Positions 1-64,000 of a DNA stretch of 64,000 nucleotides are shown piece after piece. Source of the stretch: Curtobacterium herbarum (GTDB taxonomy: Bacteria; Actinomycetota; Actinomycetes; Actinomycetales; Microbacteriaceae); the NCBI RefSeq assembly GCF_016907335.1, contig NZ_JAFBBT010000001.1:3348001-3412000 (forward strand), written 5' to 3'. The notes beneath the pieces are model-generated. The model worked only from the letters and a program-made list of their open reading frames with translations. It did not search any database and was not told the origin of the DNA. Made by a program: the position numbers and the translations under genes. Positions within the stretch are counted from its first letter, which is position 1. Every line of letters starts with the position of its first letter.

Positions 1-466
1 CGATCGCCCAGTCGTCGACCATGATGCTCAGCTCGCCGCGGCGGGAGGAGATCACCCGGCCGTGCACGAACACGTGGTCGCCGAGGTCGACGAACTCCTT
101 CCAGCGGGCCAGCGACTCGTCGCCGACCTCGGCCAGGGAGACCATCGCCTGGATGCGTGCGCCGTCGCCGGACTGCAGCGAGGCGAAGCAGAGCTTGCCG
201 GTGTTGCGCGAGAACACGATGCGGCCGGCGACGCCGACGACGTCCTGCGTCTCCTCGCCGGTCTCGAGGTGCGCGTACTGCGCGCGGACCGCGGGGATCG
301 TCGTGGTGATCGGGAGCTCGGCCGGGTAGGCCTCGATCCCGGACTCGAGCAGGCGCTCGCGCTTGTCCAGCCGGACCTGACGCTGCTCGCTGGTCTCCTG
401 CTCGGCCAGTGCGGCGGCGTCGGCGACCGCGGTCTCGGTGGTGGCGGGGGCGGTCTCGTCGGTCAT
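1..466 (-). CDS. lysS: lysyl-tRNA synthetase, N-terminal part (cut by window edge)
   Basis: Class II lysyl-tRNA synthetase, which charges tRNA-Lys with lysine in the cytoplasm. Only the first 155 residues lie in the window; the catalytic core is beyond the left edge. After an acidic, alanine-rich leader of about 30 residues comes the anticodon-binding OB-fold, recognisable from the stretch around GRIVFSRNTGKLCFASLQ and the following GARIQAM strand. The ATG start gives MTDETAP, a typical flexible leader. The gene follows the DUF2520 gene in the same direction after about 220 bases without a gene; in many relatives panC and sometimes panD lie in this interval, but nothing of them is visible here. 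Confidence 0.9.
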   Translation of the reverse strand, partial: MTDETAPATTETAVADAAALAEQETSEQRQVRLDKRERLLESGIEAYPAELPITTTIPAVRAQYAHLETGEETQDVVGVAGRIVFSRNTGKLCFASLQSGDGARIQAMVSLAEVGDESLARWKEFVDLGDHVFVHGRVISSRRGELSIMVDDWAI

Positions 467-685
467 GCGGGTGCGGCTCCGGAGGTCGTGGGGGATCGCG
501 TCGATGCTACCGGTCCGGCCCCGCCCGCCGCCTCCCGCCCACGAGCGGTCACAGAACGTCGGTCCAGCCCGTCCAGAGCGACAGATGGTGACCACTCGGC
601 GGACGTGAGCGGGGAGTCGTGACCGGTCGGGCTCGTGGCCGTCGGTGGTGACCACGGACCGGGCGCCGCAGCCCGGCTCCCCGGG

Positions 686-1378
686 TCAGATCGCGGACTG
701 GCCGTCGGCCGCCGTCAGCGCGTTGTCGACCGCCGAGCGGACGAGCGCCCCGAGCACCCGCCCGGGGTGCTCGACACCGATGCCGGACAGTGTGCCGGCG
801 GACTGGTCGACGATCGCGGTCGAGAAGCTCACGGCCGCCCGGACCGCGTCGGCGTAGGCGGGTCGGTCCTGCTCGGCGACGACGAACGGCTCGGCGCCCA
901 TCTCGACGACCAAGGCCTGGGCGATCGGCAGCACCGGCCCGGGCGCGGTGACGGCGCAGTACGCCTCCCGCAGCCGCGACAGGTCGATGCTCGTGCCGGT
1001 GAACGCCATCGCCGGGTGGATCGCGAGCGGGATCGCCCCGGCACGCATCGCCGGAGCCAGGACGTCGACCCCGTGGTCCGGGCTGGTGTGCACGACGAGC
1101 TGCCCCGGCTGCCAGATCCCCGCGTCCGACAGCCCCTGCACGAGCGACGGCAGCTGGTCGTCCGGCACGGCCAGGAGCACGAGTTCGCTCCGCTCGACGA
1201 GCTCCGGCGTGCCGAGGACCGGCGCACCCGGCAGCATCGCCTCGGCACGGTCGCGACCGGCGTCGGAGACGGCGGTGATCCCGACGACGGCGTGCTCGGC
1301 GTTCGCGAGCGCGGCGCCCAGGACGGGGCCGACCCGTCCGGCGCCGATGATCCCGACGCCGAGTCGTCCGGCCCTCAC
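686..1378 (-). CDS. Rossmann-like / DUF2520 domain protein
   Basis: A 230-residue NAD(P)-binding protein of the Rossmann-like plus DUF2520 type, related in fold to pyrroline-5-carboxylate reductase and ketopantoate reductase; the reaction is not known to me. The glycine-rich dinucleotide motif GIIGAGRVG lies at the N-terminus and a C-terminal helical DUF2520 half contains HPAMAFTG. The GTG start overlaps the stop of the upstream PH-protein gene in a GTGA junction, which indicates translational coupling and decides the start. In relatives this family commonly sits beside panC and lysS, so a role near pantothenate or cofactor metabolism is often suspected. Here lysS follows but panC does not. 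Confidence 0.82.
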   Translation of the reverse strand: MRAGRLGVGIIGAGRVGPVLGAALANAEHAVVGITAVSDAGRDRAEAMLPGAPVLGTPELVERSELVLLAVPDDQLPSLVQGLSDAGIWQPGQLVVHTSPDHGVDVLAPAMRAGAIPLAIHPAMAFTGTSIDLSRLREAYCAVTAPGPVLPIAQALVVEMGAEPFVVAEQDRPAYADAVRAAVSFSTAIVDQSAGTLSGIGVEHPGRVLGALVRSAVDNALTAADGQSAI

Positions 1379-3171
1379 CGCACGGCTCCCGGTCCGGGGA
1401 CACCGGTCCAGACGGGAGGCCCGTCCTGCGTCAGCCACGCCGGTGCGCCGGGTGCAGCACCGGTCCACTGCCCGGGCCACGGCCCGGCTGCCGGCCCGGC
1501 TGCCGGCGCGGGCGCCTGCGCGTGGCGACCCGGCGTACCGGCGGTGGGTCGGGCCTCCTGGCCGTCACGCCAGCGGTGCGACGTGTCCCGCGCGGCGGCC
1601 TCGACGGCCCGCTCGGTGGTGCCGGACCAGAGCCGCTGCGCGTCCCCGGCGTCGAGCGCGCCGACGCGGGCGGAGACCGGACCGCTGACGGTGTGCACGT
1701 GGACCGAGGCCAGGCGGAGCGCCCGCTCCAGCGGCCCCTGGGTGACCTTGACGCTCTGCACGCGCGGCAGCGGCACGACGACGAGCGAGCGCCAGACGGC
1801 ACCGAGTCGGAGCAGCACGGCGCCGGGCACGAAGCGGTAGCCGTTGCGGGAGGCCGACAGCGGGCGCAGCCAGCGGCCCCGTCGGGGCGAGTGCACGAAG
1901 CCGCCGCGGTCGCCGCTCGTGGTCAGGCTGTCGTCGACCACGCCGACGGCCTCGGCGGAGCCCTCGCGCATCCGGGCCAAGGACGCCGCCGGCCCGACGA
2001 CGGCGGAGCCGACGAGCTCGGGCAGGATGATCTCGAGGACCTGCCGGACCTCGGCCGCGGTGCCGACCGGCAGCACGATGGACGAGACCTGCTGGTTCCG
2101 GGACGCACCGTTGCCGGCGTTCGTCGCCCGGTTGATGCGGATGTCCCACCAGCCGAACGGACGCCAGAGCAGCGGCTGCGCGACGCTCACGGCGTGGATG
2201 CGGCCGGGCGGCAGCGTCTCGTTCGACGTCGAGAACAGGCCGAAGCCGATCCGGATGCCGTCGCGGGTGTCGGCGATCGTGTACCGGAGCGACTTCGAGA
2301 ACTTGCGGACGTAGTAGCCGCCGGCGCCGATGACGGCCGGGAACAGCGAGACGAGCAGGAAGTACTGGCCGGTCAGGCTGATGCTGACGACGATCGCGAC
2401 GACGAGCAGCAGGATCACGACGGTCGTGCCGGAGAGCAGCATCGACCCGATCAGCCGGCCCGGGTGGACACGGACGACCCGAGTGGCGTGCACGGCCTCG
2501 GGGTCGAGCTCGGGTGCCAGGAACTCGTCGACCCGGCCCTGCAGGACCCCGCCGCTCGCACCGGCGTACCGGGGGCGGTCGGTCTCCTTCGCGCCCGAGG
2601 CGAGCACCAGGATGCGCTGCCGCAGGTCGTCCGCGGCCTTCGCACCGAGGTAGGCGAGCTGCACGTTGGCGTCGTTGCCGGCCTGCGCGACCTCGAGCTT
2701 GGCGGTGCCGAACAGCCGCGGGATCAGCGGCCGCGAGATGTTGATGCCCTGGATGCGGTCGAGCCGGGCCTTGCGGTGCGTGCGGAAGACGACGCCCGAA
2801 CGGACCTCGACGATCTCGCCCGTGACGCGGAACTCGTGCATCCGCCAGGACAGGTAGAACAGGCCGATCAGCACCAGGAGCAGCACCGTGATGCCGAGCA
2901 GCACCCAGCCGACGACGCCGTGCTCGTACACGTAGCGGACCGGGTCGCCCTCTTCCTGCGGACCGCCCTCGCCCGGGATGAACACCTCGACGATCTGGTC
3001 GCGGAGGTTGTTGATGACGTAGCCCAGGATCACCACGAGGAAGATGCCGCCCTTGAGCAGCGGCGTCAGCGGGTGCAGCCGGTGCCACTCGCCGTCGGTC
3101 AGGGGCGCGGCCGCGGCGGCGTCGCCCTTCCGCGGCGGTGCGGGCATCGAGGCGTCCGGTCGGAACGACAC
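1375..3171 (-). CDS. large membrane-anchored bacterial PH (bPH2, YdbT-type) protein
   Basis: A 598-residue protein of the YdbT type: several bacterial pleckstrin-homology (bPH2) domains alternating with membrane helices. Hydrophobic segments are visible near residues 38-55, 85-110 and 240-290; bPH2 blocks follow each of them, with the repeated signature of arginines and 'RIQGINI' / 'RIHAVSV' / 'RVQSVKV' strands, giving three copies. The C-terminal 60 residues are Pro/Ala/Gly-rich. The small PH gene upstream (8 bases away) is its usual partner (YdbS-like). In other bacteria such pairs have been linked to membrane-associated or stress functions, but a specific role is not established. The stop overlaps the start of the DUF2520 gene. 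Confidence 0.85.
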   Translation of the reverse strand: MSFRPDASMPAPPRKGDAAAAAPLTDGEWHRLHPLTPLLKGGIFLVVILGYVINNLRDQIVEVFIPGEGGPQEEGDPVRYVYEHGVVGWVLLGITVLLLVLIGLFYLSWRMHEFRVTGEIVEVRSGVVFRTHRKARLDRIQGINISRPLIPRLFGTAKLEVAQAGNDANVQLAYLGAKAADDLRQRILVLASGAKETDRPRYAGASGGVLQGRVDEFLAPELDPEAVHATRVVRVHPGRLIGSMLLSGTTVVILLLVVAIVVSISLTGQYFLLVSLFPAVIGAGGYYVRKFSKSLRYTIADTRDGIRIGFGLFSTSNETLPPGRIHAVSVAQPLLWRPFGWWDIRINRATNAGNGASRNQQVSSIVLPVGTAAEVRQVLEIILPELVGSAVVGPAASLARMREGSAEAVGVVDDSLTTSGDRGGFVHSPRRGRWLRPLSASRNGYRFVPGAVLLRLGAVWRSLVVVPLPRVQSVKVTQGPLERALRLASVHVHTVSGPVSARVGALDAGDAQRLWSGTTERAVEAAARDTSHRWRDGQEARPTAGTPGRHAQAPAPAAGPAAGPWPGQWTGAAPGAPAWLTQDGPPVWTGVPGPGAVR

Positions 3172-3178
3172 GTGCGGC

Positions 3179-3757
3179 CTACAGTCCGGCGCGACGGGAC
3201 TCGGCGAGCTCGACGAGTCGGTCGCGCAGCTCGTCGGCCGTGCTGGCGGGGATGCCGGGGATGCGGATGTTCGAGGAGGCGGCCGCGGTCACGAACTTCA
3301 GCTCGCTCATGCCGAGCACCCGGTCGAGCGGGCCCCGGTTCACGTCGACGAGCTGCAGGCGGCCGTACGGCACGGCGGTGAAGCGCTGCCACATCAGTCC
3401 GCGGCGGAGCACCAGGTCGTCGTCGCGGAGCGCGTACCCGATCGACCGGATCCGGCGCGGGGTGAGCGCTGCCGTGGTGATCGTGATGGCGGCGACGACC
3501 GCGGCGATGACGAACCAGACGAGCCCTGCCGTGCCGCCCGTTCCCCCGCTCGCGACACCGATGAGCACCAGGCCCGCGGTGACGACGCCGCCGATGACGA
3601 TCGTCGCGATCAGGTCGGTCCAGACGAGCTTCGCCGAGACCCGCGTCCACGTGACGCCGTGCAGGCCGAGACCCGGCTCGTCGAGCCGGCGGCCGGCGGG
3701 TCCGCCGTCGGCGGGCGTGCTGTCGATCCGGCCGGGTTCGTCCAGTTGGGGCGGCAT
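3179..3757 (-). CDS. PH domain-containing membrane protein (YdbS-like)
   Basis: A 192-residue membrane protein with one bPH2 domain. A hydrophobic hairpin near residues 45-95 holds two helices (around LIATIVIGGVVTAGLVLIG and the following Val/Ala-rich helix); the PH fold follows with the family pattern 'YALRDDDLVLRRGL', 'TAVPYGRLQLVDV' and 'GPLDRVLGM'. It is the short member of the YdbS/YdbT pair, followed after 8 bases by the large member, so the two are almost certainly co-translated. The N-terminal 40 residues are polar and probably cytoplasmic. The biochemical function is unknown. Confidence 0.85.
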   Translation of the reverse strand: MPPQLDEPGRIDSTPADGGPAGRRLDEPGLGLHGVTWTRVSAKLVWTDLIATIVIGGVVTAGLVLIGVASGGTGGTAGLVWFVIAAVVAAITITTAALTPRRIRSIGYALRDDDLVLRRGLMWQRFTAVPYGRLQLVDVNRGPLDRVLGMSELKFVTAAASSNIRIPGIPASTADELRDRLVELAESRRAGL

Positions 3758-3766
3758 CGGGTCTCC

Positions 3767-3802
3767 TGGTCTGCGCTGCTCGGTTGGTCTGCGCTGCTCG
3801 GT
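3767..3802. repeat. perfect 18-bp tandem duplication
   Basis: The unit TGGTCTGCGCTGCTCGGT occurs twice in a row with no change, in the short space between the DUF3180 gene and the small PH gene. It may vary in copy number between strains by slippage. No function is visible. Confidence 0.8.
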
Positions 3803-3824
3803 CCTCGTCGACCGACCGGGCCGG

Positions 3825-4304
3825 TCACGCCGTGGTGGTGCCCCGCCCGTCGTGGTCGTCCTCGTCCGGGGGCGGCGCGATGCACATCCGCTCGGCGACG
3901 AGGGCGCACACGGTCAGCACGATCCCGCCGCCGAACGCCACCGCGTTCGGCAGGGTCGAGCCTAGCGAAGGCAGGACGGACCGGGACAGCAGGTACACGA
4001 GCAGCCCGAGGGCGAACGCACCGAACAGCGCCCCGCAGATGCTCGACGCCTTCGCGAGGAACACCACCCGGGTCGCGTACATCGGGTCGACCCGGCGTCC
4101 GTCGTTCCGACCGCGGGTCTGCCGGCGGATCGGCGAGGCCATGAACAGCAGGGCGACGCCGATGAACACCAGCGTCAGACCAAGCGGCACCGACATCAAC
4201 AGGGTCGGGGACTGCCGGGCGGTCAGGGCGGTGTCGACGGCGAACCCGGCGACCGCGGCGACGACCGCGACGCCGATCAGGGTGGAGGCCCGGGTCGGCT
4301 TCAC
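3825..4304 (-). CDS. DUF3180 membrane protein
   Basis: A 159-residue integral membrane protein of the actinobacterial DUF3180 family, function unknown. Four hydrophobic segments are visible (residues about 8-25, 35-57, 85-110, 120-142), with a basic loop (RRQTRGRNDGRR) between the second and third and a charged cytoplasmic tail rich in Asp. The GTG start overlaps the folK stop in a GTGA junction, so it is the next gene of the folate operon. Its constant position after folK in actinobacteria is the best clue to its identity. Confidence 0.87.
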   Translation of the reverse strand: MKPTRASTLIGVAVVAAVAGFAVDTALTARQSPTLLMSVPLGLTLVFIGVALLFMASPIRRQTRGRNDGRRVDPMYATRVVFLAKASSICGALFGAFALGLLVYLLSRSVLPSLGSTLPNAVAFGGGIVLTVCALVAERMCIAPPPDEDDHDGRGTTTA

Positions 4305-4831
4305 GGGGTCGACTCCGGCTCGGCGGCCTCGAACAGTCGGGGTTCGTCGACCCGCTCCGTGTCGTCGCCCAACGCCTGGAGCAGGGTGGTGACGGACCCG
4401 TGGCCCGGCAGCACCGCCTCCGGGTCGGCGTCCGCCCAGGGCGCGAGCACGAACGCCCGCTCGTGGGCCCGCGGGTGCGGGACGGTCAGCGTCGCGGTGT
4501 CGATGCGGCGGTCGTCGACGGCGATCACGTCGAGGTCGAGCGTCCGGTCGCCCCAGCGGACCTCGCGGGTGCGACCGTGCTCGTCCTCGATGCCGTGCAG
4601 GGCGTCGAGCAGCTGCTGCGGCTCCAGGTCGGTCTCGACGACCACGACGCCGTTCCGGTAGCGCGGCTTCGTCGTGTCCAGGCCGTCCAGGGTCAGGGCG
4701 ACGGACTCGACCTCGCGGCTCGACGCCACCGGCCGGACCCCGGGCAGCGCGGCGACGGCGGCCGCAGCGGCGCGGAGGGTGCTCCCCCGGTCACCGAGGT
4801 TCGCGCCGAGGGCGATGACGGCGCGCGTCAC
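4301..4831 (-). CDS. folK: 2-amino-4-hydroxy-6-hydroxymethyldihydropteridine pyrophosphokinase
   Basis: HPPK transfers pyrophosphate from ATP to 6-hydroxymethyl-dihydropterin, the step before dihydropteroate synthase in folate synthesis. The 176-residue protein has the usual motifs: ALGANLGDR at the N-terminus, the metal- and ATP-binding WGDRTLDLDVIAVDDR, and VPHPRAHERAFVLAPW. The GTG start overlaps the folB stop (GTGA) and the folK stop overlaps the DUF3180 start, so translation is coupled through the cluster. Length is normal for the family. No anomaly seen. Confidence 0.95.
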   Translation of the reverse strand: MTRAVIALGANLGDRGSTLRAAAAAVAALPGVRPVASSREVESVALTLDGLDTTKPRYRNGVVVVETDLEPQQLLDALHGIEDEHGRTREVRWGDRTLDLDVIAVDDRRIDTATLTVPHPRAHERAFVLAPWADADPEAVLPGHGSVTTLLQALGDDTERVDEPRLFEAAEPESTP

Positions 4832-5256
4832 TCTTCTTCCTCGAGCGGACCGCTCTCGTCGGGTGCGTCGTCGGCCACCTGGTCGTCGGGGTGCACCGGG
4901 GACTCGCGTCGGATGGTGATCGACACGTCGGTGAACGGCACCGTGATCGGCGCCTGCGGCTTGTGCACCGTGACCTCGGTCGCCAGCGCGGCCCGGTGCG
5001 TCAGGACGGCGGCGGCGATCCGCTCGGCCAGGGTCTCGATGAGGTCCACCGGGTCGCGTTCGATCTCGGCGACGACCTGCTCGGCGAGCACCCCGTAGTG
5101 CACGGTCTCGGCCAGGTCGTCCGAGTCGGAGGCGGCGGTCGCGTCGACCTCGACGGCCACGTCGACGACGAAGTCCTGTCCGTCGGCGCGTTCGTGGTCG
5201 AAGACCCCGTGGTGGCCGCGTGCGCGGACTCCGACGAGGCGGATGGTGTCCCTCAT
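4828..5256 (-). CDS. folB: dihydroneopterin aldolase
   Basis: Dihydroneopterin aldolase converts dihydroneopterin to 6-hydroxymethyl-dihydropterin and glycolaldehyde. The 142-residue protein begins DTIRLVGVRARGHHGVFDHER, contains the conserved YG..AEQV segment and the C-terminal VHKPQAPI motif with its catalytic lysine, then a 30-residue acidic tail that is longer than usual. The ATG overlaps the folP stop (ATGA), which fixes the start. It lies between folP and folK in a contiguous folate operon. Confidence 0.95.
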   Translation of the reverse strand: MRDTIRLVGVRARGHHGVFDHERADGQDFVVDVAVEVDATAASDSDDLAETVHYGVLAEQVVAEIERDPVDLIETLAERIAAAVLTHRAALATEVTVHKPQAPITVPFTDVSITIRRESPVHPDDQVADDAPDESGPLEEEE

Positions 5257-6215
5257 GATCGAGCTGCCCTCCAGGCGTCCCAGACGTCGAGTACGGCGCG
5301 GGTCGGCGCCGGGTCGTGCACGCGGACGCCCCATGCGCCGCGTTCGGCCGCGAGCAGGCTGATCGCCGCCGTGGCCAGGTCTCGTTCGACCGGGGGTGCC
5401 CCGGCCGTGCTGCCCACGCCGTCCAGGAACCGCTTCCGCGAGGCGGCGACCAGGACGGGCAGGCCGATCGAGGCGAAGCGTTCGTAGCCCGCCAGGATCT
5501 CCCAGTTCTGCTGTCCCCGCTTGGCGAAGCCCAGGCCCGGGTCGATGACGACCTGCTCCTGCCGCACCCCGAGGACGATGAGCTCCGCGACCCGGAGTTC
5601 GACCTCGCGCCGGACCTCGTCGACCGCGTGGGTGTACTCGGCGTTGCGGTACATCCGGTCGCTGTGGCCGCGCCAGTGCATGACGACGAAGCCCACACCG
5701 GTCTCGGCGACGACGCGCGACATGTCCGGGTCGACGAGCCCACCCGAGACGTCGTTGACGATCACGGCGCCGAGGTCGACCGCACGTTCCGCGGTGCTGG
5801 CGTTCATCGTGTCGACGCTCACCGCGATCCCCTCGGACGCCAGCTGCTGCACGACCGGCAGGACCCGCTGCTGCTCGACGTCCACGGGGACGCGCTCGGC
5901 GCCGGGCCGGGTGGACTCCCCGCCGACGTCGACCAGGTCGGCACCGGCCGCGACGAGGTGCCGGGCGTGCGCGAGCGCCGCGTCGACGGCCAGGTGCAGG
6001 CCGCCGTCGCTGAACGAGTCCGGTGTGACGTTGAGGATCCCCATCACGCGGGTGCCCTCGGGGGTGGAGCGACCGCGGCGACGGCCGGTCACGACCTCCG
6101 GCACCGGTGCGGGTGCTCGGACGTCGATCGCGACCGTCGCCGGCGCTGCTGCTGCTTCGCGGGCCCGGCTCACCTCGGCGAGCCGACGCGACCGTCTCGT
6201 CGGCAGGTCGGTCAT
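5253..6215 (-). CDS. folP: dihydropteroate synthase
   Basis: Condenses 6-hydroxymethyl-dihydropterin diphosphate with p-aminobenzoate to give dihydropteroate; the target of sulfonamides. The TIM barrel shows all landmark motifs: NVTPDSFSDGG, GGESTRPGA, the SVDT loop, NDVSGG, DPGLGFAKR and ASRKRFL. At 320 residues it is about 40-50 longer than typical because of an Arg/Ala-rich N-terminal extension before RVMGILNVTP. ATG is used as start; a later start would remove the extension and cannot be excluded. ftsH ends only 6 bases upstream, and folE, which often sits between them in relatives, is absent. Confidence 0.95.
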   Translation of the reverse strand: MTDLPTRRSRRLAEVSRAREAAAAPATVAIDVRAPAPVPEVVTGRRRGRSTPEGTRVMGILNVTPDSFSDGGLHLAVDAALAHARHLVAAGADLVDVGGESTRPGAERVPVDVEQQRVLPVVQQLASEGIAVSVDTMNASTAERAVDLGAVIVNDVSGGLVDPDMSRVVAETGVGFVVMHWRGHSDRMYRNAEYTHAVDEVRREVELRVAELIVLGVRQEQVVIDPGLGFAKRGQQNWEILAGYERFASIGLPVLVAASRKRFLDGVGSTAGAPPVERDLATAAISLLAAERGAWGVRVHDPAPTRAVLDVWDAWRAARS

Positions 6216-6221
6216 GCCGGC

Positions 6222-8210
6222 CTACGCGGGGGCGATACCGGGGTTGCCGAACGGGCGGTGACGACGCGGCTTGGAGGCGTCGATCCCGACCGGCTCCTCG
6301 GCGATGGCGGCGGCCTTGCCCGGCACCTCGATCGCCGGCAGGTCGCTCACCGGACGCTTGTCGCTCGAGAGCCACTGCGGGCGCTCGGGCAGCTTCCGGA
6401 CGTCCTTGAAGATCTCCACGAGCTCCGGGGCGTCGAGCGTCTCCTTCTCGAGGAGCTCGCCGGCCAGGCGGTCGAGGATGTCGCGGTTGGCGTTGAGGAC
6501 CTGGTAGGCCTCGTCGTGCGCGGCCTCGAGCAGTGCACGGGTCTCGGCGTCGACGGTCTCGGCGATGTTCTCCGAGTAGTCGCGACCGGTGCCGCCGCTC
6601 ATGTCGCGGCCGACGAACGGCTCGCTCGACCCGGAGCCGAGCTTGACGGACCCGACGGCCTGGCTCATGCCGTACTCGGTGACCATCTTGCGGGCGGTGG
6701 CGGTGGCCTTCTCGATGTCGTTCGACGCTCCCGTGGTCGGGTCGTGGAACACGATCTCCTCGGCGACACGGCCACCCATGGCGTACGCCAGCTGGTCGAG
6801 CAGTTCGTTGCGCGTGACGGAGTACTTGTCCTCGAGCGGCAGCACCATCGTGTACCCGAGGGCACGGCCACGCGGCAGGATCGTGATCTTCGTCACCGGG
6901 TCGGTGTGGCGCATCGCGGCGGCCGCCAGGGCGTGACCACCCTCGTGGTACGCGGTGATGAGGCGTTCCTGGTCGGACATGATCCGGGTCCGACGCTGCG
7001 GGCCGGCCATCACGCGGTCGACGGCCTCGTCCAGGGCGCGGTTGTCGATGAGCTGCGCGTTCGACCGGGCGGTCAGCAGCGCGGCCTCGTTCAGGACGTT
7101 GGCCAGGTCGGCGCCGGTGAAGCCCGGCGTCTTGCGGGCCAGGAGCTCGAGGTCGACGCTCGCGGCGAGCGGCTTGCCCTTCGCGTGCACCTCGAGGATC
7201 TGCTTGCGACCCTGCAGGCCCGGCGCGTCGACGCCGATCTGCCGGTCGAAGCGGCCCGGGCGGAGCAGCGCGGGGTCGAGCACGTCGGGACGGTTCGTCG
7301 CGGCGATCAGGATGACGTTCGTCTTGCCGTCGAAGCCGTCCATCTCGACGAGGAGCTGGTTCAGCGTCTGCTCGCGCTCGTCGTTGCCGCCGCCGATACC
7401 GGCACCGCGGTGACGACCCACGGCGTCGATCTCGTCGATGAAGACGATGGCGGGCGAGTTCTGCTTCGCCTGGTCGAAGAGGTCGCGGACACGGCTGGCA
7501 CCGACACCGACGAACATCTCGACGAAGTCCGAACCGGAGATCGAGTAGAACGGCACGCCGGCTTCACCCGCGACAGCGCGGGCGAGCAGGGTCTTGCCGG
7601 TTCCGGGAGGGCCGTACAGGAGCACGCCCTTCGGGATCCGGGCACCGACGGCCTGGAACTTCGCGGGCTCCTTGAGGAACTCCTTGATCTCGTGCAGTTC
7701 CTCGATGGCCTCGTCCGCACCGGCGACGTCGGCGAAGGAGACCTGCGGGTTCTCCTTGTTGTTCATCTTGGCCTTGGACTTGCCGAACTGCATGACCTTC
7801 GAGCCGCCGCCCTGGGCGCTCGAGAGCAGGAACCAGAACAGGGCGCCGATGAGCAGGAACGGCAGCAGCGTCAGCAGGAGCGACACGAGGACGTTCGACT
7901 GCTGGACGTGGTCGTTGTAGCCCTTGGGCAGGTCGGCCTGCGAGACCGCCTCGACGACCTCGGTGCCACGGGGGGTCGAGTAGTAGAACTGCTCGGTCCC
8001 GCCGTCGTTGCGGAGGGTCAGGTCGACGCGCTGCTCGGTGGAGTTGACGACGGCCGATGAGACCTTGCCGTCCGAGAGCTGCTCGAGACCCTTCTGGGTG
8101 GAGATCTCCTGGGTACCGGACTGGGCGATGAACGTCCATCCGATGAAGATCCCCACGACTGCGAGCAGTATCCAGATGTACGGCCCGCGGAGGATGCGCT
8201 TGAAGTCCAT
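6222..8210 (-). CDS. ftsH: ATP-dependent zinc metalloprotease FtsH
   Basis: Membrane-anchored AAA+ protease that unfolds and degrades membrane and regulatory proteins. The 662 residues contain an N-terminal helix (11-29), a periplasm-facing domain, a second helix (107-130), the AAA module with Walker A GPPGTGKT (200-207), Walker B IVFIDEID, the second region of homology ([19 protein letters not shown]), and the zinc motif HEGGH (422-426). The motif is the HEXXH consensus with Gly where many FtsH proteins have Ala. The [13 protein letters not shown] is chosen because it directly precedes the first membrane helix. The C-terminus is about 35 residues of low complexity. Confidence 0.97.
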
Positions 8211-8390
8211 GTGATCCGGGCCCGACGGCCCGACACCTTTCTGCTGCCTGAAGTGCGTGCCGCTCAGCATACGGCCGTGACTCTGTGGCGAGAATGGGTG
8301 TCCTCTGCGGGCGAACTCCACAGATCACGAGCAACGCCCGGTGGACGACGCCCCTCGCCGTCGGTCAGGGCCGACGCCGGCCCCGACGGG

Positions 8391-8942
8391 TCAGGAGTAG
8401 ACGTGCGGCGCGAGGACACCGATGCCGCGCAGGTTGCGGTAGCGCTCGTCGTAGTCCAGGCCGAACCCGACGACGAACGCGTCCGGGATCTCGAAGCCGG
8501 CGTACTTGACGTCGACCTCCACCTTGGCGGCCTCGGGCTTGCGCAGCAGGGCGACGATCTCGACGCTCGCGGCCCCGCGGGACTGCAGGTTCTGCTTGAG
8601 CCAGGACAGCGTCAGCCCGGAGTCGATGATGTCCTCGACGATGATGACGTCGCGGTCGTGCAGGTCGGTGTCGAGGTCCTTCAGGATCCGCACCACGCCG
8701 GACGACTTCGTGCCGGAGCCGTAGGACGACACCGCCATCCAGTCCATCCGCGCCTGTATCTTCAGGTGCCGGGAGAAGTCGGCCATCACCATGACCGCGC
8801 CCTTCAGCACGCCGACCAGGAGCGGGTCCCGCCCGACGTAGTCCCGGTCCACCGCCGCGGCGAGTTCGGCGATCTTGTCGTCGATCTGCTCGGGGGTGAA
8901 GAGCACTTCGGAGAGGTCGGCCTGCACGTCGGAGAGTTCCAC
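8391..8942 (-). CDS. hpt: hypoxanthine phosphoribosyltransferase
   Basis: Purine salvage enzyme converting hypoxanthine or guanine plus PRPP to IMP or GMP. The 183-residue protein carries the PRPP-binding loop VIIVEDIIDSGLTL near residue 100, the LLVGVLKGAVMVMADF core strand and the flexible-loop SYGSGT. The start is GTG. It lies between tilS (8 bases upstream) and ftsH in the order conserved across many Gram-positive bacteria. About 180 bases separate it from ftsH, room for an ftsH promoter. Confidence 0.95.
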   Translation of the reverse strand: MELSDVQADLSEVLFTPEQIDDKIAELAAAVDRDYVGRDPLLVGVLKGAVMVMADFSRHLKIQARMDWMAVSSYGSGTKSSGVVRILKDLDTDLHDRDVIIVEDIIDSGLTLSWLKQNLQSRGAASVEIVALLRKPEAAKVEVDVKYAGFEIPDAFVVGFGLDYDERYRNLRGIGVLAPHVYS

Positions 8943-8951
8943 CGCTCCAGC

Positions 8952-9992
8952 CTAACCGCCCGCGTGCGGCTCCCTGGCGGCGAAGGACACCCGTTCGCCC
9001 GTCCGCGACGCCCGGACACCCGGCAGGTCGATCGGCCCCTGCCCCCGCCAGTCGGTGACGAGTCGGCACACCTCGAGCGTCTGCTGCCGGGACAGCGTCA
9101 CCCCGAACTCGCTCTCGACCGCCAGTCGGACCAGTCGCTGCCGGAGCGCCGGCGGGTTCGCGGCCAGCTGCGGTACGGACAGCGAGATGCCGGCCTCGGA
9201 GTGCTCGGCGAGGTCCTCCGCCATCTCCTCCGCGAAGTGGTCGAGGGCCGCGGAGTCCTCGCGGAGCTGGTCGGCGGTCCGGGCCAGCGCCTCCGGCACC
9301 CCGGGTCCGAGTTCGCGTTCCAGGACCGGCATCAGCGCGTTCCGCACCCGGACCCGTGTGTACGCCGGGTCGTCGTTCTGCGGGTCGTCCCACGGCACGA
9401 GCCCGGAGGCAGCGCACGCCTGCCGCGTCGTCGCGCGCCGGAGCGCGAGCATCGGCCGCCCCAGGGACGGCCCCGGCCGGTCCGGCCGGACCAGGGACGC
9501 CATGCCCGTCAGGCTGTCCGGTCCGCTCCCGCGGAGCAGCCCGAGCAGGACCGTCTCGGCCTGGTCGTCGAGCGTGTGCCCGAGGAGCACGAGGGGTGAC
9601 CACTCGGCGGCCGCGACCGCCGTGACGGAGGCGTAGCGGGCCTCCCGGGCGGCGGCCTCCGGCCCACCGGCGGTGCCGACGTCGACGCGGTCCACGACGA
9701 CGGGCGCCAGGCCCAGCTCGGCGGCCTGGCGGGAGGCCCGTGCCGCGACCGCCTCGGAGCCCGCCTGGAGCGCGTGGTCGACGATGACCGCGCCGGCGCG
9801 CAGGCCCTGCTTCGGCGCCTCGAACGCGGTCGCGGCCGCGAGGGCCAGCGAGTCGGCCCCGCCGCTCAGCGCGACGAGGACGAGGTTGCCCGGGCCGACG
9901 ACCTGCTCGTCGAGCGCGCGGGCGAGCATGGTGCGGACCGCCAGACGGACGGCGGCGACGGCGGGGTCCAGCCGGGGACGCTCGGTGTTCAC
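8952..9992 (-). CDS. tilS: tRNA(Ile)-lysidine synthase
   Basis: Ligates lysine to C34 of the CAU-anticodon tRNA-Ile so that it reads AUA; an essential decoding enzyme. The PP-loop ATPase motif [10 protein letters not shown] is near residue 45, followed by [20 protein letters not shown], both diagnostic. The C-terminal part is short, as in other actinobacteria, with no obvious extra TilS_C domain. The start is GTG and a TAACGT box lies only 6 bases before it with no Shine-Dalgarno, so the mRNA is probably leaderless. It heads the hpt-ftsH-fol gene string and is divergent from ppa. Confidence 0.92.
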
Positions 9993-9996
9993 CCGG

Positions 9997-10004
9997 TAAC
10001 GTTA
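9997..10004. promoter_or_regulatory. palindromic TAACGTTA: possible shared -10 of divergent tilS/ppa
   Basis: The octamer TAACGTTA reads as a TANNNT -10 box on both strands. On the minus strand TAACGT ends 6 bases before the tilS GTG; on the plus strand it would place ppa transcription start near 10009, giving a leader of about 50 bases. No convincing -35 box is seen on either side. Assignment rests on spacing and sequence only. Confidence 0.4.
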
Positions 10005-10058
10005 GCCGGGCCGTCCCGACGGCCGACAGACCACCACCTGAGGAAACAAGGAGTGCAC

Positions 10059-10550
10059 ATGGCCGCGTACGACGTCGTCGTCGAGATCCCCAAGGGCAGC
10101 CGCAACAAGTACGAGGTCGACCACGAGACCGGTCGCGTGTACCTGGACCGCGTGCTCTTCACCTCGTTCGTCTACCCGACGGACTACGGCTTCTTCGAGA
10201 AGACCCTGGCCGACGACGGTGACCCCGTCGACGCGCTGCTGCTCCTGGAGTACCCGACCTTCCCCGGCGTGGGCGTCAAGGTCCGCCCCGTCGGCGTGTT
10301 CAAGATGAGCGACGAGGCCGGCGTCGACGCCAAGGTCCTCGTCGTCCCGGCGAAGGACCCGCGCTGGACCCACATCCAGGACATCTCGGACGTGGACGAC
10401 CAGACGAAGGCCGAGATCGCGCACTTCTTCGAGCGCTACAAGGACCTCGAGCCGAACAAGTGGGTCAAGGCCGAGGGCTGGGGCGACGCCGCCGAGGCCG
10501 AGGCCATCGTCACGGCCGGCCAGGCCGCGTACGTGCCCGGCGGTCACTGA
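10059..10550 (+). CDS. ppa: inorganic pyrophosphatase (soluble, family I)
   Basis: Hydrolyses pyrophosphate to phosphate and so pulls biosynthetic reactions forward. The 163-residue protein is a complete family I enzyme: [14 protein letters not shown] at the N-terminus, YPTDYGFF, the metal-binding [11 protein letters not shown] signature and the Lys/Asp cluster around VPAKDPRW. A strong Shine-Dalgarno AAGGAG at 10048-10053 lies 5 bases before the ATG and fixes the start. A long hairpin immediately after the gene ends transcription. Confidence 0.97.
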
Positions 10551-10564
10551 CGCTCGTCTGCTGA

Positions 10565-10616
10565 CACACGCAGAACGGCCCGGTCCCCTCGCGGGGGCCG
10601 GGCCGTTCTGCGTGTG
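10565..10616. terminator. bidirectional hairpin between ppa and the NlpC/P60 gene
   Basis: Inverted repeat with arms of about 23 bases (CACACGCAGAACGGCCCGG and its complement) around a short TCGC-containing loop. It lies exactly between two convergent genes, so it can serve both. It lacks a long T-run, as usual in high-GC actinobacteria. Confidence 0.85.
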
Positions 10617-10624
10617 CCTGTGCG

Positions 10625-12070
10625 CTACATGGAGCCGCTCGGGCGACCGACGTAGGGCAGGAGCTGTCCGGGCGACCAGATGGCACGTTCGACGACGCCG
10701 ACACGGACGTTCGCTGCCTCGACCATCGTTCCGCCACCGGTGTAGATCGCGTCGTGGAAGCCGCCGGACGGGGCGCCGTTGTTCGAGAAGAAGAGGATGT
10801 CGCCGGGCTGGCGCTGCGACATCGGGACGAGCCGGCCGACGCTCTGGAAGTAGTAGTACTGCGAGACGACGTTGTGGGCACCGGTCGCGACGCCCTGACT
10901 CGAGTAGGCCATCTTCACCAGGCCGGAGCAGTCGTAGGCGATCGGACCCTCACCGCCGAACTGGTACGGCTTGCCGATCTGCGCGCGGGCGTAGCCGATC
11001 GCGCCGGCGGCCTTCGACGGGCTGCTGACGACCGGGGCCGGAGCGGGTGCCGGTGCCGGGGCGGGCTTCGGCGTCGACGGCTTCGGTGCCGGGGCGACCG
11101 GCTGCGGGGCCGCGGGCTTCGGGGCGGACGGCTTCGGCGCTGCGGCGGGGTTCCCCGACGGCGCGGAGTTCGACGGCTTGGACGCGACGGGGTTCGAGGC
11201 GGGCGGGTCGTCGTTCGTGGACCCGCCGGAGTCGCCGCCAGCGGTCGCGCCACCGTCGCCGGCCGACGAGGGACGAGCCGCGTCCCGCTTGGCCTGCGCC
11301 GCGAGCTGGATCTCGGCCTGCTTCGCCTGCTGCGCGGACCAGTACGCCTGCTCGGTCGCGACCGAGGTGCCCTTGATGAACGCGAGCTGCTTGAGGACCT
11401 CGTCCTGCTTCGCCTGCCCGGACGCCAGCGCGGACTGCGCGTTCGCAGCCACGTCGTTCGCACTGCCGAGCGCGTCCTTCGTCTTGGCGGTCGCGGCGGT
11501 GAGGGCGTTCGTCGCCTGGCGCTGCTGCGCGGCGAGGGCGTCCACGGTGCGCTGGTCCGACTGCGCCTTGTCGAGCACGGTCGCGGAGCGCTCGGACAGG
11601 TGCGTCATCGTGCCGACCTGGTAGAGCAGGTCCTTCGCGTCACGGGAGTCGACGAGCATCGAGGTGGACAGGTCGCCACCGCCGGAGCGCGAGAGCTCGA
11701 CGACGAGGGCGGCGACCTGGCCGGCGGACTGCTTCGCCGCGGCCTTCGCGCGCTTCGCCTGCCCGGTCAGCCCGTCGAGGGTGTCCTTCGCCTCCTGCTG
11801 CTGCGACGCCGCGAGCGAGTACGCCTGTCCGGCTTCCTGCACGGTGGCCCCGGTGCGGTCGACGGCGGACTGGAGGCTCGACATGCGTGCCGTCAGGGCG
11901 TCCACCGTCCGCTGCTTCGCGGCCTGGTCGTCCTTGGCCGCCTGCACGTCCTTCCACGAGGGAGCGGACGGAGCCGCCTGCGCCGGGACCGCCACCGCGA
12001 GCGAGAGCCCGAGACTGAGCATCGAGACGGTGGCGAGACCGCAGACGAGGGAACGTGCGGGCTTCTTCAT
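10625..12070 (-). CDS. secreted NlpC/P60 peptidoglycan endopeptidase with coiled-coil N-terminus
   Basis: Predicted D,L-endopeptidase acting on peptidoglycan peptides outside the membrane. The 481 residues start with a Sec signal peptide (MKKPARSLVCGLATVSM... cut near AQA-AP), then a coiled-coil region of about 210 residues rich in Ala, Gln and Lys, then a low-complexity Pro/Ala/Lys linker (about residues 255-340), and a C-terminal NlpC/P60 domain with the catalytic Cys in YDCSGLVKMAYSS and His in GFHDAIYTGG. This is the RipA-like architecture. The stretch PSWKDVQAAK just after the signal peptide recurs in the neighbouring M23 protein. In RipA-type enzymes the coiled coil restrains or localises the catalytic domain; that is inference here. 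Confidence 0.9.
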   Translation of the reverse strand: MKKPARSLVCGLATVSMLSLGLSLAVAVPAQAAPSAPSWKDVQAAKDDQAAKQRTVDALTARMSSLQSAVDRTGATVQEAGQAYSLAASQQQEAKDTLDGLTGQAKRAKAAAKQSAGQVAALVVELSRSGGGDLSTSMLVDSRDAKDLLYQVGTMTHLSERSATVLDKAQSDQRTVDALAAQQRQATNALTAATAKTKDALGSANDVAANAQSALASGQAKQDEVLKQLAFIKGTSVATEQAYWSAQQAKQAEIQLAAQAKRDAARPSSAGDGGATAGGDSGGSTNDDPPASNPVASKPSNSAPSGNPAAAPKPSAPKPAAPQPVAPAPKPSTPKPAPAPAPAPAPVVSSPSKAAGAIGYARAQIGKPYQFGGEGPIAYDCSGLVKMAYSSQGVATGAHNVVSQYYYFQSVGRLVPMSQRQPGDILFFSNNGAPSGGFHDAIYTGGGTMVEAANVRVGVVERAIWSPGQLLPYVGRPSGSM

Positions 12071-12101
12071 TCGGGTCAGTGCCTCCTGGCAGTGCTCGTG
12101 C

Positions 12102-13430
12102 TCAAACCGAGATCCCCCGCGCTGCCATGAAGGGGACGGGATCGACGGCGGCGCCGTTCACCCGGGTCTCGAAGTGCAGGTGGCAACCCGTCGACCAGCC
12201 GGTGGAACCGACCTGGGCGATCTGCTGTCCGGCGGTGACGTGCTGACCGACGGAGACCATGATGCCGCCGTCGACGATGTGCCCGTAGGCCGTCGAGATG
12301 CCGCCACCGTTGTCGATGATGACCTCGTTGCCGTAGCCGCCGCCGTTGCCCGCGAAGGTCACGGTGCCGGACGCTGCGGCGTAGATCGGCGAGTAGCAGG
12401 CGGGGGCGAGGTCCACGCCGGCGTGCAGTGTGTAGACGTGCGTGTACGGGTCGACGCGGAGGCCGTAGGGGCTCGACTGGAAGCCGGCGGCCGGGCGGAC
12501 CCAGCCGGACGCGTTCGCGGCGCCACCACCCGAGGCCCCGCCACCACCGGCTGCCGGGACACCCGCGGTCGCTGCCGGCGGGAGCGCACGTGCGGCAGCT
12601 GCCGCTGCGGCCGCCGCTGCGGCGGCGCGCTCGCGAGCGAGACGTGCCTGGCGTGCCTTCTCGACCTGGACGCCCTTCTCGTACTGGGCCTCGGTCGTCT
12701 TCGTCTTCGACGTCAGGAGGTCGAGCTGCGCCTCCAGACGGTCCTGGTTGTCGGCCTGGGCGGACACGGCGGCCTGCGCCTGGTCGGCTGCGCTCTGCGC
12801 GGCGCGCATCTTCACCTGGGCCTGGGCGGCGAGCTTGCCCAGGGCGTCCTCGGCGGTCTTCGACTTGTCGGCCAGGGCCTGGGCGGTCCCGCGGTCCTGG
12901 CTCGCCTCGGAGTAGATGCCGTCGGCCTGCTCGGACAGCTTCGACATCGCGCCGAGCTCGTAGAGCAGGTCGCCCGAGGCGGAGGGCTTGGTGAGGAGGT
13001 CCGTGGTGACGTCCTCGGAGCTGGAGCGGCCGAGCTGGGCGGCGAGCTGGCCGGCCTGTGCCTCGGACGCGGCGGCGGTCTTCTCGGCGTCGTCCGCCTG
13101 CGACTGGAGCTTCCGCTGCTCGAGGGCCTTGCGGTCGTAGTCCGTCTGCGCCGTCTGGTACGCGGTACCGGCTGCTGCGGCTGCCTTCTCCTTCGCGGCG
13201 GACTGCGACTGCAGCTGCGCGATGAGGCCCTTGATCTCGGTCACCTTGGCGGCCTGGGCGGACTGCGACTGCTTGGCGGCCTGCACGTCGTCCCAGCTCG
13301 GGTAGCTGGCAGCTGATGCGGCACCCGACGGCACGAGGGCGACGAGGGCCCCGGCGGCGAGCACGACGGCGACCCCGGCGGCCAGGAAGCGGCGGCGGGG
13401 GCGAGCGGGGAGGAGGGAGGGAGTCGACAT
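12102..13430 (-). CDS. secreted M23 peptidoglycan metallopeptidase with coiled-coil N-terminus
   Basis: LytM-type zinc endopeptidase expected to cut peptidoglycan cross-bridges. After a signal peptide (RRRFLAAGVAVVLAAGALVAL) comes PSWDDVQAAK, matching the NlpC/P60 neighbour, then a long coiled coil (roughly residues 45-275) ending in a poly-Ala run, a Gly/Ala linker and a C-terminal M23 domain with the zinc ligands in LHAGVDLAP and the CHLHFE motif, so it looks catalytically intact. I chose the ATG that gives MSTPSLL; a GTG 18 bases upstream is in frame and would add six residues. Coiled-coil LytM proteins are known as enzymes or as EnvC-like activators; intact zinc ligands favour an enzyme. 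Confidence 0.88.
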   Translation of the reverse strand: MSTPSLLPARPRRRFLAAGVAVVLAAGALVALVPSGAASAASYPSWDDVQAAKQSQSAQAAKVTEIKGLIAQLQSQSAAKEKAAAAAGTAYQTAQTDYDRKALEQRKLQSQADDAEKTAAASEAQAGQLAAQLGRSSSEDVTTDLLTKPSASGDLLYELGAMSKLSEQADGIYSEASQDRGTAQALADKSKTAEDALGKLAAQAQVKMRAAQSAADQAQAAVSAQADNQDRLEAQLDLLTSKTKTTEAQYEKGVQVEKARQARLARERAAAAAAAAAAAARALPPAATAGVPAAGGGGASGGGAANASGWVRPAAGFQSSPYGLRVDPYTHVYTLHAGVDLAPACYSPIYAAASGTVTFAGNGGGYGNEVIIDNGGGISTAYGHIVDGGIMVSVGQHVTAGQQIAQVGSTGWSTGCHLHFETRVNGAAVDPVPFMAARGISV

Positions 13431-13711
13431 GAGTCTCGTTTTCGTCACAGTCCGGCGTGGCGCACGTCACACTGTCAACAGACGTAACAGTAACAACATG
13501 GGTCAGCCCAGGAACACCCCGTTCGAGGGTGAGAGGTCAGCATCGATGCTCGCACCGGGCCGGGCCACCCCTCGGGAGCCCGCTCCGGCGACTCCCTGAG
13601 GGTCCGTCGAGGTCGCGCGACACGCCGGGGCGGACCGTTCGGCGGGCTCGATTTGGCAAGAGGGCCGACCGTCCGTATGCTTGTCCATCGGTAGCGCGAT
13701 GCACTGCTTGC

Positions 13712-13784
13712 GGCCCCATCGTTTAGTGGCCTAGGACACCGCCCTTTCACGGCGGCAGCACGGGTTCGAATCCCGTTGGGGTCA
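13712..13784 (+). tRNA. tRNA-Glu (anticodon TTC)
   Basis: Full cloverleaf: acceptor GGCCCCA pairs with TGGGGTC (one G-T), anticodon loop CTTTCAC with anticodon TTC, T-arm CGGGTTCGAATCCCG, discriminator A. CCA is not encoded. First of three tRNA genes in a row. Confidence 0.97.
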
Positions 13785-13856
13785 CTCCTCATCGGGGGAC
13801 AGCAAGCAGAACAGCACGAGACCGAAGCACGATCAGCACCACAAGTAATTCCACAT

Positions 13857-13933
13857 GGCCCTGTAGCGCAGTTGGTTAGCGTGCCGCCCTGTCACGGCGG
13901 AGGTCGCGGGTTCAAGTCCCGTCAGGGTCGCCA
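13857..13933 (+). tRNA. tRNA-Asp (anticodon GTC), CCA encoded
   Basis: Acceptor GGCCCTG pairs with CAGGGTC (one G-T), anticodon loop CTGTCAC with GTC, T-arm CGGGTTCAAGTCCCG, discriminator G followed by an encoded CCA. It is separated from tRNA-Glu by about 70 bases and from tRNA-Phe by one base. Confidence 0.97.
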
Positions 13934-13934
13934 C

Positions 13935-14007
13935 GGCTGGGTAGCTCAGTTGGTAGAGCGTTCGACTGAAAATCGAAAGGTCCGCGGATCGACGCCGCGT
14001 CCAGCCA
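13935..14007 (+). tRNA. tRNA-Phe (anticodon GAA) with atypical T-loop
   Basis: Acceptor GGCTGGG pairs with TCCAGCC (terminal G-T), D-arm GCTCAGTTGGTAGAGC, anticodon loop CTGAAAA with GAA. The T-stem is CGCGG/CCGCG and the seven-base loop is ATCGACG, so position 54, nearly always T in elongator tRNAs, is A. CCA is not encoded. A hairpin terminator follows directly. Confidence 0.95.
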
Positions 14008-14012
14008 CGGTG

Positions 14013-14044
14013 AAGAGCCCCTCACTTCGGTGAGGGGCTCTTTT
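14013..14044 (+). terminator. Rho-independent terminator of the tRNA cluster
   Basis: Ten-base stem GAGCCCCTCA / TGAGGGGCTC around a CTTCGG loop, with AA before and TTTT after the stem. It lies five bases after tRNA-Phe and is the clearest intrinsic terminator in the window. Confidence 0.93.
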
Positions 14045-14072
14045 GCGTTGGTGGGCGGGTTCGGCCTCCGCA

Positions 14073-14136
14073 GAACACCGGTGTTCGTCGGTGACACCGC
14101 GCACTGCGGGTGTGTTTCAAACGAACACCGGTGTTC
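14073..14136. repeat. pair of identical 14-bp palindromes
   Basis: GAACACCGGTGTTC occurs at 14073-14086 and again at 14123-14136, exactly 50 bp apart centre to centre. Each copy is a perfect palindrome without loop, the form of a dimeric DNA-binding site. They lie after the tRNA terminator and before the end of the aldo/keto reductase gene, not next to a start codon. Confidence 0.75.
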
Positions 14137-14152
14137 CGGTGGCCGTGCCAGC

Positions 14153-14176
14153 CGGCCGGGAGGCTCGTCCCGGCCG
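14153..14176 (-). terminator. hairpin after the aldo/keto reductase gene
   Basis: Nine-base arms CGGCCGGGA / TCCCGGCCG with a six-base loop, 12 bases beyond the stop of the minus-strand gene. No T-run. Confidence 0.6.
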
Positions 14177-14187
14177 AGCAGGACCGC

Positions 14188-15198
14188 CTACGCCTCGCGG
14201 GTCTTCGGGCTGCTGTCGTTCGTCTTCGCCGGGTCACGCTCGACGACGGCACCGAGGGCGTCGTCGATGCGGGACATCAGCTCGGCCGGGATCCGCACCC
14301 CGGCAGCGCCGGCGTTGTCGTGCACCTGCTCCGGACGCGAGGCACCGATGATGGCCGATGCCACGTTCTCGTTCTGCAGCACCCACGCGACGGCGAGCTG
14401 CGCCATCGACAGGCTGAGCTCGTCCGCGACCGGCTTGAGCTCCTGCACGGCGGACAGCACCTCGTCGTTCATGAAGCGGGAGATCATCTTCGCGCCGCCC
14501 TTGTCGTCGGTCGCGCGGGACCCCTCGGGCAGCGGCTGACCGGGCTGGTACTTGCCGGTCAGGACACCCTGGGCGATCGGGGACCAGACGATCTGCGAGA
14601 TGCCGAGTTCCTTCGAGGTGGGGACGACCTCCTCTTCGATGACCCGCCAGAGCGCGGAGTACTGCGGCTGGTTCGAGATGAGCTGGAAGCCGAGGTCCTT
14701 CGCCAGTGCCGCACCGGCACGGAGCTGGTCGGCGGTCCACTCCGAGACGCCGACGTACAGGACCTTGCCCGCACGGACCACGTCGGCGAACGCCTGCATG
14801 GTCTCTTCGAGCGGGGTCTCGTGGTCGAAACGGTGCGCCTGGTACAGGTCGACGTAGTCGGTCTGCAGGCGGCCGAGCGAGCCGTCGATCGACTCGAGGA
14901 TGTGCTTCCGCGAGAGCCCGGTGTCGTTGTGACCCTTGGGACCGGTCGGCCCGAAGACCTTCGTGGCGATCTCGAGCGACTGGCGACGCTCCCCCTTGAG
15001 GGCTTCGCCGAGGACGGTCTCGGCGCCGGTGTTCGCGTACACGTCGGCGGTGTCGAACGTCGAGATGCCGACGTCGAGCGCTGCCCGGACGCAGGCGATC
15101 GCCGCGTCGTTCTCGACCTGGGAGGCGTGGGTGAGCCAGTTGCCGTAGGTGATCTCGGAGACCTTGAGGCCCGAGTTGCCGAGGTAGCGGTACTCCAT
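14188..15198 (-). CDS. aldo/keto reductase
   Basis: NADPH-dependent carbonyl reductase of the aldo/keto reductase superfamily, closest in look to the KCNAB/AKR6-like bacterial group; the natural substrate is unknown. In 336 residues the barrel shows the catalytic tetrad: Asp and Tyr in FDTADVYA, Lys in ATKVFG, His in YQAHRFD. The C-terminal NADPH-binding segment is IIGASRPEQV. The start MEYRYLGNSGLKVS is the conserved family N-terminus; a longer in-frame reading is possible but not homologous. The divergent neighbour is the broken Abi-family gene. Confidence 0.92.
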   Translation of the reverse strand: MEYRYLGNSGLKVSEITYGNWLTHASQVENDAAIACVRAALDVGISTFDTADVYANTGAETVLGEALKGERRQSLEIATKVFGPTGPKGHNDTGLSRKHILESIDGSLGRLQTDYVDLYQAHRFDHETPLEETMQAFADVVRAGKVLYVGVSEWTADQLRAGAALAKDLGFQLISNQPQYSALWRVIEEEVVPTSKELGISQIVWSPIAQGVLTGKYQPGQPLPEGSRATDDKGGAKMISRFMNDEVLSAVQELKPVADELSLSMAQLAVAWVLQNENVASAIIGASRPEQVHDNAGAAGVRIPAELMSRIDDALGAVVERDPAKTNDSSPKTREA

Positions 15199-15299
15199 GT
15201 GTCTGTCACTCCTGTCGTGGCCGCGTCGATGCGGCACGCCCGTGACGGTAGTCCCCCGACCGCTCGCACTGCCTCAGCCCCCGAGCGATCGAGCATGAC

Positions 15300-15318
15300 G
15301 ATACTCTGATGTATCAGA
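15300..15318. promoter_or_regulatory. overlapping palindromes upstream of the broken Abi gene
   Basis: GATACTCTGATGTATCAGA contains two overlapping inverted repeats: GATAC(N6)GTATC and TCTGAT-GT-ATCAGA. It lies between the divergent aldo/keto reductase and Abi-like genes, 20 bases before the structured leader, and includes a TACTCT that fits a -10 box on the plus strand. It is a plausible operator/promoter; no regulator is identified. Confidence 0.45.
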
Positions 15319-15338
15319 CCGCGTCCGACCAAGACGAA

Positions 15339-15378
15339 ACCCCGGCGATGTGGCTGTGGCCAGGGATCGTTCCGGGGT
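15339..15378 (+). ncRNA. candidate structured leader RNA of the broken Abi/HEPN gene
   Basis: A 40-base stem-loop: outer helix ACCCCGG/CCGGGGT (7 pairs), middle helix CGAT/ATCG, inner helix TGGC/GCCA closed by the tetraloop TGTG, with small internal bulges. It ends 34 bases before the ATG of the broken gene. The intact Abi gene at 52.6-53.3 kb has a leader of the same order and size but with different base pairs in every helix, which supports an RNA structure under selection. Whether it acts as an antitoxin RNA, an attenuator or both cannot be told from sequence. Confidence 0.55.
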
Positions 15379-15412
15379 CTTCGAAGGAGATTGTACACGG
15401 AGAGGAACGACC

Positions 15413-15956
15413 ATGGGAGATTGCGCGCCGACAGAGGAACGATGCGCACTGACGGAGCTGATCACTCGCGCTCGGTTGTCCTCCTACGAGCGCTCCATGA
15501 GCTCGACCAGAGGCGCACTCCGGTTGTACGAGTGGAACATGCGGACCGCTGCCAGCGTGATGGAGCTCACCGGCATGGTGGAAGTGGTCTGTCGGAACGC
15601 GCTCGACCGAGAGCTGGAGGCGTGGTCGAGTCGTGGCTGAACTCACCTTCGGGTTCTGGCGGTACCTCGTCGAATCCCGCTACCACACGTCGCTCTGGGT
15701 ACCGGGGCTGCATCGGGCATTCCCGCACGGTCCCGCCGAACTGCGAACTCGCGGGAAGGAGGTGAAGCTCCGGTTGCAGCAACTCCACTACGTACGCAAC
15801 CGAGCAGCACACCACGAACCGATCCACCAGCGAGACCTGCGTCGGGACCACGACTACGCGATCGAGCTGCTCGGATGGATCAGCCCGGTGGCCGCGGAGT
15901 GGGCGTCCGCGACGACTTCTCTGCCGGCCCTGCTCGACGGCCGCCCCAGCCCGTGA
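15413..15956 (+). pseudogene. broken Abi-family HEPN protein gene
   Basis: Two overlapping reading frames together match the intact Abi-family protein encoded at 52.6-53.3 kb. The first (from ATG 15413, with GGAGAGGA before it) gives SSYERSMSSTRGALRLYEWN... and ends at 15640 after EAWSSRG; the second, in a different frame from about 15633, gives AELTFGFWRYL, LWVPGLHRAFP and RNRAAHHEPI. Compared with the intact copy, about 57 codons between these blocks are missing and the join is out of frame, so the gene is an internal deletion. The HEPN motif RNRAAH survives in the second fragment. Sequencing error could explain a frameshift but not the lost segment. Confidence 0.8.
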
Positions 15957-16015
15957 GGTGCAGGATCGCAAGAGGCGCGGTGCGCGGACGCACCGCCGGG
16001 AGCAAGGGAGCATCC

Positions 16016-17017
16016 ATGACCGGATCCAGCGTGCTGTTCATCGGCGGGAGCGGCATCATCAGCGCCGCCTGCGTGCGCGAGGCGGTGGACCAGGGCTTCG
16101 AAGTCGCGGTGCTCAACCGGGGCACGACGGAGAAGCGGGCGTTGCCGGATGCGGTGACGCGCCTCCAGGCCGACGTGTCGGACCGGGAGGCGCTGGCGGC
16201 GGCAATCGGCGACCGCACGTTCGACGTGGTCATCGACTTCGTCGCGTTCACCCCCGACCAGGTGCAGGCCGACGTCGACTTCTTCACCGGCAGGACCCGC
16301 CAGTACGTGTTCATCAGCTCGGCGTCGGCCTACCAGACCCCGCCGACGCACCTGCCGGTGACCGAGTCGACGCCGTTGAAGAACCCGTACTGGCAGTACT
16401 CGCGGGACAAGATCGCGTGCGAGGACCTGCTCGTCGCCGCGTACCGGCAGGACGACTTCCCGATGACGATCATCCGGCCGTCGCACACCTACGACGAGAC
16501 GCTGCTGCCGTTCGACGGCGGGTGGACGGTCGTCGCGCGGATGCGGGCGGGCAGGCCGGTGGTCGTGCCGGGCGACGGGACCTCGCTGTGGACGCTCACG
16601 CACGCGCGGGACTTCGCGGTCGCGTTCGTCGGGGTGCTCGACCGGGCCGAGGCGATCGGCGAGGCGTTCCACATCACCGGCCAGGAGTCGCCGACGTGGG
16701 ACCGCATCCACCAGGAGGTCGCGGCCGCCGCGGGCGCCCCGGAACCGCAGATCGTGCACGTGCCGGCGGACGCGATCGCGGCCGCGGACCCGGAGTGGGG
16801 CGCGGGCGTGGTCGGCGACAAGGCGAACAGCATGGTGTTCGACAACAGCAAGGTGCGGACGCTGGTGCCGGGTTGGGCGGCACGCACCTCGTTCCGCGAG
16901 GGGGCCCGCGAACTGGTCGCCTGGTACGACGCACACCCGGAGGCGCAGGTCGTCGACGAGGAGAAGGACGCCCTGATGGACCGGCTCGCCGAGGCGTACG
17001 CGCCGGGTCGCCTCTAG
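16016..17017 (+). CDS. NAD-dependent epimerase/dehydratase family protein
   Basis: A 333-residue extended-SDR protein. The Rossmann motif is [11 protein letters not shown] near residue 10 (unusual GGSGxI form), the active-site region has [10 protein letters not shown] and the YxxxK pair in YSRDK. Such proteins act on nucleotide sugars or related diols; the substrate is not identifiable. AAGGGAG lies 5 bases before the ATG. The gene is single, flanked upstream by the broken Abi gene and downstream by two strong hairpins that separate it from the convergent rocD. Confidence 0.88.
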
Positions 17018-17027
17018 CGCCACCTGT

Positions 17028-17071
17028 CGGACGGGAGGCGCGGGGCGGGCCCGCCACGAGCCTCCCGTCCG
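17028..17071. terminator. hairpin with GGACGGGAGGC arms after the epimerase gene
   Basis: Arms CGGACGGGAGGC and GCCTCCCGTCCG enclose a GC-rich spacer of 20 bases, starting 11 bases after the stop codon. The arms belong to the recurrent GGACGGGAGGCCCG oligomer found at several terminators in this window. Confidence 0.65.
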
Positions 17072-17110
17072 CCCCTCGCCCCGGGCCGCCGCGCGGCGCC
17101 ATCGGGAGGG

Positions 17111-17170
17111 GCACAACAGGAACCGGCCCGAACCACGGGAGTCCGTGGTTCGGGCCGGTTCCTGTTGTGC
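17111..17170. terminator. perfect 28-bp hairpin between convergent genes
   Basis: The two 28-base arms, beginning GCACAACAGGAACCGGCCCG, are perfectly complementary around a four-base GAGT loop. It is placed between the epimerase gene and the end of rocD and would stop transcription from both sides. Confidence 0.85.
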
Positions 17171-17233
17171 GCAGGCGGCTCGCGCCGCGCGGCCCACGGC
17201 CGGCCGGCGCGGCCGGCGGCCGGCCGGCGCGCC

Positions 17234-18457
17234 CTACGCCAGGTCGCGGAGGACCGCGCCGAGGGCCTGCATCGCGGTGGCGATCTCCTCGTCGGTGACG
17301 ACGAGCGGCGGCGCGAAGCGGATCGTCGACCCGTGCGTGTCCTTGACGAGCAGCCCGCGCGCGGCGAGCTCCTTCGCGACCTGCTTGCCGGTGCCGAGCG
17401 CGGGGTCGATGTCGATCCCGGCCCAGAGTCCGGCGACCCGGTGCGCGACGACGCCGTGGCCGATGAGTTCGTCGAGGAACCCGCGGAGGACCGGTTCGCC
17501 CTCGAGTGCCCGCTGCTGGAACGTGCCCTCGGCGAGCATCGCGACGACCTCGGACCCGACGGCCGCGGCGAGCGGGTTGCCGCCGAAGGTCGAGCCGTGC
17601 TCACCGGGACGCAGGACCCCGAGCACGTCGGCGCGACCGACCACGGCGGACACCGGCACGATGCCGCCGCCGAGAGCCTTGCCGAGCGTGATGAGGTCGG
17701 GCCGGACGCCGACGCGCGACACCGCCAGGGTGTGGCCGGTGCGCCCGAGGCCGGACTGGATCTCGTCGGCGATGAACAGTGCGCCGAACTCGTCGCAGAC
17801 CTCGCGGACCGCCGGCAGGTAGTCGGCCGGCGGGATGACGACGCCGCCCTCGCCCTGGATCGGCTCGAGCAGGACGGCCACGACGGTGTCGTCCATCGCC
17901 TCCCGGAGTGCCGCCGCGTCGCCGTACGGCACGGTGCGGAACCCGGGCGTGTACGGCCCGAAGTCGTTGCGCGCGTCGGGGTCGTCCGAGAACGAGATGA
18001 TCGTCGTCGTGCGGCCGTGGAAGTTCCCGCTCGCCACGATGACCGTCGCCTGTCCGGCGGGGACGCCCTTGACGCGGTAGCCCCAGGCGCGGGCGACCTT
18101 GATCGCGGACTCCACGGCCTCGGCGCCGGTGTTCATCGGCAGCATCATCTCGGTGCCGGTGAGCTCGGTCAGTCCGGTCGCGAACGGGCCGAGGCGGTCG
18201 TTGACGAACGCCCGGCTCGTCAGGGTCACGCGGTCGAGCTGGTCGCGGGCCGCGGTCAGGAGGCGCGGGTTGCCGTGTCCGAAGTTGACCGCCGAGTAGG
18301 CGGCGAGTCCGTCCAGGTAGGTGCGGCCGTCGACGTCGGTGACGGTCGCACCGTGGCCGGAGGCGATGACCACCGGGAGCGGGCTGTAGTTGTGGGCGAG
18401 GGCACGGTCCTCCACGGCGAGCGCCGCGGCCGTGTTCACGCCGAGCGCGCCGGCCAT
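17234..18457 (-). CDS. rocD: ornithine--oxo-acid transaminase
   Basis: PLP-dependent class III aminotransferase that moves the delta-amino group of ornithine to 2-oxoglutarate, giving glutamate semialdehyde. The 407-residue protein shows NYSPLPVVI, the [10 protein letters not shown] motif, NFHGRT, the [11 protein letters not shown] strand, [12 protein letters not shown] and the PLP lysine in [11 protein letters not shown] overlaps the ddaH stop by one base (TGATG). The ddaH product arginine analogue breakdown yields citrulline, and the pair is widespread in actinobacteria as an arginine/ornithine catabolic unit. A divergent Lrp-family gene is the likely regulator. Confidence 0.93.
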
Positions 18458-19347
18458 CAGGAGCGCGCCACGGAGGTGCCGGTGCCGATCGGGTGCAGGT
18501 CGAGCGTGCAGCACTTCACGCCGCCACCACCGAGGAGCAGCTCGGACAGGTCGACGCCGATCGGGTTGTAGCCCTTCTCGCGCAGCTGCTCGGCGAACGT
18601 GGTGGCACGTGCGGCGATCACGACGTTGTAGCCGTCGGAGTACGAGTTCAGGCCGAGGATGGCGGCGTCCTCCTCGGTCGCGATGATCGCGTCCGGGAAG
18701 CGCTCGCGGAGGATGGCCAGGGACGGCTCGTCGAAGGCGCTCTCGAGGTACGCGATGTTCGACTTGCCCTCGGCGTCGGGCACCGGGTCGAGGGCCGCGA
18801 TGGCGGTGTCCAGGTGGTAGAAGCTCGGGTTGACGAGGTTCAGGGTGACGACCTCGCGGCCGTAGACGCGGGCGAGCTCCTCGTGCGAGGTGCTGTCCGA
18901 GCGGAACCCGGTGCCGGCGTAGATGGTGTCGCCGATGAGCAGGAAGTCGCCCTCGCCCTCGTTCGTCTCCTCGGGCTCGGCGACGCTCAGGCCGGCCTGA
19001 CGGAACCAGTCCATGTACGCCGGGCCCTCGGGCTGACGCTCCGGGTACTGGAACTTGGCGCCGTACGCGACACCGTCGAGGACGAAGCCGCCGTTGGCCG
19101 CGTAGACCATGTCCGGCAGGCCCTCGATCGGGTCGATCTGGTGGATCGCGAAGCCGAGCCGCTCGTACACGTCGACGAGGCTCTGCCACTGCGCGACGGC
19201 CTTCGCGGTGTCGGTCGGCTCCTCCGGGTGCATCCAGGGGTTGATCCGGTAGCTGACCGTGTAGTGGGTCGGCTTGCACATCAGGACGGTGCGGTGGGTG
19301 GCCGTGCGCTGCAGGGCGGTGGTGGGCTGGGGTGCGGTGTTCGACAC
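18457..19347 (-). CDS. ddaH: dimethylarginine dimethylaminohydrolase-type amidinotransferase
   Basis: Member of the amidinotransferase/DDAH superfamily that hydrolyses N-methylated arginine (or arginine) to citrulline. In 296 residues the conserved pieces are CKPTHY near the start, the ANGGFVLDG substrate loop, EGEGDFLL, NLVNPSFYHLDTA (His region) and the C-terminal GGGGVKCCTLDLHP with the nucleophilic Cys. The start is GTG with GGAGGAC in front. It is followed directly by rocD. The precise substrate (dimethylarginine versus arginine) is not resolved by sequence alone. Confidence 0.88.
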   Translation of the reverse strand: MSNTAPQPTTALQRTATHRTVLMCKPTHYTVSYRINPWMHPEEPTDTAKAVAQWQSLVDVYERLGFAIHQIDPIEGLPDMVYAANGGFVLDGVAYGAKFQYPERQPEGPAYMDWFRQAGLSVAEPEETNEGEGDFLLIGDTIYAGTGFRSDSTSHEELARVYGREVVTLNLVNPSFYHLDTAIAALDPVPDAEGKSNIAYLESAFDEPSLAILRERFPDAIIATEEDAAILGLNSYSDGYNVVIAARATTFAEQLREKGYNPIGVDLSELLLGGGGVKCCTLDLHPIGTGTSVARS

Positions 19348-19600
19348 GAGGTCCTCCAGGACCGGGGCCCGAGCCTGCCAGGAACCACCACGGTGAGAGC
19401 CCCCACGAGATGCAGGCTCACTCGCGGGAGGCGGACCAGGTCGACGCCTGATCGAGAGTCAACCACACCAGCGCCGGGCGGAACAGCACCGACACAAGCA
19501 CCGACGCCTGCAGCGTTCCTCGCACAGGAGAGCCGTCCGGGGCACGGCTCGCCACGCACGTTTCCTGCGTCGGTCGGTGTCTGCTCGCAACGACCACGCG

Positions 19601-19613
19601 TAGGATCAGCACA
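19601..19613 (+). promoter_or_regulatory. leaderless promoter of the Lrp gene
   Basis: TAGGAT fits the -10 consensus TANNNT and ends 7 bases before the ATG; no Shine-Dalgarno is present in the gap. Transcription would start at or next to the A of the start codon. Confidence 0.6.
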
Positions 19614-20051
19614 ATGGATTCGCTCGACCACCGCATCCTCGACCAGCTGCGGGAGAACGCCCGCGCGGGCTACGGCGACATCGGCTCGGTCGTCGGGCTC
19701 TCCGCCTCGGCCGTGAAGCGCCGCGTCGACCGGCTCGTCGCCGACGGCGTGATCCAGGGCTTCACGATCAAGGTCGACCCGGCCGTCGACGACCGCGGCA
19801 CCGAGGCGTGGGTCGAGCTGTACTGCCGCGGCACCGTCTCCCCCGACGAACTGCGCACCCTGCTCGACGCCGTGCCCGAGGTCGTCGACGCCGGCACGGT
19901 CACCGGCAGCGCCGACGCCGTCGTGCACATGCGGTCGCGCGACCTGCCCGCGCTCGAGGAGGCACTGGACCGCGTCCGCCTCGCCCCGCAGGTCGACCAC
20001 ACCCGCTCGGCGATCGTCCTGTCGAAGCTCGTCAGCCGCGGCTCCGACTGA
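19614..20051 (+). CDS. Lrp/AsnC family transcriptional regulator
   Basis: A 145-residue feast/famine regulator: N-terminal helix-turn-helix (LDHRILDQLRENARAGYGDI followed by LSASAVKRRVDRLVADGVI) and C-terminal RAM ligand-binding domain. It is transcribed away from ddaH-rocD across a 266-base gap, the usual layout for an amino-acid-responsive regulator of the operon opposite; arginine or ornithine is the likely effector by inference. The gap also has a direct repeat GCACCGAC twice close together, possibly part of its binding region. Confidence 0.92.
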   Translation: MDSLDHRILDQLRENARAGYGDIGSVVGLSASAVKRRVDRLVADGVIQGFTIKVDPAVDDRGTEAWVELYCRGTVSPDELRTLLDAVPEVVDAGTVTGSADAVVHMRSRDLPALEEALDRVRLAPQVDHTRSAIVLSKLVSRGSD

Positions 20052-20064
20052 TCCCCCTCCCCTT

Positions 20065-20138
20065 CCGCGAAACGCAACGTGGGCGTCGTCTCGCAGCGGT
20101 ATCGCAATGCGCGCAGCCGCCGGGGTTGCGTTTTGCGG
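20065..20138. repeat. 75-bp REP-like inverted-repeat element, copy 1
   Basis: Ends CCGCGAAACGCAA and TTGCGTTTTGCGG are inverted repeats (12 of 13 match); the centre contains TCTCGCAGCGGTA. A second copy of equal length lies at 59086-59160 and shares both ends and the central block, while the rest differs. Both sit between genes. The element has no coding capacity and resembles REP/RAYT-type or small palindromic intergenic repeats. Confidence 0.75.
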
Positions 20139-20207
20139 GAGCGGAAGGCGGGGCACAGCGGGGCAGGGCACGATGGACCGGACCACGACGACGGACGGGA
20201 CCACCTG

Positions 20208-20993
20208 ATGACCGCGACGATGCCCGACGGGAGTGCTCCGAGCCTCCAGGCCGTGACGCCCACCGCGCCCGCCCTGCCGGGGCGGCCCTGGATCGAACAG
20301 GCCTGGCGCGACGTCGTCTTCGTGCACTGGCGGGTGGACGTGTCCGCGGTGGCGCCGCTGTTGCCGTCGGGGACCCGGCCCGACACGATGGCGCCGGACG
20401 GCAGCGACGACGGCACGACCACGTGGGTGGGCCTCATCGCGTTCAGCTTCGAGGACACCCGGTTCCCGCCGTTCGGCCCGCTCGGCCGGACCGGCAGCGT
20501 CGGCGACTTCCTCGAGGTCAACGTCCGCGTCTACACGCGTGACGACACCGGACGGCGCGGGGTGGTGTTCCTGTCGCTCGACGCGGGGAAGTTCCTGCCC
20601 GCCGCAGCAGCCCGGGTCGTCACCGGCACGCCGTACCACTGGGCACGGGTCGCCCGTCGGCAGCACGGTGACCGGATGGCCTACGCCGTGCACCGGCACG
20701 GGTCTCGCCTGCGGTCGGTGCTCGAGGTCGAGGTCGGCGAACCGATCACGGAGCCGACCCCGCTCGAGTCGTTCCTCACCGCACGGTGGGGCATGCACGT
20801 GGGGCGGGCCGGTCGGACCTCGTGGTGGCCGAACGAGCACGACTCGTGGGTGGTGCACCGGGCGTCCCTGACGCGACTGCGGGACGACCTGATCGGGGCC
20901 GCGGGGCTGCCCCTGGCGCTGACGGAGCTCGAGCCGGACTCGGTCCTGTACTCGCCCGGTGTCGTGACGCGCTTCGCGGGCCCGCGCGCCTGA
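20208..20993 (+). CDS. DUF2071 (YqjF-like) protein
   Basis: A 261-residue cytoplasmic protein of the DUF2071 family (acetoacetate-decarboxylase-like beta fold); no established reaction. Family landmarks are WRDVVFVHWRVD near residue 35, PLLPSGT, WVGLIAFSFEDTRFPPFGP, FLEVNVRVYT, GVVFLSLDAGK and the late YSPGVVTRFAGP. The first ATG after the repeat element is used; a second ATG four codons later is equally possible, as no clear Shine-Dalgarno decides it. The flanks are repeats, so it is probably transcribed alone. Confidence 0.85.
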   Translation: MTATMPDGSAPSLQAVTPTAPALPGRPWIEQAWRDVVFVHWRVDVSAVAPLLPSGTRPDTMAPDGSDDGTTTWVGLIAFSFEDTRFPPFGPLGRTGSVGDFLEVNVRVYTRDDTGRRGVVFLSLDAGKFLPAAAARVVTGTPYHWARVARRQHGDRMAYAVHRHGSRLRSVLEVEVGEPITEPTPLESFLTARWGMHVGRAGRTSWWPNEHDSWVVHRASLTRLRDDLIGAAGLPLALTELEPDSVLYSPGVVTRFAGPRA

Positions 20994-21000
20994 CGGCGCC

Positions 21001-21190
21001 CGGCCGGCGGGCGGCCGGCGGGCGGCCGGCGGCGGGTCGGCCGGCGGGCGCCGAGGCTCGGCCCTGGGGACACTCTGCGGCCGCTGGACGCCGCGAACTG
21101 TCCGCCCAGCCGAGGCTCGGCCCCGGCCGGCCCCCGCGCGGCGGCGCGCGGCGGCGCGCGGCGGCGCGCAGCGGCGCGCAGCGCCGCGCG
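21001..21190. repeat. GC-rich short tandem repeats between DUF2071 and SDR genes
   Basis: The gap contains three blocks: an 11-base unit CGGCCGGCGGG repeated three times from 21001; the palindromic 15-mer GCCGAGGCTCGGCCC at 21051-21065 and again at 21110-21124; and a 10-base unit GCGGCGCGCG repeated five times with small changes at 21141-21190. No gene is visible in 20994-21243. The 10-base period matches one helical turn. Confidence 0.75.
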
Positions 21191-21243
21191 GCCGGGGGAC
21201 GCCGGCTGACCGCAGCGCCGCGCGCACCGCGTAGAAGGGGTGC

Positions 21244-22242
21244 ATGACTCGTGTGGCTGTGGTGACCGGTGGTTCGGCTGGACTCGGACGGGCGACGGTC
21301 CGGGAACTGGCGGCCCGCGGCTGGGACGTGGCCGTCCTGGCGCGCGGTGCGGACGGCGTGCACGCGGCCGTCGCCGAGGTCGAGGCTGCCGGCCGCCGTG
21401 GCCTGGCCCTCGTCGCGGACGTCTCCGACCGCCAGGCCGTGGAGGACGCCGCCGACCGGGTCGAGGCCGAGCTCGGCCCGATCGACCTGTGGGTGAACGG
21501 CGTCATGGTCGGGGTGTTCGGCAGGTTCCTCGACACCGCGCCGGAGGACTTCGAGCGCGCGACGCAGGTCGACTACCTCGGGGTCGTGAACGGCACGCGT
21601 GCAGCACTGTCGCGCATGGTGTCGCGGGACTCCGGGCACGTGATCCAGGTCGGTTCGGCGCTGGGCTCGCGGGGCATCCCGCTGCAGGGCGCCTACTGCG
21701 GGTCGAAGCACGCCATCGTCGGGTTCACCGAGTCGGTCGTCTCGGAGCTCATCGAGCAGGGCAGCAAGGTCCGGATCAGTCGGGTCGACATGCCTGCGCT
21801 CAACACGATCCAGTTCGGCTGGGTGAAGTCGACGCTCCCCCACCACGCGCAGCCCGTCGCGCCGATCTACCAGCCCGAGGTCGGCGCCCGCGCGATCGCG
21901 GCCACCGCGGAGCACCCCCGCCGTCGGACCTGGGTCGGTGAGTCCACGGTGTACACGATCCTCGGCAACCGGATCAGCGGCCGGTTCGCGGACTGGTACG
22001 CCGCGAAGACCCTGGTCGGCGGGCAGCAGATCCCGGAGAAGGACGGCGAGGAGATCGGCGTCAACCTGTACGAGCCGGTCCCCGGGGACCACGGCGCGCA
22101 CGGTGCGTTCGACGAGCAGTCCCACGAGTGGTCGCCGCAGACCTGGTGGGTGGAGCACCGTCGACTCGGCAACGGGATCATCGGCGCGGTCCTCGGGGTC
22201 GCCGGACTCGCGGTCGCCACGGCTGCCGGACGCCGTCGATGA
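21244..22242 (+). CDS. short-chain dehydrogenase/reductase with C-terminal extension
   Basis: A 332-residue classical SDR. NAD(P) motif TGGSAGLGRA at the start, VNGVMVG in place of the NNAG strand, catalytic Ser in QVGSALGSRG and the YxxxK motif in AYCGSKHA. The last 90 residues extend past the usual SDR end and finish in a hydrophobic helix (GIIGAVLGVAGLAVATAAG) with RRR, which suggests membrane anchoring. Substrate unknown. Its stop overlaps the start of the next small gene (ATGA), so they form an operon. GAAGGGG lies before the ATG. Confidence 0.87.
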   Translation: MTRVAVVTGGSAGLGRATVRELAARGWDVAVLARGADGVHAAVAEVEAAGRRGLALVADVSDRQAVEDAADRVEAELGPIDLWVNGVMVGVFGRFLDTAPEDFERATQVDYLGVVNGTRAALSRMVSRDSGHVIQVGSALGSRGIPLQGAYCGSKHAIVGFTESVVSELIEQGSKVRISRVDMPALNTIQFGWVKSTLPHHAQPVAPIYQPEVGARAIAATAEHPRRRTWVGESTVYTILGNRISGRFADWYAAKTLVGGQQIPEKDGEEIGVNLYEPVPGDHGAHGAFDEQSHEWSPQTWWVEHRRLGNGIIGAVLGVAGLAVATAAGRRR

Positions 22243-22598
22243 GCGGCGCGGGTCGCAGCGGCCGGCAGCAGCGGGCACTGGCCGTCGAACTCCTGCGCGC
22301 CGGCATCGGGGTCGCCCACCTGCTCGGGTCCCGACGCGCACTCGGCCGTCCGGCCGTGCTGGCGCGGGTCCTCGGCGTGCGCCAGCTCACCCAGGCCGGC
22401 CTCGTGCTCCGCGCGGGGACGGCGGACGCCCACACGGTGAGCGCCCTGGTCGACGCCACCCACGGCGTCACGATGGTGCCGCTGGCCCTGTTCGACCGGC
22501 AGTCGCGCCGGTTCGCCGTCCGGCAGTTCTGGATCGCGACGCTCCTCACCGTGCTCGAGGTCGCCCTGGTCGGCCGGGGCCGGAGCGGCAAGCGCTGA
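22239..22598 (+). CDS. small hypothetical membrane-associated protein
   Basis: A 119-residue protein I do not recognise. Its ATG overlaps the SDR stop (ATGA), which supports it as a real coupled gene. Visible features: a basic N-terminus, a hydrophobic helix around LAVELLRAGIGVAHLLGS, conserved-looking RVLGVRQLTQAG, a central ATHGVTMVPLALF, and a second hydrophobic helix FWIATLLTVLEVALV followed by basic residues. It probably sits at the membrane with the SDR. A palindromic terminator follows. Confidence 0.65.
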   Translation: MSGAGRSGRQQRALAVELLRAGIGVAHLLGSRRALGRPAVLARVLGVRQLTQAGLVLRAGTADAHTVSALVDATHGVTMVPLALFDRQSRRFAVRQFWIATLLTVLEVALVGRGRSGKR

Positions 22599-22611
22599 AC
22601 CGCACGGACGC

Positions 22612-22651
22612 CGAACGCCCCCGCTGACCTGACGGTCGGCGGGGGCGTTCG
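22612..22651. terminator. bidirectional hairpin terminator
   Basis: Eighteen-base arms CGAACGCCCCCGCTGACC / GGTCGGCGGGGGCGTTCG (one G-T pair) with a TGAC loop, between the SDR operon and the convergent small acidic gene. Confidence 0.87.
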
Positions 22652-22662
22652 TCGCGCTGCTG

Positions 22663-22875
22663 CTACTCGACCTCGGAGGCCGGGTCCTCGGCCTCGACAC
22701 CGGTCTCCTCGAGACGGTCACGCAGGTGGTCGGCCATCACGCCGGCACCCTCGTCCCCGTGGTCGTGCTGGACCTGCTCCACGAGACCGTGCAGCTTCTC
22801 CTCGTTGGTCGCGTCGGTCGCACCGTCCATGACCGGCTCGGACTGGACCCCGTTGTCACGCTCTGCTGCACTCAT
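22663..22875 (-). CDS. small acidic hypothetical protein
   Basis: A 70-residue, strongly acidic, Cys-free protein of unknown function: polar N-terminus, a helical region EEKLHGLVEQVQHDHGDEG followed by VMADHLRDRLEETGVE. The alternation of His/Glu/Asp and hydrophobic residues suggests two amphipathic helices. It is placed between two hairpin terminators, so it is an independent unit. ORFs of this size can be chance in high-GC DNA, but the framing terminators and low-complexity-free helix pattern favour a gene. Confidence 0.6.
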   Translation of the reverse strand: MSAAERDNGVQSEPVMDGATDATNEEKLHGLVEQVQHDHGDEGAGVMADHLRDRLEETGVEAEDPASEVE

Positions 22876-22937
22876 GTCCGGAACGCTACGCCGCGCACCG
22901 GGTCGCCTCACGGGTGCACCCCAGGTGGTGCGGAGAA

Positions 22938-22997
22938 CGGACGGGAGGCCCGCATCACGTCTGCCGCGCACCGGACTCGGGTCGGGCCTCCCGTCCG
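22938..22997 (-). terminator. hairpin with GGACGGGAGGCCCG arms after the putA-like gene
   Basis: Arms of 15 bases (CGGACGGGAGGCCCG and its exact complement at 22983-22997) enclose 30 bases. It lies just past the stop of the minus-strand putA-like gene. Both arms carry the recurrent 14-mer discussed in the findings. Confidence 0.75.
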
Positions 22998-23013
22998 GCA
23001 CGCCGGCCCGGCG

Positions 23014-26000
23014 TCAGAGCCGCAGGCGGGCGAACTCGGGGTCCAGGTCCCCGTGTCGGTGCGCGGTGACGACCACCGTCTGCTCCCGGAGGTAGTGCGC
23101 CATCTCGACGACGCCGGCCTCGACGACGGGGGCGTCGTGGATGGCGGTGTCGATGCCCGCGCCGAGCGCCTCCTCGAGCGCGAGGGGATCGCCGCCGAGC
23201 AGCCGGATCCGGGAGCCCGGGCCGCCGAAGGCGCTGTGCGGTCGGGGCTCGAAGCCCTGCGACAGCACCATGTCGATGGCGTCCTGCGGTTCGGCGGTGC
23301 CACCGGACCACTGTTCTCGCAGGAGGGCACCGGACGCCGCTCGGGCGAGGAACTCGTCGTCGGTCTCGACCAGGTGGTCGACGACGTCGAGCGGGGACCG
23401 GCCGCTCGCGAGCAGCTGCGTCAGGGGGCCGGGCAGCGCGCGGGCGGTGCTCAGCAGGACGTGGGCGCGGGCGGCGGTCGCGGTGGCGAGGGTGCGGATG
23501 AGGTCGCCCGTGCTGACTCCTTCGGACTGGCGGACCACGACGGACTGCGGTCGGTACCGCAGGACGTTCCGTTCGACGCCGAGGTCCGCGGTGTCGCGGG
23601 ACCGTCCGAAGCGCTCCTCGCGGGCCTGGGCGTCGCTGATGGCTCCGGCCCGGACCTGGTCGAACTCCTCGAAGGACAGTCCGCTGCGGGAGGCCTCGAT
23701 CAGGGCGGTGATCCGCGGCGGCAGACCGTGCAGCTGGATGCTCTTGTGCACGGTGCGGGGCACGGGCTCCCAGTGGCCGAGCATCGCGACCGAGTCGGGG
23801 CCGCCGCGCTTGGCGCCGGGTCCGACCGACGAACTGCCCCAGCCGCCGGCGGGCTGTCGGACGACGGTGGTGTCGGTCGTCGCACGGTTCACCACGAGGG
23901 TGCCGGCGTCGACCCGGTCGGTCCAGAGCGCGACCTCGTCGACGTCGAGCGTGTGCAGTGCCTCGACCAGGCCGTGGTCGCCGCCGTTCTGGATCGCGAT
24001 CGCCTGCTCGAGCGTCTCGACGTGCACGACCCCGAGGACCGGGACGCCGGCCTCCGGGTGGGTGGCGGCGCTGCCGGGGCGGACGCCGACGCGGACGCCC
24101 GGCGACCAGAGCCGACCGGACTCGTCGAGCATGCGGGGTTCGACGAGCCAGGACTCCCCCGGGGCGAGCTCGGTCAGGGCGGCACGTGCTGCACCGGTGG
24201 GCTCGACGACGAGCGGGCCGACCTGCGCGGCGGGGTCGGTGGGCCAGGCGGCCCGGAGCGCACGGGTGGCGTCGGCGAGCTGGCGGAGGAACCGGCTGTC
24301 GACACCGTCCTCGCCGACCGAGCCGACGAGCACCACGAGCGAGATCGCGGCGGCGGCCTGCCCGGACTGGGTGAACGCCGAGGCGACGACGTCGCGGACG
24401 GCCTGGTCGACGTCGGCCGCGGCGGTGACGACGGCCGCCGAGACCGCACCGGTGTCGGCGAGGAGCGGCAGCCCGGCACGCCACCAGCGGAACGAGCGGG
24501 CGGTGTCGGGCGACCCGGTGAGCAGGACCCGGTCGACGGCGGGGTGGGCGACCAGGTCACGGCCGAGCTCGCTGACGTCGAGGTCGACGAGCTGGAGCAT
24601 CGAGTGCGGGACCCCGGCGTTCCAGAACACGTCGGCGAGCACCGCGCCCGAGCGCTTGGCGAGCGGCGAGGGCTTGAGGACGACCCCGCTGCCGGCGGCG
24701 AGCGCCGAGAGCACCCCGTCGGCCGGGGTCGTCAGCGGGGAGTTCCACGGCGCGACGACGACCGTCAGGCGCGGTGGCACGAAGGTGGCTGCCGTGACGT
24801 CGACCAGGTGCCGTGCCCGGTCGGCGGCGTGGTGGGCGGCGTCGACGGCACCGCTGACCTGGCGGTCCGCCTCGGTCAGGGTCATCGCGGTCTCGGCCAC
24901 GACGACCTCGACCAGGTCGGCGCGGCGGGTCTCGAGCTCGTGCGCGACGAGGTCCAGCAGTTCGGCGCGGTCCTGCGGGTCCTGCCGTCCCCAGTTGACG
25001 CCGGCCTGCGCGGTGCGGGCGATGGTGCGTTCGAGACGGGGCCGGTCGGTGACCCGGGCGCCGCGGATGGTGGCGGTGCCGAGCTGTGAGCGGGGGACGC
25101 GGCGGAGCAGGTCGGCGGCCCACTGCCGGTTGGCGTCGACCCCGGCGTCGGTGTCGACGGCGGGTGGGTGCACGGGTCGGATCGCCGGGGCGCCGAGCGG
25201 CACCCGGCGGTCCTGGGGACGGAGGGTGGTCGGGGCGGGCCCGTCGAGCGCGGCGACGGCGGCGGCCAGTCGGGTGTGCGCACGCTGGACGGCGTCGGCC
25301 CGGGCGTCGTCGTCCGCCGCGGCCGGGGTCGCCGCCGCACCCTCGCGCAGCCGGCGGGCGAGGTACGGGATCGCCGCGTCGAACTCGTCCGGGTGCACCA
25401 CCGGGGTGAGCAGGGTGACCGTGCCGACGTCGGCGCGCACGGCGTCGAGCACGGTGCCGGTCGTGCCCAGGAGCATCTCGACCTCGAGCGCGTCGGTCAC
25501 CCCGCGGCCCTCGGCGAGCACGCGGGCCGCCGCGAGCAGGACGGGGTCCAGCCCGGCGAGCGCGATCCGGACCGCGTCGGTGTGCTCCGGCGTGAGTGCG
25601 GCGTCGAGCAGACGGAGGAGTGCCGCGTCGATCTGCGTGCGGCTGGCGAAGAGGGCCGACGGGCGACCGTGCACGAGGGCGTCGGCGCGCTCCTCGGCCA
25701 GGTGGGCGCCGTCGACGAGCCGGACCCGGATGGGTGCGCCGCCGCGGAACCGTCGCGCGGTGGCCCACTCGGTGAGGGCCGCCAGGACGCCGAGGCTGTC
25801 CGGCAGCGACGCCGGCAGCGTGATGCCCGCGGTCGTGTGGGCGAACGCGTCCTGGTCGAGCAGGGTGCGGAGGACGGCGACGGTCAGGTCCAGGTCGTCC
25901 GGGCCGTCGACGAGCAGCGTGACCGTGCTGCCGCCGGCGTCGGCGGCGTGGAACACCGGGGCGAGCCGGTCGACCGCCTGCGCGGTGGCGTCCTCGAGCG

Positions 26001-26565
26001 CCCAGGGTGCGGTGGGCGGAACGACGTCCGCCACCGCGAAGGACACGGCCGGCACGTCATCGCGGCCGACCAGGTCGGTGATCCACGCCAGTCGGCGGTC
26101 GCTCTCGGCCGGTCCGAACACGGTCGGGCCGAGGGGCAGCACGTCGATCCGGGTACCCGGGCGGGCGACCTTGCCGAGCGCTGCACCGAGTCGGGCCGGC
26201 GGGGCGTCGACGACCAGGTGTCCGGCGAGGCGGCGGAGGACCCGGCGCGCGGACGGGATGACCGCCCACGGTGCCATCGTGGCGAAGCCGCCGCCGACGG
26301 TCACGGCACCGCGCAGGTACCAGGCGAGGAAGTCCGGCACGTCGCGGCTGGCCTTCTCGAGGTTGCGGGCCGCGACCTTCGGGTCGTCCGGCCGGATCAC
26401 CTTGTCGACGAACCCGCGTGCGAAGTCGAGACCGCGCTCGTCGCGCAGGACCTCGGCGAGCCGGGCGGCCCGGGCGTCGGGCTTGACCCCGCGAGAGGAC
26501 TCCAGCCAACGCCCGACGAGGGCGGATGCGTCGTCGGTGCAGTCCTGGAGGCGGGCGGGCGGCAT
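23014..26565 (-). CDS. PutA-like proline dehydrogenase/P5C dehydrogenase homologue, apparently catalytically dead
   Basis: A 1183-residue protein with the full PutA layout: ProDH barrel (about 70-440), linker, aldehyde dehydrogenase domain (about 470-930) and the C-terminal PutA tail. The fold is recognisable throughout, but active-site residues are not. In the dehydrogenase half the catalytic Cys of the usual GQKC is Ala (SGQAAAA, position 738) and the general-base Glu of ETSGKN is Asp in ADTGAVS (704). In the ProDH half KGAN is DGAH (Lys to Asp, 285), LQAYLPD is LPASLPD, and the ASHN/AGHN flavin-site motif is AGLD. So it is probably a pseudoenzyme, perhaps regulatory or DNA/ligand-binding. 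ATG start MPPARLQD; a divergent MarR gene is the likely regulator. The alternative is an altered activity. Confidence 0.8.
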   Translation of the reverse strand: MPPARLQDCTDDASALVGRWLESSRGVKPDARAARLAEVLRDERGLDFARGFVDKVIRPDDPKVAARNLEKASRDVPDFLAWYLRGAVTVGGGFATMAPWAVIPSARRVLRRLAGHLVVDAPPARLGAALGKVARPGTRIDVLPLGPTVFGPAESDRRLAWITDLVGRDDVPAVSFAVADVVPPTAPWALEDATAQAVDRLAPVFHAADAGGSTVTLLVDGPDDLDLTVAVLRTLLDQDAFAHTTAGITLPASLPDSLGVLAALTEWATARRFRGGAPIRVRLVDGAHLAEERADALVHGRPSALFASRTQIDAALLRLLDAALTPEHTDAVRIALAGLDPVLLAAARVLAEGRGVTDALEVEMLLGTTGTVLDAVRADVGTVTLLTPVVHPDEFDAAIPYLARRLREGAAATPAAADDDARADAVQRAHTRLAAAVAALDGPAPTTLRPQDRRVPLGAPAIRPVHPPAVDTDAGVDANRQWAADLLRRVPRSQLGTATIRGARVTDRPRLERTIARTAQAGVNWGRQDPQDRAELLDLVAHELETRRADLVEVVVAETAMTLTEADRQVSGAVDAAHHAADRARHLVDVTAATFVPPRLTVVVAPWNSPLTTPADGVLSALAAGSGVVLKPSPLAKRSGAVLADVFWNAGVPHSMLQLVDLDVSELGRDLVAHPAVDRVLLTGSPDTARSFRWWRAGLPLLADTGAVSAAVVTAAADVDQAVRDVVASAFTQSGQAAAAISLVVLVGSVGEDGVDSRFLRQLADATRALRAAWPTDPAAQVGPLVVEPTGAARAALTELAPGESWLVEPRMLDESGRLWSPGVRVGVRPGSAATHPEAGVPVLGVVHVETLEQAIAIQNGGDHGLVEALHTLDVDEVALWTDRVDAGTLVVNRATTDTTVVRQPAGGWGSSSVGPGAKRGGPDSVAMLGHWEPVPRTVHKSIQLHGLPPRITALIEASRSGLSFEEFDQVRAGAISDAQAREERFGRSRDTADLGVERNVLRYRPQSVVVRQSEGVSTGDLIRTLATATAARAHVLLSTARALPGPLTQLLASGRSPLDVVDHLVETDDEFLARAASGALLREQWSGGTAEPQDAIDMVLSQGFEPRPHSAFGGPGSRIRLLGGDPLALEEALGAGIDTAIHDAPVVEAGVVEMAHYLREQTVVVTAHRHGDLDPEFARLRL

Positions 26566-26672
26566 GGTCTCGATCGTAGGCCGCTCCCCCGACGTCTCCT
26601 CGGAGGCGCCCGTGTGCCGTCCAGGAGTCAGCCGAACGGATGACCGCACCCCCGACGAGCTGTCCTCACGGA

Positions 26673-26684
26673 TACGCTGGCCGG
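26673..26684 (+). promoter_or_regulatory. leaderless promoter of the MarR gene
   Basis: TACGCT (TANNNT) ends 6 bases before the ATG and no ribosome-binding site is present between them. Confidence 0.5.
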
Positions 26685-27170
26685 ATGGTGGAGCACGGCG
26701 CTGACGGCCACGACTGGGCCACGTGGGACGCGTTCCACGACGTCTGGCGCGGGCTGGACCGGGCGCTCGACGTCGCGGTGCAGCGGGACGCCGGGATCTC
26801 CATCCCCGAGTTCGAGATCCTCATCGGCCTGCACCGCGACCCCGAGCACCGGCTGCGCGTCCGCGACATGGCCGCGGGCATCGGCTGGGAGAAGTCGCGC
26901 GTCAGCCACCAGGTCACCCGCATGGTCTCCCGGGGGCTGGTCGCGCGTGCCGACTGCCCCACCGACGGCCGCGGCAGCTGGATCGTGATGACCCCGGACG
27001 GTCGCCGCGCGGTGCTCGCCGGCATCCGGGCACACACCGCCGCGCTGGAACAGCTGTTCTGGAGGCCCGTGGCCGGTGACGCGGACACGCTGCGGGCCGT
27101 CTCGCACCGGGTCCTCGACGCACTCGGCCCGGTCGACACCGGCACGGACGTCGTCCACGGGGACGCATGA
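26685..27170 (+). CDS. MarR family transcriptional regulator
   Basis: A 161-residue winged-helix regulator. The domain shows ISIPEFEILIGLHRDPEHRLRV, MAAGIGWEKSRVSHQVTRMVSRGLVAR (recognition helix) and the beta-wing DGRGSWIVMTPDGRRAV. The ATG giving MVEHGADG is chosen because of the -10 box just before it; an upstream in-frame start would add 15 residues across that box. It is divergent from the putA-like gene with a 119-base spacer, so it probably controls that gene and itself. Confidence 0.88.
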   Translation: MVEHGADGHDWATWDAFHDVWRGLDRALDVAVQRDAGISIPEFEILIGLHRDPEHRLRVRDMAAGIGWEKSRVSHQVTRMVSRGLVARADCPTDGRGSWIVMTPDGRRAVLAGIRAHTAALEQLFWRPVAGDADTLRAVSHRVLDALGPVDTGTDVVHGDA

Positions 27171-27232
27171 CCTGAGCGTCGCGGTACCCGTCGTGGGAGG
27201 ATGCCCGGGACCGACTGTGCGGGGGAGGCCAG

Positions 27233-28396
27233 ATGGACACCGACGGCTCACGATCCGCACGTGCGGCACTCGTCGCCGCGCTCGACGTCGTCGGACTCGC
27301 ACCGTCCGAACGCTTCGACCGGATCGTCCGCATCGCCCGCGAGGTCTTCGACGTCCCGCTGTCGTACATCAACCTGCTCGACGACACCCTGCTGCACACC
27401 CTGACGCAGAACATCGCCGGCGAGCCGACGTCCGGGCCGGTCGAGTGGTCGTTCTGCCAGCTCACCGTCCAGCGCCCCGGTCCGACGGTCGTGCGGGACA
27501 CGCTCGACGACCCGCGCACCGTGCACCTGCCCGGGGTGACCAGCCGTGGCATCCGCTTCTACGCCGGCGTCCCCCTGACCATGCCGGGCGAGCTGACGAT
27601 CGGCAGCCTGTGCCTGATGGACGTCCGGCCGCGGGAGTTCAGCCCGCAGGACGAGGCCGCGCTGATCGACCTCGGCCGCTGGACCGAGCAGGCCCTGGCG
27701 AAGGGGCTGCAGCACGACCGGCTGCTCGAGGTCGTCGAGGCCCTGACCCCACCGCCCGTGCACGTCCCCGGCTGGACGCTCACCGGGCTCAGCGTGCCGT
27801 ACGGCGACCTGAGCGGTGACGTCCACGACTGGACGGTCGCCGACGACGCCGTGACCGTCACGCTCGCGGACATCATGGGCAAGGAGCAGCCCGCCGCGCT
27901 GCTGGCCGCCGGGCTCCGGGCAGCGCTCCGGCAGCACGAGGACCTGACGCCGGTGGCCGCCGTCGCCGCCGTCGCACCACGGATGACCGAGGACCTCGGT
28001 CGGGCCTCGGCGTTCGCGACGCTGTTCCACTCGCGCCTGACGCCGAGCACCGGGCGGCTCGACTTCGTGGACGCCGGGCACGGACTCGTCGTGCACCTGC
28101 ACGCGGACGGCACGTCGGAGATCCGCCGGTCGCGGGACCTGCCGCTCGGTCTGCACCCGCAGGGGGTCCCGTTCCGCCCGGGGTCCCTGGTGCTCGAGCC
28201 GGGTGATGCGCTGCTCGTGGCGAGTGACGGCGCACTGGACCTGGGCGACGGCACGATCGACACGCTGACGGACATCGGGCGGACGTTGCGCCGGGCGCCG
28301 AGCACGTCCGCGTTCCTCGAGACGGTCCGACTGCGTGCCGCCGAGCACGCGGAGGACGACGTGACCGTGCTGGTCCTGGCACGCGACGCCGCCTGA
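27233..28396 (+). CDS. GAF domain-containing PP2C-type (SpoIIE) serine phosphatase
   Basis: A 387-residue cytoplasmic signalling protein: N-terminal GAF sensor (about residues 20-165, with FDVPLSYINLLDD and IGSLCLMDVRPREFSP) followed by a SpoIIE/RsbU-type phosphatase domain (about 185-385) with GDLSGDVHDW, TLADIMGKEQPAALLAA, FVDAGHGLVV, LLVASDGALDLGDG and the final EDDVTVLVLA. The metal-binding Asp residues are present, so it is likely active. Such proteins dephosphorylate anti-sigma antagonists or similar partners. No partner gene is nearby. GGGGGAGG before the ATG supports the start. Confidence 0.9.
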   Translation: MDTDGSRSARAALVAALDVVGLAPSERFDRIVRIAREVFDVPLSYINLLDDTLLHTLTQNIAGEPTSGPVEWSFCQLTVQRPGPTVVRDTLDDPRTVHLPGVTSRGIRFYAGVPLTMPGELTIGSLCLMDVRPREFSPQDEAALIDLGRWTEQALAKGLQHDRLLEVVEALTPPPVHVPGWTLTGLSVPYGDLSGDVHDWTVADDAVTVTLADIMGKEQPAALLAAGLRAALRQHEDLTPVAAVAAVAPRMTEDLGRASAFATLFHSRLTPSTGRLDFVDAGHGLVVHLHADGTSEIRRSRDLPLGLHPQGVPFRPGSLVLEPGDALLVASDGALDLGDGTIDTLTDIGRTLRRAPSTSAFLETVRLRAAEHAEDDVTVLVLARDAA

Positions 28397-28471
28397 CCGC
28401 GGCGGACACGGACCCGGCGGGCACGGACTCGTCGGGCACGACCCCGTCCCGCACGACCCCGGACGTACAGG

Positions 28472-28500
28472 TGCTGGTACCTGTGGTCCAGGCACCAGCA
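28472..28500. terminator. hairpin between the phosphatase and GH81 genes
   Basis: Arms TGCTGGTACCTG / CAGGCACCAGCA (11 of 12 pairs) with loop TGGTC in a 239-base gap between convergent genes. No T-run. Nothing else is seen in the gap. Confidence 0.6.
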
Positions 28501-28635
28501 CCGTCGCCCGTGCTCCTGACCCGAACAGGTACATCGAACTGGCGTCAGCATGCCCCGCGCAGCTGACAGGCGCGGTGGATGTCCTCGACCAGCCCCCGGA
28601 CTGTCCGCGGAACGCGTTCGTCGTCGCCGCCCGGG

Positions 28636-31600
28636 TCAGCGCACCTCGAACGCGTAGAGCGAGTACCCGTACCCGGTGGCCCGGTGCACGCCCTGGAACC
28701 GGACGTGCCGCCAGGTCCCGGACAGGTCGACCACGTCCGTCCCGCCGTCGCCGTCGTCGACGGTCGCGAGTGTGGTCCACGCGTCGTCGGGACCGTTCCG
28801 CGCCTCGATCCGGTAGGCGGACCCGGACGCGTCCTCCCACCGCAGGGTCGCCCGGTGCAGGGGTTCGGCCGAGCCGAGGTCGACGTCGAGCCACTGGTCG
28901 TCGGTGTGGCCGCTCGCCCAGCGGGAGCCCGGGTCCCCGTCCGTGGCGTTCGGCGCGGCGACACCGGCCGTCTCGTCGGTCGACGAGGTCGTCGGGGCGT
29001 TCCGCGCCAGGTCGGGGGTCGGCGCACCCTCGGTCGAGTCCACCCGGAACGCCCAGAGCGAGTAGCCGTAGGAGGTGTGCCGCTCGACACCGAGCATCCG
29101 CACGTACCGCGCCCGCACCGCGTCCAGCTCGTGGGTCGCGGTGCCGCCCGTGCCGTGCGCCTCGGTGGCGACGGTCTGCCAGTCCTCGTCGGTCGTGGCG
29201 CGCACCTGCACCTGGTAGCGGTCCGCGTACGCCGCCTCCCAGTCGAGGACGACCCGGTCGACGGGGACCACGGCGCCCAGGTCGACCGCGATCCACTGGT
29301 CGTCCGCGGCCCGGCTCGCCCACCGGGTGGTCCGGCTGCCGTCGACCGCGTGATCACCGGACAGGTCGCCGCGCTCGTCGGAGGACGTCGTCACCGGCTT
29401 GCCGACCGCGATGTCCCGTGGCGCGTGTCCGCCGTCGCCAGGCGCCGTCCCGGGGTCGGGGTCGCCGAACGCCCCGTTCGCGACGGTCGTGACCGTCGCC
29501 TGCCCGGACGCCCCACCGACGACGGCGTGCACGGTGGCGGTGACGCCGGCGGCCGCAGCGGCCGTGACCGTGCCGTCGCCGGCGATCGTGCCGCCGCCGT
29601 CGATCGTCCACGCCGCTGCACCGTCGGTGTCGGCGGCTGCCGTCACCGGTCCGCCGTTGCCGTCCGCGTCGAACGCGTACGCGGTCACCGTGGTGCTGCC
29701 GCCTGCCGGGAGGCGCGTGGCACGCGGTCCGACCAGCACCGTCGACGGGGTGATCACCGAGGCCGACGGGGTGCCGTGCACCGCGAAGGACCAGATCGAG
29801 TAGCCGTACTGCGTGAGCCGGTCGATGCCGTGCATCCGCACGAACCGGGCGGTGGTGCCGACGGCGACGTGGTCGGCTGCGGCCGTCGTCTTCGTCACGT
29901 CCCGCACGGTGTGCCAGGGGCCGTCGGCGGAGTCGGCCACCTGCAGGTCGTACTCCGCCGCGGCGGCGCCCTCCCACGTGATGTCGACGTCGGTGACGTC
30001 GGTCGGACGGCCGAGGTCGACGGTGTAGTCGACGGCGTCCTGCCCGTGCGCGCTCTCCCACCGGGTCGCCGGGTCGCCGTCGAGCGCCTTGCCCGGCGTG
30101 TTCCCCCCGTCGCTCGAGGTCGCGACGGCGGTGGCGTGGAGCGCCTGGTCGGGGACGGTGGCGACCGCCGAGACCACGGCGCTGCCCTCCACCCCGCCGC
30201 TCGTGGCGGTGACGTACCCGGCCCCGCTGCCGGCCGCACGGACGCTGCCGGCGTCCACCGTGCCTCCCGGCAGGGTCGTGGCCCAGGTGACCGGACCCGA
30301 CAGGTCGATCGGGTCGCCGTACTGGTCGTGGCCGGCGGCCGCGAACTCGGCCGGTGTGCCGACCACCAGCTGCTCGAACCCGGGCGTCACCGCGATCGAC
30401 GTGAGCTCGGGAGCCGACGCGACCCGGAACCGGTACGTGTCACGGACCGACCCGACCGCGGCGGTGAGCGTGGCACTGGCGGCGCGCTCCGTGGCCTCGT
30501 ACGTGCCGTCGGCCGCGATCCTGCCGGTGCTGGCGTCCCAGGTCAGTCCGTCGAGCGGCATGGTCGCGCCGTACTGGTCGTACCCGGTGGCCGTGAACCG
30601 CGTCGTGGAGCCGGGGACGAGCGTCGTCGGGCTCCCCGTCGTGCCGACGACGATCTCCGCCAGGTGGGCGTCGAGGTGGGAGGTGATCTGCGTGTGCGCG
30701 GGGACGGCGATCTGGCCGATCACCCGCTGGCCGTCGTACACGTCGTGGGTGTGCTGGACGTCGTCGGTGTTGTCGAGCACGTACGAGTAGGTGCCGTCGG
30801 CCGCGCGGAACACCTGGCTGAGCGGATCGGAGGTGTGCCGGTCGGTGACCTCGGTGCCCACCGTGCGGTTCGACACGGCCTGGTGGTAGACCAGTCCGGC
30901 CATCGACTGGCCGGTGACCGCCGGGTCCTCCGCCGCCCAGAGCGCCTGGTGGATGTCGAGGTACGTGTCCGGGTCGTACTGCGCGAGGAAGCCGAGCACG
31001 ACGTTGCCGAGTGCGTCCCCCATGTCGCTGAACACGGCGGCTGCGTGGGCGGTGTCGGTGCCCGGCGTGTAGTGGGTCAGATCGACCGAGTACAGCCGGT
31101 CGATCGTCGACTTGTCCGCCGTGTAGTCCGTGGACAGGTACGACAGGAGCGGCGACTGTGTCGGCCAGTCCTTCGGCTGCCGGTCCGCGGTCGGCCCGTC
31201 GAGCTCCGCGGGCACGAGGGACGCGGGCAGGGTGGTCGGTGTCCAGTACTCCGCCGGGAAGACGACCTCGCCGTCCGCGTCGGTGCTGACGACGAGCGTG
31301 CCGGTCGCCTGGTCGTAGAGCGGGTTGGCGGCCGTCTTCGCCGTGACGAAGCCGGGGTGGTTCCGCTCGGCGGCACGGATCGCGTCCTCGAGCTCACCGA
31401 TGGCGGCGTCCCGGTCCTGCGAGATCGCGTCGTTGCCGTAGGTCCCGACGCCCCACCACTTCTTGGTGAGCATCTGGATGTGCGCGGCGTTGCCGCCTGC
31501 GACGCCGTCCTGCCCGACGACCTCCGGACGTGCCTGCATCATCTGCCGCATGATCGCCTTCGAGAAGTCCGGGTCCCAGCCGAAGTAGTCGAACCAGGGA

Positions 31601-34137
31601 GCGGTCGGCATCCACTGGATGCCGTAGATCCACGCCGGGTCGCCGGAGAAGTAGGTGGCCTCGGCCTGGCCGGAGTCGAACAGGATGCCCGCCTGGCCGT
31701 GCTGGTACGCGTCCGGGAACGCGCCGTTGCCGTCGTACGCCTTCGACGCCGGGTTGCCGTGTGCGTTCTGGTAGTAGTCGCGGACCGCGGCGCGTTCGGT
31801 GACGTACTCCATCGCGCCGGTGGCCTGCATCTCCTCGTTCCCGAGGACGGTGCCGAGCAGGAACAGGCCCGCTTCGGACTGGATCGCCTCGGACGACGAC
31901 TCCTGGTTGTTGCCGCCCGGGGACGAGAACCCACCGGCGTTCGAGTGCCCCTCCCACACGCCGAAGGTGCGCAGGTGCGGGAACCGGTCGTCGTCGCGGT
32001 CCCAGTCGGCGTACTGCTTCGTCACCAGGGTGGCCATGCCCTCGTACCGCTTCGCCCAGTCGGGATCGACCGCCCCGAGGAGCGCCGTCGCGACGGCGAA
32101 GTACCCGTAGTGGAAGTGGTTGTCGTTGAACTGTGCGGACCCGTACGAGTCGCCGAAGCCGATCAGGGCCTTCCACGTCGGGTACATCGCGAAAAAGTGC
32201 TCGCTCTCCCCCGTCGAGTAGGTGTACCAGTCGGTCAGGGCCGTCGTGAGCGTGGCCTGCAGCTGCTGCTCGGCGGCGGTGTCACCGATCTGCTGCGCCA
32301 CCGTCATGTACTCGGCGAGCTGCTGGAGGTCCTTGCCGCCCCAGTAGGTGTCGCCGCCGTACGTGGTCTTCTTGGCGTAGTCGGACAGGTACTTCCGGAG
32401 CACGTCCCGTTCGTCCTGCCCCTGCGGCGGCGCACCGGTGGGGGTGAGGCCGGTGAAGGCGTAGTCGAGGGTCCAGCCGTCGTGACCGATCGTGGTCTTC
32501 ATGGTGCCGCGCGGGGTGGCGTAGGTGGCTCCGGTGAAGCGCAGGTCGTTCGTCGACTCCGCGTACTGGTGCTGCAGCCAGCCCTGCACGGTGTCGTGGT
32601 TCGAGCCCTGCAGCGCGTCCGTCTGCACGGACCACTGCTGCTCGACCTGCCCCTCCGCGGGGTCGTACGAGTAGTCCATCGTGGTGTTCCGTGGCACGGC
32701 GAACGCGTACTGCTGCAGGTCGTCGAGGCTCAGACCGGTCGTCGGCACCGCACTCAGCACGAGGTACCGGGTCCCCGCGGCGGCGTCGATCGCGGTGCCG
32801 CTCCGCGTGAAGGTGGTCTCGTCCGGTGCGTGCACGCCGTAGACGTGGTCGCCCTGCCGGATCTCGAACCGGTCACCCGTGAACGGGAAGACGATCGGCT
32901 CCCCGGCGCCGTCGGTGATCGTCGCGCCCGCCTGCACCGTCAGGCGCGGGGTCATGCCGTGGTACTCGAACCACTCGTAGGGGTTGCCCTGCACGCTGGT
33001 GACGTCCATGTACTGGCCGCCCGACCCGGCCTGCGGCATCCGCCAGCTGACGTTCCAGTCACCCCAGCGGAGCGCGTCCGCCTCGGTCGCGGAGAACGCC
33101 GTGGAGAACCGCTGCGCGACCCCGTCCGGCTCGTCCGTCAGCAGCACCTGGTCGACCATCACGTGCGCCCAGCCGGCGGGCAACGAGTCGACGACCCGGA
33201 GCTGCGCCTGCTGGCCCGCCCACGTGCTGACGTCCCAGTCGACCCAGCGGAACTGCTCGCTGTTCGTGCCGGTGGCGGAGGCGACGACCTGTCCGCCGAC
33301 GACGAGCTGCACGGCCTCCTGGTCGGCGTGCTCGCCTCCGGCGATGGTGAACGCCAGGTGCCGGTGGTCGATCGTGAACGACCCCGACGTCAGGGTGCCC
33401 GTGGCACCGTCGCCGGCGGTGGCGCCGGCGGTGGTGCCCCACGAGGTCAGGTAGCCGTTGCCGAGCCATCCCGACACCTGGCTCTGCCCCGACGGGGTCC
33501 CGGTCGCCCGGCTGAAGGCCGTGCCGGTGCTCGTCCACCCGTCGGGCACGCCCTGCTCGAAGTCCGCGATGAGCTCGTCCGAGGGGTCGGCCTCCGGCGT
33601 CACCGTGCCGCTCACCGTCACCGGGGACTCCAGCTGCATCGCGGTGCCGTCGTCGTTCCACCTGGTCGGGGAGGTCAGCTTCGTGCCGTCCTGGCTGTTC
33701 GAGGAGACGAACGGGTACGCCCACATGTCGCCGGAGTACTTGCTCACGAGCAGGTCGGTCCACCACTGGTTGGTCGGCACCGGCTTCCCCGCCTGCGACG
33801 GGTCGACGTACAGGTGCTGGTCCACCGTCTTCTGCACGTCGGCGCTGTCGCTGATCGTCGCGGGCGGGGTGGGTGCGAACGACCCGGAGCCGACCCGGGT
33901 GCCGTCGGCGGGCAGAGCCGGGACCGCGGCCGGGCTCGGCAGCGCGGTGCTGGCCGGCCGCGCCGCCGGGGTCGACTGCGCGGTCCTCGACGACCCGGCC
34001 GGCCGGTCAGCGGCATGCGCAGCGGTCGCGGGTCCGGTGAGCGCGATGACCGCCGCGATCACGAGGACCCCGGACGTCGCGGTGGAGCGGGGCGAGGAGC
34101 TGCTTCTGCGCGGTCGTTCCGCGTGGCGTCGTGGCAC
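28636..34137 (-). CDS. secreted GH81 endo-beta-1,3-glucanase with inserted carbohydrate-binding-like domain and three discoidin domains
   Basis: An 1833-residue exported glucanase, expected to cut beta-1,3-glucan such as fungal wall glucan, callose or laminarin. GTG start, signal peptide (VLVIAAVIALTGPATAAHA). The GH81 domain starts near residue 100 (PTNQWWTDLLVSKYSGDMWAYP), and carries catalytic-region motifs NDNHFHYGYF and NNQESSSEA. A module of about 135 residues (from ELIADFEQGVPDGW to MVDQVLLTDEP) interrupts the GH81 N-terminal sandwich and resembles a domain found in levanases (GH32). After GH81 come bacterial Ig-like repeats (GYDQYGA, GHDQYGD) and three F5/8C-type modules, each ending in a GYSxxxFxV strand. 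A single gene, probably for fungal or plant polysaccharide use. Confidence 0.9.
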   Translation of the reverse strand: MPRRHAERPRRSSSSPRSTATSGVLVIAAVIALTGPATAAHAADRPAGSSRTAQSTPAARPASTALPSPAAVPALPADGTRVGSGSFAPTPPATISDSADVQKTVDQHLYVDPSQAGKPVPTNQWWTDLLVSKYSGDMWAYPFVSSNSQDGTKLTSPTRWNDDGTAMQLESPVTVSGTVTPEADPSDELIADFEQGVPDGWTSTGTAFSRATGTPSGQSQVSGWLGNGYLTSWGTTAGATAGDGATGTLTSGSFTIDHRHLAFTIAGGEHADQEAVQLVVGGQVVASATGTNSEQFRWVDWDVSTWAGQQAQLRVVDSLPAGWAHVMVDQVLLTDEPDGVAQRFSTAFSATEADALRWGDWNVSWRMPQAGSGGQYMDVTSVQGNPYEWFEYHGMTPRLTVQAGATITDGAGEPIVFPFTGDRFEIRQGDHVYGVHAPDETTFTRSGTAIDAAAGTRYLVLSAVPTTGLSLDDLQQYAFAVPRNTTMDYSYDPAEGQVEQQWSVQTDALQGSNHDTVQGWLQHQYAESTNDLRFTGATYATPRGTMKTTIGHDGWTLDYAFTGLTPTGAPPQGQDERDVLRKYLSDYAKKTTYGGDTYWGGKDLQQLAEYMTVAQQIGDTAAEQQLQATLTTALTDWYTYSTGESEHFFAMYPTWKALIGFGDSYGSAQFNDNHFHYGYFAVATALLGAVDPDWAKRYEGMATLVTKQYADWDRDDDRFPHLRTFGVWEGHSNAGGFSSPGGNNQESSSEAIQSEAGLFLLGTVLGNEEMQATGAMEYVTERAAVRDYYQNAHGNPASKAYDGNGAFPDAYQHGQAGILFDSGQAEATYFSGDPAWIYGIQWMPTAPWFDYFGWDPDFSKAIMRQMMQARPEVVGQDGVAGGNAAHIQMLTKKWWGVGTYGNDAISQDRDAAIGELEDAIRAAERNHPGFVTAKTAANPLYDQATGTLVVSTDADGEVVFPAEYWTPTTLPASLVPAELDGPTADRQPKDWPTQSPLLSYLSTDYTADKSTIDRLYSVDLTHYTPGTDTAHAAAVFSDMGDALGNVVLGFLAQYDPDTYLDIHQALWAAEDPAVTGQSMAGLVYHQAVSNRTVGTEVTDRHTSDPLSQVFRAADGTYSYVLDNTDDVQHTHDVYDGQRVIGQIAVPAHTQITSHLDAHLAEIVVGTTGSPTTLVPGSTTRFTATGYDQYGATMPLDGLTWDASTGRIAADGTYEATERAASATLTAAVGSVRDTYRFRVASAPELTSIAVTPGFEQLVVGTPAEFAAAGHDQYGDPIDLSGPVTWATTLPGGTVDAGSVRAAGSGAGYVTATSGGVEGSAVVSAVATVPDQALHATAVATSSDGGNTPGKALDGDPATRWESAHGQDAVDYTVDLGRPTDVTDVDITWEGAAAAEYDLQVADSADGPWHTVRDVTKTTAAADHVAVGTTARFVRMHGIDRLTQYGYSIWSFAVHGTPSASVITPSTVLVGPRATRLPAGGSTTVTAYAFDADGNGGPVTAAADTDGAAAWTIDGGGTIAGDGTVTAAAAAGVTATVHAVVGGASGQATVTTVANGAFGDPDPGTAPGDGGHAPRDIAVGKPVTTSSDERGDLSGDHAVDGSRTTRWASRAADDQWIAVDLGAVVPVDRVVLDWEAAYADRYQVQVRATTDEDWQTVATEAHGTGGTATHELDAVRARYVRMLGVERHTSYGYSLWAFRVDSTEGAPTPDLARNAPTTSSTDETAGVAAPNATDGDPGSRWASGHTDDQWLDVDLGSAEPLHRATLRWEDASGSAYRIEARNGPDDAWTTLATVDDGDGGTDVVDLSGTWRHVRFQGVHRATGYGYSLYAFEVR

Positions 34138-34247
34138 GGAACGACCGTACTGACGGGGTCGGCAGCCGTCAGTCGGCGGAAGTGCGGACCTGAGCCGGAT
34201 TCACGACCCCAGTTCGGGGGCGCGTCGGCGGGGGCGACAGCGGGGGC

Positions 34248-35123
34248 TCAGGCGTCCGCGGCGATCGCCGCCGCCACGAACGCCGCCACCGCGTCCGCTC
34301 CGGCGTGGTCGTCCGCCGTGACGCTCACCACGGCGCTCCGGGCCTCGTCGAACAGCAGCATCTGCCCGTACGCACCGTGCAGCCGCCACAGCTGCGCGGG
34401 CCCGTCCCACCCGGCGAGCGCGTACCGTTCGTAGGCGGGGTTCACCCCCGCGACGACCCAGTCGGCGTGCAGCGCGTCGACCCACCCGGGAGCGACGAGC
34501 TGCTGCCCACCGACCTGGCCGCGGTCGCGGACGAACCGGCCGAGGCGCGCGAGTTCGGCGGTGTCGAGCCACAGTCCGCCCCCGGCCGCGACGAAGCCGA
34601 GCGGGCAGCGCTCCCACTCGGTGTCCGCGATGCCGAGCGGGGTGAGCAGCCGGTCCTGCACGAACCGGCCGACGTCACCGACCCGGGTCTCGAGCACGCG
34701 CATCGCCGTGTAGGTGCTGGCGTTCGCGTACTGGAACACGCGTCCGCGGGACGGTCGGCCGAGGAACTCGACGGCCAGGTCCGGCCAGTCGGTCAGCAGG
34801 GTCGGGGTCCACGGCAGGTCGATGCCGCTCGTCATGCTGAGCAGGTGCCGGAGCGTGATCGCTCCGGCCCCGTCGCCGAACGTCCAGCCGGGCAGGAGCG
34901 TCGACACCGGTTCGTCGAGGTCGACCAGCCCGTCGTCCGCCGCGACGCCGACCGCCAGGACGCAGACGCCCTTCGCGACGGACTGCACGTCCCGGCGGAC
35001 GTCGGGTACCCAGTGGTGTTCCGCGACGTCGTCACCGATGCGCACGTGCAGGCCGTGGGCGACGAAGCCGGTGCGGGCGACCTCGTCGACGACGGCGTCC
35101 CGGACGGTCTGCGCGCGTGTCAC
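34248..35123 (-). CDS. serine hydrolase, beta-lactamase/class C family
   Basis: A 291-residue hydrolase of the beta-lactamase-related (esterase/DD-peptidase-like) family. The catalytic SxxK is SVAK in RDVQSVAKGVCV, the second element is the YAN motif in VFQYANASTY, and LLSMTSGID is a family hallmark. The third HxG-like element is RLHGAYGQ. There is no signal peptide, so it is likely cytoplasmic and perhaps an esterase or 6-aminohexanoate-dimer-hydrolase-like enzyme. GTG start. It is followed by the GH81 gene after 110 bases and preceded by the anti-sigma gene with about 34 bases between them. Confidence 0.85.
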   Translation of the reverse strand: MTRAQTVRDAVVDEVARTGFVAHGLHVRIGDDVAEHHWVPDVRRDVQSVAKGVCVLAVGVAADDGLVDLDEPVSTLLPGWTFGDGAGAITLRHLLSMTSGIDLPWTPTLLTDWPDLAVEFLGRPSRGRVFQYANASTYTAMRVLETRVGDVGRFVQDRLLTPLGIADTEWERCPLGFVAAGGGLWLDTAELARLGRFVRDRGQVGGQQLVAPGWVDALHADWVVAGVNPAYERYALAGWDGPAQLWRLHGAYGQMLLFDEARSAVVSVTADDHAGADAVAAFVAAAIAADA

Positions 35124-35157
35124 CGGACCATCCTGGCGCGTCAGAGGTCGGTCCGGG

Positions 35158-35868
35158 TCAGAGGTCGGTCCGCGCCAGCGTCCCCGTCTCCCCCCGCAGC
35201 CGGACCTCGACGCTCGCGATGTCGGCGCGGGGCACGTCGGTGGTGGCGGACAGTCCGTGGGCCTCCCGGCCGGACGCCGTCCACGACGCGATCCGTTCGG
35301 CGGAGCCGTCGGTGCGGACGACGACCAGGTCGTACATCACCGAGCCGTCGGCGGACCAGTCACGTCCGCCGTAGGAGCAGCCCCAGTCGAACCGGGTGCC
35401 CCAGGCCTCGTTGCGCACCGCCAGGTCGACGTCGAACCCGGACTTGCCGGTCAGCGCGTACCGGTCCGCGGACGCGCCGGTCGACACGGTCGGCGCGGCC
35501 GCCTCGGTGCCCGGTGCGTCGGCGCGCAGGCCGACGCCCAGCCCCGCGACCACGGCGACGACGACGGCGAAGCCGGCGCTGACCGAGACGTGCACACGTC
35601 GGCGACGCCGACGCCGACGGACGCGGTGCGCGACCGAGGCGAGGGTGCTCTCGTGGCCGGTGACGGGCCTCCCGTCCGGTTCCGCGATCTCCACCGCGGC
35701 GTCGGCCGGGAGGCGCCCCAGCAGCCCCGGCAGACCCGCCAGCTCGGCGACGGCCGAGCGACAGGCGTCGCAGTGCTCCAGGTGGCGCTCGTAGTCCAGG
35801 CGTTCGGCGGGCGGCAGCGACCCGAGGACGTAGGCCGCGTCCCACTCGGCGTAGCGGTCGTCGCTCAT
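35158..35868 (-). CDS. anti-sigma factor (zinc-binding, RskA-like)
   Basis: A 236-residue single-pass membrane regulator. The N-terminal cytoplasmic part holds the zinc-binding anti-sigma motif HLEHCDAC near residues 29-36; a run of arginines precedes the membrane helix (VSVSAGFAVVVAVVAGLGVGL, about 94-115); the C-terminal 120 residues are extracytoplasmic and similar to the RskA C-terminal domain. Its ATG overlaps the sigma gene stop (ATGA), so it is made with the sigma factor it probably sequesters. It contains one copy of the recurrent CGGGCCTCCCGTCC 14-mer. Confidence 0.88.
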   Translation of the reverse strand: MSDDRYAEWDAAYVLGSLPPAERLDYERHLEHCDACRSAVAELAGLPGLLGRLPADAAVEIAEPDGRPVTGHESTLASVAHRVRRRRRRRRVHVSVSAGFAVVVAVVAGLGVGLRADAPGTEAAAPTVSTGASADRYALTGKSGFDVDLAVRNEAWGTRFDWGCSYGGRDWSADGSVMYDLVVVRTDGSAERIASWTASGREAHGLSATTDVPRADIASVEVRLRGETGTLARTDL

Positions 35869-36380
35869 CGGGTGACGCCTCTCTCCTGCAGGGCGAGCCG
35901 CAGTGCTCGGAGCCCGTAGTGCAACCGTGACTTCACGGTGCCCTCGGGGAGGTCGTGTCGCCGGGCGATCTCCGGCACGGTGTGCCCGAGCCAGTACGCG
36001 TCGACGACCACCCGGCGGTGCTCCGACGACAACGACGCCAGGGCGTCGGCCACGACGATGCGGTCGAGGACCGCGTCCGTCCGGTCCGCCTCGATCCGGT
36101 CGACCGGTTGGTCGGTGCCGTGCTCGCGGCGGTTCCGGGCGGACCGGGCGTCGTCGACCACCAGGTTGCGGGCCACCGTGAACAGCCAGGCGCGGGCGGC
36201 GTCCGGTTCGCGTTCCAGCACGGTGGGCCGCTGCCAGGCGCGGACCATCGTCTCCTGGACGATGTCCTCGACGTGGCCGGCGTCGCGGGTGAGGTGCCGC
36301 ACGTACCGGAGCAGTGCGTCGCCGTGCTCGCGGTAGAGCGCGCCGAGCAGCTCGTCCGGTCCCGATGCGGCCATCGTCAC
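35865..36380 (-). CDS. ECF RNA polymerase sigma factor
   Basis: A 171-residue extracytoplasmic-function sigma factor. Region 2 is LYREHGDALLRYVRHLTRDAG...VEDIVQETMVRAWQRP, and region 4 ends EIARRHDLPEGTVKSRLHYGLRALR. GTG overlaps the YceI gene stop (GTGA); an ATG two codons later is the alternative. The three genes yceI, sigma, anti-sigma form one coupled operon. The ECF group is not assigned with confidence; it resembles SigK/SigL-like types that pair with RskA-like anti-sigma factors. Confidence 0.93.
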   Translation of the reverse strand: MTMAASGPDELLGALYREHGDALLRYVRHLTRDAGHVEDIVQETMVRAWQRPTVLEREPDAARAWLFTVARNLVVDDARSARNRREHGTDQPVDRIEADRTDAVLDRIVVADALASLSSEHRRVVVDAYWLGHTVPEIARRHDLPEGTVKSRLHYGLRALRLALQERGVTR

Positions 36381-37117
36381 TTCGCGAGGTCGAGCGAGAA
36401 CTCGACCGAGCCCTTCGGGTCCACCGTGACGAAGCCGAGCGACGGTGCCGTGACGCCGTAGTCCTGGAACGTGACCGGGACCTTGCCGGCGACCTGGACG
36501 TCGCCGTCCTTGCCGACGGCGACCTGCGCGTCCGCGCTCACGGACTTCGTGACGCCGTGCATGGTGAGGTCGCCGCTCAGGGTGACGCTCTGGGTCGAGC
36601 CACCGAGGGCGCCCGAGACGTCGACCGGCTTCGTGACGCGGAACGTCGCGGTCGGGAACTTGTCGGTCTGCAGGGCCTTGTCACGGAAGTAGGCGTCGCG
36701 CGCGGCTTCCGGCGTGCTGATCTTGCCGACCTGGACGGTGACGGTGGCGTCGGACAGCTTGCCGTCGGCGACGGTCGCCGTGCCCTCCACCTGCTTCGTC
36801 CGTCCGACCACGGTGACATCCTGCCCCTGCAGGACCTCGTGCACCCGGTACCCGGCGTAGGAACCGGAGCCGGACTTCCACGTGCCGTCGGCGGAGGCGG
36901 CGTCGAGCTTGCCCGCGGCGGCCGGCGAGAGCGACGGTGCGGCGGCGGCGGAACCGTTGACGGCGTCCGCGTAGAGGCGGGGACCGACGACGACGCCGAC
37001 CCCTCCGATGACGACGACGCCCGCCGCGATGCCGATGATGACCTTGGTACGAGTTCGCATTCCCATACCCAGGACACGAGACCGGCGACGGGATCGTTCA
37101 CGGATCGGTCGGCTCAT
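36377..37117 (-). CDS. YceI family membrane-anchored lipid-binding protein
   Basis: A YceI-type beta-barrel that usually binds isoprenoid-like lipids. The N-terminus is very basic (RERSRRRSRVLG) and is followed by a membrane helix (KVIIGIAAGVVVIGGVGVVVG), so the YceI domain (from about residue 75) lies outside the membrane. Conserved pieces are GTWKSG, VGRTKQVEGTATV, AARDAYFRDKALQTDKFPTATF and DLTMHGVTKSV. I report the ATG giving MSRPIRERS (246 residues); ATG codons at 37066 and 37060 would shorten it by 17-19 residues. It is the first gene of the operon with the ECF sigma and anti-sigma genes, so it may be a target or sensor partner. Confidence 0.87.
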   Translation of the reverse strand: MSRPIRERSRRRSRVLGMGMRTRTKVIIGIAAGVVVIGGVGVVVGPRLYADAVNGSAAAAPSLSPAAAGKLDAASADGTWKSGSGSYAGYRVHEVLQGQDVTVVGRTKQVEGTATVADGKLSDATVTVQVGKISTPEAARDAYFRDKALQTDKFPTATFRVTKPVDVSGALGGSTQSVTLSGDLTMHGVTKSVSADAQVAVGKDGDVQVAGKVPVTFQDYGVTAPSLGFVTVDPKGSVEFSLDLAK

Positions 37118-37211
37118 CGGGAACGCTCACCTGGGGGCCACTAGCCTGAGCGGCCGGACAGCCTGCCCCGACGCTGCCCGGACACCGCACGGACGCTCGA
37201 GGAGACCACCC

Positions 37212-38087
37212 ATGTCAGTCGGACTGCTCGCCGTCGTGGACGACATCCTCAGCGCAGCGCTCAAGGCCAGCGCGAAGACCGCGGGCGTGGTCATCGACGA
37301 CGCCGCCGTCACCCCGCAGTACGTGCAGGGGCTCGCGCCCGCACGCGAACTGCCGGTGGTCGGCCGGATCGCCCTCGGCAGCCTGTTCAACAAGTTCGTC
37401 ATCATCATCCCGCTGGCGCTGCTGCTGTCGGCGTTCGCGCCCTGGGTGCTGCCGTGGCTGCTCGTCATCGGCGGCACCTACCTGTGCTTCGAGGGGGCCG
37501 AGAAGGTCACCGAGTGGTTCGGCGTGCACCACGAGACCGCCACGGAGGACGCCGCGAGCGAACCGAAGCTGGTGTTCGGCGCGATCCGCACCGACCTGAT
37601 CCTGAGCACCGAGATCATGCTCATCGGGCTCGCCAGCCTGGACACCGACCTGGGCTTCTGGCAGACGCTCGGTGCGCTCGCGGTGATCGGCCTCGGCATG
37701 ACCCTGCTGGTCTACGGCGCCGTCGCACTGCTGGTGAAGATCGACGACATCGGCCTGCAGATGATGAAGAACCCGGTCCGCCGCACCCGTCGCGCCGGCG
37801 CCCGGATCGTCCGCGCGATGCCGGCCGTGTTCCGCGTGATCAGCATCGTCGGCACGGTCGCGATGCTCTGGGTCGGCGGACACCTGGTGATCGCGAACCT
37901 GGCGGAGACGTTCTGGGCCGGGCCGTACGAGCTGCTGCACCACGTCGAGGTGGCGGTCGAGGGTGCCGGACCCGTCGTGACGTGGATCGTGGACACGGCG
38001 ATCTCGGCCGTCGCGGGCCTCGTGCTCGGGATGGTCGTCGTCGGCATCGTCCTGGGGATCGGACGCCTGCGGGGCCGCACGCACTGA
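37212..38087 (+). CDS. DUF808 (YedI-like) inner-membrane protein
   Basis: A 291-residue polytopic membrane protein of the DUF808 family (E. coli YedI); role unknown. About six hydrophobic segments are visible, with the family motifs DDAAVTPQYVQG near residue 30, FLCFEG-like YLCFEGAEKV near 90, FGAIRTDLILSTEIM and LVKIDDIGL. GAGGAG precedes the ATG. It is divergent from the yceI-sigma operon and convergent with the lipoprotein gene. Confidence 0.9.
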   Translation: MSVGLLAVVDDILSAALKASAKTAGVVIDDAAVTPQYVQGLAPARELPVVGRIALGSLFNKFVIIIPLALLLSAFAPWVLPWLLVIGGTYLCFEGAEKVTEWFGVHHETATEDAASEPKLVFGAIRTDLILSTEIMLIGLASLDTDLGFWQTLGALAVIGLGMTLLVYGAVALLVKIDDIGLQMMKNPVRRTRRAGARIVRAMPAVFRVISIVGTVAMLWVGGHLVIANLAETFWAGPYELLHHVEVAVEGAGPVVTWIVDTAISAVAGLVLGMVVVGIVLGIGRLRGRTH

Positions 38088-38132
38088 GGGTGCACGCGGC
38101 CGTGCGCCACCCGGACCCGCGGTCTCGGCCGG

Positions 38133-38186
38133 CCGCTCCGGCGCGGCGGGTCGCTCCGGCGCGGCGGGTCGCTCCGGCGCGGCCGG
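38133..38186. repeat. 18-bp tandem array, 3 copies
   Basis: Unit TCGCTCCGGCGCGGCGGG repeated three times (first copy starts CC, last ends GGCCGG) in the convergent gap between the DUF808 and lipoprotein genes. Confidence 0.8.
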
Positions 38187-38189
38187 TCG

Positions 38190-38663
38190 TCAGTCGGCTG
38201 CGCCGCCGGAGCCGCGGACGGTCAGCTGCCAGGCACTGTCGGCCGTGCTGTCGCGTCCGCCGAACCCCACGCGGTCGACCTCGTGCCGCCACTTCGCCGG
38301 GACCCGGAGGCGCTGCGGCCGTCCGCCACACTGCATCGGTTCGGCACCGTACGTCACCGTCGAGCCGTGGGACTCGATTTCGACCTCGGTCGCCATGGTC
38401 CCGTCCCCGAAGCACGAGAACTCCAGCGATGCGATCTCCGCGGGCGCCGCGAAGGACGTCGCGACCGACCCACGCTCGAGTTCCTCGGTCTTCCCGGCAC
38501 CGACCTCGGCGCTGAGCACCGCGAGCACGTCGTCGTCGTGCTCGACCGCGGCGGCGCTCGAGACACTCCACCGGTCGATCGCGGCCGGGTCGACCGGTTC
38601 CTGCGAGCACCCGACGAGGGCCAGCACACCGACCGCGGCGAGCAGAGCGGTCCAGCGGTGCAT
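38190..38663 (-). CDS. lipoprotein of unknown function
   Basis: A 157-residue lipoprotein: signal peptide MHRWTALLAAVGVLALVGC with a lipobox LVGC at residue 19, then a globular domain with two further cysteines (SCFGD and MQCGG) that could form a disulfide. I do not recognise the domain. Upstream lie three 16-bp repeats that may belong to its control region. It stands alone. Confidence 0.75.
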   Translation of the reverse strand: MHRWTALLAAVGVLALVGCSQEPVDPAAIDRWSVSSAAAVEHDDDVLAVLSAEVGAGKTEELERGSVATSFAAPAEIASLEFSCFGDGTMATEVEIESHGSTVTYGAEPMQCGGRPQRLRVPAKWRHEVDRVGFGGRDSTADSAWQLTVRGSGGAAD

Positions 38664-39078
38664 GGTCGGGGTCCCCTCGTCGACGTGGCCGGGGCCCGTC
38701 CGACTGATCGTGGTGACAGCTGATCGTCGTGACGGCGGATCGTCGTGGACGGCCACCGCGGTGAACGCTACCGAGCAGGCCGGCGTCCGGACCCGGCCGG
38801 TGGGCACCGTCGGCGGAACGTTGCCGGATCGAGACCGGATGCTCGACCGGCCCGGTATCGGCCGTGGCGTGACGCTGTCGGCAGCACCTGGCCGCCGACG
38901 GCACGCCGGGCCCGGGAACGGTCCTCCCGGAGCGCGAACCCCCTGCACGAACGGCGTCCCGCTGGCACAATGAGGGCATCCCAGGGGCCGGATCAGGGTC
39001 CTGGGAAGCGAGGGCGGGGGCCTCACCATCCTCCGCCCTCGGCACCCACCGGGCGGTGGCGGTCGATCGGGCGCCGGT
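38664..39078. other. 415-base gap without a convincing gene
   Basis: Between the lipoprotein start and the AraC gene stop. It holds the 16-bp tandem repeats at 38702-38749; apart from that I see only open frames that are shadows of base composition. Part of it must carry the lipoprotein promoter. Confidence 0.5.
38702..38749. repeat. imperfect 16-bp tandem repeat, 3 copies, upstream of the lipoprotein gene
   Basis: Units GACTGATCGTGGTGAC, AGCTGATCGTCGTGAC and GGCGGATCGTCGTGGA share GATCGTSGTG. They are 39 to 86 bases before the lipoprotein start on the minus strand, a position suited to operator sites. Confidence 0.65.
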
Positions 39079-40017
39079 TCAGCCCATCAGCGTCCGGCGC
39101 GGGGCCTCGCCGTAGGTCCGGCGGTAGAGCGCCGTGAAGCGCCCGGCGTTGCTGAACCCCCAGTCGGCCGCGATGCCCGCGACGGTGTCACCCCGCGTCG
39201 GGTCGCCGGCGAGCAGGTCCGCGCGGGCTCCGTCGACCCGCGCCAGCCGGACGTACTCCATCGGCGTCTGCCCGCGCTCACGACGGAAGGCGAGCGAGAG
39301 CCCGCGCGGCGAGAGCCGTGCGGCAGCGGCGATGTCCTGCACGGTGATCGGCTCGCGCCGGTGCTCGTCGACCCAGGCGGTCGCGCGGCGGACGGCCGCA
39401 CTCACCGACGCCTCACGCCGTGGTTCGGTGACCAGCCCGAACGCCGAGATCGCGCTCACGACGACGAACCGGGACGCCTCGGCACGGAGGAGCTCGTTGC
39501 CGTAGACGTCGGGCGTCTCGAGCACCTGCTGGCGGTACTCCTGCACGGTCCGACGCCAGAGCCAGTGCCGCGCGGCGTCGACCGGCCGCACGGTCCCCTC
39601 CGCCAGGCGGACCCCGTCGTCGTCCCAGACCTCGCGGGCGACCCGGCGGAGCAGCTGCGCCGAGAACGAGCAGGTCGAGGCGACGGCGTGGTCGATGACG
39701 AACTCGAGCGCCTGGTCGGGCGGCGTCACGAACGCGCCGCCCTCGCCGATGACCTCGTCGCAGCCCCAGGGGTTGAACGCGTAGGCGCCCGAGTGGACCT
39801 CCACGAACACCACCTCGTCGGTGGCCTCGAACGCGACGCGCACCTCGGCGTCCCACTGCAGGTCCGCGATCGTGACGGGGTTCCCGACGATGACGTGCTG
39901 GCGGTGGGCGACGGTGCGCGAGGACGCGGCGACGCGGTACCCGAACCCCGCGCTGATCGCCTCGGTGAGTTCGTCGGCGTTCGTCGTCTCCACGTCGAGG
40001 AACGAAGGACTGCTCAT
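39079..40017 (-). CDS. AraC family transcriptional regulator
   Basis: A 312-residue regulator with an N-terminal AraC-binding-like domain (RVAASSRTVAHRQHVIVG, FNPWGCDEVIGEGGAFVTPPDQ) and a C-terminal AraC DNA-binding domain (about 215-310): PITVQDIAAAARLSPRGLSLAFRRERGQTPMEYVRLARV and the second helix-turn-helix GIAADWGFSNAGRFTALYRRTYGEAP. The N-terminal part resembles members that sense aromatic or small organic ligands, but the effector is not known. Three 20-bp repeats lie 64-123 bases upstream of the start. A second AraC-type gene is at 44-45 kb. Confidence 0.92.
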   Translation of the reverse strand: MSSPSFLDVETTNADELTEAISAGFGYRVAASSRTVAHRQHVIVGNPVTIADLQWDAEVRVAFEATDEVVFVEVHSGAYAFNPWGCDEVIGEGGAFVTPPDQALEFVIDHAVASTCSFSAQLLRRVAREVWDDDGVRLAEGTVRPVDAARHWLWRRTVQEYRQQVLETPDVYGNELLRAEASRFVVVSAISAFGLVTEPRREASVSAAVRRATAWVDEHRREPITVQDIAAAARLSPRGLSLAFRRERGQTPMEYVRLARVDGARADLLAGDPTRGDTVAGIAADWGFSNAGRFTALYRRTYGEAPRRTLMG

Positions 40018-40080
40018 GTGGAGGGGTCTACCACGCCGACGCCGCCTGCGCCGGTCATCGGCACGACGGCGGGGCCGGCT

Positions 40081-40140
40081 CCGCCTCGACAGGCGGTGCT
40101 CCGCCTCGACAGGCGGTGCTCCGCCTCGACAGGCGGTGCA
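40081..40140. repeat. perfect 20-bp tandem repeat, 3 copies, each a hairpin
   Basis: CCGCCTCGACAGGCGGTGCT occurs three times without change (the last base of the final copy differs). Every unit contains the inverted repeat CCGCCT-CGAC-AGGCGG. Located upstream of the AraC gene and downstream of the chorismate mutase terminator. Confidence 0.85.
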
Positions 40141-40170
40141 GGGGCCGACGCGGGCTGACGCGCACGACGC

Positions 40171-40217
40171 GAGCCGGGCCTCCCGTCCGTCACGACGACG
40201 GACGGGAGGCCCGGCTC
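40171..40217 (-). terminator. perfect 21-bp hairpin after the chorismate mutase gene
   Basis: Arms GAGCCGGGCCTCCCGTCCGT plus C and the exact complement, with a five-base ACGAC loop. Both arms contain the recurrent 14-mer. It lies 26 bases past the minus-strand stop codon. Confidence 0.85.
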
Positions 40218-40242
40218 GTCACCGCCCCGCGTCGTACGCCCG

Positions 40243-40896
40243 TCAGGCGGTGCAGAACCCGGAGAGGGCGTCACGGACGCCCTTGCGGTGCAGCGAGTCG
40301 AGCCCCGCGGACAGACGCTTGCGCTCCGCGACCACGAGGTGGGCGCAGCGCGGGTCGTGCGCGGTCGCCTGGGCGGCACCGATCGCCGCGACCAGGTCGG
40401 TGTCGATCGCGTCGAGCTGCGGACGGATCGTCGCCAGGTCCGGAGCGGTGGTCGGGGCCGAGGCCGGGTCGTGCGTCCACGAGGTGATGAGGCCGCGCTG
40501 CACGACCTTGCTCGCCGAGATCTGCGACCGGACCACGCGGGTGACGAGGTCCGGGTCGACGCCCTCCTGTCGGGCGAGGGACACGGCCTCGTCGACGACC
40601 GCCTGCTCGCGCACCGGGTCGGCGATCGGCTTGCCGCTCAGCCACTTCGACTGCGCCACCGGGTCGGCGAGCAGCAGGCGGCGGAGCACGAGGGCGCCGA
40701 CCGCGTCGAGGTGCGTGCCGTCGTCCTGGCCCGGAGCGGTCGTCGCGGCCGGCTCCGACGTCGTCGTGGCCGCGCTGGCGGGTGACGCGGCGAGCACCGC
40801 GAGGACGCCCGTCGACGCCACCAGGGCGACGGCCAGCACGACGACGACAGCGCGCTGGGTGCGGCTGCGGCGGGTGGGCTGCATGGTGCTGTTCAT
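40243..40896 (-). CDS. secreted chorismate mutase (AroQ gamma class)
   Basis: Converts chorismate to prephenate; the gamma class is exported. In 217 residues there is a signal peptide (RAVVVVLAVALVASTGVLAVLAASPASA), then an all-helical AroQ domain with LLLADPVAQSKWLSGKPIADP, REQAVVDEAVSLARQEGVDP and QISASKVVQRGLI, as in the secreted Mycobacterium enzyme, and a C-terminal extension with Cys residues at CAHL and GFCTA that can form the disulfide seen in that family. ATG overlaps the stop of the 83-residue gene upstream (ATGA). AGGAGAGG precedes the start. Role outside the cytoplasm is unclear; in plant-associated or pathogenic microbes host chorismate is a proposed target. Confidence 0.88.
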   Translation of the reverse strand: MNSTMQPTRRSRTQRAVVVVLAVALVASTGVLAVLAASPASAATTTSEPAATTAPGQDDGTHLDAVGALVLRRLLLADPVAQSKWLSGKPIADPVREQAVVDEAVSLARQEGVDPDLVTRVVRSQISASKVVQRGLITSWTHDPASAPTTAPDLATIRPQLDAIDTDLVAAIGAAQATAHDPRCAHLVVAERKRLSAGLDSLHRKGVRDALSGFCTA

Positions 40897-41144
40897 GGGT
40901 TCTGGCCTCTCCTGGGGCGGCGGCGGACGCGCCGGACGATGGTGTCGATGAGCGGACGGATGATCTCTTGGTGGAACGGGTAGGCGTCGACGTGGTCACC
41001 GTCGTGGCTGCACCAGCAGTCGACCCGGACCATCTCCTGGAAGTCGGCGAAGACGTAGAGGACCTGGTGCGGCACCGTGGACGACTGCACCGTGTCGGCG
41101 GGCGGGACGTCGCCCGGTGGGAGCTGGGCCGGCGGGGTCGTCAT
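40893..41144 (-). CDS. small hypothetical protein in the DUF1906-chorismate mutase operon
   Basis: An 83-residue protein I cannot assign. It begins 7 bases after the DUF1906 stop and its own stop overlaps the chorismate mutase ATG, so it is firmly inside an operon. The N-terminus is Pro-rich (TTPPAQLPPGDVPPADT); the core QVLYVFADFQEMVRVDCWCSH has hydrophobic strands and two Cys separated by one Trp; the C-terminus is basic (RRVRRRPRRG). There is no signal peptide, unlike both neighbours. Confidence 0.65.
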   Translation of the reverse strand: MTTPPAQLPPGDVPPADTVQSSTVPHQVLYVFADFQEMVRVDCWCSHDGDHVDAYPFHQEIIRPLIDTIVRRVRRRPRRGQNP

Positions 41145-41151
41145 GGCGACG

Positions 41152-42810
41152 TCAGCATGCAGCCAGGTGCGCGGCCGGCACACCGGGGTCCCGACCGGAC
41201 ACCACGACGGCGTCGGTCTCGGTGGCCGCGCCGCCGGTGCCGATCGTGCGTGCCTGGATCTGGTTGAACGACCAGTTCGACGGCAGCGGCTGGAGCTGGT
41301 TGCCGGTCCAGCCGGTGGACAGTCCGCCGACGAACGAGAAGTGCGCGAGGCCGGCGTGGCTGACGGCGGCGCAGGTGGCGCGGGAGCCGTAGACGCCGGC
41401 CTTGTAGATGCTCCCGCGGTCCCGGAGGCCCGTGGCCACGCCCCGGAAGTACGGCAGCACCGCGTCGTCGATCTGGGCCGTGCTGGCATCGAGGTCCACC
41501 GCGAAGTAGAGCGTCGTCTGCTTCGGGATCCCGAGGTCGGCCGCGGCGTCCTGGGCGCGGTGCGCGTCGATGACGCCCTGCGCGAAGGTGAACCAGGACG
41601 CCTCGTCGCCGCCCTCTTCGAAGATCGGCCAGAGCCCGATCCCGGCCGTCCCGATCGCCCGCAGCTCGGCGGTCGTCAGCGCCTTGTCACGGGCGCCGGA
41701 GGCCTGCGAGTTCGTCAGGTAGCGTCCGACGACCCGGACGTCGGCGGCCGCCAGTGCCGTGGCCCGCGAGGCGTCGAGCTTCGTGGCCATGTCGGCACCG
41801 GTCGTCGCACGGTCGGCGTCGCCACAGCTCGCGGCGAGCGCCGCCCACGTGCCGAAGTCGCACGTGCCGGTCTGCTCGGCGGCCGGGAACGCCTGGAACT
41901 GCTGGAACGCACGGACCACCTCGGCGTCCGCCGCCGAGAAGACGTCGTCGAACGGGACCCGTTCGCCGTTGAGCACGAGCAGCGCCGTCACCAGCTGGAC
42001 CCACGGCCCGCTCGCCCCGACACCGACGACGCTGGCCGACGCGGCACGCAGCCCGGAGGCGGTGCCGGGTCCCCACACCCCGTCGACCGATGACGAGCCG
42101 GACGCGATCTGGATCGCCCGGGTCGCGGCCGACGCGGTGCTCGGGTCGATGACACCGCTCGTGCTGCCGTAGGCCCCGCCGTCCACCTCGGCGTAGGTGC
42201 GGTTGAGGTACTGCTGCACGGCCCGGATCGTCGGCGACCCGGTCGAGGACAGCCGGATCGGGTCGGTGGTCAGCAGGGCGCCGAACAGGTGCGGCGACAG
42301 GGTCGGGACGCCCAGTGCGACCCCGAGGTCCGTGCGGAGCTCCTGCACCGCGGACACCGTGGCGGCGTCCCAGTCGCCCGTCGTCGTCACGGTCGAGAAG
42401 CCCTTGCAGACGAGTCCGGCCTGGGCCAGTCGCCGCCAGGTCGTCGCGTCCGGGCCGACCTCGTGCCCGACGTCGCCGTGCTGCTCGAGGCCCCGCTTGG
42501 TGGCCGGTCCGACCGCGGGCACGACGGGCGTGATGCCGAGCAGGGACTGGGTGGCCTGCGCGAGTCCGGTCGCGGTGCCGGCTCCGGTCTGGCCGTCCTC
42601 GGTGACCTGCACCCAGCCGGCGACGTGACCGAAGGTCTTGTTGAGCCACTTCTGGACGGCGAGGACGCCGGGATCGGCCGGGGTGGTCGCCCCCGACGTC
42701 GCGGTCGTGGCTGCGGTCGTGGCCGCTTCGGCGGGGGCGGCCATGACGGCCGAGGCGATCGGGACGGAGGCGGCGAGGCCGAGGAGCGCAGTGCGGCGGG
42801 AGATCTGCAC
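41152..42810 (-). CDS. Tat-exported DUF1906 glycoside-hydrolase-like protein with peptidoglycan-binding-like repeats
   Basis: A 552-residue exported protein. The GTG start gives ISRRTALLGLAASVPIASAVMAAPAEA, a Tat-type signal with twin arginine. The middle part has PG_binding_1-like repeats (AVQKWLNKTFG...; AVQQYLNRTYAEVDGGAYG; VDGVWGPGT; VVRAFQQFQ). The C-terminal 210 residues form a DUF1906 domain of the Rv2525c type (ADVRVVGRYLTNSQAS, GLWPIFEEGGDE, IYFAVDLD-like LYFAVDLDAS, KAGVYGSRATC). This family has a glycoside-hydrolase-like barrel; activity is unproven. GGAAGG before the GTG decides the start. It leads the operon with the 83-residue protein and the chorismate mutase. Confidence 0.88.
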   Translation of the reverse strand: MQISRRTALLGLAASVPIASAVMAAPAEAATTAATTATSGATTPADPGVLAVQKWLNKTFGHVAGWVQVTEDGQTGAGTATGLAQATQSLLGITPVVPAVGPATKRGLEQHGDVGHEVGPDATTWRRLAQAGLVCKGFSTVTTTGDWDAATVSAVQELRTDLGVALGVPTLSPHLFGALLTTDPIRLSSTGSPTIRAVQQYLNRTYAEVDGGAYGSTSGVIDPSTASAATRAIQIASGSSSVDGVWGPGTASGLRAASASVVGVGASGPWVQLVTALLVLNGERVPFDDVFSAADAEVVRAFQQFQAFPAAEQTGTCDFGTWAALAASCGDADRATTGADMATKLDASRATALAAADVRVVGRYLTNSQASGARDKALTTAELRAIGTAGIGLWPIFEEGGDEASWFTFAQGVIDAHRAQDAAADLGIPKQTTLYFAVDLDASTAQIDDAVLPYFRGVATGLRDRGSIYKAGVYGSRATCAAVSHAGLAHFSFVGGLSTGWTGNQLQPLPSNWSFNQIQARTIGTGGAATETDAVVVSGRDPGVPAAHLAAC

Positions 42811-42915
42811 GGTGTGCCTTCCAGGTCGACGGAGCCGCAGGGCGCGCGGGCGCGACGCTGCAACTGAGGTGGGTGACAACCTGGCGTCCGAAGACGGGAA
42901 AGTGCCGAGTTCCAC

Positions 42916-42929
42916 CAGACGATCGTCTG
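42916..42929. promoter_or_regulatory. palindromic operator candidate (CAGACGATCGTCTG)
   Basis: Perfect 14-bp palindrome in the middle of the 214-base gap between the divergent DUF1906 operon and the TetR gene, about 105 bases from either start codon. This is the expected place and form of a TetR-family dimer site controlling both directions. Confidence 0.6.
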
Positions 42930-43024
42930 ATGAACTGCTCAGTCGGCCCTGACCTGCGACAGTGGTACCGGGCTCGTAGTATCGAGCGGCACGGACCACC
43001 CGGGATCGTCGGGCGAGGAGCAGC

Positions 43025-43690
43025 ATGAACCAGCGCCAGGCCGCGAAGGCCCGCACACGCCAGCAGATCGTCGAGGCAGCCGCCTCCGAGTTCGCCGAGC
43101 ACGGCTACGACGGCACCTCGTTCGCGAGCGTCGCCGCGGCGATGAACCGCCCGAAGTCGGCCGTCGGGTACCACCTGTTCCCGTCGAAGCTCGACCTCGC
43201 CGCCGCCGTCGTCGAGCAGCAGCAGGCACGCTGGCTCGAGATGGAGGCCCGGACCACCGAGCCCCCCGGCCTCGCGAACCTGGTGACGATGCTGCTGTCG
43301 GCGTGCCTCGACGCGCTCCGCTGCCCGGTCGCCGCCGGGGCGATCCGGATCAGCCAGGAGCTCGGCGAGGCCGGGCAGCCGCTCCCTCGGGCCTTCACCT
43401 GGCGGGGCTACACGCTGGAGCACTTCGCGATCGCGCGAGGACTGGAGGTCGACGACCCGGAAGCCGCCCGCGCCGCCGACCTGGTCGTCTCGTCGACGTT
43501 CGGCGTCCTGCGGACCCGGGCGAACTCCCGCACCGTGGAAGCCACCGAGCAGCAGCTCCGGGACCTCTGGTCGGCGCTCTTCACCGGGCTCGGGATCGCC
43601 GACGCGGCCGAGGTCGTGCGCCGCGTCGTGCCGATCACGGTGGCGGATCCGGTGGACCCGGCACTCGGATCGGCGCAGATCGTCCCCTAG
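43025..43690 (+). CDS. TetR family transcriptional regulator
   Basis: A 221-residue repressor. The N-terminal helix-turn-helix is typical (RTRQQIVEAAASEFAEHGYDGTSFASVAAAMNRPKSAVGYHLFPSKLDL); the C-terminal ligand domain is diverse. The HTH is close in style to gamma-butyrolactone-receptor-like regulators, but no autoinducer gene is nearby. It is divergent from the DUF1906-chorismate mutase operon, which it probably represses via the palindrome between them. Its TAG stop overlaps the TAG stop of the convergent small gene within a CTAG. Confidence 0.92.
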   Translation: MNQRQAAKARTRQQIVEAAASEFAEHGYDGTSFASVAAAMNRPKSAVGYHLFPSKLDLAAAVVEQQQARWLEMEARTTEPPGLANLVTMLLSACLDALRCPVAAGAIRISQELGEAGQPLPRAFTWRGYTLEHFAIARGLEVDDPEAARAADLVVSSTFGVLRTRANSRTVEATEQQLRDLWSALFTGLGIADAAEVVRRVVPITVADPVDPALGSAQIVP

Positions 43691-43893
43691 GAGCCCTGCG
43701 GCCCGGTCCCCCACGCGGCCCAGGCGTCGAGCTGTGCCTGGGCGTTGCCGAGCGAGTTGTGGGATCCGCGGACCGTTCCGTCCGTGGAGTGCAACTCGTA
43801 CCCCTGGCCCTGGTCGATCGTGCCGACGACGACTCCGTCGCGGCGGGCGGTCCAGTGCCCACCCGCGTCGTTCCGCCATGTGATGGCCTGCAT
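43687..43893 (-). CDS. small hypothetical protein
   Basis: A 68-residue protein: QAITWRNDAGGHWTARRDGVVVGTIDQGQGYELHSTDGTVRGSHNSL followed by an amphipathic helix NAQAQLDAWAAW. The pattern of short beta strands then a helix looks like the small 'domain of unknown function' proteins common in Microbacteriaceae, but I do not know a function. Convergent with the TetR gene and overlapping its stop codon; that exact end-to-end fit supports a genuine gene. Confidence 0.65.
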   Translation of the reverse strand: MQAITWRNDAGGHWTARRDGVVVGTIDQGQGYELHSTDGTVRGSHNSLGNAQAQLDAWAAWGTGPQGS

Positions 43894-44038
43894 ACGGTCC
43901 ACGAGCGCCGACTTCCTGTTGCGCCGCTCACCGGGACCGACAACCGACCCTGACGGTAGGCCCGCTACATGTGTGCCCGGACAACCGGACGTGCGTGCGG
44001 TCACCCGGCGGGCGGGATCCTGCCCGGTCCGCGGCTCG

Positions 44039-45073
44039 TCACCGTCGGAGCGTGGTGCGTGGGTACTCGCCGAACGCCACGCGGTAGGCGGCCGAGAACC
44101 GTCCGAGGTGGTCGAACCCCCAGCGCTGGGCGACCTCACGGACGCTCGAGGTGTCCGGGTCGGCGTGCTGGAGGTCCTGTCGGACCCGCTGCAGGCGGAC
44201 GTGTTGCAGGTAGTGGAGCGGTGACCGACCGATCGAGAGCTGGAAGGCCTCCTGGGTGGCGCGCACGCTGAAGCCGGCTGCGGCTGCGATGTCGGCGACC
44301 CGCAGCGGTTCGGTGATGTGCTCGTGGATGTACTCGACCGCGGCACGGAGCCGCTCGCGCCGGGGCAGGAACACCGAGGCGGGCAACGCGACCGCATGCG
44401 GCGGGTACATCCGCAGGAACGCGACGACGACCGCCCGCGACAGGGCGGACCTGACCAGGCCGCCACGTCCGTCGCCGTCTCCGTCGCCGCCCCCGCTGGG
44501 ACCGTCCCGGAGCTCGCGGGAGAGCTGGTGCAGACTGCTGCGCCACCGCGTGACCGCTGCGGGGTCGAGCGGGTGGAGGTGGTTGATGCCGAGATCGCTG
44601 ACCGGGCCGGTGTGGAAGAGCTCGTCCGCGACCTCGTGCACCAGACGACGGGACATGTGCACGAGGCGCTGGTCGTGGTCGGCGTACTCGAAGACGAACT
44701 CGCGGGCCGTCGGGAGCAGCATCGGGATGTCCAGGACCATCGGGACACGGTCCTGCAGCACGTCGGGGATGCCCTCCCCGGCGGTCAACCACTGCACGAT
44801 GTATTCGTCCGTCGGCGGGACCGCACCCGTGACCGCGCCGGAGAGCTGCGCCCGTCGCAGCGTCACGTCGCTGTCCCCCACCGCGCTGTAGCGGTACGTG
44901 AACGCCCGATCGGTGGTCGTGGCTGCCCAGTCGTGTCCGGAGTACAAGCCGCTCAGTTCGGCCACCGCGGCGTCGGGAGTCGAACCGGCTGCCTCGATCC
45001 GGACCTCGCGCCACGCAGGCTGCACCCCGATCGTCGGTTGGTGCAGAGGTCCGTCGTCGACGGTGGCCATCAT
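44039..45073 (-). CDS. AraC family transcriptional regulator
   Basis: A 344-residue regulator with an N-terminal AraC-type sensing domain (RAQLSGAV, DEYIVQWLTAGEG, FEYADHDQRLVHMSRRLV) and a C-terminal double helix-turn-helix (about 245-344): PLRVADIAAAAGFSVRATQEAFQLSIGRSPLHYLQHVRL, then REVAQRWGFDHLGRFSAAYRVAFGEYPRTTLRR. A Gly/Asp run (GGGDGDGDGRGG) links them. ATG start; the ATG codon one residue later is equivalent. It precedes the LacI gene's end by about 100 bases and is probably separate; the regulon is unknown. Confidence 0.92.
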   Translation of the reverse strand: MMATVDDGPLHQPTIGVQPAWREVRIEAAGSTPDAAVAELSGLYSGHDWAATTTDRAFTYRYSAVGDSDVTLRRAQLSGAVTGAVPPTDEYIVQWLTAGEGIPDVLQDRVPMVLDIPMLLPTAREFVFEYADHDQRLVHMSRRLVHEVADELFHTGPVSDLGINHLHPLDPAAVTRWRSSLHQLSRELRDGPSGGGDGDGDGRGGLVRSALSRAVVVAFLRMYPPHAVALPASVFLPRRERLRAAVEYIHEHITEPLRVADIAAAAGFSVRATQEAFQLSIGRSPLHYLQHVRLQRVRQDLQHADPDTSSVREVAQRWGFDHLGRFSAAYRVAFGEYPRTTLRR

Positions 45074-45170
45074 GCCCCTCAGGCGTGCATCGATGTTCGA
45101 CTGCGTGGCACGTTCCGGACCGGGGCCGCGTCGACGATCAGTGCAGCCTCATCGTGAGCATACGTCGTTC

Positions 45171-46220
45171 TCAGCGCAGCGGGGCCGCCGTCGAGGAACG
45201 CACCACGAGCGACACCGGGAGCACCGCACCGTCCGGTTCCCCGCCCCCGATCGCGGCGAGCAGCCGTTCCACCGCCACGGCACCCATCGTCGCCCGCGGG
45301 GAGTGCACGGTCGTGAGCGGCGTGGGCAGCTGCGCGACCACGGCGATGTCGTTGTACCCGACGATCGACAGGTCGTCGGGGACGCGCATGCCGCGCTGGC
45401 GAGCGGCACCCATCACGCCGATGGCCGCCGTGTCGTTGACCGCGAAGACGGCGGTGGGAGGGTCGGCGAGCGAGAGCAGGGTGTGTGCACCGACCACGCC
45501 GCCCTCGACCTCGAAGTCGGTGTGGACGACGAGTGCCTCGTCGACCGGGAGGTCACGCTGCTCGTGCGCCAGACGGAAGCCGGCCACCCGTTCCACCGCG
45601 GTGCTGGCGTGCCGGGGGCCCGCCACCACGCCGATGCGGCGGTGTCCCAGCGCGAGCAGGTGCTCGGTCGCGAGACGGCCGCCCTCGACGTCGTCGGCGA
45701 CCACCGCCGGCAGCCAGTCGCCGGGGTGCCGGTTCGTCGCGATGATCGGCACGGACAGGTTCGTCAGCCGCGGGATCTGCGACGACAGGTGCAGTGAGCT
45801 GACGATGAGACCGTCGACCCGGCGGGAGAGCAGGAAGTCGACGGCTTCGAGTTGCGCGCCCATCTCGTCCGGCGGTGTCGTGAGCAGCAGCTGGTAGCCG
45901 GCGGCACGGGCGGCGGACTCCACGGCCTGACAGATCGACGCGATGACGGTGTCGCCGAGCCGCGGCATGACGACGCCGATGGTGTTCGACCGCCGGGTGC
46001 GCAGTGACGAGGCGAGCCGGTTGGGTCGGTACCCCAGCTCCGCTGCGGCGGCGATCACCCGCTGGGCCGGAGCACTCCACCCCCGGGCCGGCTCCGTCTG
46101 CCGCAGCACTCGTGACGCGGTCGAGACGTGCACCCCTGCGCGCCCGGCGATCGCCTGGAGGTTGACCTCGCCGCGACGCCCCGGGGGCTCCTGCCCGCCC
46201 TGGTCGTCCGCGCTGCCCAT
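45171..46220 (-). CDS. LacI family transcriptional regulator
   Basis: A 349-residue repressor: N-terminal LacI helix-turn-helix (NLQAIAGRAGVHVSTASRVLR) and hinge (RPNRLASSLRTRRSNTIGVV), then a periplasmic-binding-like ligand domain (VDGLIVSSLH, AVFAVNDTAAIGVM, DLSIVGYNDIAVV). It is divergent from the deacetylase-asparaginase-MFS-SDR operon; the 194-base gap carries a LacI-type operator 34 bases before that operon's start codon. So it most likely represses the operon and responds to its substrate or an intermediate. Confidence 0.93.
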   Translation of the reverse strand: MGSADDQGGQEPPGRRGEVNLQAIAGRAGVHVSTASRVLRQTEPARGWSAPAQRVIAAAAELGYRPNRLASSLRTRRSNTIGVVMPRLGDTVIASICQAVESAARAAGYQLLLTTPPDEMGAQLEAVDFLLSRRVDGLIVSSLHLSSQIPRLTNLSVPIIATNRHPGDWLPAVVADDVEGGRLATEHLLALGHRRIGVVAGPRHASTAVERVAGFRLAHEQRDLPVDEALVVHTDFEVEGGVVGAHTLLSLADPPTAVFAVNDTAAIGVMGAARQRGMRVPDDLSIVGYNDIAVVAQLPTPLTTVHSPRATMGAVAVERLLAAIGGGEPDGAVLPVSLVVRSSTAAPLR

Positions 46221-46368
46221 CCGCTCAGCCTACGTGACACATCGTCGGGCCCGAGGGGCAGCGAACGGTTGCACGGGTGCTGACCGTCCCGATCGCCGAT
46301 CGGGCGAAACACGTTCGTTACATCGACAGACGGTGAGCGAAACAGTCGGGTGGCACGCTCTCAGAAGT

Positions 46369-46382
46369 TGCAATCGATTGCA
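46369..46382. promoter_or_regulatory. LacI-type operator TGCAATCGATTGCA
   Basis: Perfect 14-bp palindrome with the central CG typical of LacI/GalR family sites, flanked as GTTGCAATCGATTGCAC. It lies between the divergent LacI gene and the deacetylase gene and 32 bases before the latter's ATG, consistent with blocking transcription. Confidence 0.8.
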
Positions 46383-46414
46383 CATCTTGCAGAGCAGACG
46401 AGAGACGGTGCCCC

Positions 46415-47317
46415 ATGGTGAAAGAGATCTTCGTGTCCTTCGGTGTCGACATCGACGCCGTCGCCGGCTGGCTCGGTTCCTACGGCGGGGCCGACTCACC
46501 CTCGGACATCCAGCGTGGGATCTACGCCGGCCGGACCGGCGTGCCACGGCTCCAGCGCGTGTTCGACCGCGCCGACATCAAGGCGACCTGGTTCATCCCC
46601 GGCCACTCGCTCGAGACCTTCCCCGAGCAGTGCCAGGCCCTGTTCGACGCCGGCCACGAGATCGGCGCCCACGGGTACAGCCACGAGAACCCGGTCGCGA
46701 TGTCGGAGGCGCAGGAGGACGCCGTCATGGAGCGCTCGGTGGAGCTCATCACCCGGCTCACCGGCACACAACCGACCGGCTACGTCGCCCCCTGGTGGGA
46801 GCTGAGCGCCTACACGCCGACCCTGCTGGCGAAGTTCGGGTTCAGCTACGACCACAGCCAGCAGCACAAGGACTTCGTCCCCTACTACTCAATCGTCGGC
46901 GACTCGTGGACGCCGATCGACTACGCCCAGGACCCGCACACCTGGATGACGCCGCTCGTGCACGGACACGAGATCGACCTCGTCGAGATCGCCGCGAACT
47001 GGTACGTCGACGACCTCCCGCCGATGATGTTCATCAAGTCGAGCCCGAACAGCCACGGCTTCGTCAACCCCCGCGACGTCGAGCAGATGTGGAAGGACCA
47101 GTTCGACTGGGTGTACCGCGAGCTCGACTACGCCGTGTTCCCGATCACGATCCACCCCGACGTGTCCGGGCGGCCCCAGGTGCTGCTCATGATCGAACGA
47201 CTCATCGAGTACATCGGCGGACACGAGGGCGTGCGCTTCGTCACCATGAACGAGATCGCCGACGACTTCCGCGTCCGGTTCCCCTTCGGCCGGCCCGAAC
47301 GTCCGCGCGAGTACTGA
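46415..47317 (+). CDS. polysaccharide deacetylase family (CE4) amidohydrolase, HpPgdA/PuuE-like
   Basis: A 300-residue cytoplasmic CE4-fold enzyme without signal peptide. Metal-site residues are Asp12 in GVDIDA and His86/His90 in HGYSHE; other landmarks are [17 protein letters not shown] and the [14 protein letters not shown] loop. It is strikingly like Helicobacter PgdA and allantoinase PuuE, whose relatives include cyclic imide hydrolases. With an asparaginase-like gene and a transporter in the same operon, hydrolysis of a small imide or amide ring is more likely than cell-wall deacetylation; that is inference. It is the first gene after the LacI operator and its stop overlaps the next start (TGATG). 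Confidence 0.85.
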
Positions 47318-47691
47318 TGTGCGGCGCATGCGGCAGCGCCGGCGGCACGCGCGACGCGGACGCCCGCGAGGTCGAGGACTCTCCGGCAGCACGCAAGCGA
47401 GCGCAACTGGCGCTGGTCTCCTGGGGATCACGCCTGTTCGCGCCGGACCACATCCGGGTCCGCGAGGCGCCCGGGACCGTCCGGGTCCTCGTCGTCGGTC
47501 CGACCGGTCAGGGTGTCCTCGCGCAGGGCGCCGACGGCGTCCTCGACGCGGTCGACCGGGTCGGCGCGCGGACGCCCGACTGGACCGTCGTGGCGGACCG
47601 GCTCCGCGCCTCCCGGCCCGGCGGCGACCCGGACTGGGCGTACCGGAGCCTCGCGTCCGCGGTGGCACGACGGCGGGAGCCGGCGCAGTGA
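47317..47691 (+). CDS. small CxxC protein of the amide-catabolic operon
   Basis: A 124-residue protein I cannot name. It starts [10 protein letters not shown], a CxxC pair at the very N-terminus, followed by an Arg/Ala-rich helix (SPAARKRAQLALVSWGSRL), then a compact domain with VLVVGPTGQGVLAQG and a final helix. Start TGATG overlap with the deacetylase stop and GTGA overlap with the asparaginase start place it firmly in the operon. A metal-binding accessory subunit is possible but not shown. Confidence 0.7.
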   Translation: MCGACGSAGGTRDADAREVEDSPAARKRAQLALVSWGSRLFAPDHIRVREAPGTVRVLVVGPTGQGVLAQGADGVLDAVDRVGARTPDWTVVADRLRASRPGGDPDWAYRSLASAVARRREPAQ

Positions 47692-48719
47692 CCGTGACGA
47701 CCCTCCCGACCGTGACCTACCTCGCTCTCGGCGGGACCATCGCGAGCGTCGCCACGACGGACCCCGCACACCGGTCCGGTGCGGTCCCACGACTCGACGC
47801 GCACGACCTGCTCACCGGCGTGCCCGCGATCGCGGAGACCGCACACGTCGATGCCCACCAGCTCGACCTCGTCCCCTCGCCGTCCCTCGGCTTCGACGAC
47901 GTCCAGGGCGCACTCGGAGCCGCACGGCGAGCGGTCGAGGCCGGCGCGTCCGGCGTCGTCGTCTCGCAGGGCACCGACACGATCGAGGAGACCGCGTACC
48001 TGCTCGACCTGGGCTGGGACCGCCCGGAACCGCTCGTGGTCACCGGCGCCATGCGCCACGCTTCCGCTCCCGGCGCGGACGGCCCGGCCAACCTGCTGGC
48101 AGCGGTGCGCGTGGCCGTCGACCCGGGCGCACGGGGGCGCGGGGTGCTCGTCGTGCTCGACGACGAGGTCCACGCCGCCGCCACGGTCCGCAAGACGCAC
48201 ACGTCCTCGACCGGGGCGTTCACCTCCCCCGGCACCGGGCCGCTCGGCTGGGTCACGGAGGGGCTGCCCGTCTTCCACGCGCCCGCACACCGGGTGCCCG
48301 CCCTCACCGACCACGTCGCACCGCTGCCACCGGTCGCCCTGCACCGCGTCAGCCTCGACGACGACGGACGTGTCCTCGACGCGCTCGGGGACCTCGGCTA
48401 CCGCGGCGCCGTCGTCGAGGGGTTCGGCGGCGGGCACGTGGCCGAACGCACCCTCGACGCCGTCCACCGGCTCGCCCGGCGGATGCCCGTCGTCATGGCG
48501 TCACGGACCGGCGCCGGGTCGACGCTCGCGGCGACCTACGGCTTCCCCGGCGGCGAGATCGACCTGCTCGACGCGGGGCTCGTCCCCGCCGGGCGCCTCG
48601 ACGGGCTCAAGTCGCGCCTCCTGCTCGCCGTCCTGCTCGCCGTCGACGCCCCGCCGGACCGGGTGCACGCGGAGTTCCTCGCACGCGGCCGGAGCTCCTC
48701 CCCGCAGCGCCGTCCCTGA
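47688..48719 (+). CDS. asparaginase-like amidohydrolase
   Basis: A 343-residue type I/II asparaginase-family enzyme, which hydrolyses the side-chain amide of asparagine or a related half-amide. First catalytic Thr in LGGTIAS (residues 14-20), the second in SQGTDTIEETA (96-98), substrate loop AMRHASAPGADGPANLLAAV and the Lys region RKTHTSSTGAF. No signal peptide. GTG overlaps the stop of the small gene upstream; a second GTG two codons later is possible. In the operon context a 'half-amidase' acting on the deacetylase product would fit. Confidence 0.88.
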   Translation: MTVTTLPTVTYLALGGTIASVATTDPAHRSGAVPRLDAHDLLTGVPAIAETAHVDAHQLDLVPSPSLGFDDVQGALGAARRAVEAGASGVVVSQGTDTIEETAYLLDLGWDRPEPLVVTGAMRHASAPGADGPANLLAAVRVAVDPGARGRGVLVVLDDEVHAAATVRKTHTSSTGAFTSPGTGPLGWVTEGLPVFHAPAHRVPALTDHVAPLPPVALHRVSLDDDGRVLDALGDLGYRGAVVEGFGGGHVAERTLDAVHRLARRMPVVMASRTGAGSTLAATYGFPGGEIDLLDAGLVPAGRLDGLKSRLLLAVLLAVDAPPDRVHAEFLARGRSSSPQRRP

Positions 48720-48810
48720 TCCGCGTTCCTGATCCGCCGACGCATCCACCGACGCTCCACCACGCACGGCCCACCCGATCCGCCAGCACCGCAGCATCGA
48801 GAGGAAGACC

Positions 48811-50160
48811 ATGTCCACCACGACCATCCGCGAGCCGGAGGACGTCCAGCTCGACACCGGGACGTTCCCGGCCATCGGCGCCGCCGAGACCAAGCGCGGC
48901 GCCACCCTGGCCTTCTTCGCCTGGACCCTCGCCGTCTACGACTTCATCATGTTCGGCACGCTCCTGCCACGGATCGCCGAGGACTTCGGGTGGAACCAGC
49001 AGACCGCGCTGCTGGCGAACACCCTCGTCAGCGTCGGGGTCTTCGTCGTCGTCATCCTGGTCGGACTGTTCGTCGACCGGCTCGGCCGTCGACGCGGCAT
49101 GATGATCACGATCGGAGGCGCGGCACTGTCGTCACTGCTGACGGCGGCGTCGACCGGAGTCGCCTCGCTCGTCGGTTTCCGCGCGCTGAGCGGGTTCGGC
49201 ATGGCGGAGCAGTCGGTCAACTCCACCTACCTCAACGAGGTCTTCGCGCTCACCGAGATCGAGGGCATCCGGAAGCGCCGCGGCTTCTTCTACAGTCTCG
49301 TCCAGACCGGGTGGCCGATCGGCGCCCTCCTCGCCGCCGCGTTCATCGCCGGCATCAACGGGCTGTTCGGACCGGACTCGTGGCGGATCGCGTTCCTCGT
49401 CGCCACCGTCCCCGCGCTGTTCGTGCTGTTCCTGCGCAAGGGCATCAAGGAGACCCCGCAGCACCGCCTGAACACCTACCTGCGGCAGCTGCGGAAGTCC
49501 GGTCGCACCGAGGAGGCCGCCGGGATCGCGGCCCGCTTCGGGGTCGTCGAGGACGAGCGGCCGTCGCTGCGGGCGATCTTCGGTAAGCGCTACGCACGCA
49601 ACACCGTCGTGCTCTCGATCGCGTGGATCGTGAACTACTTCGGCATCACCACGACGAGCGTGCTCGGCACCACGATGCTCGAGGACGTGAAGGGCGTCGA
49701 CACGAGCATGTCGCTGCTGATCATCGTGCTCTCCAACGTCGTCGGCGCAGCCGGGTACCTGTTCCACGGTTGGCTCGGCGACGTCATCGGCCGCAAGACC
49801 ACCATCGTCGGCGGCTGGCTGCTCGCCGGTGTGTGCTGGACCCTGTTCGTCCTCGGCCCGGACGACTTCGGGTACGTCCTGGTCACGTACATGCTGACGC
49901 TGTTCTTCCTGCTCGGCCCCTACGCCTCCCTGCTGTTCCTGCAGGCGGAGTGCTTCGACTCGAGCTGCCGCGCCACCGGTTCGGCGTTCGTCACCGCCAT
50001 GGGCCAGCCGGGATCGATCATCGGTTCGGCCGTGCTGACCGCACTCGTCGCCGGCAACGTCGGTCTCGGGCCGGCGGCGGTCATCGTCGGTGCCGGCGGC
50101 ATGGTCCTCTCCGGGCTGATCATGCTGGCGACCAAGCGCGTGGCGGTGATCGAGCATTGA
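48811..50160 (+). CDS. MFS transporter
   Basis: A 449-residue proton-coupled transporter with 12 predicted helices. MFS signature GLFVDRLGRRRG after helix 2 and its C-terminal repeat GWLGDVIGRKT. The central loop (PQHRLNTYLRQLRKSGRTEEAAGIAARF) is typical of the sugar/organic-acid (SHS/MHS or AAHS-like) branch. Substrate unknown; it is likely the importer of the compound degraded by this operon. It is 91 bases after the asparaginase stop and its TGA overlaps the next gene's start codon. Confidence 0.88.
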   Translation: MSTTTIREPEDVQLDTGTFPAIGAAETKRGATLAFFAWTLAVYDFIMFGTLLPRIAEDFGWNQQTALLANTLVSVGVFVVVILVGLFVDRLGRRRGMMITIGGAALSSLLTAASTGVASLVGFRALSGFGMAEQSVNSTYLNEVFALTEIEGIRKRRGFFYSLVQTGWPIGALLAAAFIAGINGLFGPDSWRIAFLVATVPALFVLFLRKGIKETPQHRLNTYLRQLRKSGRTEEAAGIAARFGVVEDERPSLRAIFGKRYARNTVVLSIAWIVNYFGITTTSVLGTTMLEDVKGVDTSMSLLIIVLSNVVGAAGYLFHGWLGDVIGRKTTIVGGWLLAGVCWTLFVLGPDDFGYVLVTYMLTLFFLLGPYASLLFLQAECFDSSCRATGSAFVTAMGQPGSIIGSAVLTALVAGNVGLGPAAVIVGAGGMVLSGLIMLATKRVAVIEH

Positions 50161-50954
50161 GCGCGCCCACGTCGGAGGCCGTGTACTCCGAGTTCGCCGG
50201 GAGCGTCGCCGTCATCACGGGAGCCGCGAGCGGCATCGGCGCAGCACTCGCGGTGCAGCTCGCCGAGCACGGGGCCGACATCGTCATCCCGGTGTTCGCC
50301 GGTGACCCGCACGACCCCGCGCACGTCGTCGCGGCCGTCGAGGCCGCCGGGGGTCGCGCACTGACGGTCCCCGCCGACGTCCGTCGCACCGAGGACGTCG
50401 ACGCCGTGTTCCAGACGGCGCTCGACCGGTGGGGCCGCGTCGACCACGTCGTCGCCGGTGCCGGTGTGCTCCGACGGCAGCCGCTGCACACCATGACCGA
50501 CGACGCCTGGGACGACATGGTGCAGGTCGACCTGAACGGCGTGATGCGCACGCTCCGAGCGGGTGCCCGCCACCTCGGCCCCGGCGGGTCGATGGTGGCC
50601 GTCTCCTCGATCGCGGGCGGCGTCTACGGCTGGGTCGCACACAGCCACTACGCCGCGTGCAAGGCGGCCGTGATCGGGCTCGCCCGGAGCGCCGCGGCCG
50701 AGCTGGCACCGCGGGGGATCCGGGTGAACACCGTCATCCCCGGCCTGATCGAGACCCCGCAGTCGACGGACGCGGAGAACTCGCTCGGCGCGGCGGGCCT
50801 CCAGGCGGCCGGGGCACGCATCCCGTGGGGTCGCGTCGGGTCCGCGGACGAAGCGGCGGCGGTGATCCGCTTCCTCCTCAGCCGCGAGGCGCGCTACGTC
50901 ACCGGACAGGAACTCGTCGTCGACGGCGGGCTGACCATCCTCATGGCCGACTGA
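50157..50954 (+). CDS. short-chain dehydrogenase/reductase (first of two)
   Basis: A classical SDR: TGAASGIGAA, VVAGAGVL in place of NNAG, Ser in VAVSSIAGG and catalytic Tyr/Lys in HYAACKAAV. The end YVTGQELVVDGGL is typical of FabG-like SDRs. A TTG start at the TTGA junction with the MFS stop gives 265 residues; a GTG at 50181 (VYSEFAG) is the alternative. Substrate unknown; presumably an alcohol/ketone step in the same pathway. Confidence 0.85.
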   Translation: MSAPTSEAVYSEFAGSVAVITGAASGIGAALAVQLAEHGADIVIPVFAGDPHDPAHVVAAVEAAGGRALTVPADVRRTEDVDAVFQTALDRWGRVDHVVAGAGVLRRQPLHTMTDDAWDDMVQVDLNGVMRTLRAGARHLGPGGSMVAVSSIAGGVYGWVAHSHYAACKAAVIGLARSAAAELAPRGIRVNTVIPGLIETPQSTDAENSLGAAGLQAAGARIPWGRVGSADEAAAVIRFLLSREARYVTGQELVVDGGLTILMAD

Positions 50955-51700
50955 TGCGGGGCGACGTGTTCGACCTCACCGGAGCCACCGCACTCGTCAC
51001 CGGCGGTGCCAGCGGGATCGGTCTCGCGATCGTCGAGGCCTTCGTCGCAGCGGGTGCACGGGTCGTCGTCGCGGACCGCGACCTCGGCGGTCTGGAGGCG
51101 GTCGCCCGGCGGCTGGACGTCCGGACCGTCGTCCTCGACGTCACGGACGAGGCGGACGTCGAGGTGGTGGTCTCGACGGTCGACGCGGAGTTCGACGGCA
51201 TCGACGTCCTGGTCAACGCCGCCGGGGTCCTCTCCCAGTCCCCGCTCGAGGACCTGTCCACGGCGGACTGGACCCGCATCGTCGCCGTCGACCTCACCGG
51301 GGTGTTCCTGATGATGCGCGCGGTCGGTCGCCGGATGCTCCGCGACGGCGGCGGGCGCATCATCAACCTCGCCTCGCAGCTGGCGATCAAGGGCGGGTCG
51401 GAGGTCGCGCACTACGCAGCGGCGAAGGCCGGCGTCATCGCGCTGACCAAGAGCGCCGCCATCGAGTGGAGCGGGCGGGGTGTGCTCGTCAACGCGATCG
51501 CACCCGGTCCGATCGTGTCGCCTATGACCGACCGGATGACGCCGGAGTGGCGGGCCGAGAAGGCAGCCGAACTGCCGATCGGGCGGTTCGGCGTGCCGTC
51601 CGAGGTCGCCCCGACCGCGCTGCTGCTCGCGTCCTCGCCGGCGGGTGACCTCTACACCGGGCAGACGCTCGGTCCGAACTCCGGCGATGTCATGCCGTGA
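50954..51700 (+). CDS. short-chain dehydrogenase/reductase (second of two)
   Basis: A 248-residue classical SDR: TGGASGIGLA, NAAGVLSQ, Ser in NLASQLAIKGGS and YxxxK in HYAAAKAGV, then PGPIVSPMTDRM. The ATG overlaps the first SDR's stop (TGATG). Only about a third similar by eye to its neighbour, so not a recent duplication; the two may act on different intermediates or form a heteromer. Confidence 0.88.
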   Translation: MRGDVFDLTGATALVTGGASGIGLAIVEAFVAAGARVVVADRDLGGLEAVARRLDVRTVVLDVTDEADVEVVVSTVDAEFDGIDVLVNAAGVLSQSPLEDLSTADWTRIVAVDLTGVFLMMRAVGRRMLRDGGGRIINLASQLAIKGGSEVAHYAAAKAGVIALTKSAAIEWSGRGVLVNAIAPGPIVSPMTDRMTPEWRAEKAAELPIGRFGVPSEVAPTALLLASSPAGDLYTGQTLGPNSGDVMP

Positions 51701-51724
51701 CCGCATCCGTGGGAGGGTCGACAC

Positions 51725-52588
51725 ATGTCCGCACACCAGACCGCCGTCATCGCCGGCTGCGGCGACCTCGGCACCGAGGCCGCCCTCCGCTTCGCTGACC
51801 TCGGGTACCGCGTCGTCGGGCTCCGGCGCCGCGCCGAACTCCTGCCCGCGCCGATCGAGGGCCGGAGCACCGACCTCCGGCACGACGTCCCCGAGATCGA
51901 CGCCGACACCGCGGTCGTCGTCGTCGCCCTGGCCGCGGGCAGCCGCGACCCGGACGAGTACCGCGCGACCTACGTCGACGGCCTGCGGAACGTGCTGGAC
52001 GGGATCGACCGGTCGGAGGCCCGCCCGCGGATCGTCGTGGTGTCCTCGACCGCCGTCTACGACGTGTCCGACGGCAGCGAGGTCACCGAGGACACCCCGG
52101 CGGCCGGCGGCACCCCGACGGCGAGGGTCCTGGTCGAGGCCGAAGCGCTGCTCCGGGAACGGGCTCCCGGCGCCGTGCTGCTCCGGCTGTCGGGCATCTA
52201 CGGCCCCGGACGCGAACGGCTGATCGACCAGGTGCGCTCCGGCAGCGCCCGACTCGCTCCGGCCGACGCGTCGTCGCCGCACACGAACCGCATCCACCGC
52301 GACGACGCCTCCTCCGCGATCGTGCACCTCGCGACGCTGGACGACCCGGCGCCGACGTACCTCGGCACCGACGACGAGCCGGTCCGTCTCGACGACGTGC
52401 TGCGGTTCCTCGCGGACGAGCTCGGTGTCCCGACGCCGGAGCACGGCCCGGCGTCGGACCGACAGGCGGGCGGCGACAAGCGGCTGTCGAACGCGCTGCT
52501 CCGCTCCACGGGCTTCACGTTCCGGTACCCGACGTTCCGCGAGGGCTACCGCGCAGTGCTGGCCGGCGAGGGCGCGTCCCACCGCTGA
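51725..52588 (+). CDS. NAD-dependent epimerase/dehydratase family protein (YeeZ-like)
   Basis: A 287-residue atypical extended-SDR protein like E. coli YeeZ. The dinucleotide motif is GCGDLGTEA (GxGxxG with Cys), the active-site strand is VVVSSTAVYDVSDG, then LRLSGIYGPGR and NRIHRDDASSAIVHL. The tyrosine of the YxxxK motif is not obvious, as in other YeeZ-like members. GGGAGGG lies before the ATG. It follows the SDR pair after 24 bases and may be the last gene of the operon or a separate unit. Confidence 0.82.
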   Translation: MSAHQTAVIAGCGDLGTEAALRFADLGYRVVGLRRRAELLPAPIEGRSTDLRHDVPEIDADTAVVVVALAAGSRDPDEYRATYVDGLRNVLDGIDRSEARPRIVVVSSTAVYDVSDGSEVTEDTPAAGGTPTARVLVEAEALLRERAPGAVLLRLSGIYGPGRERLIDQVRSGSARLAPADASSPHTNRIHRDDASSAIVHLATLDDPAPTYLGTDDEPVRLDDVLRFLADELGVPTPEHGPASDRQAGGDKRLSNALLRSTGFTFRYPTFREGYRAVLAGEGASHR

Positions 52589-52627
52589 CCGATGAGCCGT
52601 CTGCTCCGGATCGCGACGGAGCGGCGA

Positions 52628-53314
52628 CTACGGACGCCGAGCGAAGACGATCGCGACCGTCGACGTGGCAGTGAGGTGCTCGTGCACTTGCGGTGCGATG
52701 CCCCGGAGGAGGGCGAGCATCTCGCGGTGGACCTGCTCCGCATCCACCGACCCGGACTGTGTCGAGATCGGCTCGTGGTGCGCGATGCGATTCCGGAGCG
52801 CGTTGACCCGCTCGATCGCACGGTCGACCTCGGACCGTTGCGTCCCCGGGGGGAACGCTCGGTGCAGGTACGGCACCCACACCGTCTTCTCCATCGCGTT
52901 CGTCGTCAACTGCCGCCAGAAACCCAGGGTCATCTCGGCGATCACCTTGCCGGACGTCGCCTTCGCGGAGCCGCAGCGCGCGATCGCGCTGTCGACCGAC
53001 TTCCGGGTGAGCGTGTTGACGTCAGCCCCACGCTTCATGCCCTTCACGGTCTTCGTGCGCCAGATCGGCACGACAGCCGGCGACTCCGCGTCGAGCAGCC
53101 AGTGCGTGCGTGATCGCCACCGCGCTGAGATGGCAGCGTCGTACGCGTTCCGGAGAGCGACTTCGAAGTGGGCGATGTCGTGCATGAGTGCTTGGCCGGC
53201 TTGGACGTTCCACTCGTACAACTGCAGCGCCCTGGCCCGGTCACCAGAGCACGCATCCACGTACCGAGCGAACCGCGCGGTACCGAGCCACTCGTCCACC
53301 CAGACGTCCGACAC
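52628..53314 (-). CDS. Abi-family HEPN protein
   Basis: A 228-residue protein of the abortive-infection (Abi_2/AbiD/F-like) family. The N-terminal part reads FARYVDACSGDRARALQLYEW, then LRNAYDAA; the C-terminal half has MTLGFWRQL, WVPYLHRAFP and the HEPN motif RNRIAHHEPI (Arg174, His179), a ribonuclease active-site signature. No transmembrane or signal segment. GTG at 53314 with GAAGGTGGGG is taken as start: it aligns with the start of the broken paralogue. An ATG at 53356 is in frame but lies inside the leader hairpin. HEPN Abi proteins act as phage-triggered toxins or RNA-guided nuclease relatives; the toxin role here is inferred. See findings for its RNA leader. Confidence 0.8.
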   Translation of the reverse strand: MSDVWVDEWLGTARFARYVDACSGDRARALQLYEWNVQAGQALMHDIAHFEVALRNAYDAAISARWRSRTHWLLDAESPAVVPIWRTKTVKGMKRGADVNTLTRKSVDSAIARCGSAKATSGKVIAEMTLGFWRQLTTNAMEKTVWVPYLHRAFPPGTQRSEVDRAIERVNALRNRIAHHEPISTQSGSVDAEQVHREMLALLRGIAPQVHEHLTATSTVAIVFARRP

Positions 53315-53342
53315 ATCCCCACCTTCACGAGACAAAAAGCAG

Positions 53343-53384
53343 AGCCCCGGCGACATGGTCGAAACCAGCGGTCCACACGGGGCT
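53343..53384 (-). ncRNA. candidate structured leader RNA of the Abi/HEPN gene
   Basis: A 42-base stem-loop: outer helix AGCCCCG/CGGGGCT (7 pairs), middle helix GAC/GTC, inner helix TGGT/ACCA capped by a TTCG tetraloop, a very stable hairpin. Three bases after it comes C followed by five T (53338-53334 on this strand), so the whole has the form of an intrinsic terminator. A promoter-like -10 box ends about 11 bases upstream of the hairpin. This predicts a short RNA of about 55 nucleotides, with some read-through into the HEPN gene. The broken paralogue has a matching leader. It may be an antitoxin RNA or an attenuator. Confidence 0.6.
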
Positions 53385-53394
53385 TACGGGTGAA

Positions 53395-53424
53395 ATGTTA
53401 CCCCGGGCCCGAACCGACGTGCAA
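53395..53424 (-). promoter_or_regulatory. promoter of the Abi leader RNA
   Basis: On the minus strand TTGCAC (53424-53419) and TAACAT (53400-53395) are separated by 18 bases; transcription would begin around 53388, at the foot of the hairpin. The -35 box is only a moderate match. Confidence 0.45.
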
Positions 53425-53437
53425 CGCCGACGGAAGC

Positions 53438-54403
53438 TCAGTGCCCCCGGTGGTCCTGGATCGTCATCCGCGGCCCGAACGTCGGCTTCCGGAAGCCCGA
53501 GCCCGCGATCAACCGCACGACCCGCTCCCGGTGCCCCCGCCACGGTTCGAGGAGCTCGAGCATCCCGTCGTCGTCGACCGGGCCGCCGGTGAGCGCCCAC
53601 CCGACGAGTGCGGGCACGTGGTAGTCCCCGACGCTCGGCGAGTCCGGGTCCCCGTGGGCCCGCTGCGCCGTCTCGGCGGCGGTCCACGGTCCGACGCCCG
53701 GGATCGACTGCAGTCGGCTGGCGACCAGTTCGCCGCCGCGGCCCAGGGCCAGCGTCCGTTCGAGTGCGGGCGCGACCTGCACGACCCGCATCACCGTCGC
53801 CGAGCGTCCGGGTTCGATGCCGGCCCTGTGCCACTCCCAACTCGGGATCCGCGCCCAGGTGTCGGCGGCCGGCGGAACGACCATGCCCGCCGGAGCCGGC
53901 CCGGGAGCCGGCGTGCCGAAGCGCTGCACGAGGTACCGCCACGCACGCCAGGCCTGTCGGGAGGTCACCTTCTGCTCCATGATCGCCGGGACGAGCATCG
54001 CCACGACCGTGTTCGTCCGGAGCAGCCGTAACCCCGGCTGGCGGTGTCGCGCGTGCGCCAGGAGGGCATGCGCGGACACGTCGAGCTCCGACCAGTCGTC
54101 CCCGCGTCCGACCAGGTCCGGCCCGTGCGCCACGGCCCAGGACGCACCGTCGCCCCACGCGCTGATCGCCACGGTGTCGCCGACGGGTCGGACGAGCACC
54201 GACGCCGGCCCCTCCGGGGTGCGGAGCGCGAGCCACACGTCGGACCCGACCACCCGGTGGGCCGGGTCGCCGGAGCCGCGCGACAGGGGCCGCAGTGTCG
54301 CGACCACGTCCACCGGGCCTCCCGGCCGGTACACGGTGTCGACGCGAACTGCAGCCTCGTCCGGAGGGCCCGCCGGTGAGGCGACGGGACGGACGGAGGG
54401 CAT
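53438..54403 (-). CDS. DNA-3-methyladenine glycosylase II family protein
   Basis: A 321-residue HhH-GPD base-excision glycosylase (AlkA-like). Conserved pieces: IMEQKVTSRQAWRAWRYLV, the helix-hairpin-helix SIPGVGPWTAAE, and the catalytic-Asp segment VGDYHVPALVGWAL. The N-terminal 110 residues form the AlkA_N-like beta domain. Removes alkylated bases; no Ada-like gene nearby. Start ATG MPSVRPVASP. It is upstream of and co-directional with the Abi gene, with its own promoter region between them. Confidence 0.85.
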   Translation of the reverse strand: MPSVRPVASPAGPPDEAAVRVDTVYRPGGPVDVVATLRPLSRGSGDPAHRVVGSDVWLALRTPEGPASVLVRPVGDTVAISAWGDGASWAVAHGPDLVGRGDDWSELDVSAHALLAHARHRQPGLRLLRTNTVVAMLVPAIMEQKVTSRQAWRAWRYLVQRFGTPAPGPAPAGMVVPPAADTWARIPSWEWHRAGIEPGRSATVMRVVQVAPALERTLALGRGGELVASRLQSIPGVGPWTAAETAQRAHGDPDSPSVGDYHVPALVGWALTGGPVDDDGMLELLEPWRGHRERVVRLIAGSGFRKPTFGPRMTIQDHRGH

Positions 54404-54455
54404 GCAGGGATGGTAAGTGCCGGCACGGACACTCACCGACCGAGGAGCAGTCGGT

Positions 54456-54665
54456 TCAGCGCCGGGGCCGCCGGCGTCGAGCACGGATCACCGCGCCGAG
54501 GGCGCTACCGGCACCGGCCGAGGTCAGGCCCAGGACCACGGCTCCCACGATCTGGTTCGGCGTTCCTGCCGTCGCAGTGGCGACGGTGGCGCCGATCAGG
54601 ACGAGGGCGAGCGCGAGCGCCGACGCGAACGGAACACTCCGGAAGACCTTCCCGATCTTGTTCAT
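54456..54665 (-). CDS. small two-helix membrane protein
   Basis: A 69-residue protein: short basic N-terminus, hydrophobic helix FASALALALVLIGATVATATAG, a second hydrophobic stretch PNQIVGAVVLGLTSAGAGSALGAVI, and a basic tail RARRRRPRR. It begins 3 bases after the stop of the secreted cysteine protein, so the two are likely co-translated. It could be an immunity or anchoring partner of that protein; this is a guess from position and size. Confidence 0.65.
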   Translation of the reverse strand: MNKIGKVFRSVPFASALALALVLIGATVATATAGTPNQIVGAVVLGLTSAGAGSALGAVIRARRRRPRR

Positions 54666-54668
54666 GCG

Positions 54669-55211
54669 TCAGACACACCGCCCGGGCTTCTTCGTGACCG
54701 GGTACACACGGACACTCTTGGGGCTCGGACACTTGGAGTGGGTGGCAAGCCAAGAAGCGCCCAGGACGACCGCCGTGTTCGCGATGATGCAGGCAGCCGG
54801 CCCGAGTCCACAGATCGCGGTGACGAGGATCGCTCCCGTCCCACCCAGGATGACGTTCTGGTCCCAGGAGTTGAAGGCGATGTAGGCACCGCGTCCGTCG
54901 CTCCCGAACGCGAGCCGCTCGGTCGGGACGCCGTCTGCGAGGACGATCGTTAGACCGTCACCAAGATCAGCGGTGACGGTGCGGCGACCCGACTCGTCGA
55001 TGTCGTCGTCGGTCACCGCGCCCGCGGCGTAGGCCTCGTCGATGGCGCGGCCGAGCGTGTGCTGCGAGATCGCGGGCAGCGCCTCGCCGGGCGGCAGCGC
55101 GGCTGGACGGTCGAGCGGTTCTGCGGCCGCCGGAGCAGCCCCTACCAACCCGCTGGCGAGCAGCGCCACTGTCAGGGTGAGCCCCGGGAGCGCACTTCGT
55201 GTCGACGTCAT
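54669..55211 (-). CDS. secreted Cys-containing protein with hydrophobic glycine-rich core
   Basis: A 180-residue exported protein I do not recognise. Signal peptide (LPGLTLTVALLASGLVGAAPAAA), an acidic region including VTADLGDGLTIVLADG, then a markedly hydrophobic Gly-rich stretch of about 30 residues (ILGGTGAILVTAICGLG and ACIIANTAVVLGA) and a basic tail with KCPSPKSVRVYPVTKK and a terminal GRCV. Four Cys could make two disulfides. This resembles membrane-inserting bacteriocin-like peptides made as longer precursors, but no processing genes are seen. A leader hairpin and GGAGG precede the ATG. Confidence 0.7.
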   Translation of the reverse strand: MTSTRSALPGLTLTVALLASGLVGAAPAAAEPLDRPAALPPGEALPAISQHTLGRAIDEAYAAGAVTDDDIDESGRRTVTADLGDGLTIVLADGVPTERLAFGSDGRGAYIAFNSWDQNVILGGTGAILVTAICGLGPAACIIANTAVVLGASWLATHSKCPSPKSVRVYPVTKKPGRCV

Positions 55212-55230
55212 GGTGGTCCTCCGATCTCGA

Positions 55231-55252
55231 GTGGCCGCGTCGTTGCGGCCAC
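55231..55252 (-). promoter_or_regulatory. leader hairpin of the secreted-protein gene
   Basis: GTGGCCGC / GCGGCCAC (8 pairs) around a six-base loop in the 5' leader, just upstream of the Shine-Dalgarno GGAGGAC. It could influence translation or mRNA stability. Confidence 0.5.
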
Positions 55253-55403
55253 CGTCCGGTAAGACTACACATTTCAGTGACCGCACCGTGCCGATGCGAC
55301 AGTGCGGCGAACGCAGGGCCGATCCCGTCACGCACGGCCACACCGGGCCTGCATCGGCCATGATGATGGGCACGTCCCTTCGGACCCGACCACGGGAGTC
55401 ACC

Positions 55404-56432
55404 ATGCGCATCGGCATCCTCACCTCCGGCGGCGACTGCCCCGGTCTCAACGCGGTCATCCGCGCCATCGTGCTCAAGGGCATCGCCATCCACGGCCACG
55501 AGTTCGTCGGCTTCCGGGACGGCTGGCGGGGTGTGGTCGAGGGCGACATCGTGCCGCTCGGCCGGAAGGACATCCAGGGCATCGCGAAGCAGGGCGGGAC
55601 GATCCTCGGCACGAGCCGCACGAACCCCTTCGAGGGCCCGAACGGCGGCGTCGAGAACATCACGAAGACGCTGGAGCGGCACGGCATCGACGCCGTCGTC
55701 GCGATCGGTGGCGAGGGCACCCTGGCGGCCGCGAAGCGCCTCACCGATGCCGGCCTGCAGATCGTCGGCGTGCCGAAGACGGTCGACAACGACCTGGGCG
55801 CCACCGACTACACGTTCGGGTTCGACACCGCGGTGGCGATCGCGACCGAGGCGATGGACCGCCTGCGCACCACCGGCGAGTCCCACTCCCGCTGCATGGT
55901 CGCCGAAGTCATGGGTCGCCACGTCGGCTGGATCGCCCTGCACTCGGGCATGGCGGCGGGTGCGCACGCGATCCTCATCCCCGAGCAGAAGACGTCGCTG
56001 GCGCAGATCGGCGAGTGGGTGCAGGCCGCCTACGACCGCGGACGCGCACCGCTGGTCGTGGTCGCCGAGGGCTTCGTCCCCGACCACGAGGACACCGCCC
56101 ACACGGAGCGCGGTCTGGACGCGTTCGGTCGCCCTCGGCTGGGTGGGATCGGCGAGCGCCTCGCCCCGCTCATCGAGGAGATGACCGGCATCGAGACCCG
56201 CGCCACGACGCTCGGGCACATCCAGCGGGGTGGCACGCCGACGGCGTACGACCGGGTGCTGTCGACCCGGCTCGGGCTGGCGGCGATCGACGCCGTGGTC
56301 GAGGAGCGCTGGGGCCGGATGGTCGCGCTGAAGGGCACCGAGATCGTGCACGTCTCGTTCGCGGACGCGCTCGGCGAGCTGAAGACCGTGCCGCAGGACC
56401 GGTACGACGAGGCCGCCATCATGTTCGGCTGA
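55404..56432 (+). CDS. pfkA: 6-phosphofructokinase
   Basis: Phosphorylates fructose-6-phosphate in glycolysis. The 342-residue protein has the ATP/PPi-site GGDCPGLN near the start, IGGEGTLAAA, catalytic PKTVDNDL and GHIQRGGTP. The combination of Gly after GGE (as in ATP-dependent enzymes) with Lys before TVDND (as in PPi-dependent ones) marks the actinobacterial group III ATP-PFKs, so ATP is the likely donor. ATG MRIGILTSGG is the conserved family start. The gene is divergent from the secreted-protein gene and followed by an acuI-like gene. Confidence 0.93.
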   Translation: MRIGILTSGGDCPGLNAVIRAIVLKGIAIHGHEFVGFRDGWRGVVEGDIVPLGRKDIQGIAKQGGTILGTSRTNPFEGPNGGVENITKTLERHGIDAVVAIGGEGTLAAAKRLTDAGLQIVGVPKTVDNDLGATDYTFGFDTAVAIATEAMDRLRTTGESHSRCMVAEVMGRHVGWIALHSGMAAGAHAILIPEQKTSLAQIGEWVQAAYDRGRAPLVVVAEGFVPDHEDTAHTERGLDAFGRPRLGGIGERLAPLIEEMTGIETRATTLGHIQRGGTPTAYDRVLSTRLGLAAIDAVVEERWGRMVALKGTEIVHVSFADALGELKTVPQDRYDEAAIMFG

Positions 56433-56489
56433 CACCGGCGGGCGCGTGGGCGCGTTTCCGGTGGGCCGTCCCGGCCGGGAGGCCCGGGG

Positions 56490-56502
56490 TAGCGTCGCGC
56501 GC
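56490..56502 (+). promoter_or_regulatory. leaderless promoter of the acuI-like gene
   Basis: TAGCGT ends 7 bases before the ATG and no Shine-Dalgarno separates them. Confidence 0.55.
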
Positions 56503-57480
56503 ATGACCCGCGCCGTCCTCGTGTCCCGTTCCACCGCCCCCGCCGTCACCGACGTCGACCTACCCGCTCCCGGTGCCCGGGAGGCCCTGGTCGCCGTCAC
56601 GCGGTCGAGCGTCAACTACAAGGACGGCCTGGCCGTCGCCGGTGACCCCGGTGTCGCGCGGACCGACCCGCTGGTCCCCGGCATCGACGTGGTCGGCACC
56701 GTCGCCGCGGTCGGGCCGGACGTGCCGGACGTGGCCGTCGGCGAGCGCGTGGTCCTCACCGGCGCGGGCGCGGGTGAGTCCCGACACGGCGGGTGGGCCG
56801 AGCAGTGCGTGGTCCCGGTGGACGCGCTCGTCACCCTGCCGGAGGGCCTCGACGACGACCTCGCGGCGGCGATCGGCACGGCGGGCTTCACCGCGATGCT
56901 CAGCGTCCTGGCACTCGAGCGCGTGGTCGCCCCGGAGGACGGCCCGGTCCTGGTGACCGGTGCGTCGGGCGGGGTCGGCACGGTGGCGATCGCCCTGCTG
57001 GCGGCCCGTGGGTACCGCGTGACGGCCTCGACGGGTCGGCCGGAGAACGGCGACTCGCTCCGGGCCCTCGGCGCGACGGACGTCGTCGACCGGGCGCAGT
57101 TCGCCGAGCCGGGCAAGCCGATGCAGCGGGCGGTCTGGGCGGGCGCGGTGGACAGCGTCGGGGGCACCACCCTGGCGAACGTCCTGGCGGCGACCCGGTA
57201 CGGCGGGGCGGTCACGGCGTGCGGGCTCGCGCAGGACACCGCGCTGTCGACGACGGTGCTGCCGTTCATCCTGCGCGGGGTGTCCCTGCTCGGCGTCGAC
57301 TCGGTCTCGGCGCCGCTCGACCTGCGGCAGCGGGCGTGGGCGCGGCTGGCGACGGACCTCGACCCGGCGCTGCTCCGGGCGGTGACGCGGACGGTCGGGC
57401 TCGCCGAGGCGATCGCGGTCGGGGCGGAGGTCGTGGCCGGGCGGGTGCACGGCCGGACGGTGGTCGACGTGACGCGGTGA
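56503..57480 (+). CDS. acryloyl-CoA reductase-type quinone oxidoreductase (AcuI/YhdH)
   Basis: A 325-residue zinc-free medium-chain dehydrogenase of the AcuI/YhdH group, which reduces acryloyl-CoA or detoxifies reactive enals with NADPH. Landmarks: SSVNYKDGLAVAG near residue 35, PGIDVVGTV, the NADPH loop VLVTGASGGVGTVAI, and GAVTACGLAQ. No catalytic zinc ligands are present, as expected. A -10 box directly before the ATG implies a leaderless transcript. It stands alone between pfkA and the GntR gene. Confidence 0.85.
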   Translation: MTRAVLVSRSTAPAVTDVDLPAPGAREALVAVTRSSVNYKDGLAVAGDPGVARTDPLVPGIDVVGTVAAVGPDVPDVAVGERVVLTGAGAGESRHGGWAEQCVVPVDALVTLPEGLDDDLAAAIGTAGFTAMLSVLALERVVAPEDGPVLVTGASGGVGTVAIALLAARGYRVTASTGRPENGDSLRALGATDVVDRAQFAEPGKPMQRAVWAGAVDSVGGTTLANVLAATRYGGAVTACGLAQDTALSTTVLPFILRGVSLLGVDSVSAPLDLRQRAWARLATDLDPALLRAVTRTVGLAEAIAVGAEVVAGRVHGRTVVDVTR

Positions 57481-57511
57481 TCCGCGCCTCCGGTTCGTAC
57501 TTAGCAACCGT

Positions 57512-57533
57512 TTGCGCAATGTCACGTTAGGAT
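57512..57533 (+). promoter_or_regulatory. promoter region and TTGCGCAA palindrome before the GntR gene
   Basis: TAGGAT (57528-57533) fits the -10 consensus; TTGCGCAA (57512-57519) is a perfect 8-bp palindrome immediately upstream and could be the regulator's own binding site. Confidence 0.45.
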
Positions 57534-57566
57534 TTGAATACCGAACACCTTCTGAAGGAGACCCGG

Positions 57567-58235
57567 ATGCCGGTACCCAAGTCGACCGTCGAGAACTCGC
57601 CGCGCAAGCTGCTCCGGGACGTCGTCCTCGAGAAGATGCTCGCGGCCATCCAGGACGGCACGCTGCAGGCCGGCGAGCGGCTCAACGACGACGAGCTCGT
57701 CGCCTGGCTCGGTGTCAGTCGCACCCCGATCCGCGAGGCGATCGCGAAGCTCGTCGACTACGGCCTGGTCGAGATGGAGGCGAACCGGTACACCCGCGTC
57801 GCCTCCCCGACCCGCGAGGCGTACGACGACGCGTTCCAGATGCTCTTCGGCTTCGGGGAACTCGCTGCGCGCTGGTCCTTCCCCCGCTTCGAGGACGCCG
57901 ACGTGAAGGCGTTCGGCGCCATCCTCGACGACATGCGCGCCCACGCGAAGGCCGAGGACCGCGCCCTCAACGACGACATCGACCGAGCGATCGCGTTCAT
58001 GGTGCAGAAGTCCGGCAACGAACTGCTGCTGAAGACGAGCGAGTCCCTGTTGAACCGGGCGAAGTTCGTCCGGATCGGCGAGCCCGAGTTCGTCTTCTGG
58101 GACGTGGAACAGGCCCTCGACGGCTTCCGCGCCGCCGCGAAGGGCCGCGACGGCGAGGCCGGTGGAGCCCTCGTCCGCGGACTCGGTCGTGCGATGGCCG
58201 AGCACCTCGCCACCGCCCGGGCCGCGAAGGCCTGA
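57567..58235 (+). CDS. GntR family transcriptional regulator (FadR/FCD type)
   Basis: A 222-residue regulator: N-terminal winged helix (VVLEKMLAAIQDGTLQAGERLNDDELVAWLGVSRTPIREAIAKLVDYGLVEM) and a C-terminal all-helical FCD-like ligand domain. The FCD metal-binding histidines are mostly absent, which suggests a non-metal ligand. AAGGAG lies 6 bases before the ATG. Possible targets are itself and the ABC gene following 38 bases after. Confidence 0.9.
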   Translation: MPVPKSTVENSPRKLLRDVVLEKMLAAIQDGTLQAGERLNDDELVAWLGVSRTPIREAIAKLVDYGLVEMEANRYTRVASPTREAYDDAFQMLFGFGELAARWSFPRFEDADVKAFGAILDDMRAHAKAEDRALNDDIDRAIAFMVQKSGNELLLKTSESLLNRAKFVRIGEPEFVFWDVEQALDGFRAAAKGRDGEAGGALVRGLGRAMAEHLATARAAKA

Positions 58236-58273
58236 CCGCGGTCGGGTCCACCGAGGTGCGGGAGGATGACGGG

Positions 58274-59059
58274 ATGAGCGACGTCCTCCTCCGCACCGCC
58301 GGACTCCGCGTCACCCGCAGCGGCCGCGACCTGCTGCACGACGTCGAGCTGACCGTCCGCGCCGGCGAGCACTGGGCACTGCTCGGCCCGAACGGCGCGG
58401 GCAAGTCCACTCTCCTCGCCGTCCTCGGTGCGACCGGGCACCCCTCCGCGGGCACCGTCGACCTGCTCGGGCACCGCCTGGGTCGCGTCGACGTCCGGCA
58501 GCTCCGCGAACACATCGGACACGTCGACCCGCGGCACCGGATGCTCTCGCCGCTCACCGTCCTGGAGACCGTGCTCACCGGGCTGACCGGCACGACCGAC
58601 CTCATGGTGCGGTGGGAGCCGACCGTCGAGCAGGTCGCCCGTGCCGAGCAGCACGTCGCCGACGTCGGGCTGTCCGCGCGCCGGGACGCCCGCTGGCCGG
58701 TGCTGTCCCAGGGGGAACGGGGTCGGGCGCTGATCGCCCGGGCGCTGATGGCCGAACCGCGGCTGCTGCTGCTCGACGAACCCGCCACCGGGCTCGACGT
58801 CGCAGCGCGGGAGCACCTGCTCGAGACCGTCGACGCACTGCGCGTCGGGCGGCCGGAGCTCGGCAGCGTGATGGTCACCCACCACCTCGAGGACCTGCCG
58901 GCGTCGACCTCGCACGCGATGCTGCTGCGGGACGGGGCGGTCGTGGCGCAGGGGCACGCGGACGAGGTCATCACCTCGGCGCGGGTGTCGGCGGCGTTCG
59001 ACTTCCCGCTGGCGGTCGAGCGCAGCGGTGGACGCTGGCACGCACGCCGCGCCGACTAG
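58274..59059 (+). CDS. ABC transporter ATP-binding protein
   Basis: A 261-residue ABC ATPase, complete: Walker A GPNGAGKST, Q-loop region, signature LSQGERGRALIARA, Walker B LLLLDEPATGLD and H-loop VTHHLEDLP. The signature has E where most have Q/R. It resembles the ModF/PhnC-like ATPases of 'YlmA' type that lack a neighbouring permease; no permease gene is seen nearby. GGAGG before the ATG. It may work with a distant membrane subunit or be a stand-alone regulator of translation or DNA processes. Confidence 0.88.
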   Translation: MSDVLLRTAGLRVTRSGRDLLHDVELTVRAGEHWALLGPNGAGKSTLLAVLGATGHPSAGTVDLLGHRLGRVDVRQLREHIGHVDPRHRMLSPLTVLETVLTGLTGTTDLMVRWEPTVEQVARAEQHVADVGLSARRDARWPVLSQGERGRALIARALMAEPRLLLLDEPATGLDVAAREHLLETVDALRVGRPELGSVMVTHHLEDLPASTSHAMLLRDGAVVAQGHADEVITSARVSAAFDFPLAVERSGGRWHARRAD

Positions 59060-59085
59060 CCGCCCCGCGCCTCCCGTCCGTCCGT

Positions 59086-59160
59086 CTCGCGAAACGCAAT
59101 GTCGGCGCCATCTCGCAGCGGTACTGCGCTGCACGACGACGCCGACGTTGCGTTTCGCGG
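59086..59160. repeat. 75-bp REP-like inverted-repeat element, copy 2
   Basis: Ends CTCGCGAAACGCAA and TTGCGTTTCGCGG are inverted repeats; the centre has TCTCGCAGCGGTA as in copy 1 at 20065-20138. It lies between convergent genes directly before the hemL stop. Confidence 0.78.
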
Positions 59161-59164
59161 GGGG

Positions 59165-60502
59165 TCAGGCGGCGGCCGCCGCCTTCGCCGCGGCGGGCAG
59201 GGCGTCGAGGATCTGCGAGACCGCACGCTCGTCGTGGGCCGCGGTGAGGAACCACGCCTCGAACACGCTCGGCGGCAGGGTGATGCCGGAGTCGAGCATG
59301 CTGTGGAAGAACGGCGCGTACCGGAAGACGTCCTGCGCGCGGACGTCGTCGTAGTTCCGCGGCGGGGTGTCCGTGAACGCGAACGAGAACAGGTTGCCGG
59401 CGTGCTGCACGGTGTGGGCGACCCCCTCGGCGGACAGCGCCTCGCTCGTCGCCCGCGACACGACGTCGGCGGTCCGGTCGAGGTGCGCGTACACGTCCGG
59501 CGTCGCGGCACGGAGCGTGGCGATGCCGGCGGCGACCGCCAGCGGGTTCCCGGACAGCGTGCCAGCCTGGTACACCGGTCCGAGCGGGGCGAGGAAGTCC
59601 ATGACCTCGCGCCGACCACCGAGTGCGGCCAGGGGCATGCCGCCGCCGATGACCTTGCCGTAGGTGACCAGGTCGGGCTTCCACCCGGCGCCGTCGGGGA
59701 CGGTGTTCGACGCCTCGAGACCCCACCAGCCGGCGGGTCCGACCCGGAAGCCGGTGAGGACCTCGTCGACGATGAGCAGCGCACCGTTCGCGCTGGTGAT
59801 CTGCGACAGCGCCCGGTTGAAGCCGCGCTCGGGCGCCAGGACGCCCATGTTCGCCGCGGCGGCCTCGACGATCACGGCGGCGATGCGCTCGGAGTGCTCC
59901 TCGAACGCGCGACGAACGGCGTCCAGGTCGTTGTACGGCAGCACCAGGGTCTGCGCGGCGGTCTCGGCGGTGATGCCCGCGCTGCCGGGGAGGGCGAGCG
60001 TCGCGACACCCGAGCCGGCCTCGGCCAGCAACGAGTCGGAGTGGCCGTGGTAGTGCCCGGCGAACTTCACGAGGAGGTCCCGGCCGGTGTAGCCGCGGGC
60101 CAGGCGGATCGCGGTCATCGTGGCCTCGGTGCCGGTGGACACCATCCGGATCTTCTCGATCGGACCGTCGCCGTCGACCTGCACCCGCTGCTTGACGAGC
60201 TCGGCCAGCTCGGTCTCGCCCGGGGTGGAGGCGCCGAACGACAGCCCGCGGGCCGCCGCCTGCTGCACGGCCTCGACCGTGCCGGGGTGGGCGTGCCCGA
60301 GGATCGCGGGGCCCCACGACGCGACGAGGTCGACGTACTCGCGCCCCTCGGCGTCGGTCACGTAGGCGCCCTTCGCGTCCACGAGGAACCGGGGCGTGCC
60401 GCCGACCGACCCGTAGGCGCGGACCGGGGAGTTCACGCCGCCCGGGATGCTGTTCTTCGCACGGCCGAACAGCTGGTCGTTCGTGGTCGTCGTCGGGGTC
60501 AT
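59165..60502 (-). CDS. hemL: glutamate-1-semialdehyde 2,1-aminomutase
   Basis: PLP enzyme that makes 5-aminolevulinate from glutamate-1-semialdehyde (C5 pathway). In 445 residues: [74 protein letters not shown] and the PLP lysine in [16 protein letters not shown] overlaps the hemB stop (ATGA). It ends the hem operon; a poly-Ala tail closes the protein. Confidence 0.96.
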
Positions 60503-61554
60503 TCGGGTGCCTTCCCGGTCGTGGCGATGCCGGCGACGTCCGCGGTGCTGCCGGAGGTGCGCAGGCCCGCTTCGTCGTTCAGCTTGCGGGCGATGTCGAC
60601 CGCGAAGTAGGTGAGGATCGCGTCCGCACCGGCGCGCTTGATGCCGACGAGGGCCTCCATCGCGCTCGCGTCCCGGTCGATCCAGCCGTTCTGGGCAGCA
60701 GCGGTGATCATCGCGTACTCGCCGGAGATCTGGTACGCCCAGACCGGCACGGGGGACGTGTCCGCGGTGCGGGCGAGGACGTCGAGGTAGCTCATGGCGG
60801 GCTTCACCATGACGATGTCGGCGCCCTCCTCGATGTCCTGCTCGACCTCGCGGAGCCCCTCGCGCCCGTTGCCGGAGTCGAGCTGGTACGTGCGGCGGTC
60901 GCCCTGCAGGGTGGAGGCCACGGCCTCCCGGAACGGCCCGTAGAAGGCGGAGGCGTACTTCGCCGCGTAGGCGAGGAGCGCCGTGCCGGAGTGACCCGCG
61001 GTGTCGAGGGCGTCGCGTGCGGCGGCGATCTGGCCGTCCATCATCCCGCTCATGCAGACGAGCTCGGCACCGGCGTCGGCCTGCGCGACCGCCATGTCCC
61101 GGTACCGGAGGAGCGTGGCGTCGTTGTCGACCGAGCCGTCGGTCGCGAGTACCCCGCAGTGGCCGTGGTCGGTGAACTCGTCGAGGCACAGGTCGGACTG
61201 CACGACGAGTGCGTCCCCGACCTCTTCCTTCGCCACCCGGATCGCGACGTTGAGGATGCCGTCCGGGTCGGTCGCGCCGGACCCGACGGCGTCCTTGTGC
61301 TCGGGCACCCCGAACAGGTTCACACCCCCGATGCCGACGGACGCGGCCTGGTTGAGGGCACGGCGGAACGAGTCGAGGGAGTGCTGCTGGACCCCGGGCA
61401 TGCTCGTGATGTCGACGGCGTCGGTGGCGCCTTCGCGGATGAACATCGGCAGCACGAGCTCGGCGGGGTGGAGCCGGGTCTCGGCGACGAGTCGACGCAT
61501 CGCGGGGGTGGCCCGGAGACGTCGGGGGCGGACCTGGGGGAAGCGTCCAGTCAC
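60499..61554 (-). CDS. hemB: delta-aminolevulinic acid dehydratase (porphobilinogen synthase)
   Basis: Condenses two 5-aminolevulinate molecules to porphobilinogen. The 351-residue protein has [31 protein letters not shown], the metal-binding [14 protein letters not shown] segment, the Schiff-base lysines in [11 protein letters not shown] and the upstream [14 protein letters not shown]. The DxCxDxxxDxxHC-like pattern ([12 protein letters not shown]) indicates a magnesium/zinc mixed type. GTG start overlaps the hemD stop (GTGA). Confidence 0.96.
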
Positions 61555-62339
61555 GAGTGACCTTCCTGTTCGGGGTGTGGGGCGAGGGACTCGACGACGG
61601 CGTCGAGGAGGGCTTCGGCGGACCGCTCGGCCGCGACGACGTGCACGGGCAGTCCGGCGGCGCGGGTCTCGGTGGCGGTGCCGGGGCCGATGCAGGCGAT
61701 CCGGGTCCGCGGGGCCAGGGGGGTGAGTCGGCGGGCGACTTCGCGAGCGACGCTGCCGCTCGTCACGAGGACGACGTCCGGCGCCGGGTCGAGGGTGAGC
61801 GGCTCGTCGCCGGTCCCCACGGTACGGTACGCGACGACGTCGACGACCGGGATGTCCCGCTCCCGCAGGCCGTCCGCCAGGGTCGGTGCGGCGAGGTCCG
61901 AGCGTGGGTGCACCACGAGTCCGACGGTGTCGGGCAGGGCCGCCACCAGTCCGGCGGCCGAGGCGTCGTCCGGCACCAGGTCGACGGGCCAGCCGGCCGC
62001 GCGGGCCGCCCGTGCGGTCGCGGTGCCGACGGCGGCGACGCGGACGCCGGACGGGAGGCCCGCCATGCGTCCGACGAGCACCCGCACGGTGGTCGCGCTG
62101 GTCACCACGAGCCAGGGGGCGGCGGGGCGGGCAGCGCCGGGGGCGCCGGCTCCGGCTACTGCGGCGGCTGCGCTTGCTGCTGCGGCTGCTGCTGCCAGCT
62201 CGGCGATCGCCGCGTCGAGCGCGCCGGTGTCAGCCGGCGGCTCGTCCGTGATGAGCGGCACCACCACCGGGTCGAGCCCCCGTGCCCGGGCGGACTCGGC
62301 GACCCGGTCGCCCCACGCACCACCGCGCGGCACGAGCAC
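61551..62339 (-). CDS. hemD: uroporphyrinogen-III synthase
   Basis: Closes and inverts ring D of hydroxymethylbilane to give uroporphyrinogen III. The two-domain 262-residue protein shows [68 protein letters not shown] and [17 protein letters not shown] take the GTG before LVPRGG; no standard start codon exists further upstream in this frame, leaving 109 bases after the hemC stop and no visible Shine-Dalgarno. An Ala-rich insert follows the first 45 residues. The start is uncertain. Confidence 0.85.
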
Positions 62340-62448
62340 GACCGGGCGCCGGGTGGACCGGTCGTCGGCCGGCTCGGCAGCCGCGGTCGGTGCGCCGTCC
62401 GCCGCGCTGGTGTGCGTGGAGCTCCGGGTGTCGTCCGTGGTGCCCGCC

Positions 62449-63528
62449 CTACTCGGCCGGGGTCGCCAGCCCGGGGCCGGCGGTGTGCCCGGTGTCCGGT
62501 TCGTCGGTTCCGGGCCCGCTCGTGGCGGGCAGGTCGGCGAGCTCGGCAGCACCGTTCTCGAGGAGTTCGTCGGCGACCCGGCCGGCGACCGACAGCGCTT
62601 CGTCGAGACGGTCCTGCGCGGAGCCGTCGAGCATCGCCGCGTGCGAGGCCGTCCGGTACTCGGACCCGTCCGGGCTGTACACCGTCGCGGACACCAGGAG
62701 CATCTCGGCGTCGATGACCGCGGTCGCACCGATCGGGGCGGAGCAGCCGGCCTCGAGCTTCGCCAGGATCTCGCGCTCCGCCGTGACGGTGAGTCGGGTC
62801 GGAGCGTGCTCGATCTTCCGCAGGGCGGCGAGCAGGTTCCGGTCGTCCTCGTCGGCGCGGATCTCCACGGCCAGGGCACCCTGTCCGGGTGCGCTCGGCC
62901 AGAAGCCCAGGTCGAGCAGCTCGGTCGCGGCGTCGAGTCGACCGATGCGGCCGAGTCCGGCGGCGGCGAGCACGATCGCGTCGAGGTCGTCCTCGACGCG
63001 GGCGAGCCGGGTGTCGATGTTGCCGCGGATGTCGACGACGTCGAGGTCCGGTCGGTCGGCGCGGAGCTGTGCGGCGCGGCGGGGCGACCCGGTGCCGACG
63101 GTCGCGCCCTCGGGCAGGGTCTCGACGGTCGCACCGTTCCGCGCGACCAGGACGTCGCGGGCGTCGGCGCGCTTCGGCACCGCCCCGATCGTCAGGCCCG
63201 GGTACGGCGCGGTCGGCAGGTCCTTGAGGGAGTGCACGAGGACGTCGACCTCGTGCGCGACGAGGGCCTCACGGAGCGCCGACGCGAACACGCCGGTGCC
63301 ACCGAGCGACGCCAGGGAGGCACGGTTCGTGTCGCCCTCGCTGGTCACGGTGACGAGTTCCACCGGCCGGCCGGACACCTTCGCCAGCCGGTCGGCGATG
63401 TCCTGCGACTGGGCGACCGCGAGCCGACTGGCACGGGTGCCGAGCCGGATCGCGGTCTGCGCGCCCGACGCCGTCCGGGAAGCGCGGTCCTTCGGTGCTG
63501 GGTCCTTCGGTGTGGAGCCGCCGGTCAC
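62449..63528 (-). CDS. hemC: hydroxymethylbilane synthase (porphobilinogen deaminase)
   Basis: Polymerises four porphobilinogens into hydroxymethylbilane. In 359 residues: IRLGTRASRLAVAQS, LVTVTSEGDTN, HSLKDLPT, GTGSPRRAAQL, DIRGNIDTRL, LGFWPSAPGQGALAVE and the dipyrromethane-cofactor Cys in EAGCSAPIG. An N-terminal extension of about 25 residues and a C-terminal acidic tail (about 35 residues) exceed the usual length. The GTG start overlaps the hemH stop (GTGA). Confidence 0.95.
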   Translation of the reverse strand: MTGGSTPKDPAPKDRASRTASGAQTAIRLGTRASRLAVAQSQDIADRLAKVSGRPVELVTVTSEGDTNRASLASLGGTGVFASALREALVAHEVDVLVHSLKDLPTAPYPGLTIGAVPKRADARDVLVARNGATVETLPEGATVGTGSPRRAAQLRADRPDLDVVDIRGNIDTRLARVEDDLDAIVLAAAGLGRIGRLDAATELLDLGFWPSAPGQGALAVEIRADEDDRNLLAALRKIEHAPTRLTVTAEREILAKLEAGCSAPIGATAVIDAEMLLVSATVYSPDGSEYRTASHAAMLDGSAQDRLDEALSVAGRVADELLENGAAELADLPATSGPGTDEPDTGHTAGPGLATPAE

Positions 63529-64000
63529 GGGGCGACGCCGGCGGCGGCGGGCTTGAACCCCGCTCGCACGTTCTCGCAGCACCCGGGACGGCAGACGTCG
63601 TACCAGGGCCCGATGTCCGTCATGTGCGGACGCTCGGTCTTCGGCGTGCCGTTGACCCGCTCGAGCACCAGGTCCACCAGGCCGGAGACGTAGGCGGGGT
63701 CGACACCGGGCGTCTGCGTGCGCAGCGACCAGTACCCGAGCTCGCCGGCGGTCTCGGTGGCTTCCTCGTCGAGGTCCCACATGACCTCCATGTGGTCGCT
63801 CACGAAGCCGAGCGGGACGATGAGCACGGCGCGGGTCGGGCCGCCCTTGAGCTCCTCGTTCATGTAGTCGTTGATGTCCGGCTCGAGCCAGGGCTGCGTC
63901 GGGGGGCCGGAGCGGGACTGGTAGACGAGCTTCCAGCCGGGCTTCGACGTGCCCTGCAGGTGCGCGTGCTCGGGCTGCTCGAGCAGTTCCGCCCACGCCT
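63525..64000 (-). CDS. hemH: coproporphyrin ferrochelatase, C-terminal part (cut by window edge)
   Basis: Inserts iron into coproporphyrin III (monoderm route). Only the last 157 residues lie in the window: YQSRSGPPTQPWLEPDI, the VLIVPLGFVSDHMEVMWDLD motif with the metal-site His/Glu, and a C-terminal CRPGCCENVRAG cluster. Cysteines here fit the C-terminal [2Fe-2S] centre known for actinobacterial ferrochelatases. The rest of the gene is beyond the right edge. It precedes hemC with a 4-base overlap. Confidence 0.93.
   Translation of the reverse strand, partial: AWAELLEQPEHAHLQGTSKPGWKLVYQSRSGPPTQPWLEPDINDYMNEELKGGPTRAVLIVPLGFVSDHMEVMWDLDEEATETAGELGYWSLRTQTPGVDPAYVSGLVDLVLERVNGTPKTERPHMTDIGPWYDVCRPGCCENVRAGFKPAAAGVAP

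Follow-up and report, generated by a model that had tools for sequence, protein, structure and literature searches.

A conserved hairpin RNA upstream of an Abi-like HEPN gene in Curtobacterium herbarum: a probable AbiF-like toxin-antitoxin unit

On the minus strand of a 64,000-nucleotide stretch of the Curtobacterium herbarum genome, which was analysed at its full length and is called the window here, a gene for a HEPN protein follows a promoter-like sequence and a hairpin. This arrangement raises the question of whether the hairpin is an RNA antidote of the protein, a regulatory part of its leader, a cofactor of the nuclease or simply the terminator of the gene upstream.

Layout of the locus and the HEPN protein

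The first-pass annotation had described a promoter-like element, a 42-base hairpin and a T-run in front of the gene, and all three were found again. The predicted RNA promoter (53395-53424, minus strand, as are all features of this unit) carries a -35 element TTGCAC (53419-53424) and a -10 element TAACAT (53395-53400) with an 18-nt spacer between them, and 10 nt separates TAACAT from the antitoxin-like hairpin of 42 nt (53343-53384). On the 3′ side of the hairpin, CTGC, a run of five T (53334-53338) and GAAGGTGGGG lead to a GTG at 53314; together with the hairpin, the T-run forms an intrinsic-terminator-like element. A small RNA of about 55 nt (53334-53388) is predicted, its start from the -10 element and its 3′ end from the T-run. 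The gene for the Abi_2/AbiD-F-like HEPN protein (52628-53314) would encode 228 aa from this GTG. The longest minus-strand open reading frame covers 52628-53356, but GTG 53314 appears the likelier start, because ATG 53356 falls within the hairpin and the relatives L001-L007 have ATG or GTG at the place equivalent to 53314.

The RNRIAHH motif of the protein corresponds to R174-N175-x3-H179, the R-phi-x3-H catalytic motif. The first-pass annotation had read the same R174 and H179; in 80 aligned sequences R174 and N175 are invariant and H179 is at least 90% conserved. The best PADLOC model for the protein was PD-T4-5 (26.1 bits, E 1.2e-6, residues 44-208 of the 242-aa reading), a model without curated cut-off, and BFVD gave nothing at E 0.001 or better. 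Because a PDB sequence search returned only unrelated entries at E 1.5 or worse, a fold comparison was needed, and the predicted structure pointed to an AbiF-type HEPN fold. The protein stays below the curated cut-off of Pfam Abi_2 (20.5 vs 25.6 bits), which five of ten relatives scanned reach, and the RNA does not match the abiF RNA family RF03085.

Conservation and covariation of the hairpin

The hairpin consists of P1, P2 (GAC/GUC), a 3x1 internal loop (CGC/U), P3 (UGGU/ACCA) and a UUCG loop. Across eight aligned loci, pairwise identity was 92% in the hairpin columns, 42% in the upstream flank and 56% on the 3′ side. From Curtobacterium to Rothia (L001-L007), the hairpin stands nearly unchanged upstream of the gene between divergent flanks, and all full-length close relatives (L001-L007, L086, L139 and L140, with proteins 58-76% identical) carry it. 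The motif was not found at L024, a gene fragment with 71% identity over residues 2-69, or at L011, which has a contig end nearby. The fold energy of the 53-nt RNA is only moderately unusual (z -2.5, with 4 of 200 shuffles as good), and fold energy was rejected as evidence, the 101-nt leader being not unusual (z 0.15). Judged from the aligned sequences, it is conservation that gives the decisive evidence that the hairpin exceeds chance.

More distant relatives support the same structure. The hairpin recurs as its reverse complement upstream of nine relatives with 40-51% identity (L149, L150, L152, L156, L157, L159, L161, L145 and L087). From a sequence-only alignment of 29 RNAs (A8), RNAalifold returned P1, P2, the 3x1 internal loop and P3, with changes on both sides in 6 of the 10 pairs. 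Under this structure 95.8% of the cells were paired, compared with 84% in shuffles; there were 35 double-change cells against 8.2, and covariation was 0.375 against 0.141. None of 500 shuffles, a control that ignores the relatedness of the sequences, matched the real alignment on any of five measures, and slid structures paired at 32-55%. The hairpin bases are therefore conserved and covarying, as the first-pass annotation required.

We then used a covariance model, R1, made from the nine reverse-complement relatives only and including no sequence of the C. herbarum clade; in these nine sequences P2 and seven of eight P1 pairs are invariant and the pairing support comes from P3. Its best match in the window was the hairpin itself (55.7 bits, E 2.1e-11), followed by 15338-15379 beside a decayed Abi-like gene (30.8 bits, E 2.8e-5), and only these two hairpins reach E 1 in the whole genome. 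The search of Microbacteriaceae that had been proposed gave matches in 14 of 398 genomes at E 0.01 with stricter filters. Five of these loci lie beside an Abi gene, intact or broken (L163, L165, L167, L170 and L172), four are RNA-like with no Abi gene in the 3 kb examined (L166 with 57.6 bits, L168, L169 and L171), and five are weak (L173-L177, 27-33 bits) and look by eye like terminators or chance. In the 12 kb around L166 (L198), one of 137 homologues used as queries reached E 0.005 and none did better. Taken together, these comparisons confirm, at the level of sequence, a real RNA element: a conserved hairpin linked to an Abi-like protein family.

The first-pass annotation had named homologues lacking a hairpin as a point against its reading. 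The close full-length relatives keep the hairpin; the L024 fragment and part of the wider family do not. A simple test for a GC-rich stem with CCC in the 5′ arm within 200 nt was positive at 65 of 107 loci (655 of 5187 control windows), and the C-rich stem was absent in the other 42, many of which show other hairpins by eye. The pattern P1-P2-CNC/N-P3 was rejected as a rule valid for every Abi_2 RNA: it is present in 55 of 123 distinct upstream regions when either strand is counted and, per strand, in 41 of 642 control windows, so that it is enriched but not general, and several clades, such as L094-L098 and part of Bacteroidota, have other hairpins. Three further observations were made. Upstream of L089-L091, L093, L151, L158, L160 and L162, two different hairpins stand in tandem by eye, one with a GC stem and one of the CAGCGGUC type. 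L010 (Corynebacterium) has two same-strand hairpin copies (1686-1741 and 2900-2955), the second adjoining the Abi gene, and L139 has a Guanidine-II riboswitch (2268-2314) about 100 nt downstream of the toxin gene.

Orientation of the RNA unit and persistence after toxin loss

To compare the position of the RNA with that of the toxin gene, 56 of 85 R1 rows were tabulated, leaving out window rows, opposite-strand duplicates, L082 (a duplicate of L084) and weaker rows (above E 0.1 in one search and above E 0.014 in the other, including L017, L022 and L103, which score alike on both strands); the search did without L128-L136, which nearly duplicate L127. At 52 of the 56 places an Abi-like start follows within 350 nt, with the RNA co-directional in 17 and divergent in 35; nine of the places are training data, and near-copies among the places (L005/L140, L008/L141, L009/L142) mean that the counts are not independent events. 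The other four are L046, L040 (about 950 nt away), the second L012 place and L084, whose start was extrapolated in a broken gene. In a tree of 137 proteins, 13 co-directional rows were split from 31 divergent ones by a branch with 100/99 support (93 rows unlabelled, midpoint root). The co-directional rows form one side of this branch, so the RNA unit changed its orientation a single time, and the simplest course is from divergent to co-directional.

The promoter-like sequence is fixed relative to the RNA. Among 48 RNA units left after removal of near-duplicates, 45 have a -10 box TANNNT 8-13 nt upstream of the RNA, none has one at the mirror place, and 26 have TTG at -35, 16-19 nt from the -10. 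A run of at least four T lies no more than 14 nt from the hairpin in 9 of the 14 co-directional units and in 5 of the 34 divergent ones; at the mirror place it was seen in 1 of 48. The C. herbarum group thus seems to have gained its terminator after the inversion. L086 and L141-L144, of the same clade, have no terminator T-run, and the gain would be a single event at most, because the group is one lineage.

These orientations bear on the idea that the hairpin is a cis-only attenuator, a regulated terminator in the 5′ leader of the toxin whose RNA is functionless after release. In the C. herbarum group the hairpin is indeed followed by a T-run, with the toxin start 22-30 nt further on, and RCd22 of C. 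difficile is described as acting partly by termination (PMC12373285). However, RNAs with the conserved loop and internal-loop letters are divergent in 35 of 52 places, where attenuation of the toxin mRNA is impossible, and this alternative is unlikely. For the same reason, the occasional read-through into the HEPN gene envisaged by the first-pass annotation agrees with the layout here but cannot be a general mechanism, because the RNA points away from the toxin in those places.

The second R1 match belongs to another RNA unit of the same superfamily (15338-15379, minus strand; -10 TACAAT at 15390-15395), divergent from the adjoining Abi_2-like gene (15455-15944, plus strand), which is decayed by an internal deletion into two pieces in different frames. 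It sits at the AKR-EPI site, where the RNA persists in 7 of the 10 genomes of the genus. The toxin is intact in G354 and G031, broken in C. herbarum and in G105 (a frame shift that may be an assembly error), and gone with the RNA kept in G257, G327 and G214; in G379, G295 and G163 no RNA, toxin or EPI neighbour was found in the stretch examined. Among the ten genomes there was no case of a toxin without the RNA. The RNA outlasts the toxin at this site, as an antidote-toxin pair predicts. A counterpoint is that the -10 box is kept in only two of eight toxin-less RNAs checked. In the EPI-AKR interval of G257 (L168/L179), an ORF that looks NYN-like by eye replaces the lost toxin beside the kept RNA.

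The same site weighs on the proposal that the RNA, instead of inhibiting the HEPN nuclease, activates or guides it as a cofactor, like crRNA for Cas13. The common ancestry described for AbiF and Cas13 (PMC12165695, PMC12737573) and the short, structured RNA speak for it. However, an antidote would be expected to outlast its toxin, whereas an activator would not; moreover, most RNA letters outside P3 are conserved and there is no variable guide region. We consider a cofactor quite unlikely. A type I-like antisense RNA, pairing with the toxin mRNA, is very improbable: the RNAs of divergent relatives, lying on the other strand, could overlap the toxin leader, but here RNA and toxin share a strand, so that the RNA has no complementarity to the mRNA of its own toxin, and still its letters and helices are the same.

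In C. herbarum and L001 the unit lies between an upstream glycosylase-like gene (53438-54484 in the window) and an epimerase-like gene. That the hairpin is an ordinary intrinsic terminator of the former is barely credible and already contradicted: its GC stem and five T do lie about 55 nt past the stop of that gene, and R1 also scores 27-33 bits on plain-terminator-like sequences, but a predicted promoter stands between gene and hairpin, the letters of the hairpin and its internal loop persist across genera whereas the flanks do not, and in G031 and G105, where this main site is empty and the two genes lie 51 and 37 nt apart (tblastn ends), neither toxin nor R1 match was found beside the glycosylase gene.

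RNAs with no toxin gene found nearby also occur on viral contigs and a plasmid. Second-site-type RNAs were identified on three IMG/VR contigs (L210, 1248-1285, 37.6 bits; L211, 4165-4204, 24.2 bits; L212, 7223-7260, 34.0 bits), and the Streptomyces plasmid L213 carries one of 62.0 bits by R1 (3005-3045) with no Abi gene in roughly 3 kb around it. A search at E 0.01 found no Abi relative in the 6-14 kb examined around these four, and all of them lack a TANNNT box at the usual position. L212 has a terminase large subunit gene near its RNA and includes L171 in full (3042 bases, 100% identity), which places the orphan RNA of G339 (L171) in a prophage-like element. Nine further proteins were scanned near the viral and plasmid RNAs; one matched a PHROG of unknown function and eight matched none. 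The viral-contig RNAs L210-L212 are candidate RNA decoys. They resemble pseudo-ToxI of phage PhiTE, described as an antitoxin-like RNA on a phage without the toxin (PMC3475682), in being phage-borne without toxin; the RNA family differs and their activity is only putative. Copies of the RNA type of the C. herbarum group gave no hits in a pattern scan of viral contigs or in phage blastn.

Relation to known systems and proposed function

In type III toxin-antitoxin systems the RNA antidote is encoded upstream of the toxin; the toxin fold there is unrelated and the RNA is a repeated pseudoknot. ToxIN, TenpIN and CptIN are described as such systems, with an RNA antidote of a ribonuclease toxin (PMC12373285), whereas the window RNA is a single unrepeated hairpin. 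The closest likeness is to AbiF with its abiF RNA (RF03085; PbAbiF-AbiFr, 8vz6; AbiF_Cd-RCd22), which shares the AbiF-fold HEPN, the R-N-x3-H motif and a compact hairpin RNA, as well as a co-directional order of promoter, hairpin RNA and toxin with a terminator between RNA and toxin. As in those systems, a putative small RNA gene with its own promoter lies directly upstream of the toxin. By the account in PMC12373285, C. difficile AbiF is a toxic HEPN protein that needs R202/H207, and RCd22, encoded upstream with two RF03085 motifs and a separate terminator, is mostly terminated and works in cis and in trans through direct binding. In the window, by contrast, the hairpin alone would be both RNA body and terminator. 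The window protein also differs in its 228 aa and its score below the Abi_2 cut-off, and many of its relatives carry the RNA divergently. The PbAbiF-ncRNA structure and the descent towards Cas13 have been described (PMC12737573, PMC12165695), and a cyanophage with an RF03085 RNA has been published (PMC9964418).

RF03085 was rejected as the family of the window RNA: its model found nothing in 53250-53550 even at E 10, and the RF03085 RNAs of seven loci were not matched by R1 at E up to 5. The same genome carries a canonical abiF RNA elsewhere (47.8 bits; L085 1501-1536; C1:2668189-2668224), which overlaps the start of a long AbiF-like HEPN ORF with RNRCAH in one direction. A 3x1 core common to canonical abiF seemed possible by eye; the minimum free energy of RF03085 members prefers another pairing, and the idea was left as a lead. 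No other Rfam family matched the window RNA in the searches made, which at gathering score covered 20 of the first 80 loci and 20 chosen later loci. The window RNA thus appears to have the AbiF-abiF RNA layout, yet is not filed as an RF03085 member. Our literature search found no paper on this RNA. Covariance models of the group behind Zilberzwige-Tal 2025, a study cited or described in PMC12373285, PMC12737573 and PMC12804078, are named 'AbiF5_iter3' and 'diverse_rna_xinsi' (PMC12804078); the window RNA may be among them.

PD-T4-5 of E. coli, the best PADLOC model, is alike in its HEPN protein. It is presented as a plasmid-borne abortive-infection gene, 'a distant relative of AbiF/D', in passages of PMC9519451 that name no RNA antitoxin. 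Three enterobacterial PD-T4-5-like proteins score 82.7-84.1 bits with 333-334 aa, compared with 26.1 bits and 228 aa for the window protein. PD-T4-5-like genes on four Enterobacterales plasmids (L206-L209) have in common, some 60-150 nt before the Abi gene, a noncoding block that hardly varies and includes a terminator-like hairpin. Rfam gives only one sub-threshold match for it (E 0.95), and this block is a possible unrecognised antitoxin RNA.

The RNA-protein unit is real, and a toxin with an RNA antidote is its most likely function, as we infer from the predicted fold, conservation, covariation, promoter position and toxin loss with RNA retention; the first-pass idea of an AbiF-type HEPN protein with a cognate small RNA antitoxin is supported by the same evidence. 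The RNA-gated defence that the annotation also suggested is hypothetical. The cassette is probably an AbiF-like toxin-antitoxin unit in which the hairpin RNA acts as the antidote of a HEPN ribonuclease. A sigma-70-type promoter would drive transcription of the hairpin RNA of about 55 nt, ending at its own U-tract, and rare read-through past the hairpin would give the mRNA of the ribonuclease. Binding of the RNA directly to the HEPN dimer would neutralise it by holding it inactive. A disturbance such as phage infection or loss of the element, the putative trigger, would lower the RNA pool, and the ribonuclease would be freed and its toxicity would stop growth, with a presumed anti-phage role.

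The novelty appears to lie in the RNA family, judged against Rfam and the literature found, and in the inverted layout. A wider reading is possible but rather doubtful: AbiF-like HEPN toxins may be guarded by a large undescribed family of hairpin-antitoxin RNAs, most of them transcribed from the other strand under a promoter of their own; the unit may have been inverted in a single actinobacterial clade, the hairpin of the C. herbarum group becoming a terminator that also throttles the toxin; and phage and plasmid copies without toxin may be trans decoys that disarm toxins, as PhiTE pseudo-ToxI does for ToxIN. The AbiF RNA is a proposed forerunner of crRNA, and AbiF a proposed ancestor of Cas13 (PMC12165695, PMC12737573). 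A second RNA family beside the AbiF fold, with enough conservation to show covariation and the ability to change strand, would separate the protein-recognised parts (P2, the 3x1 internal loop and P3) from the transcription layout. With R1, such units can be sought where Rfam detects none; the finding also hints at where single-gene systems like PD-T4-5 may encode their missing antidote, and phage-borne RNA decoys become directly testable.
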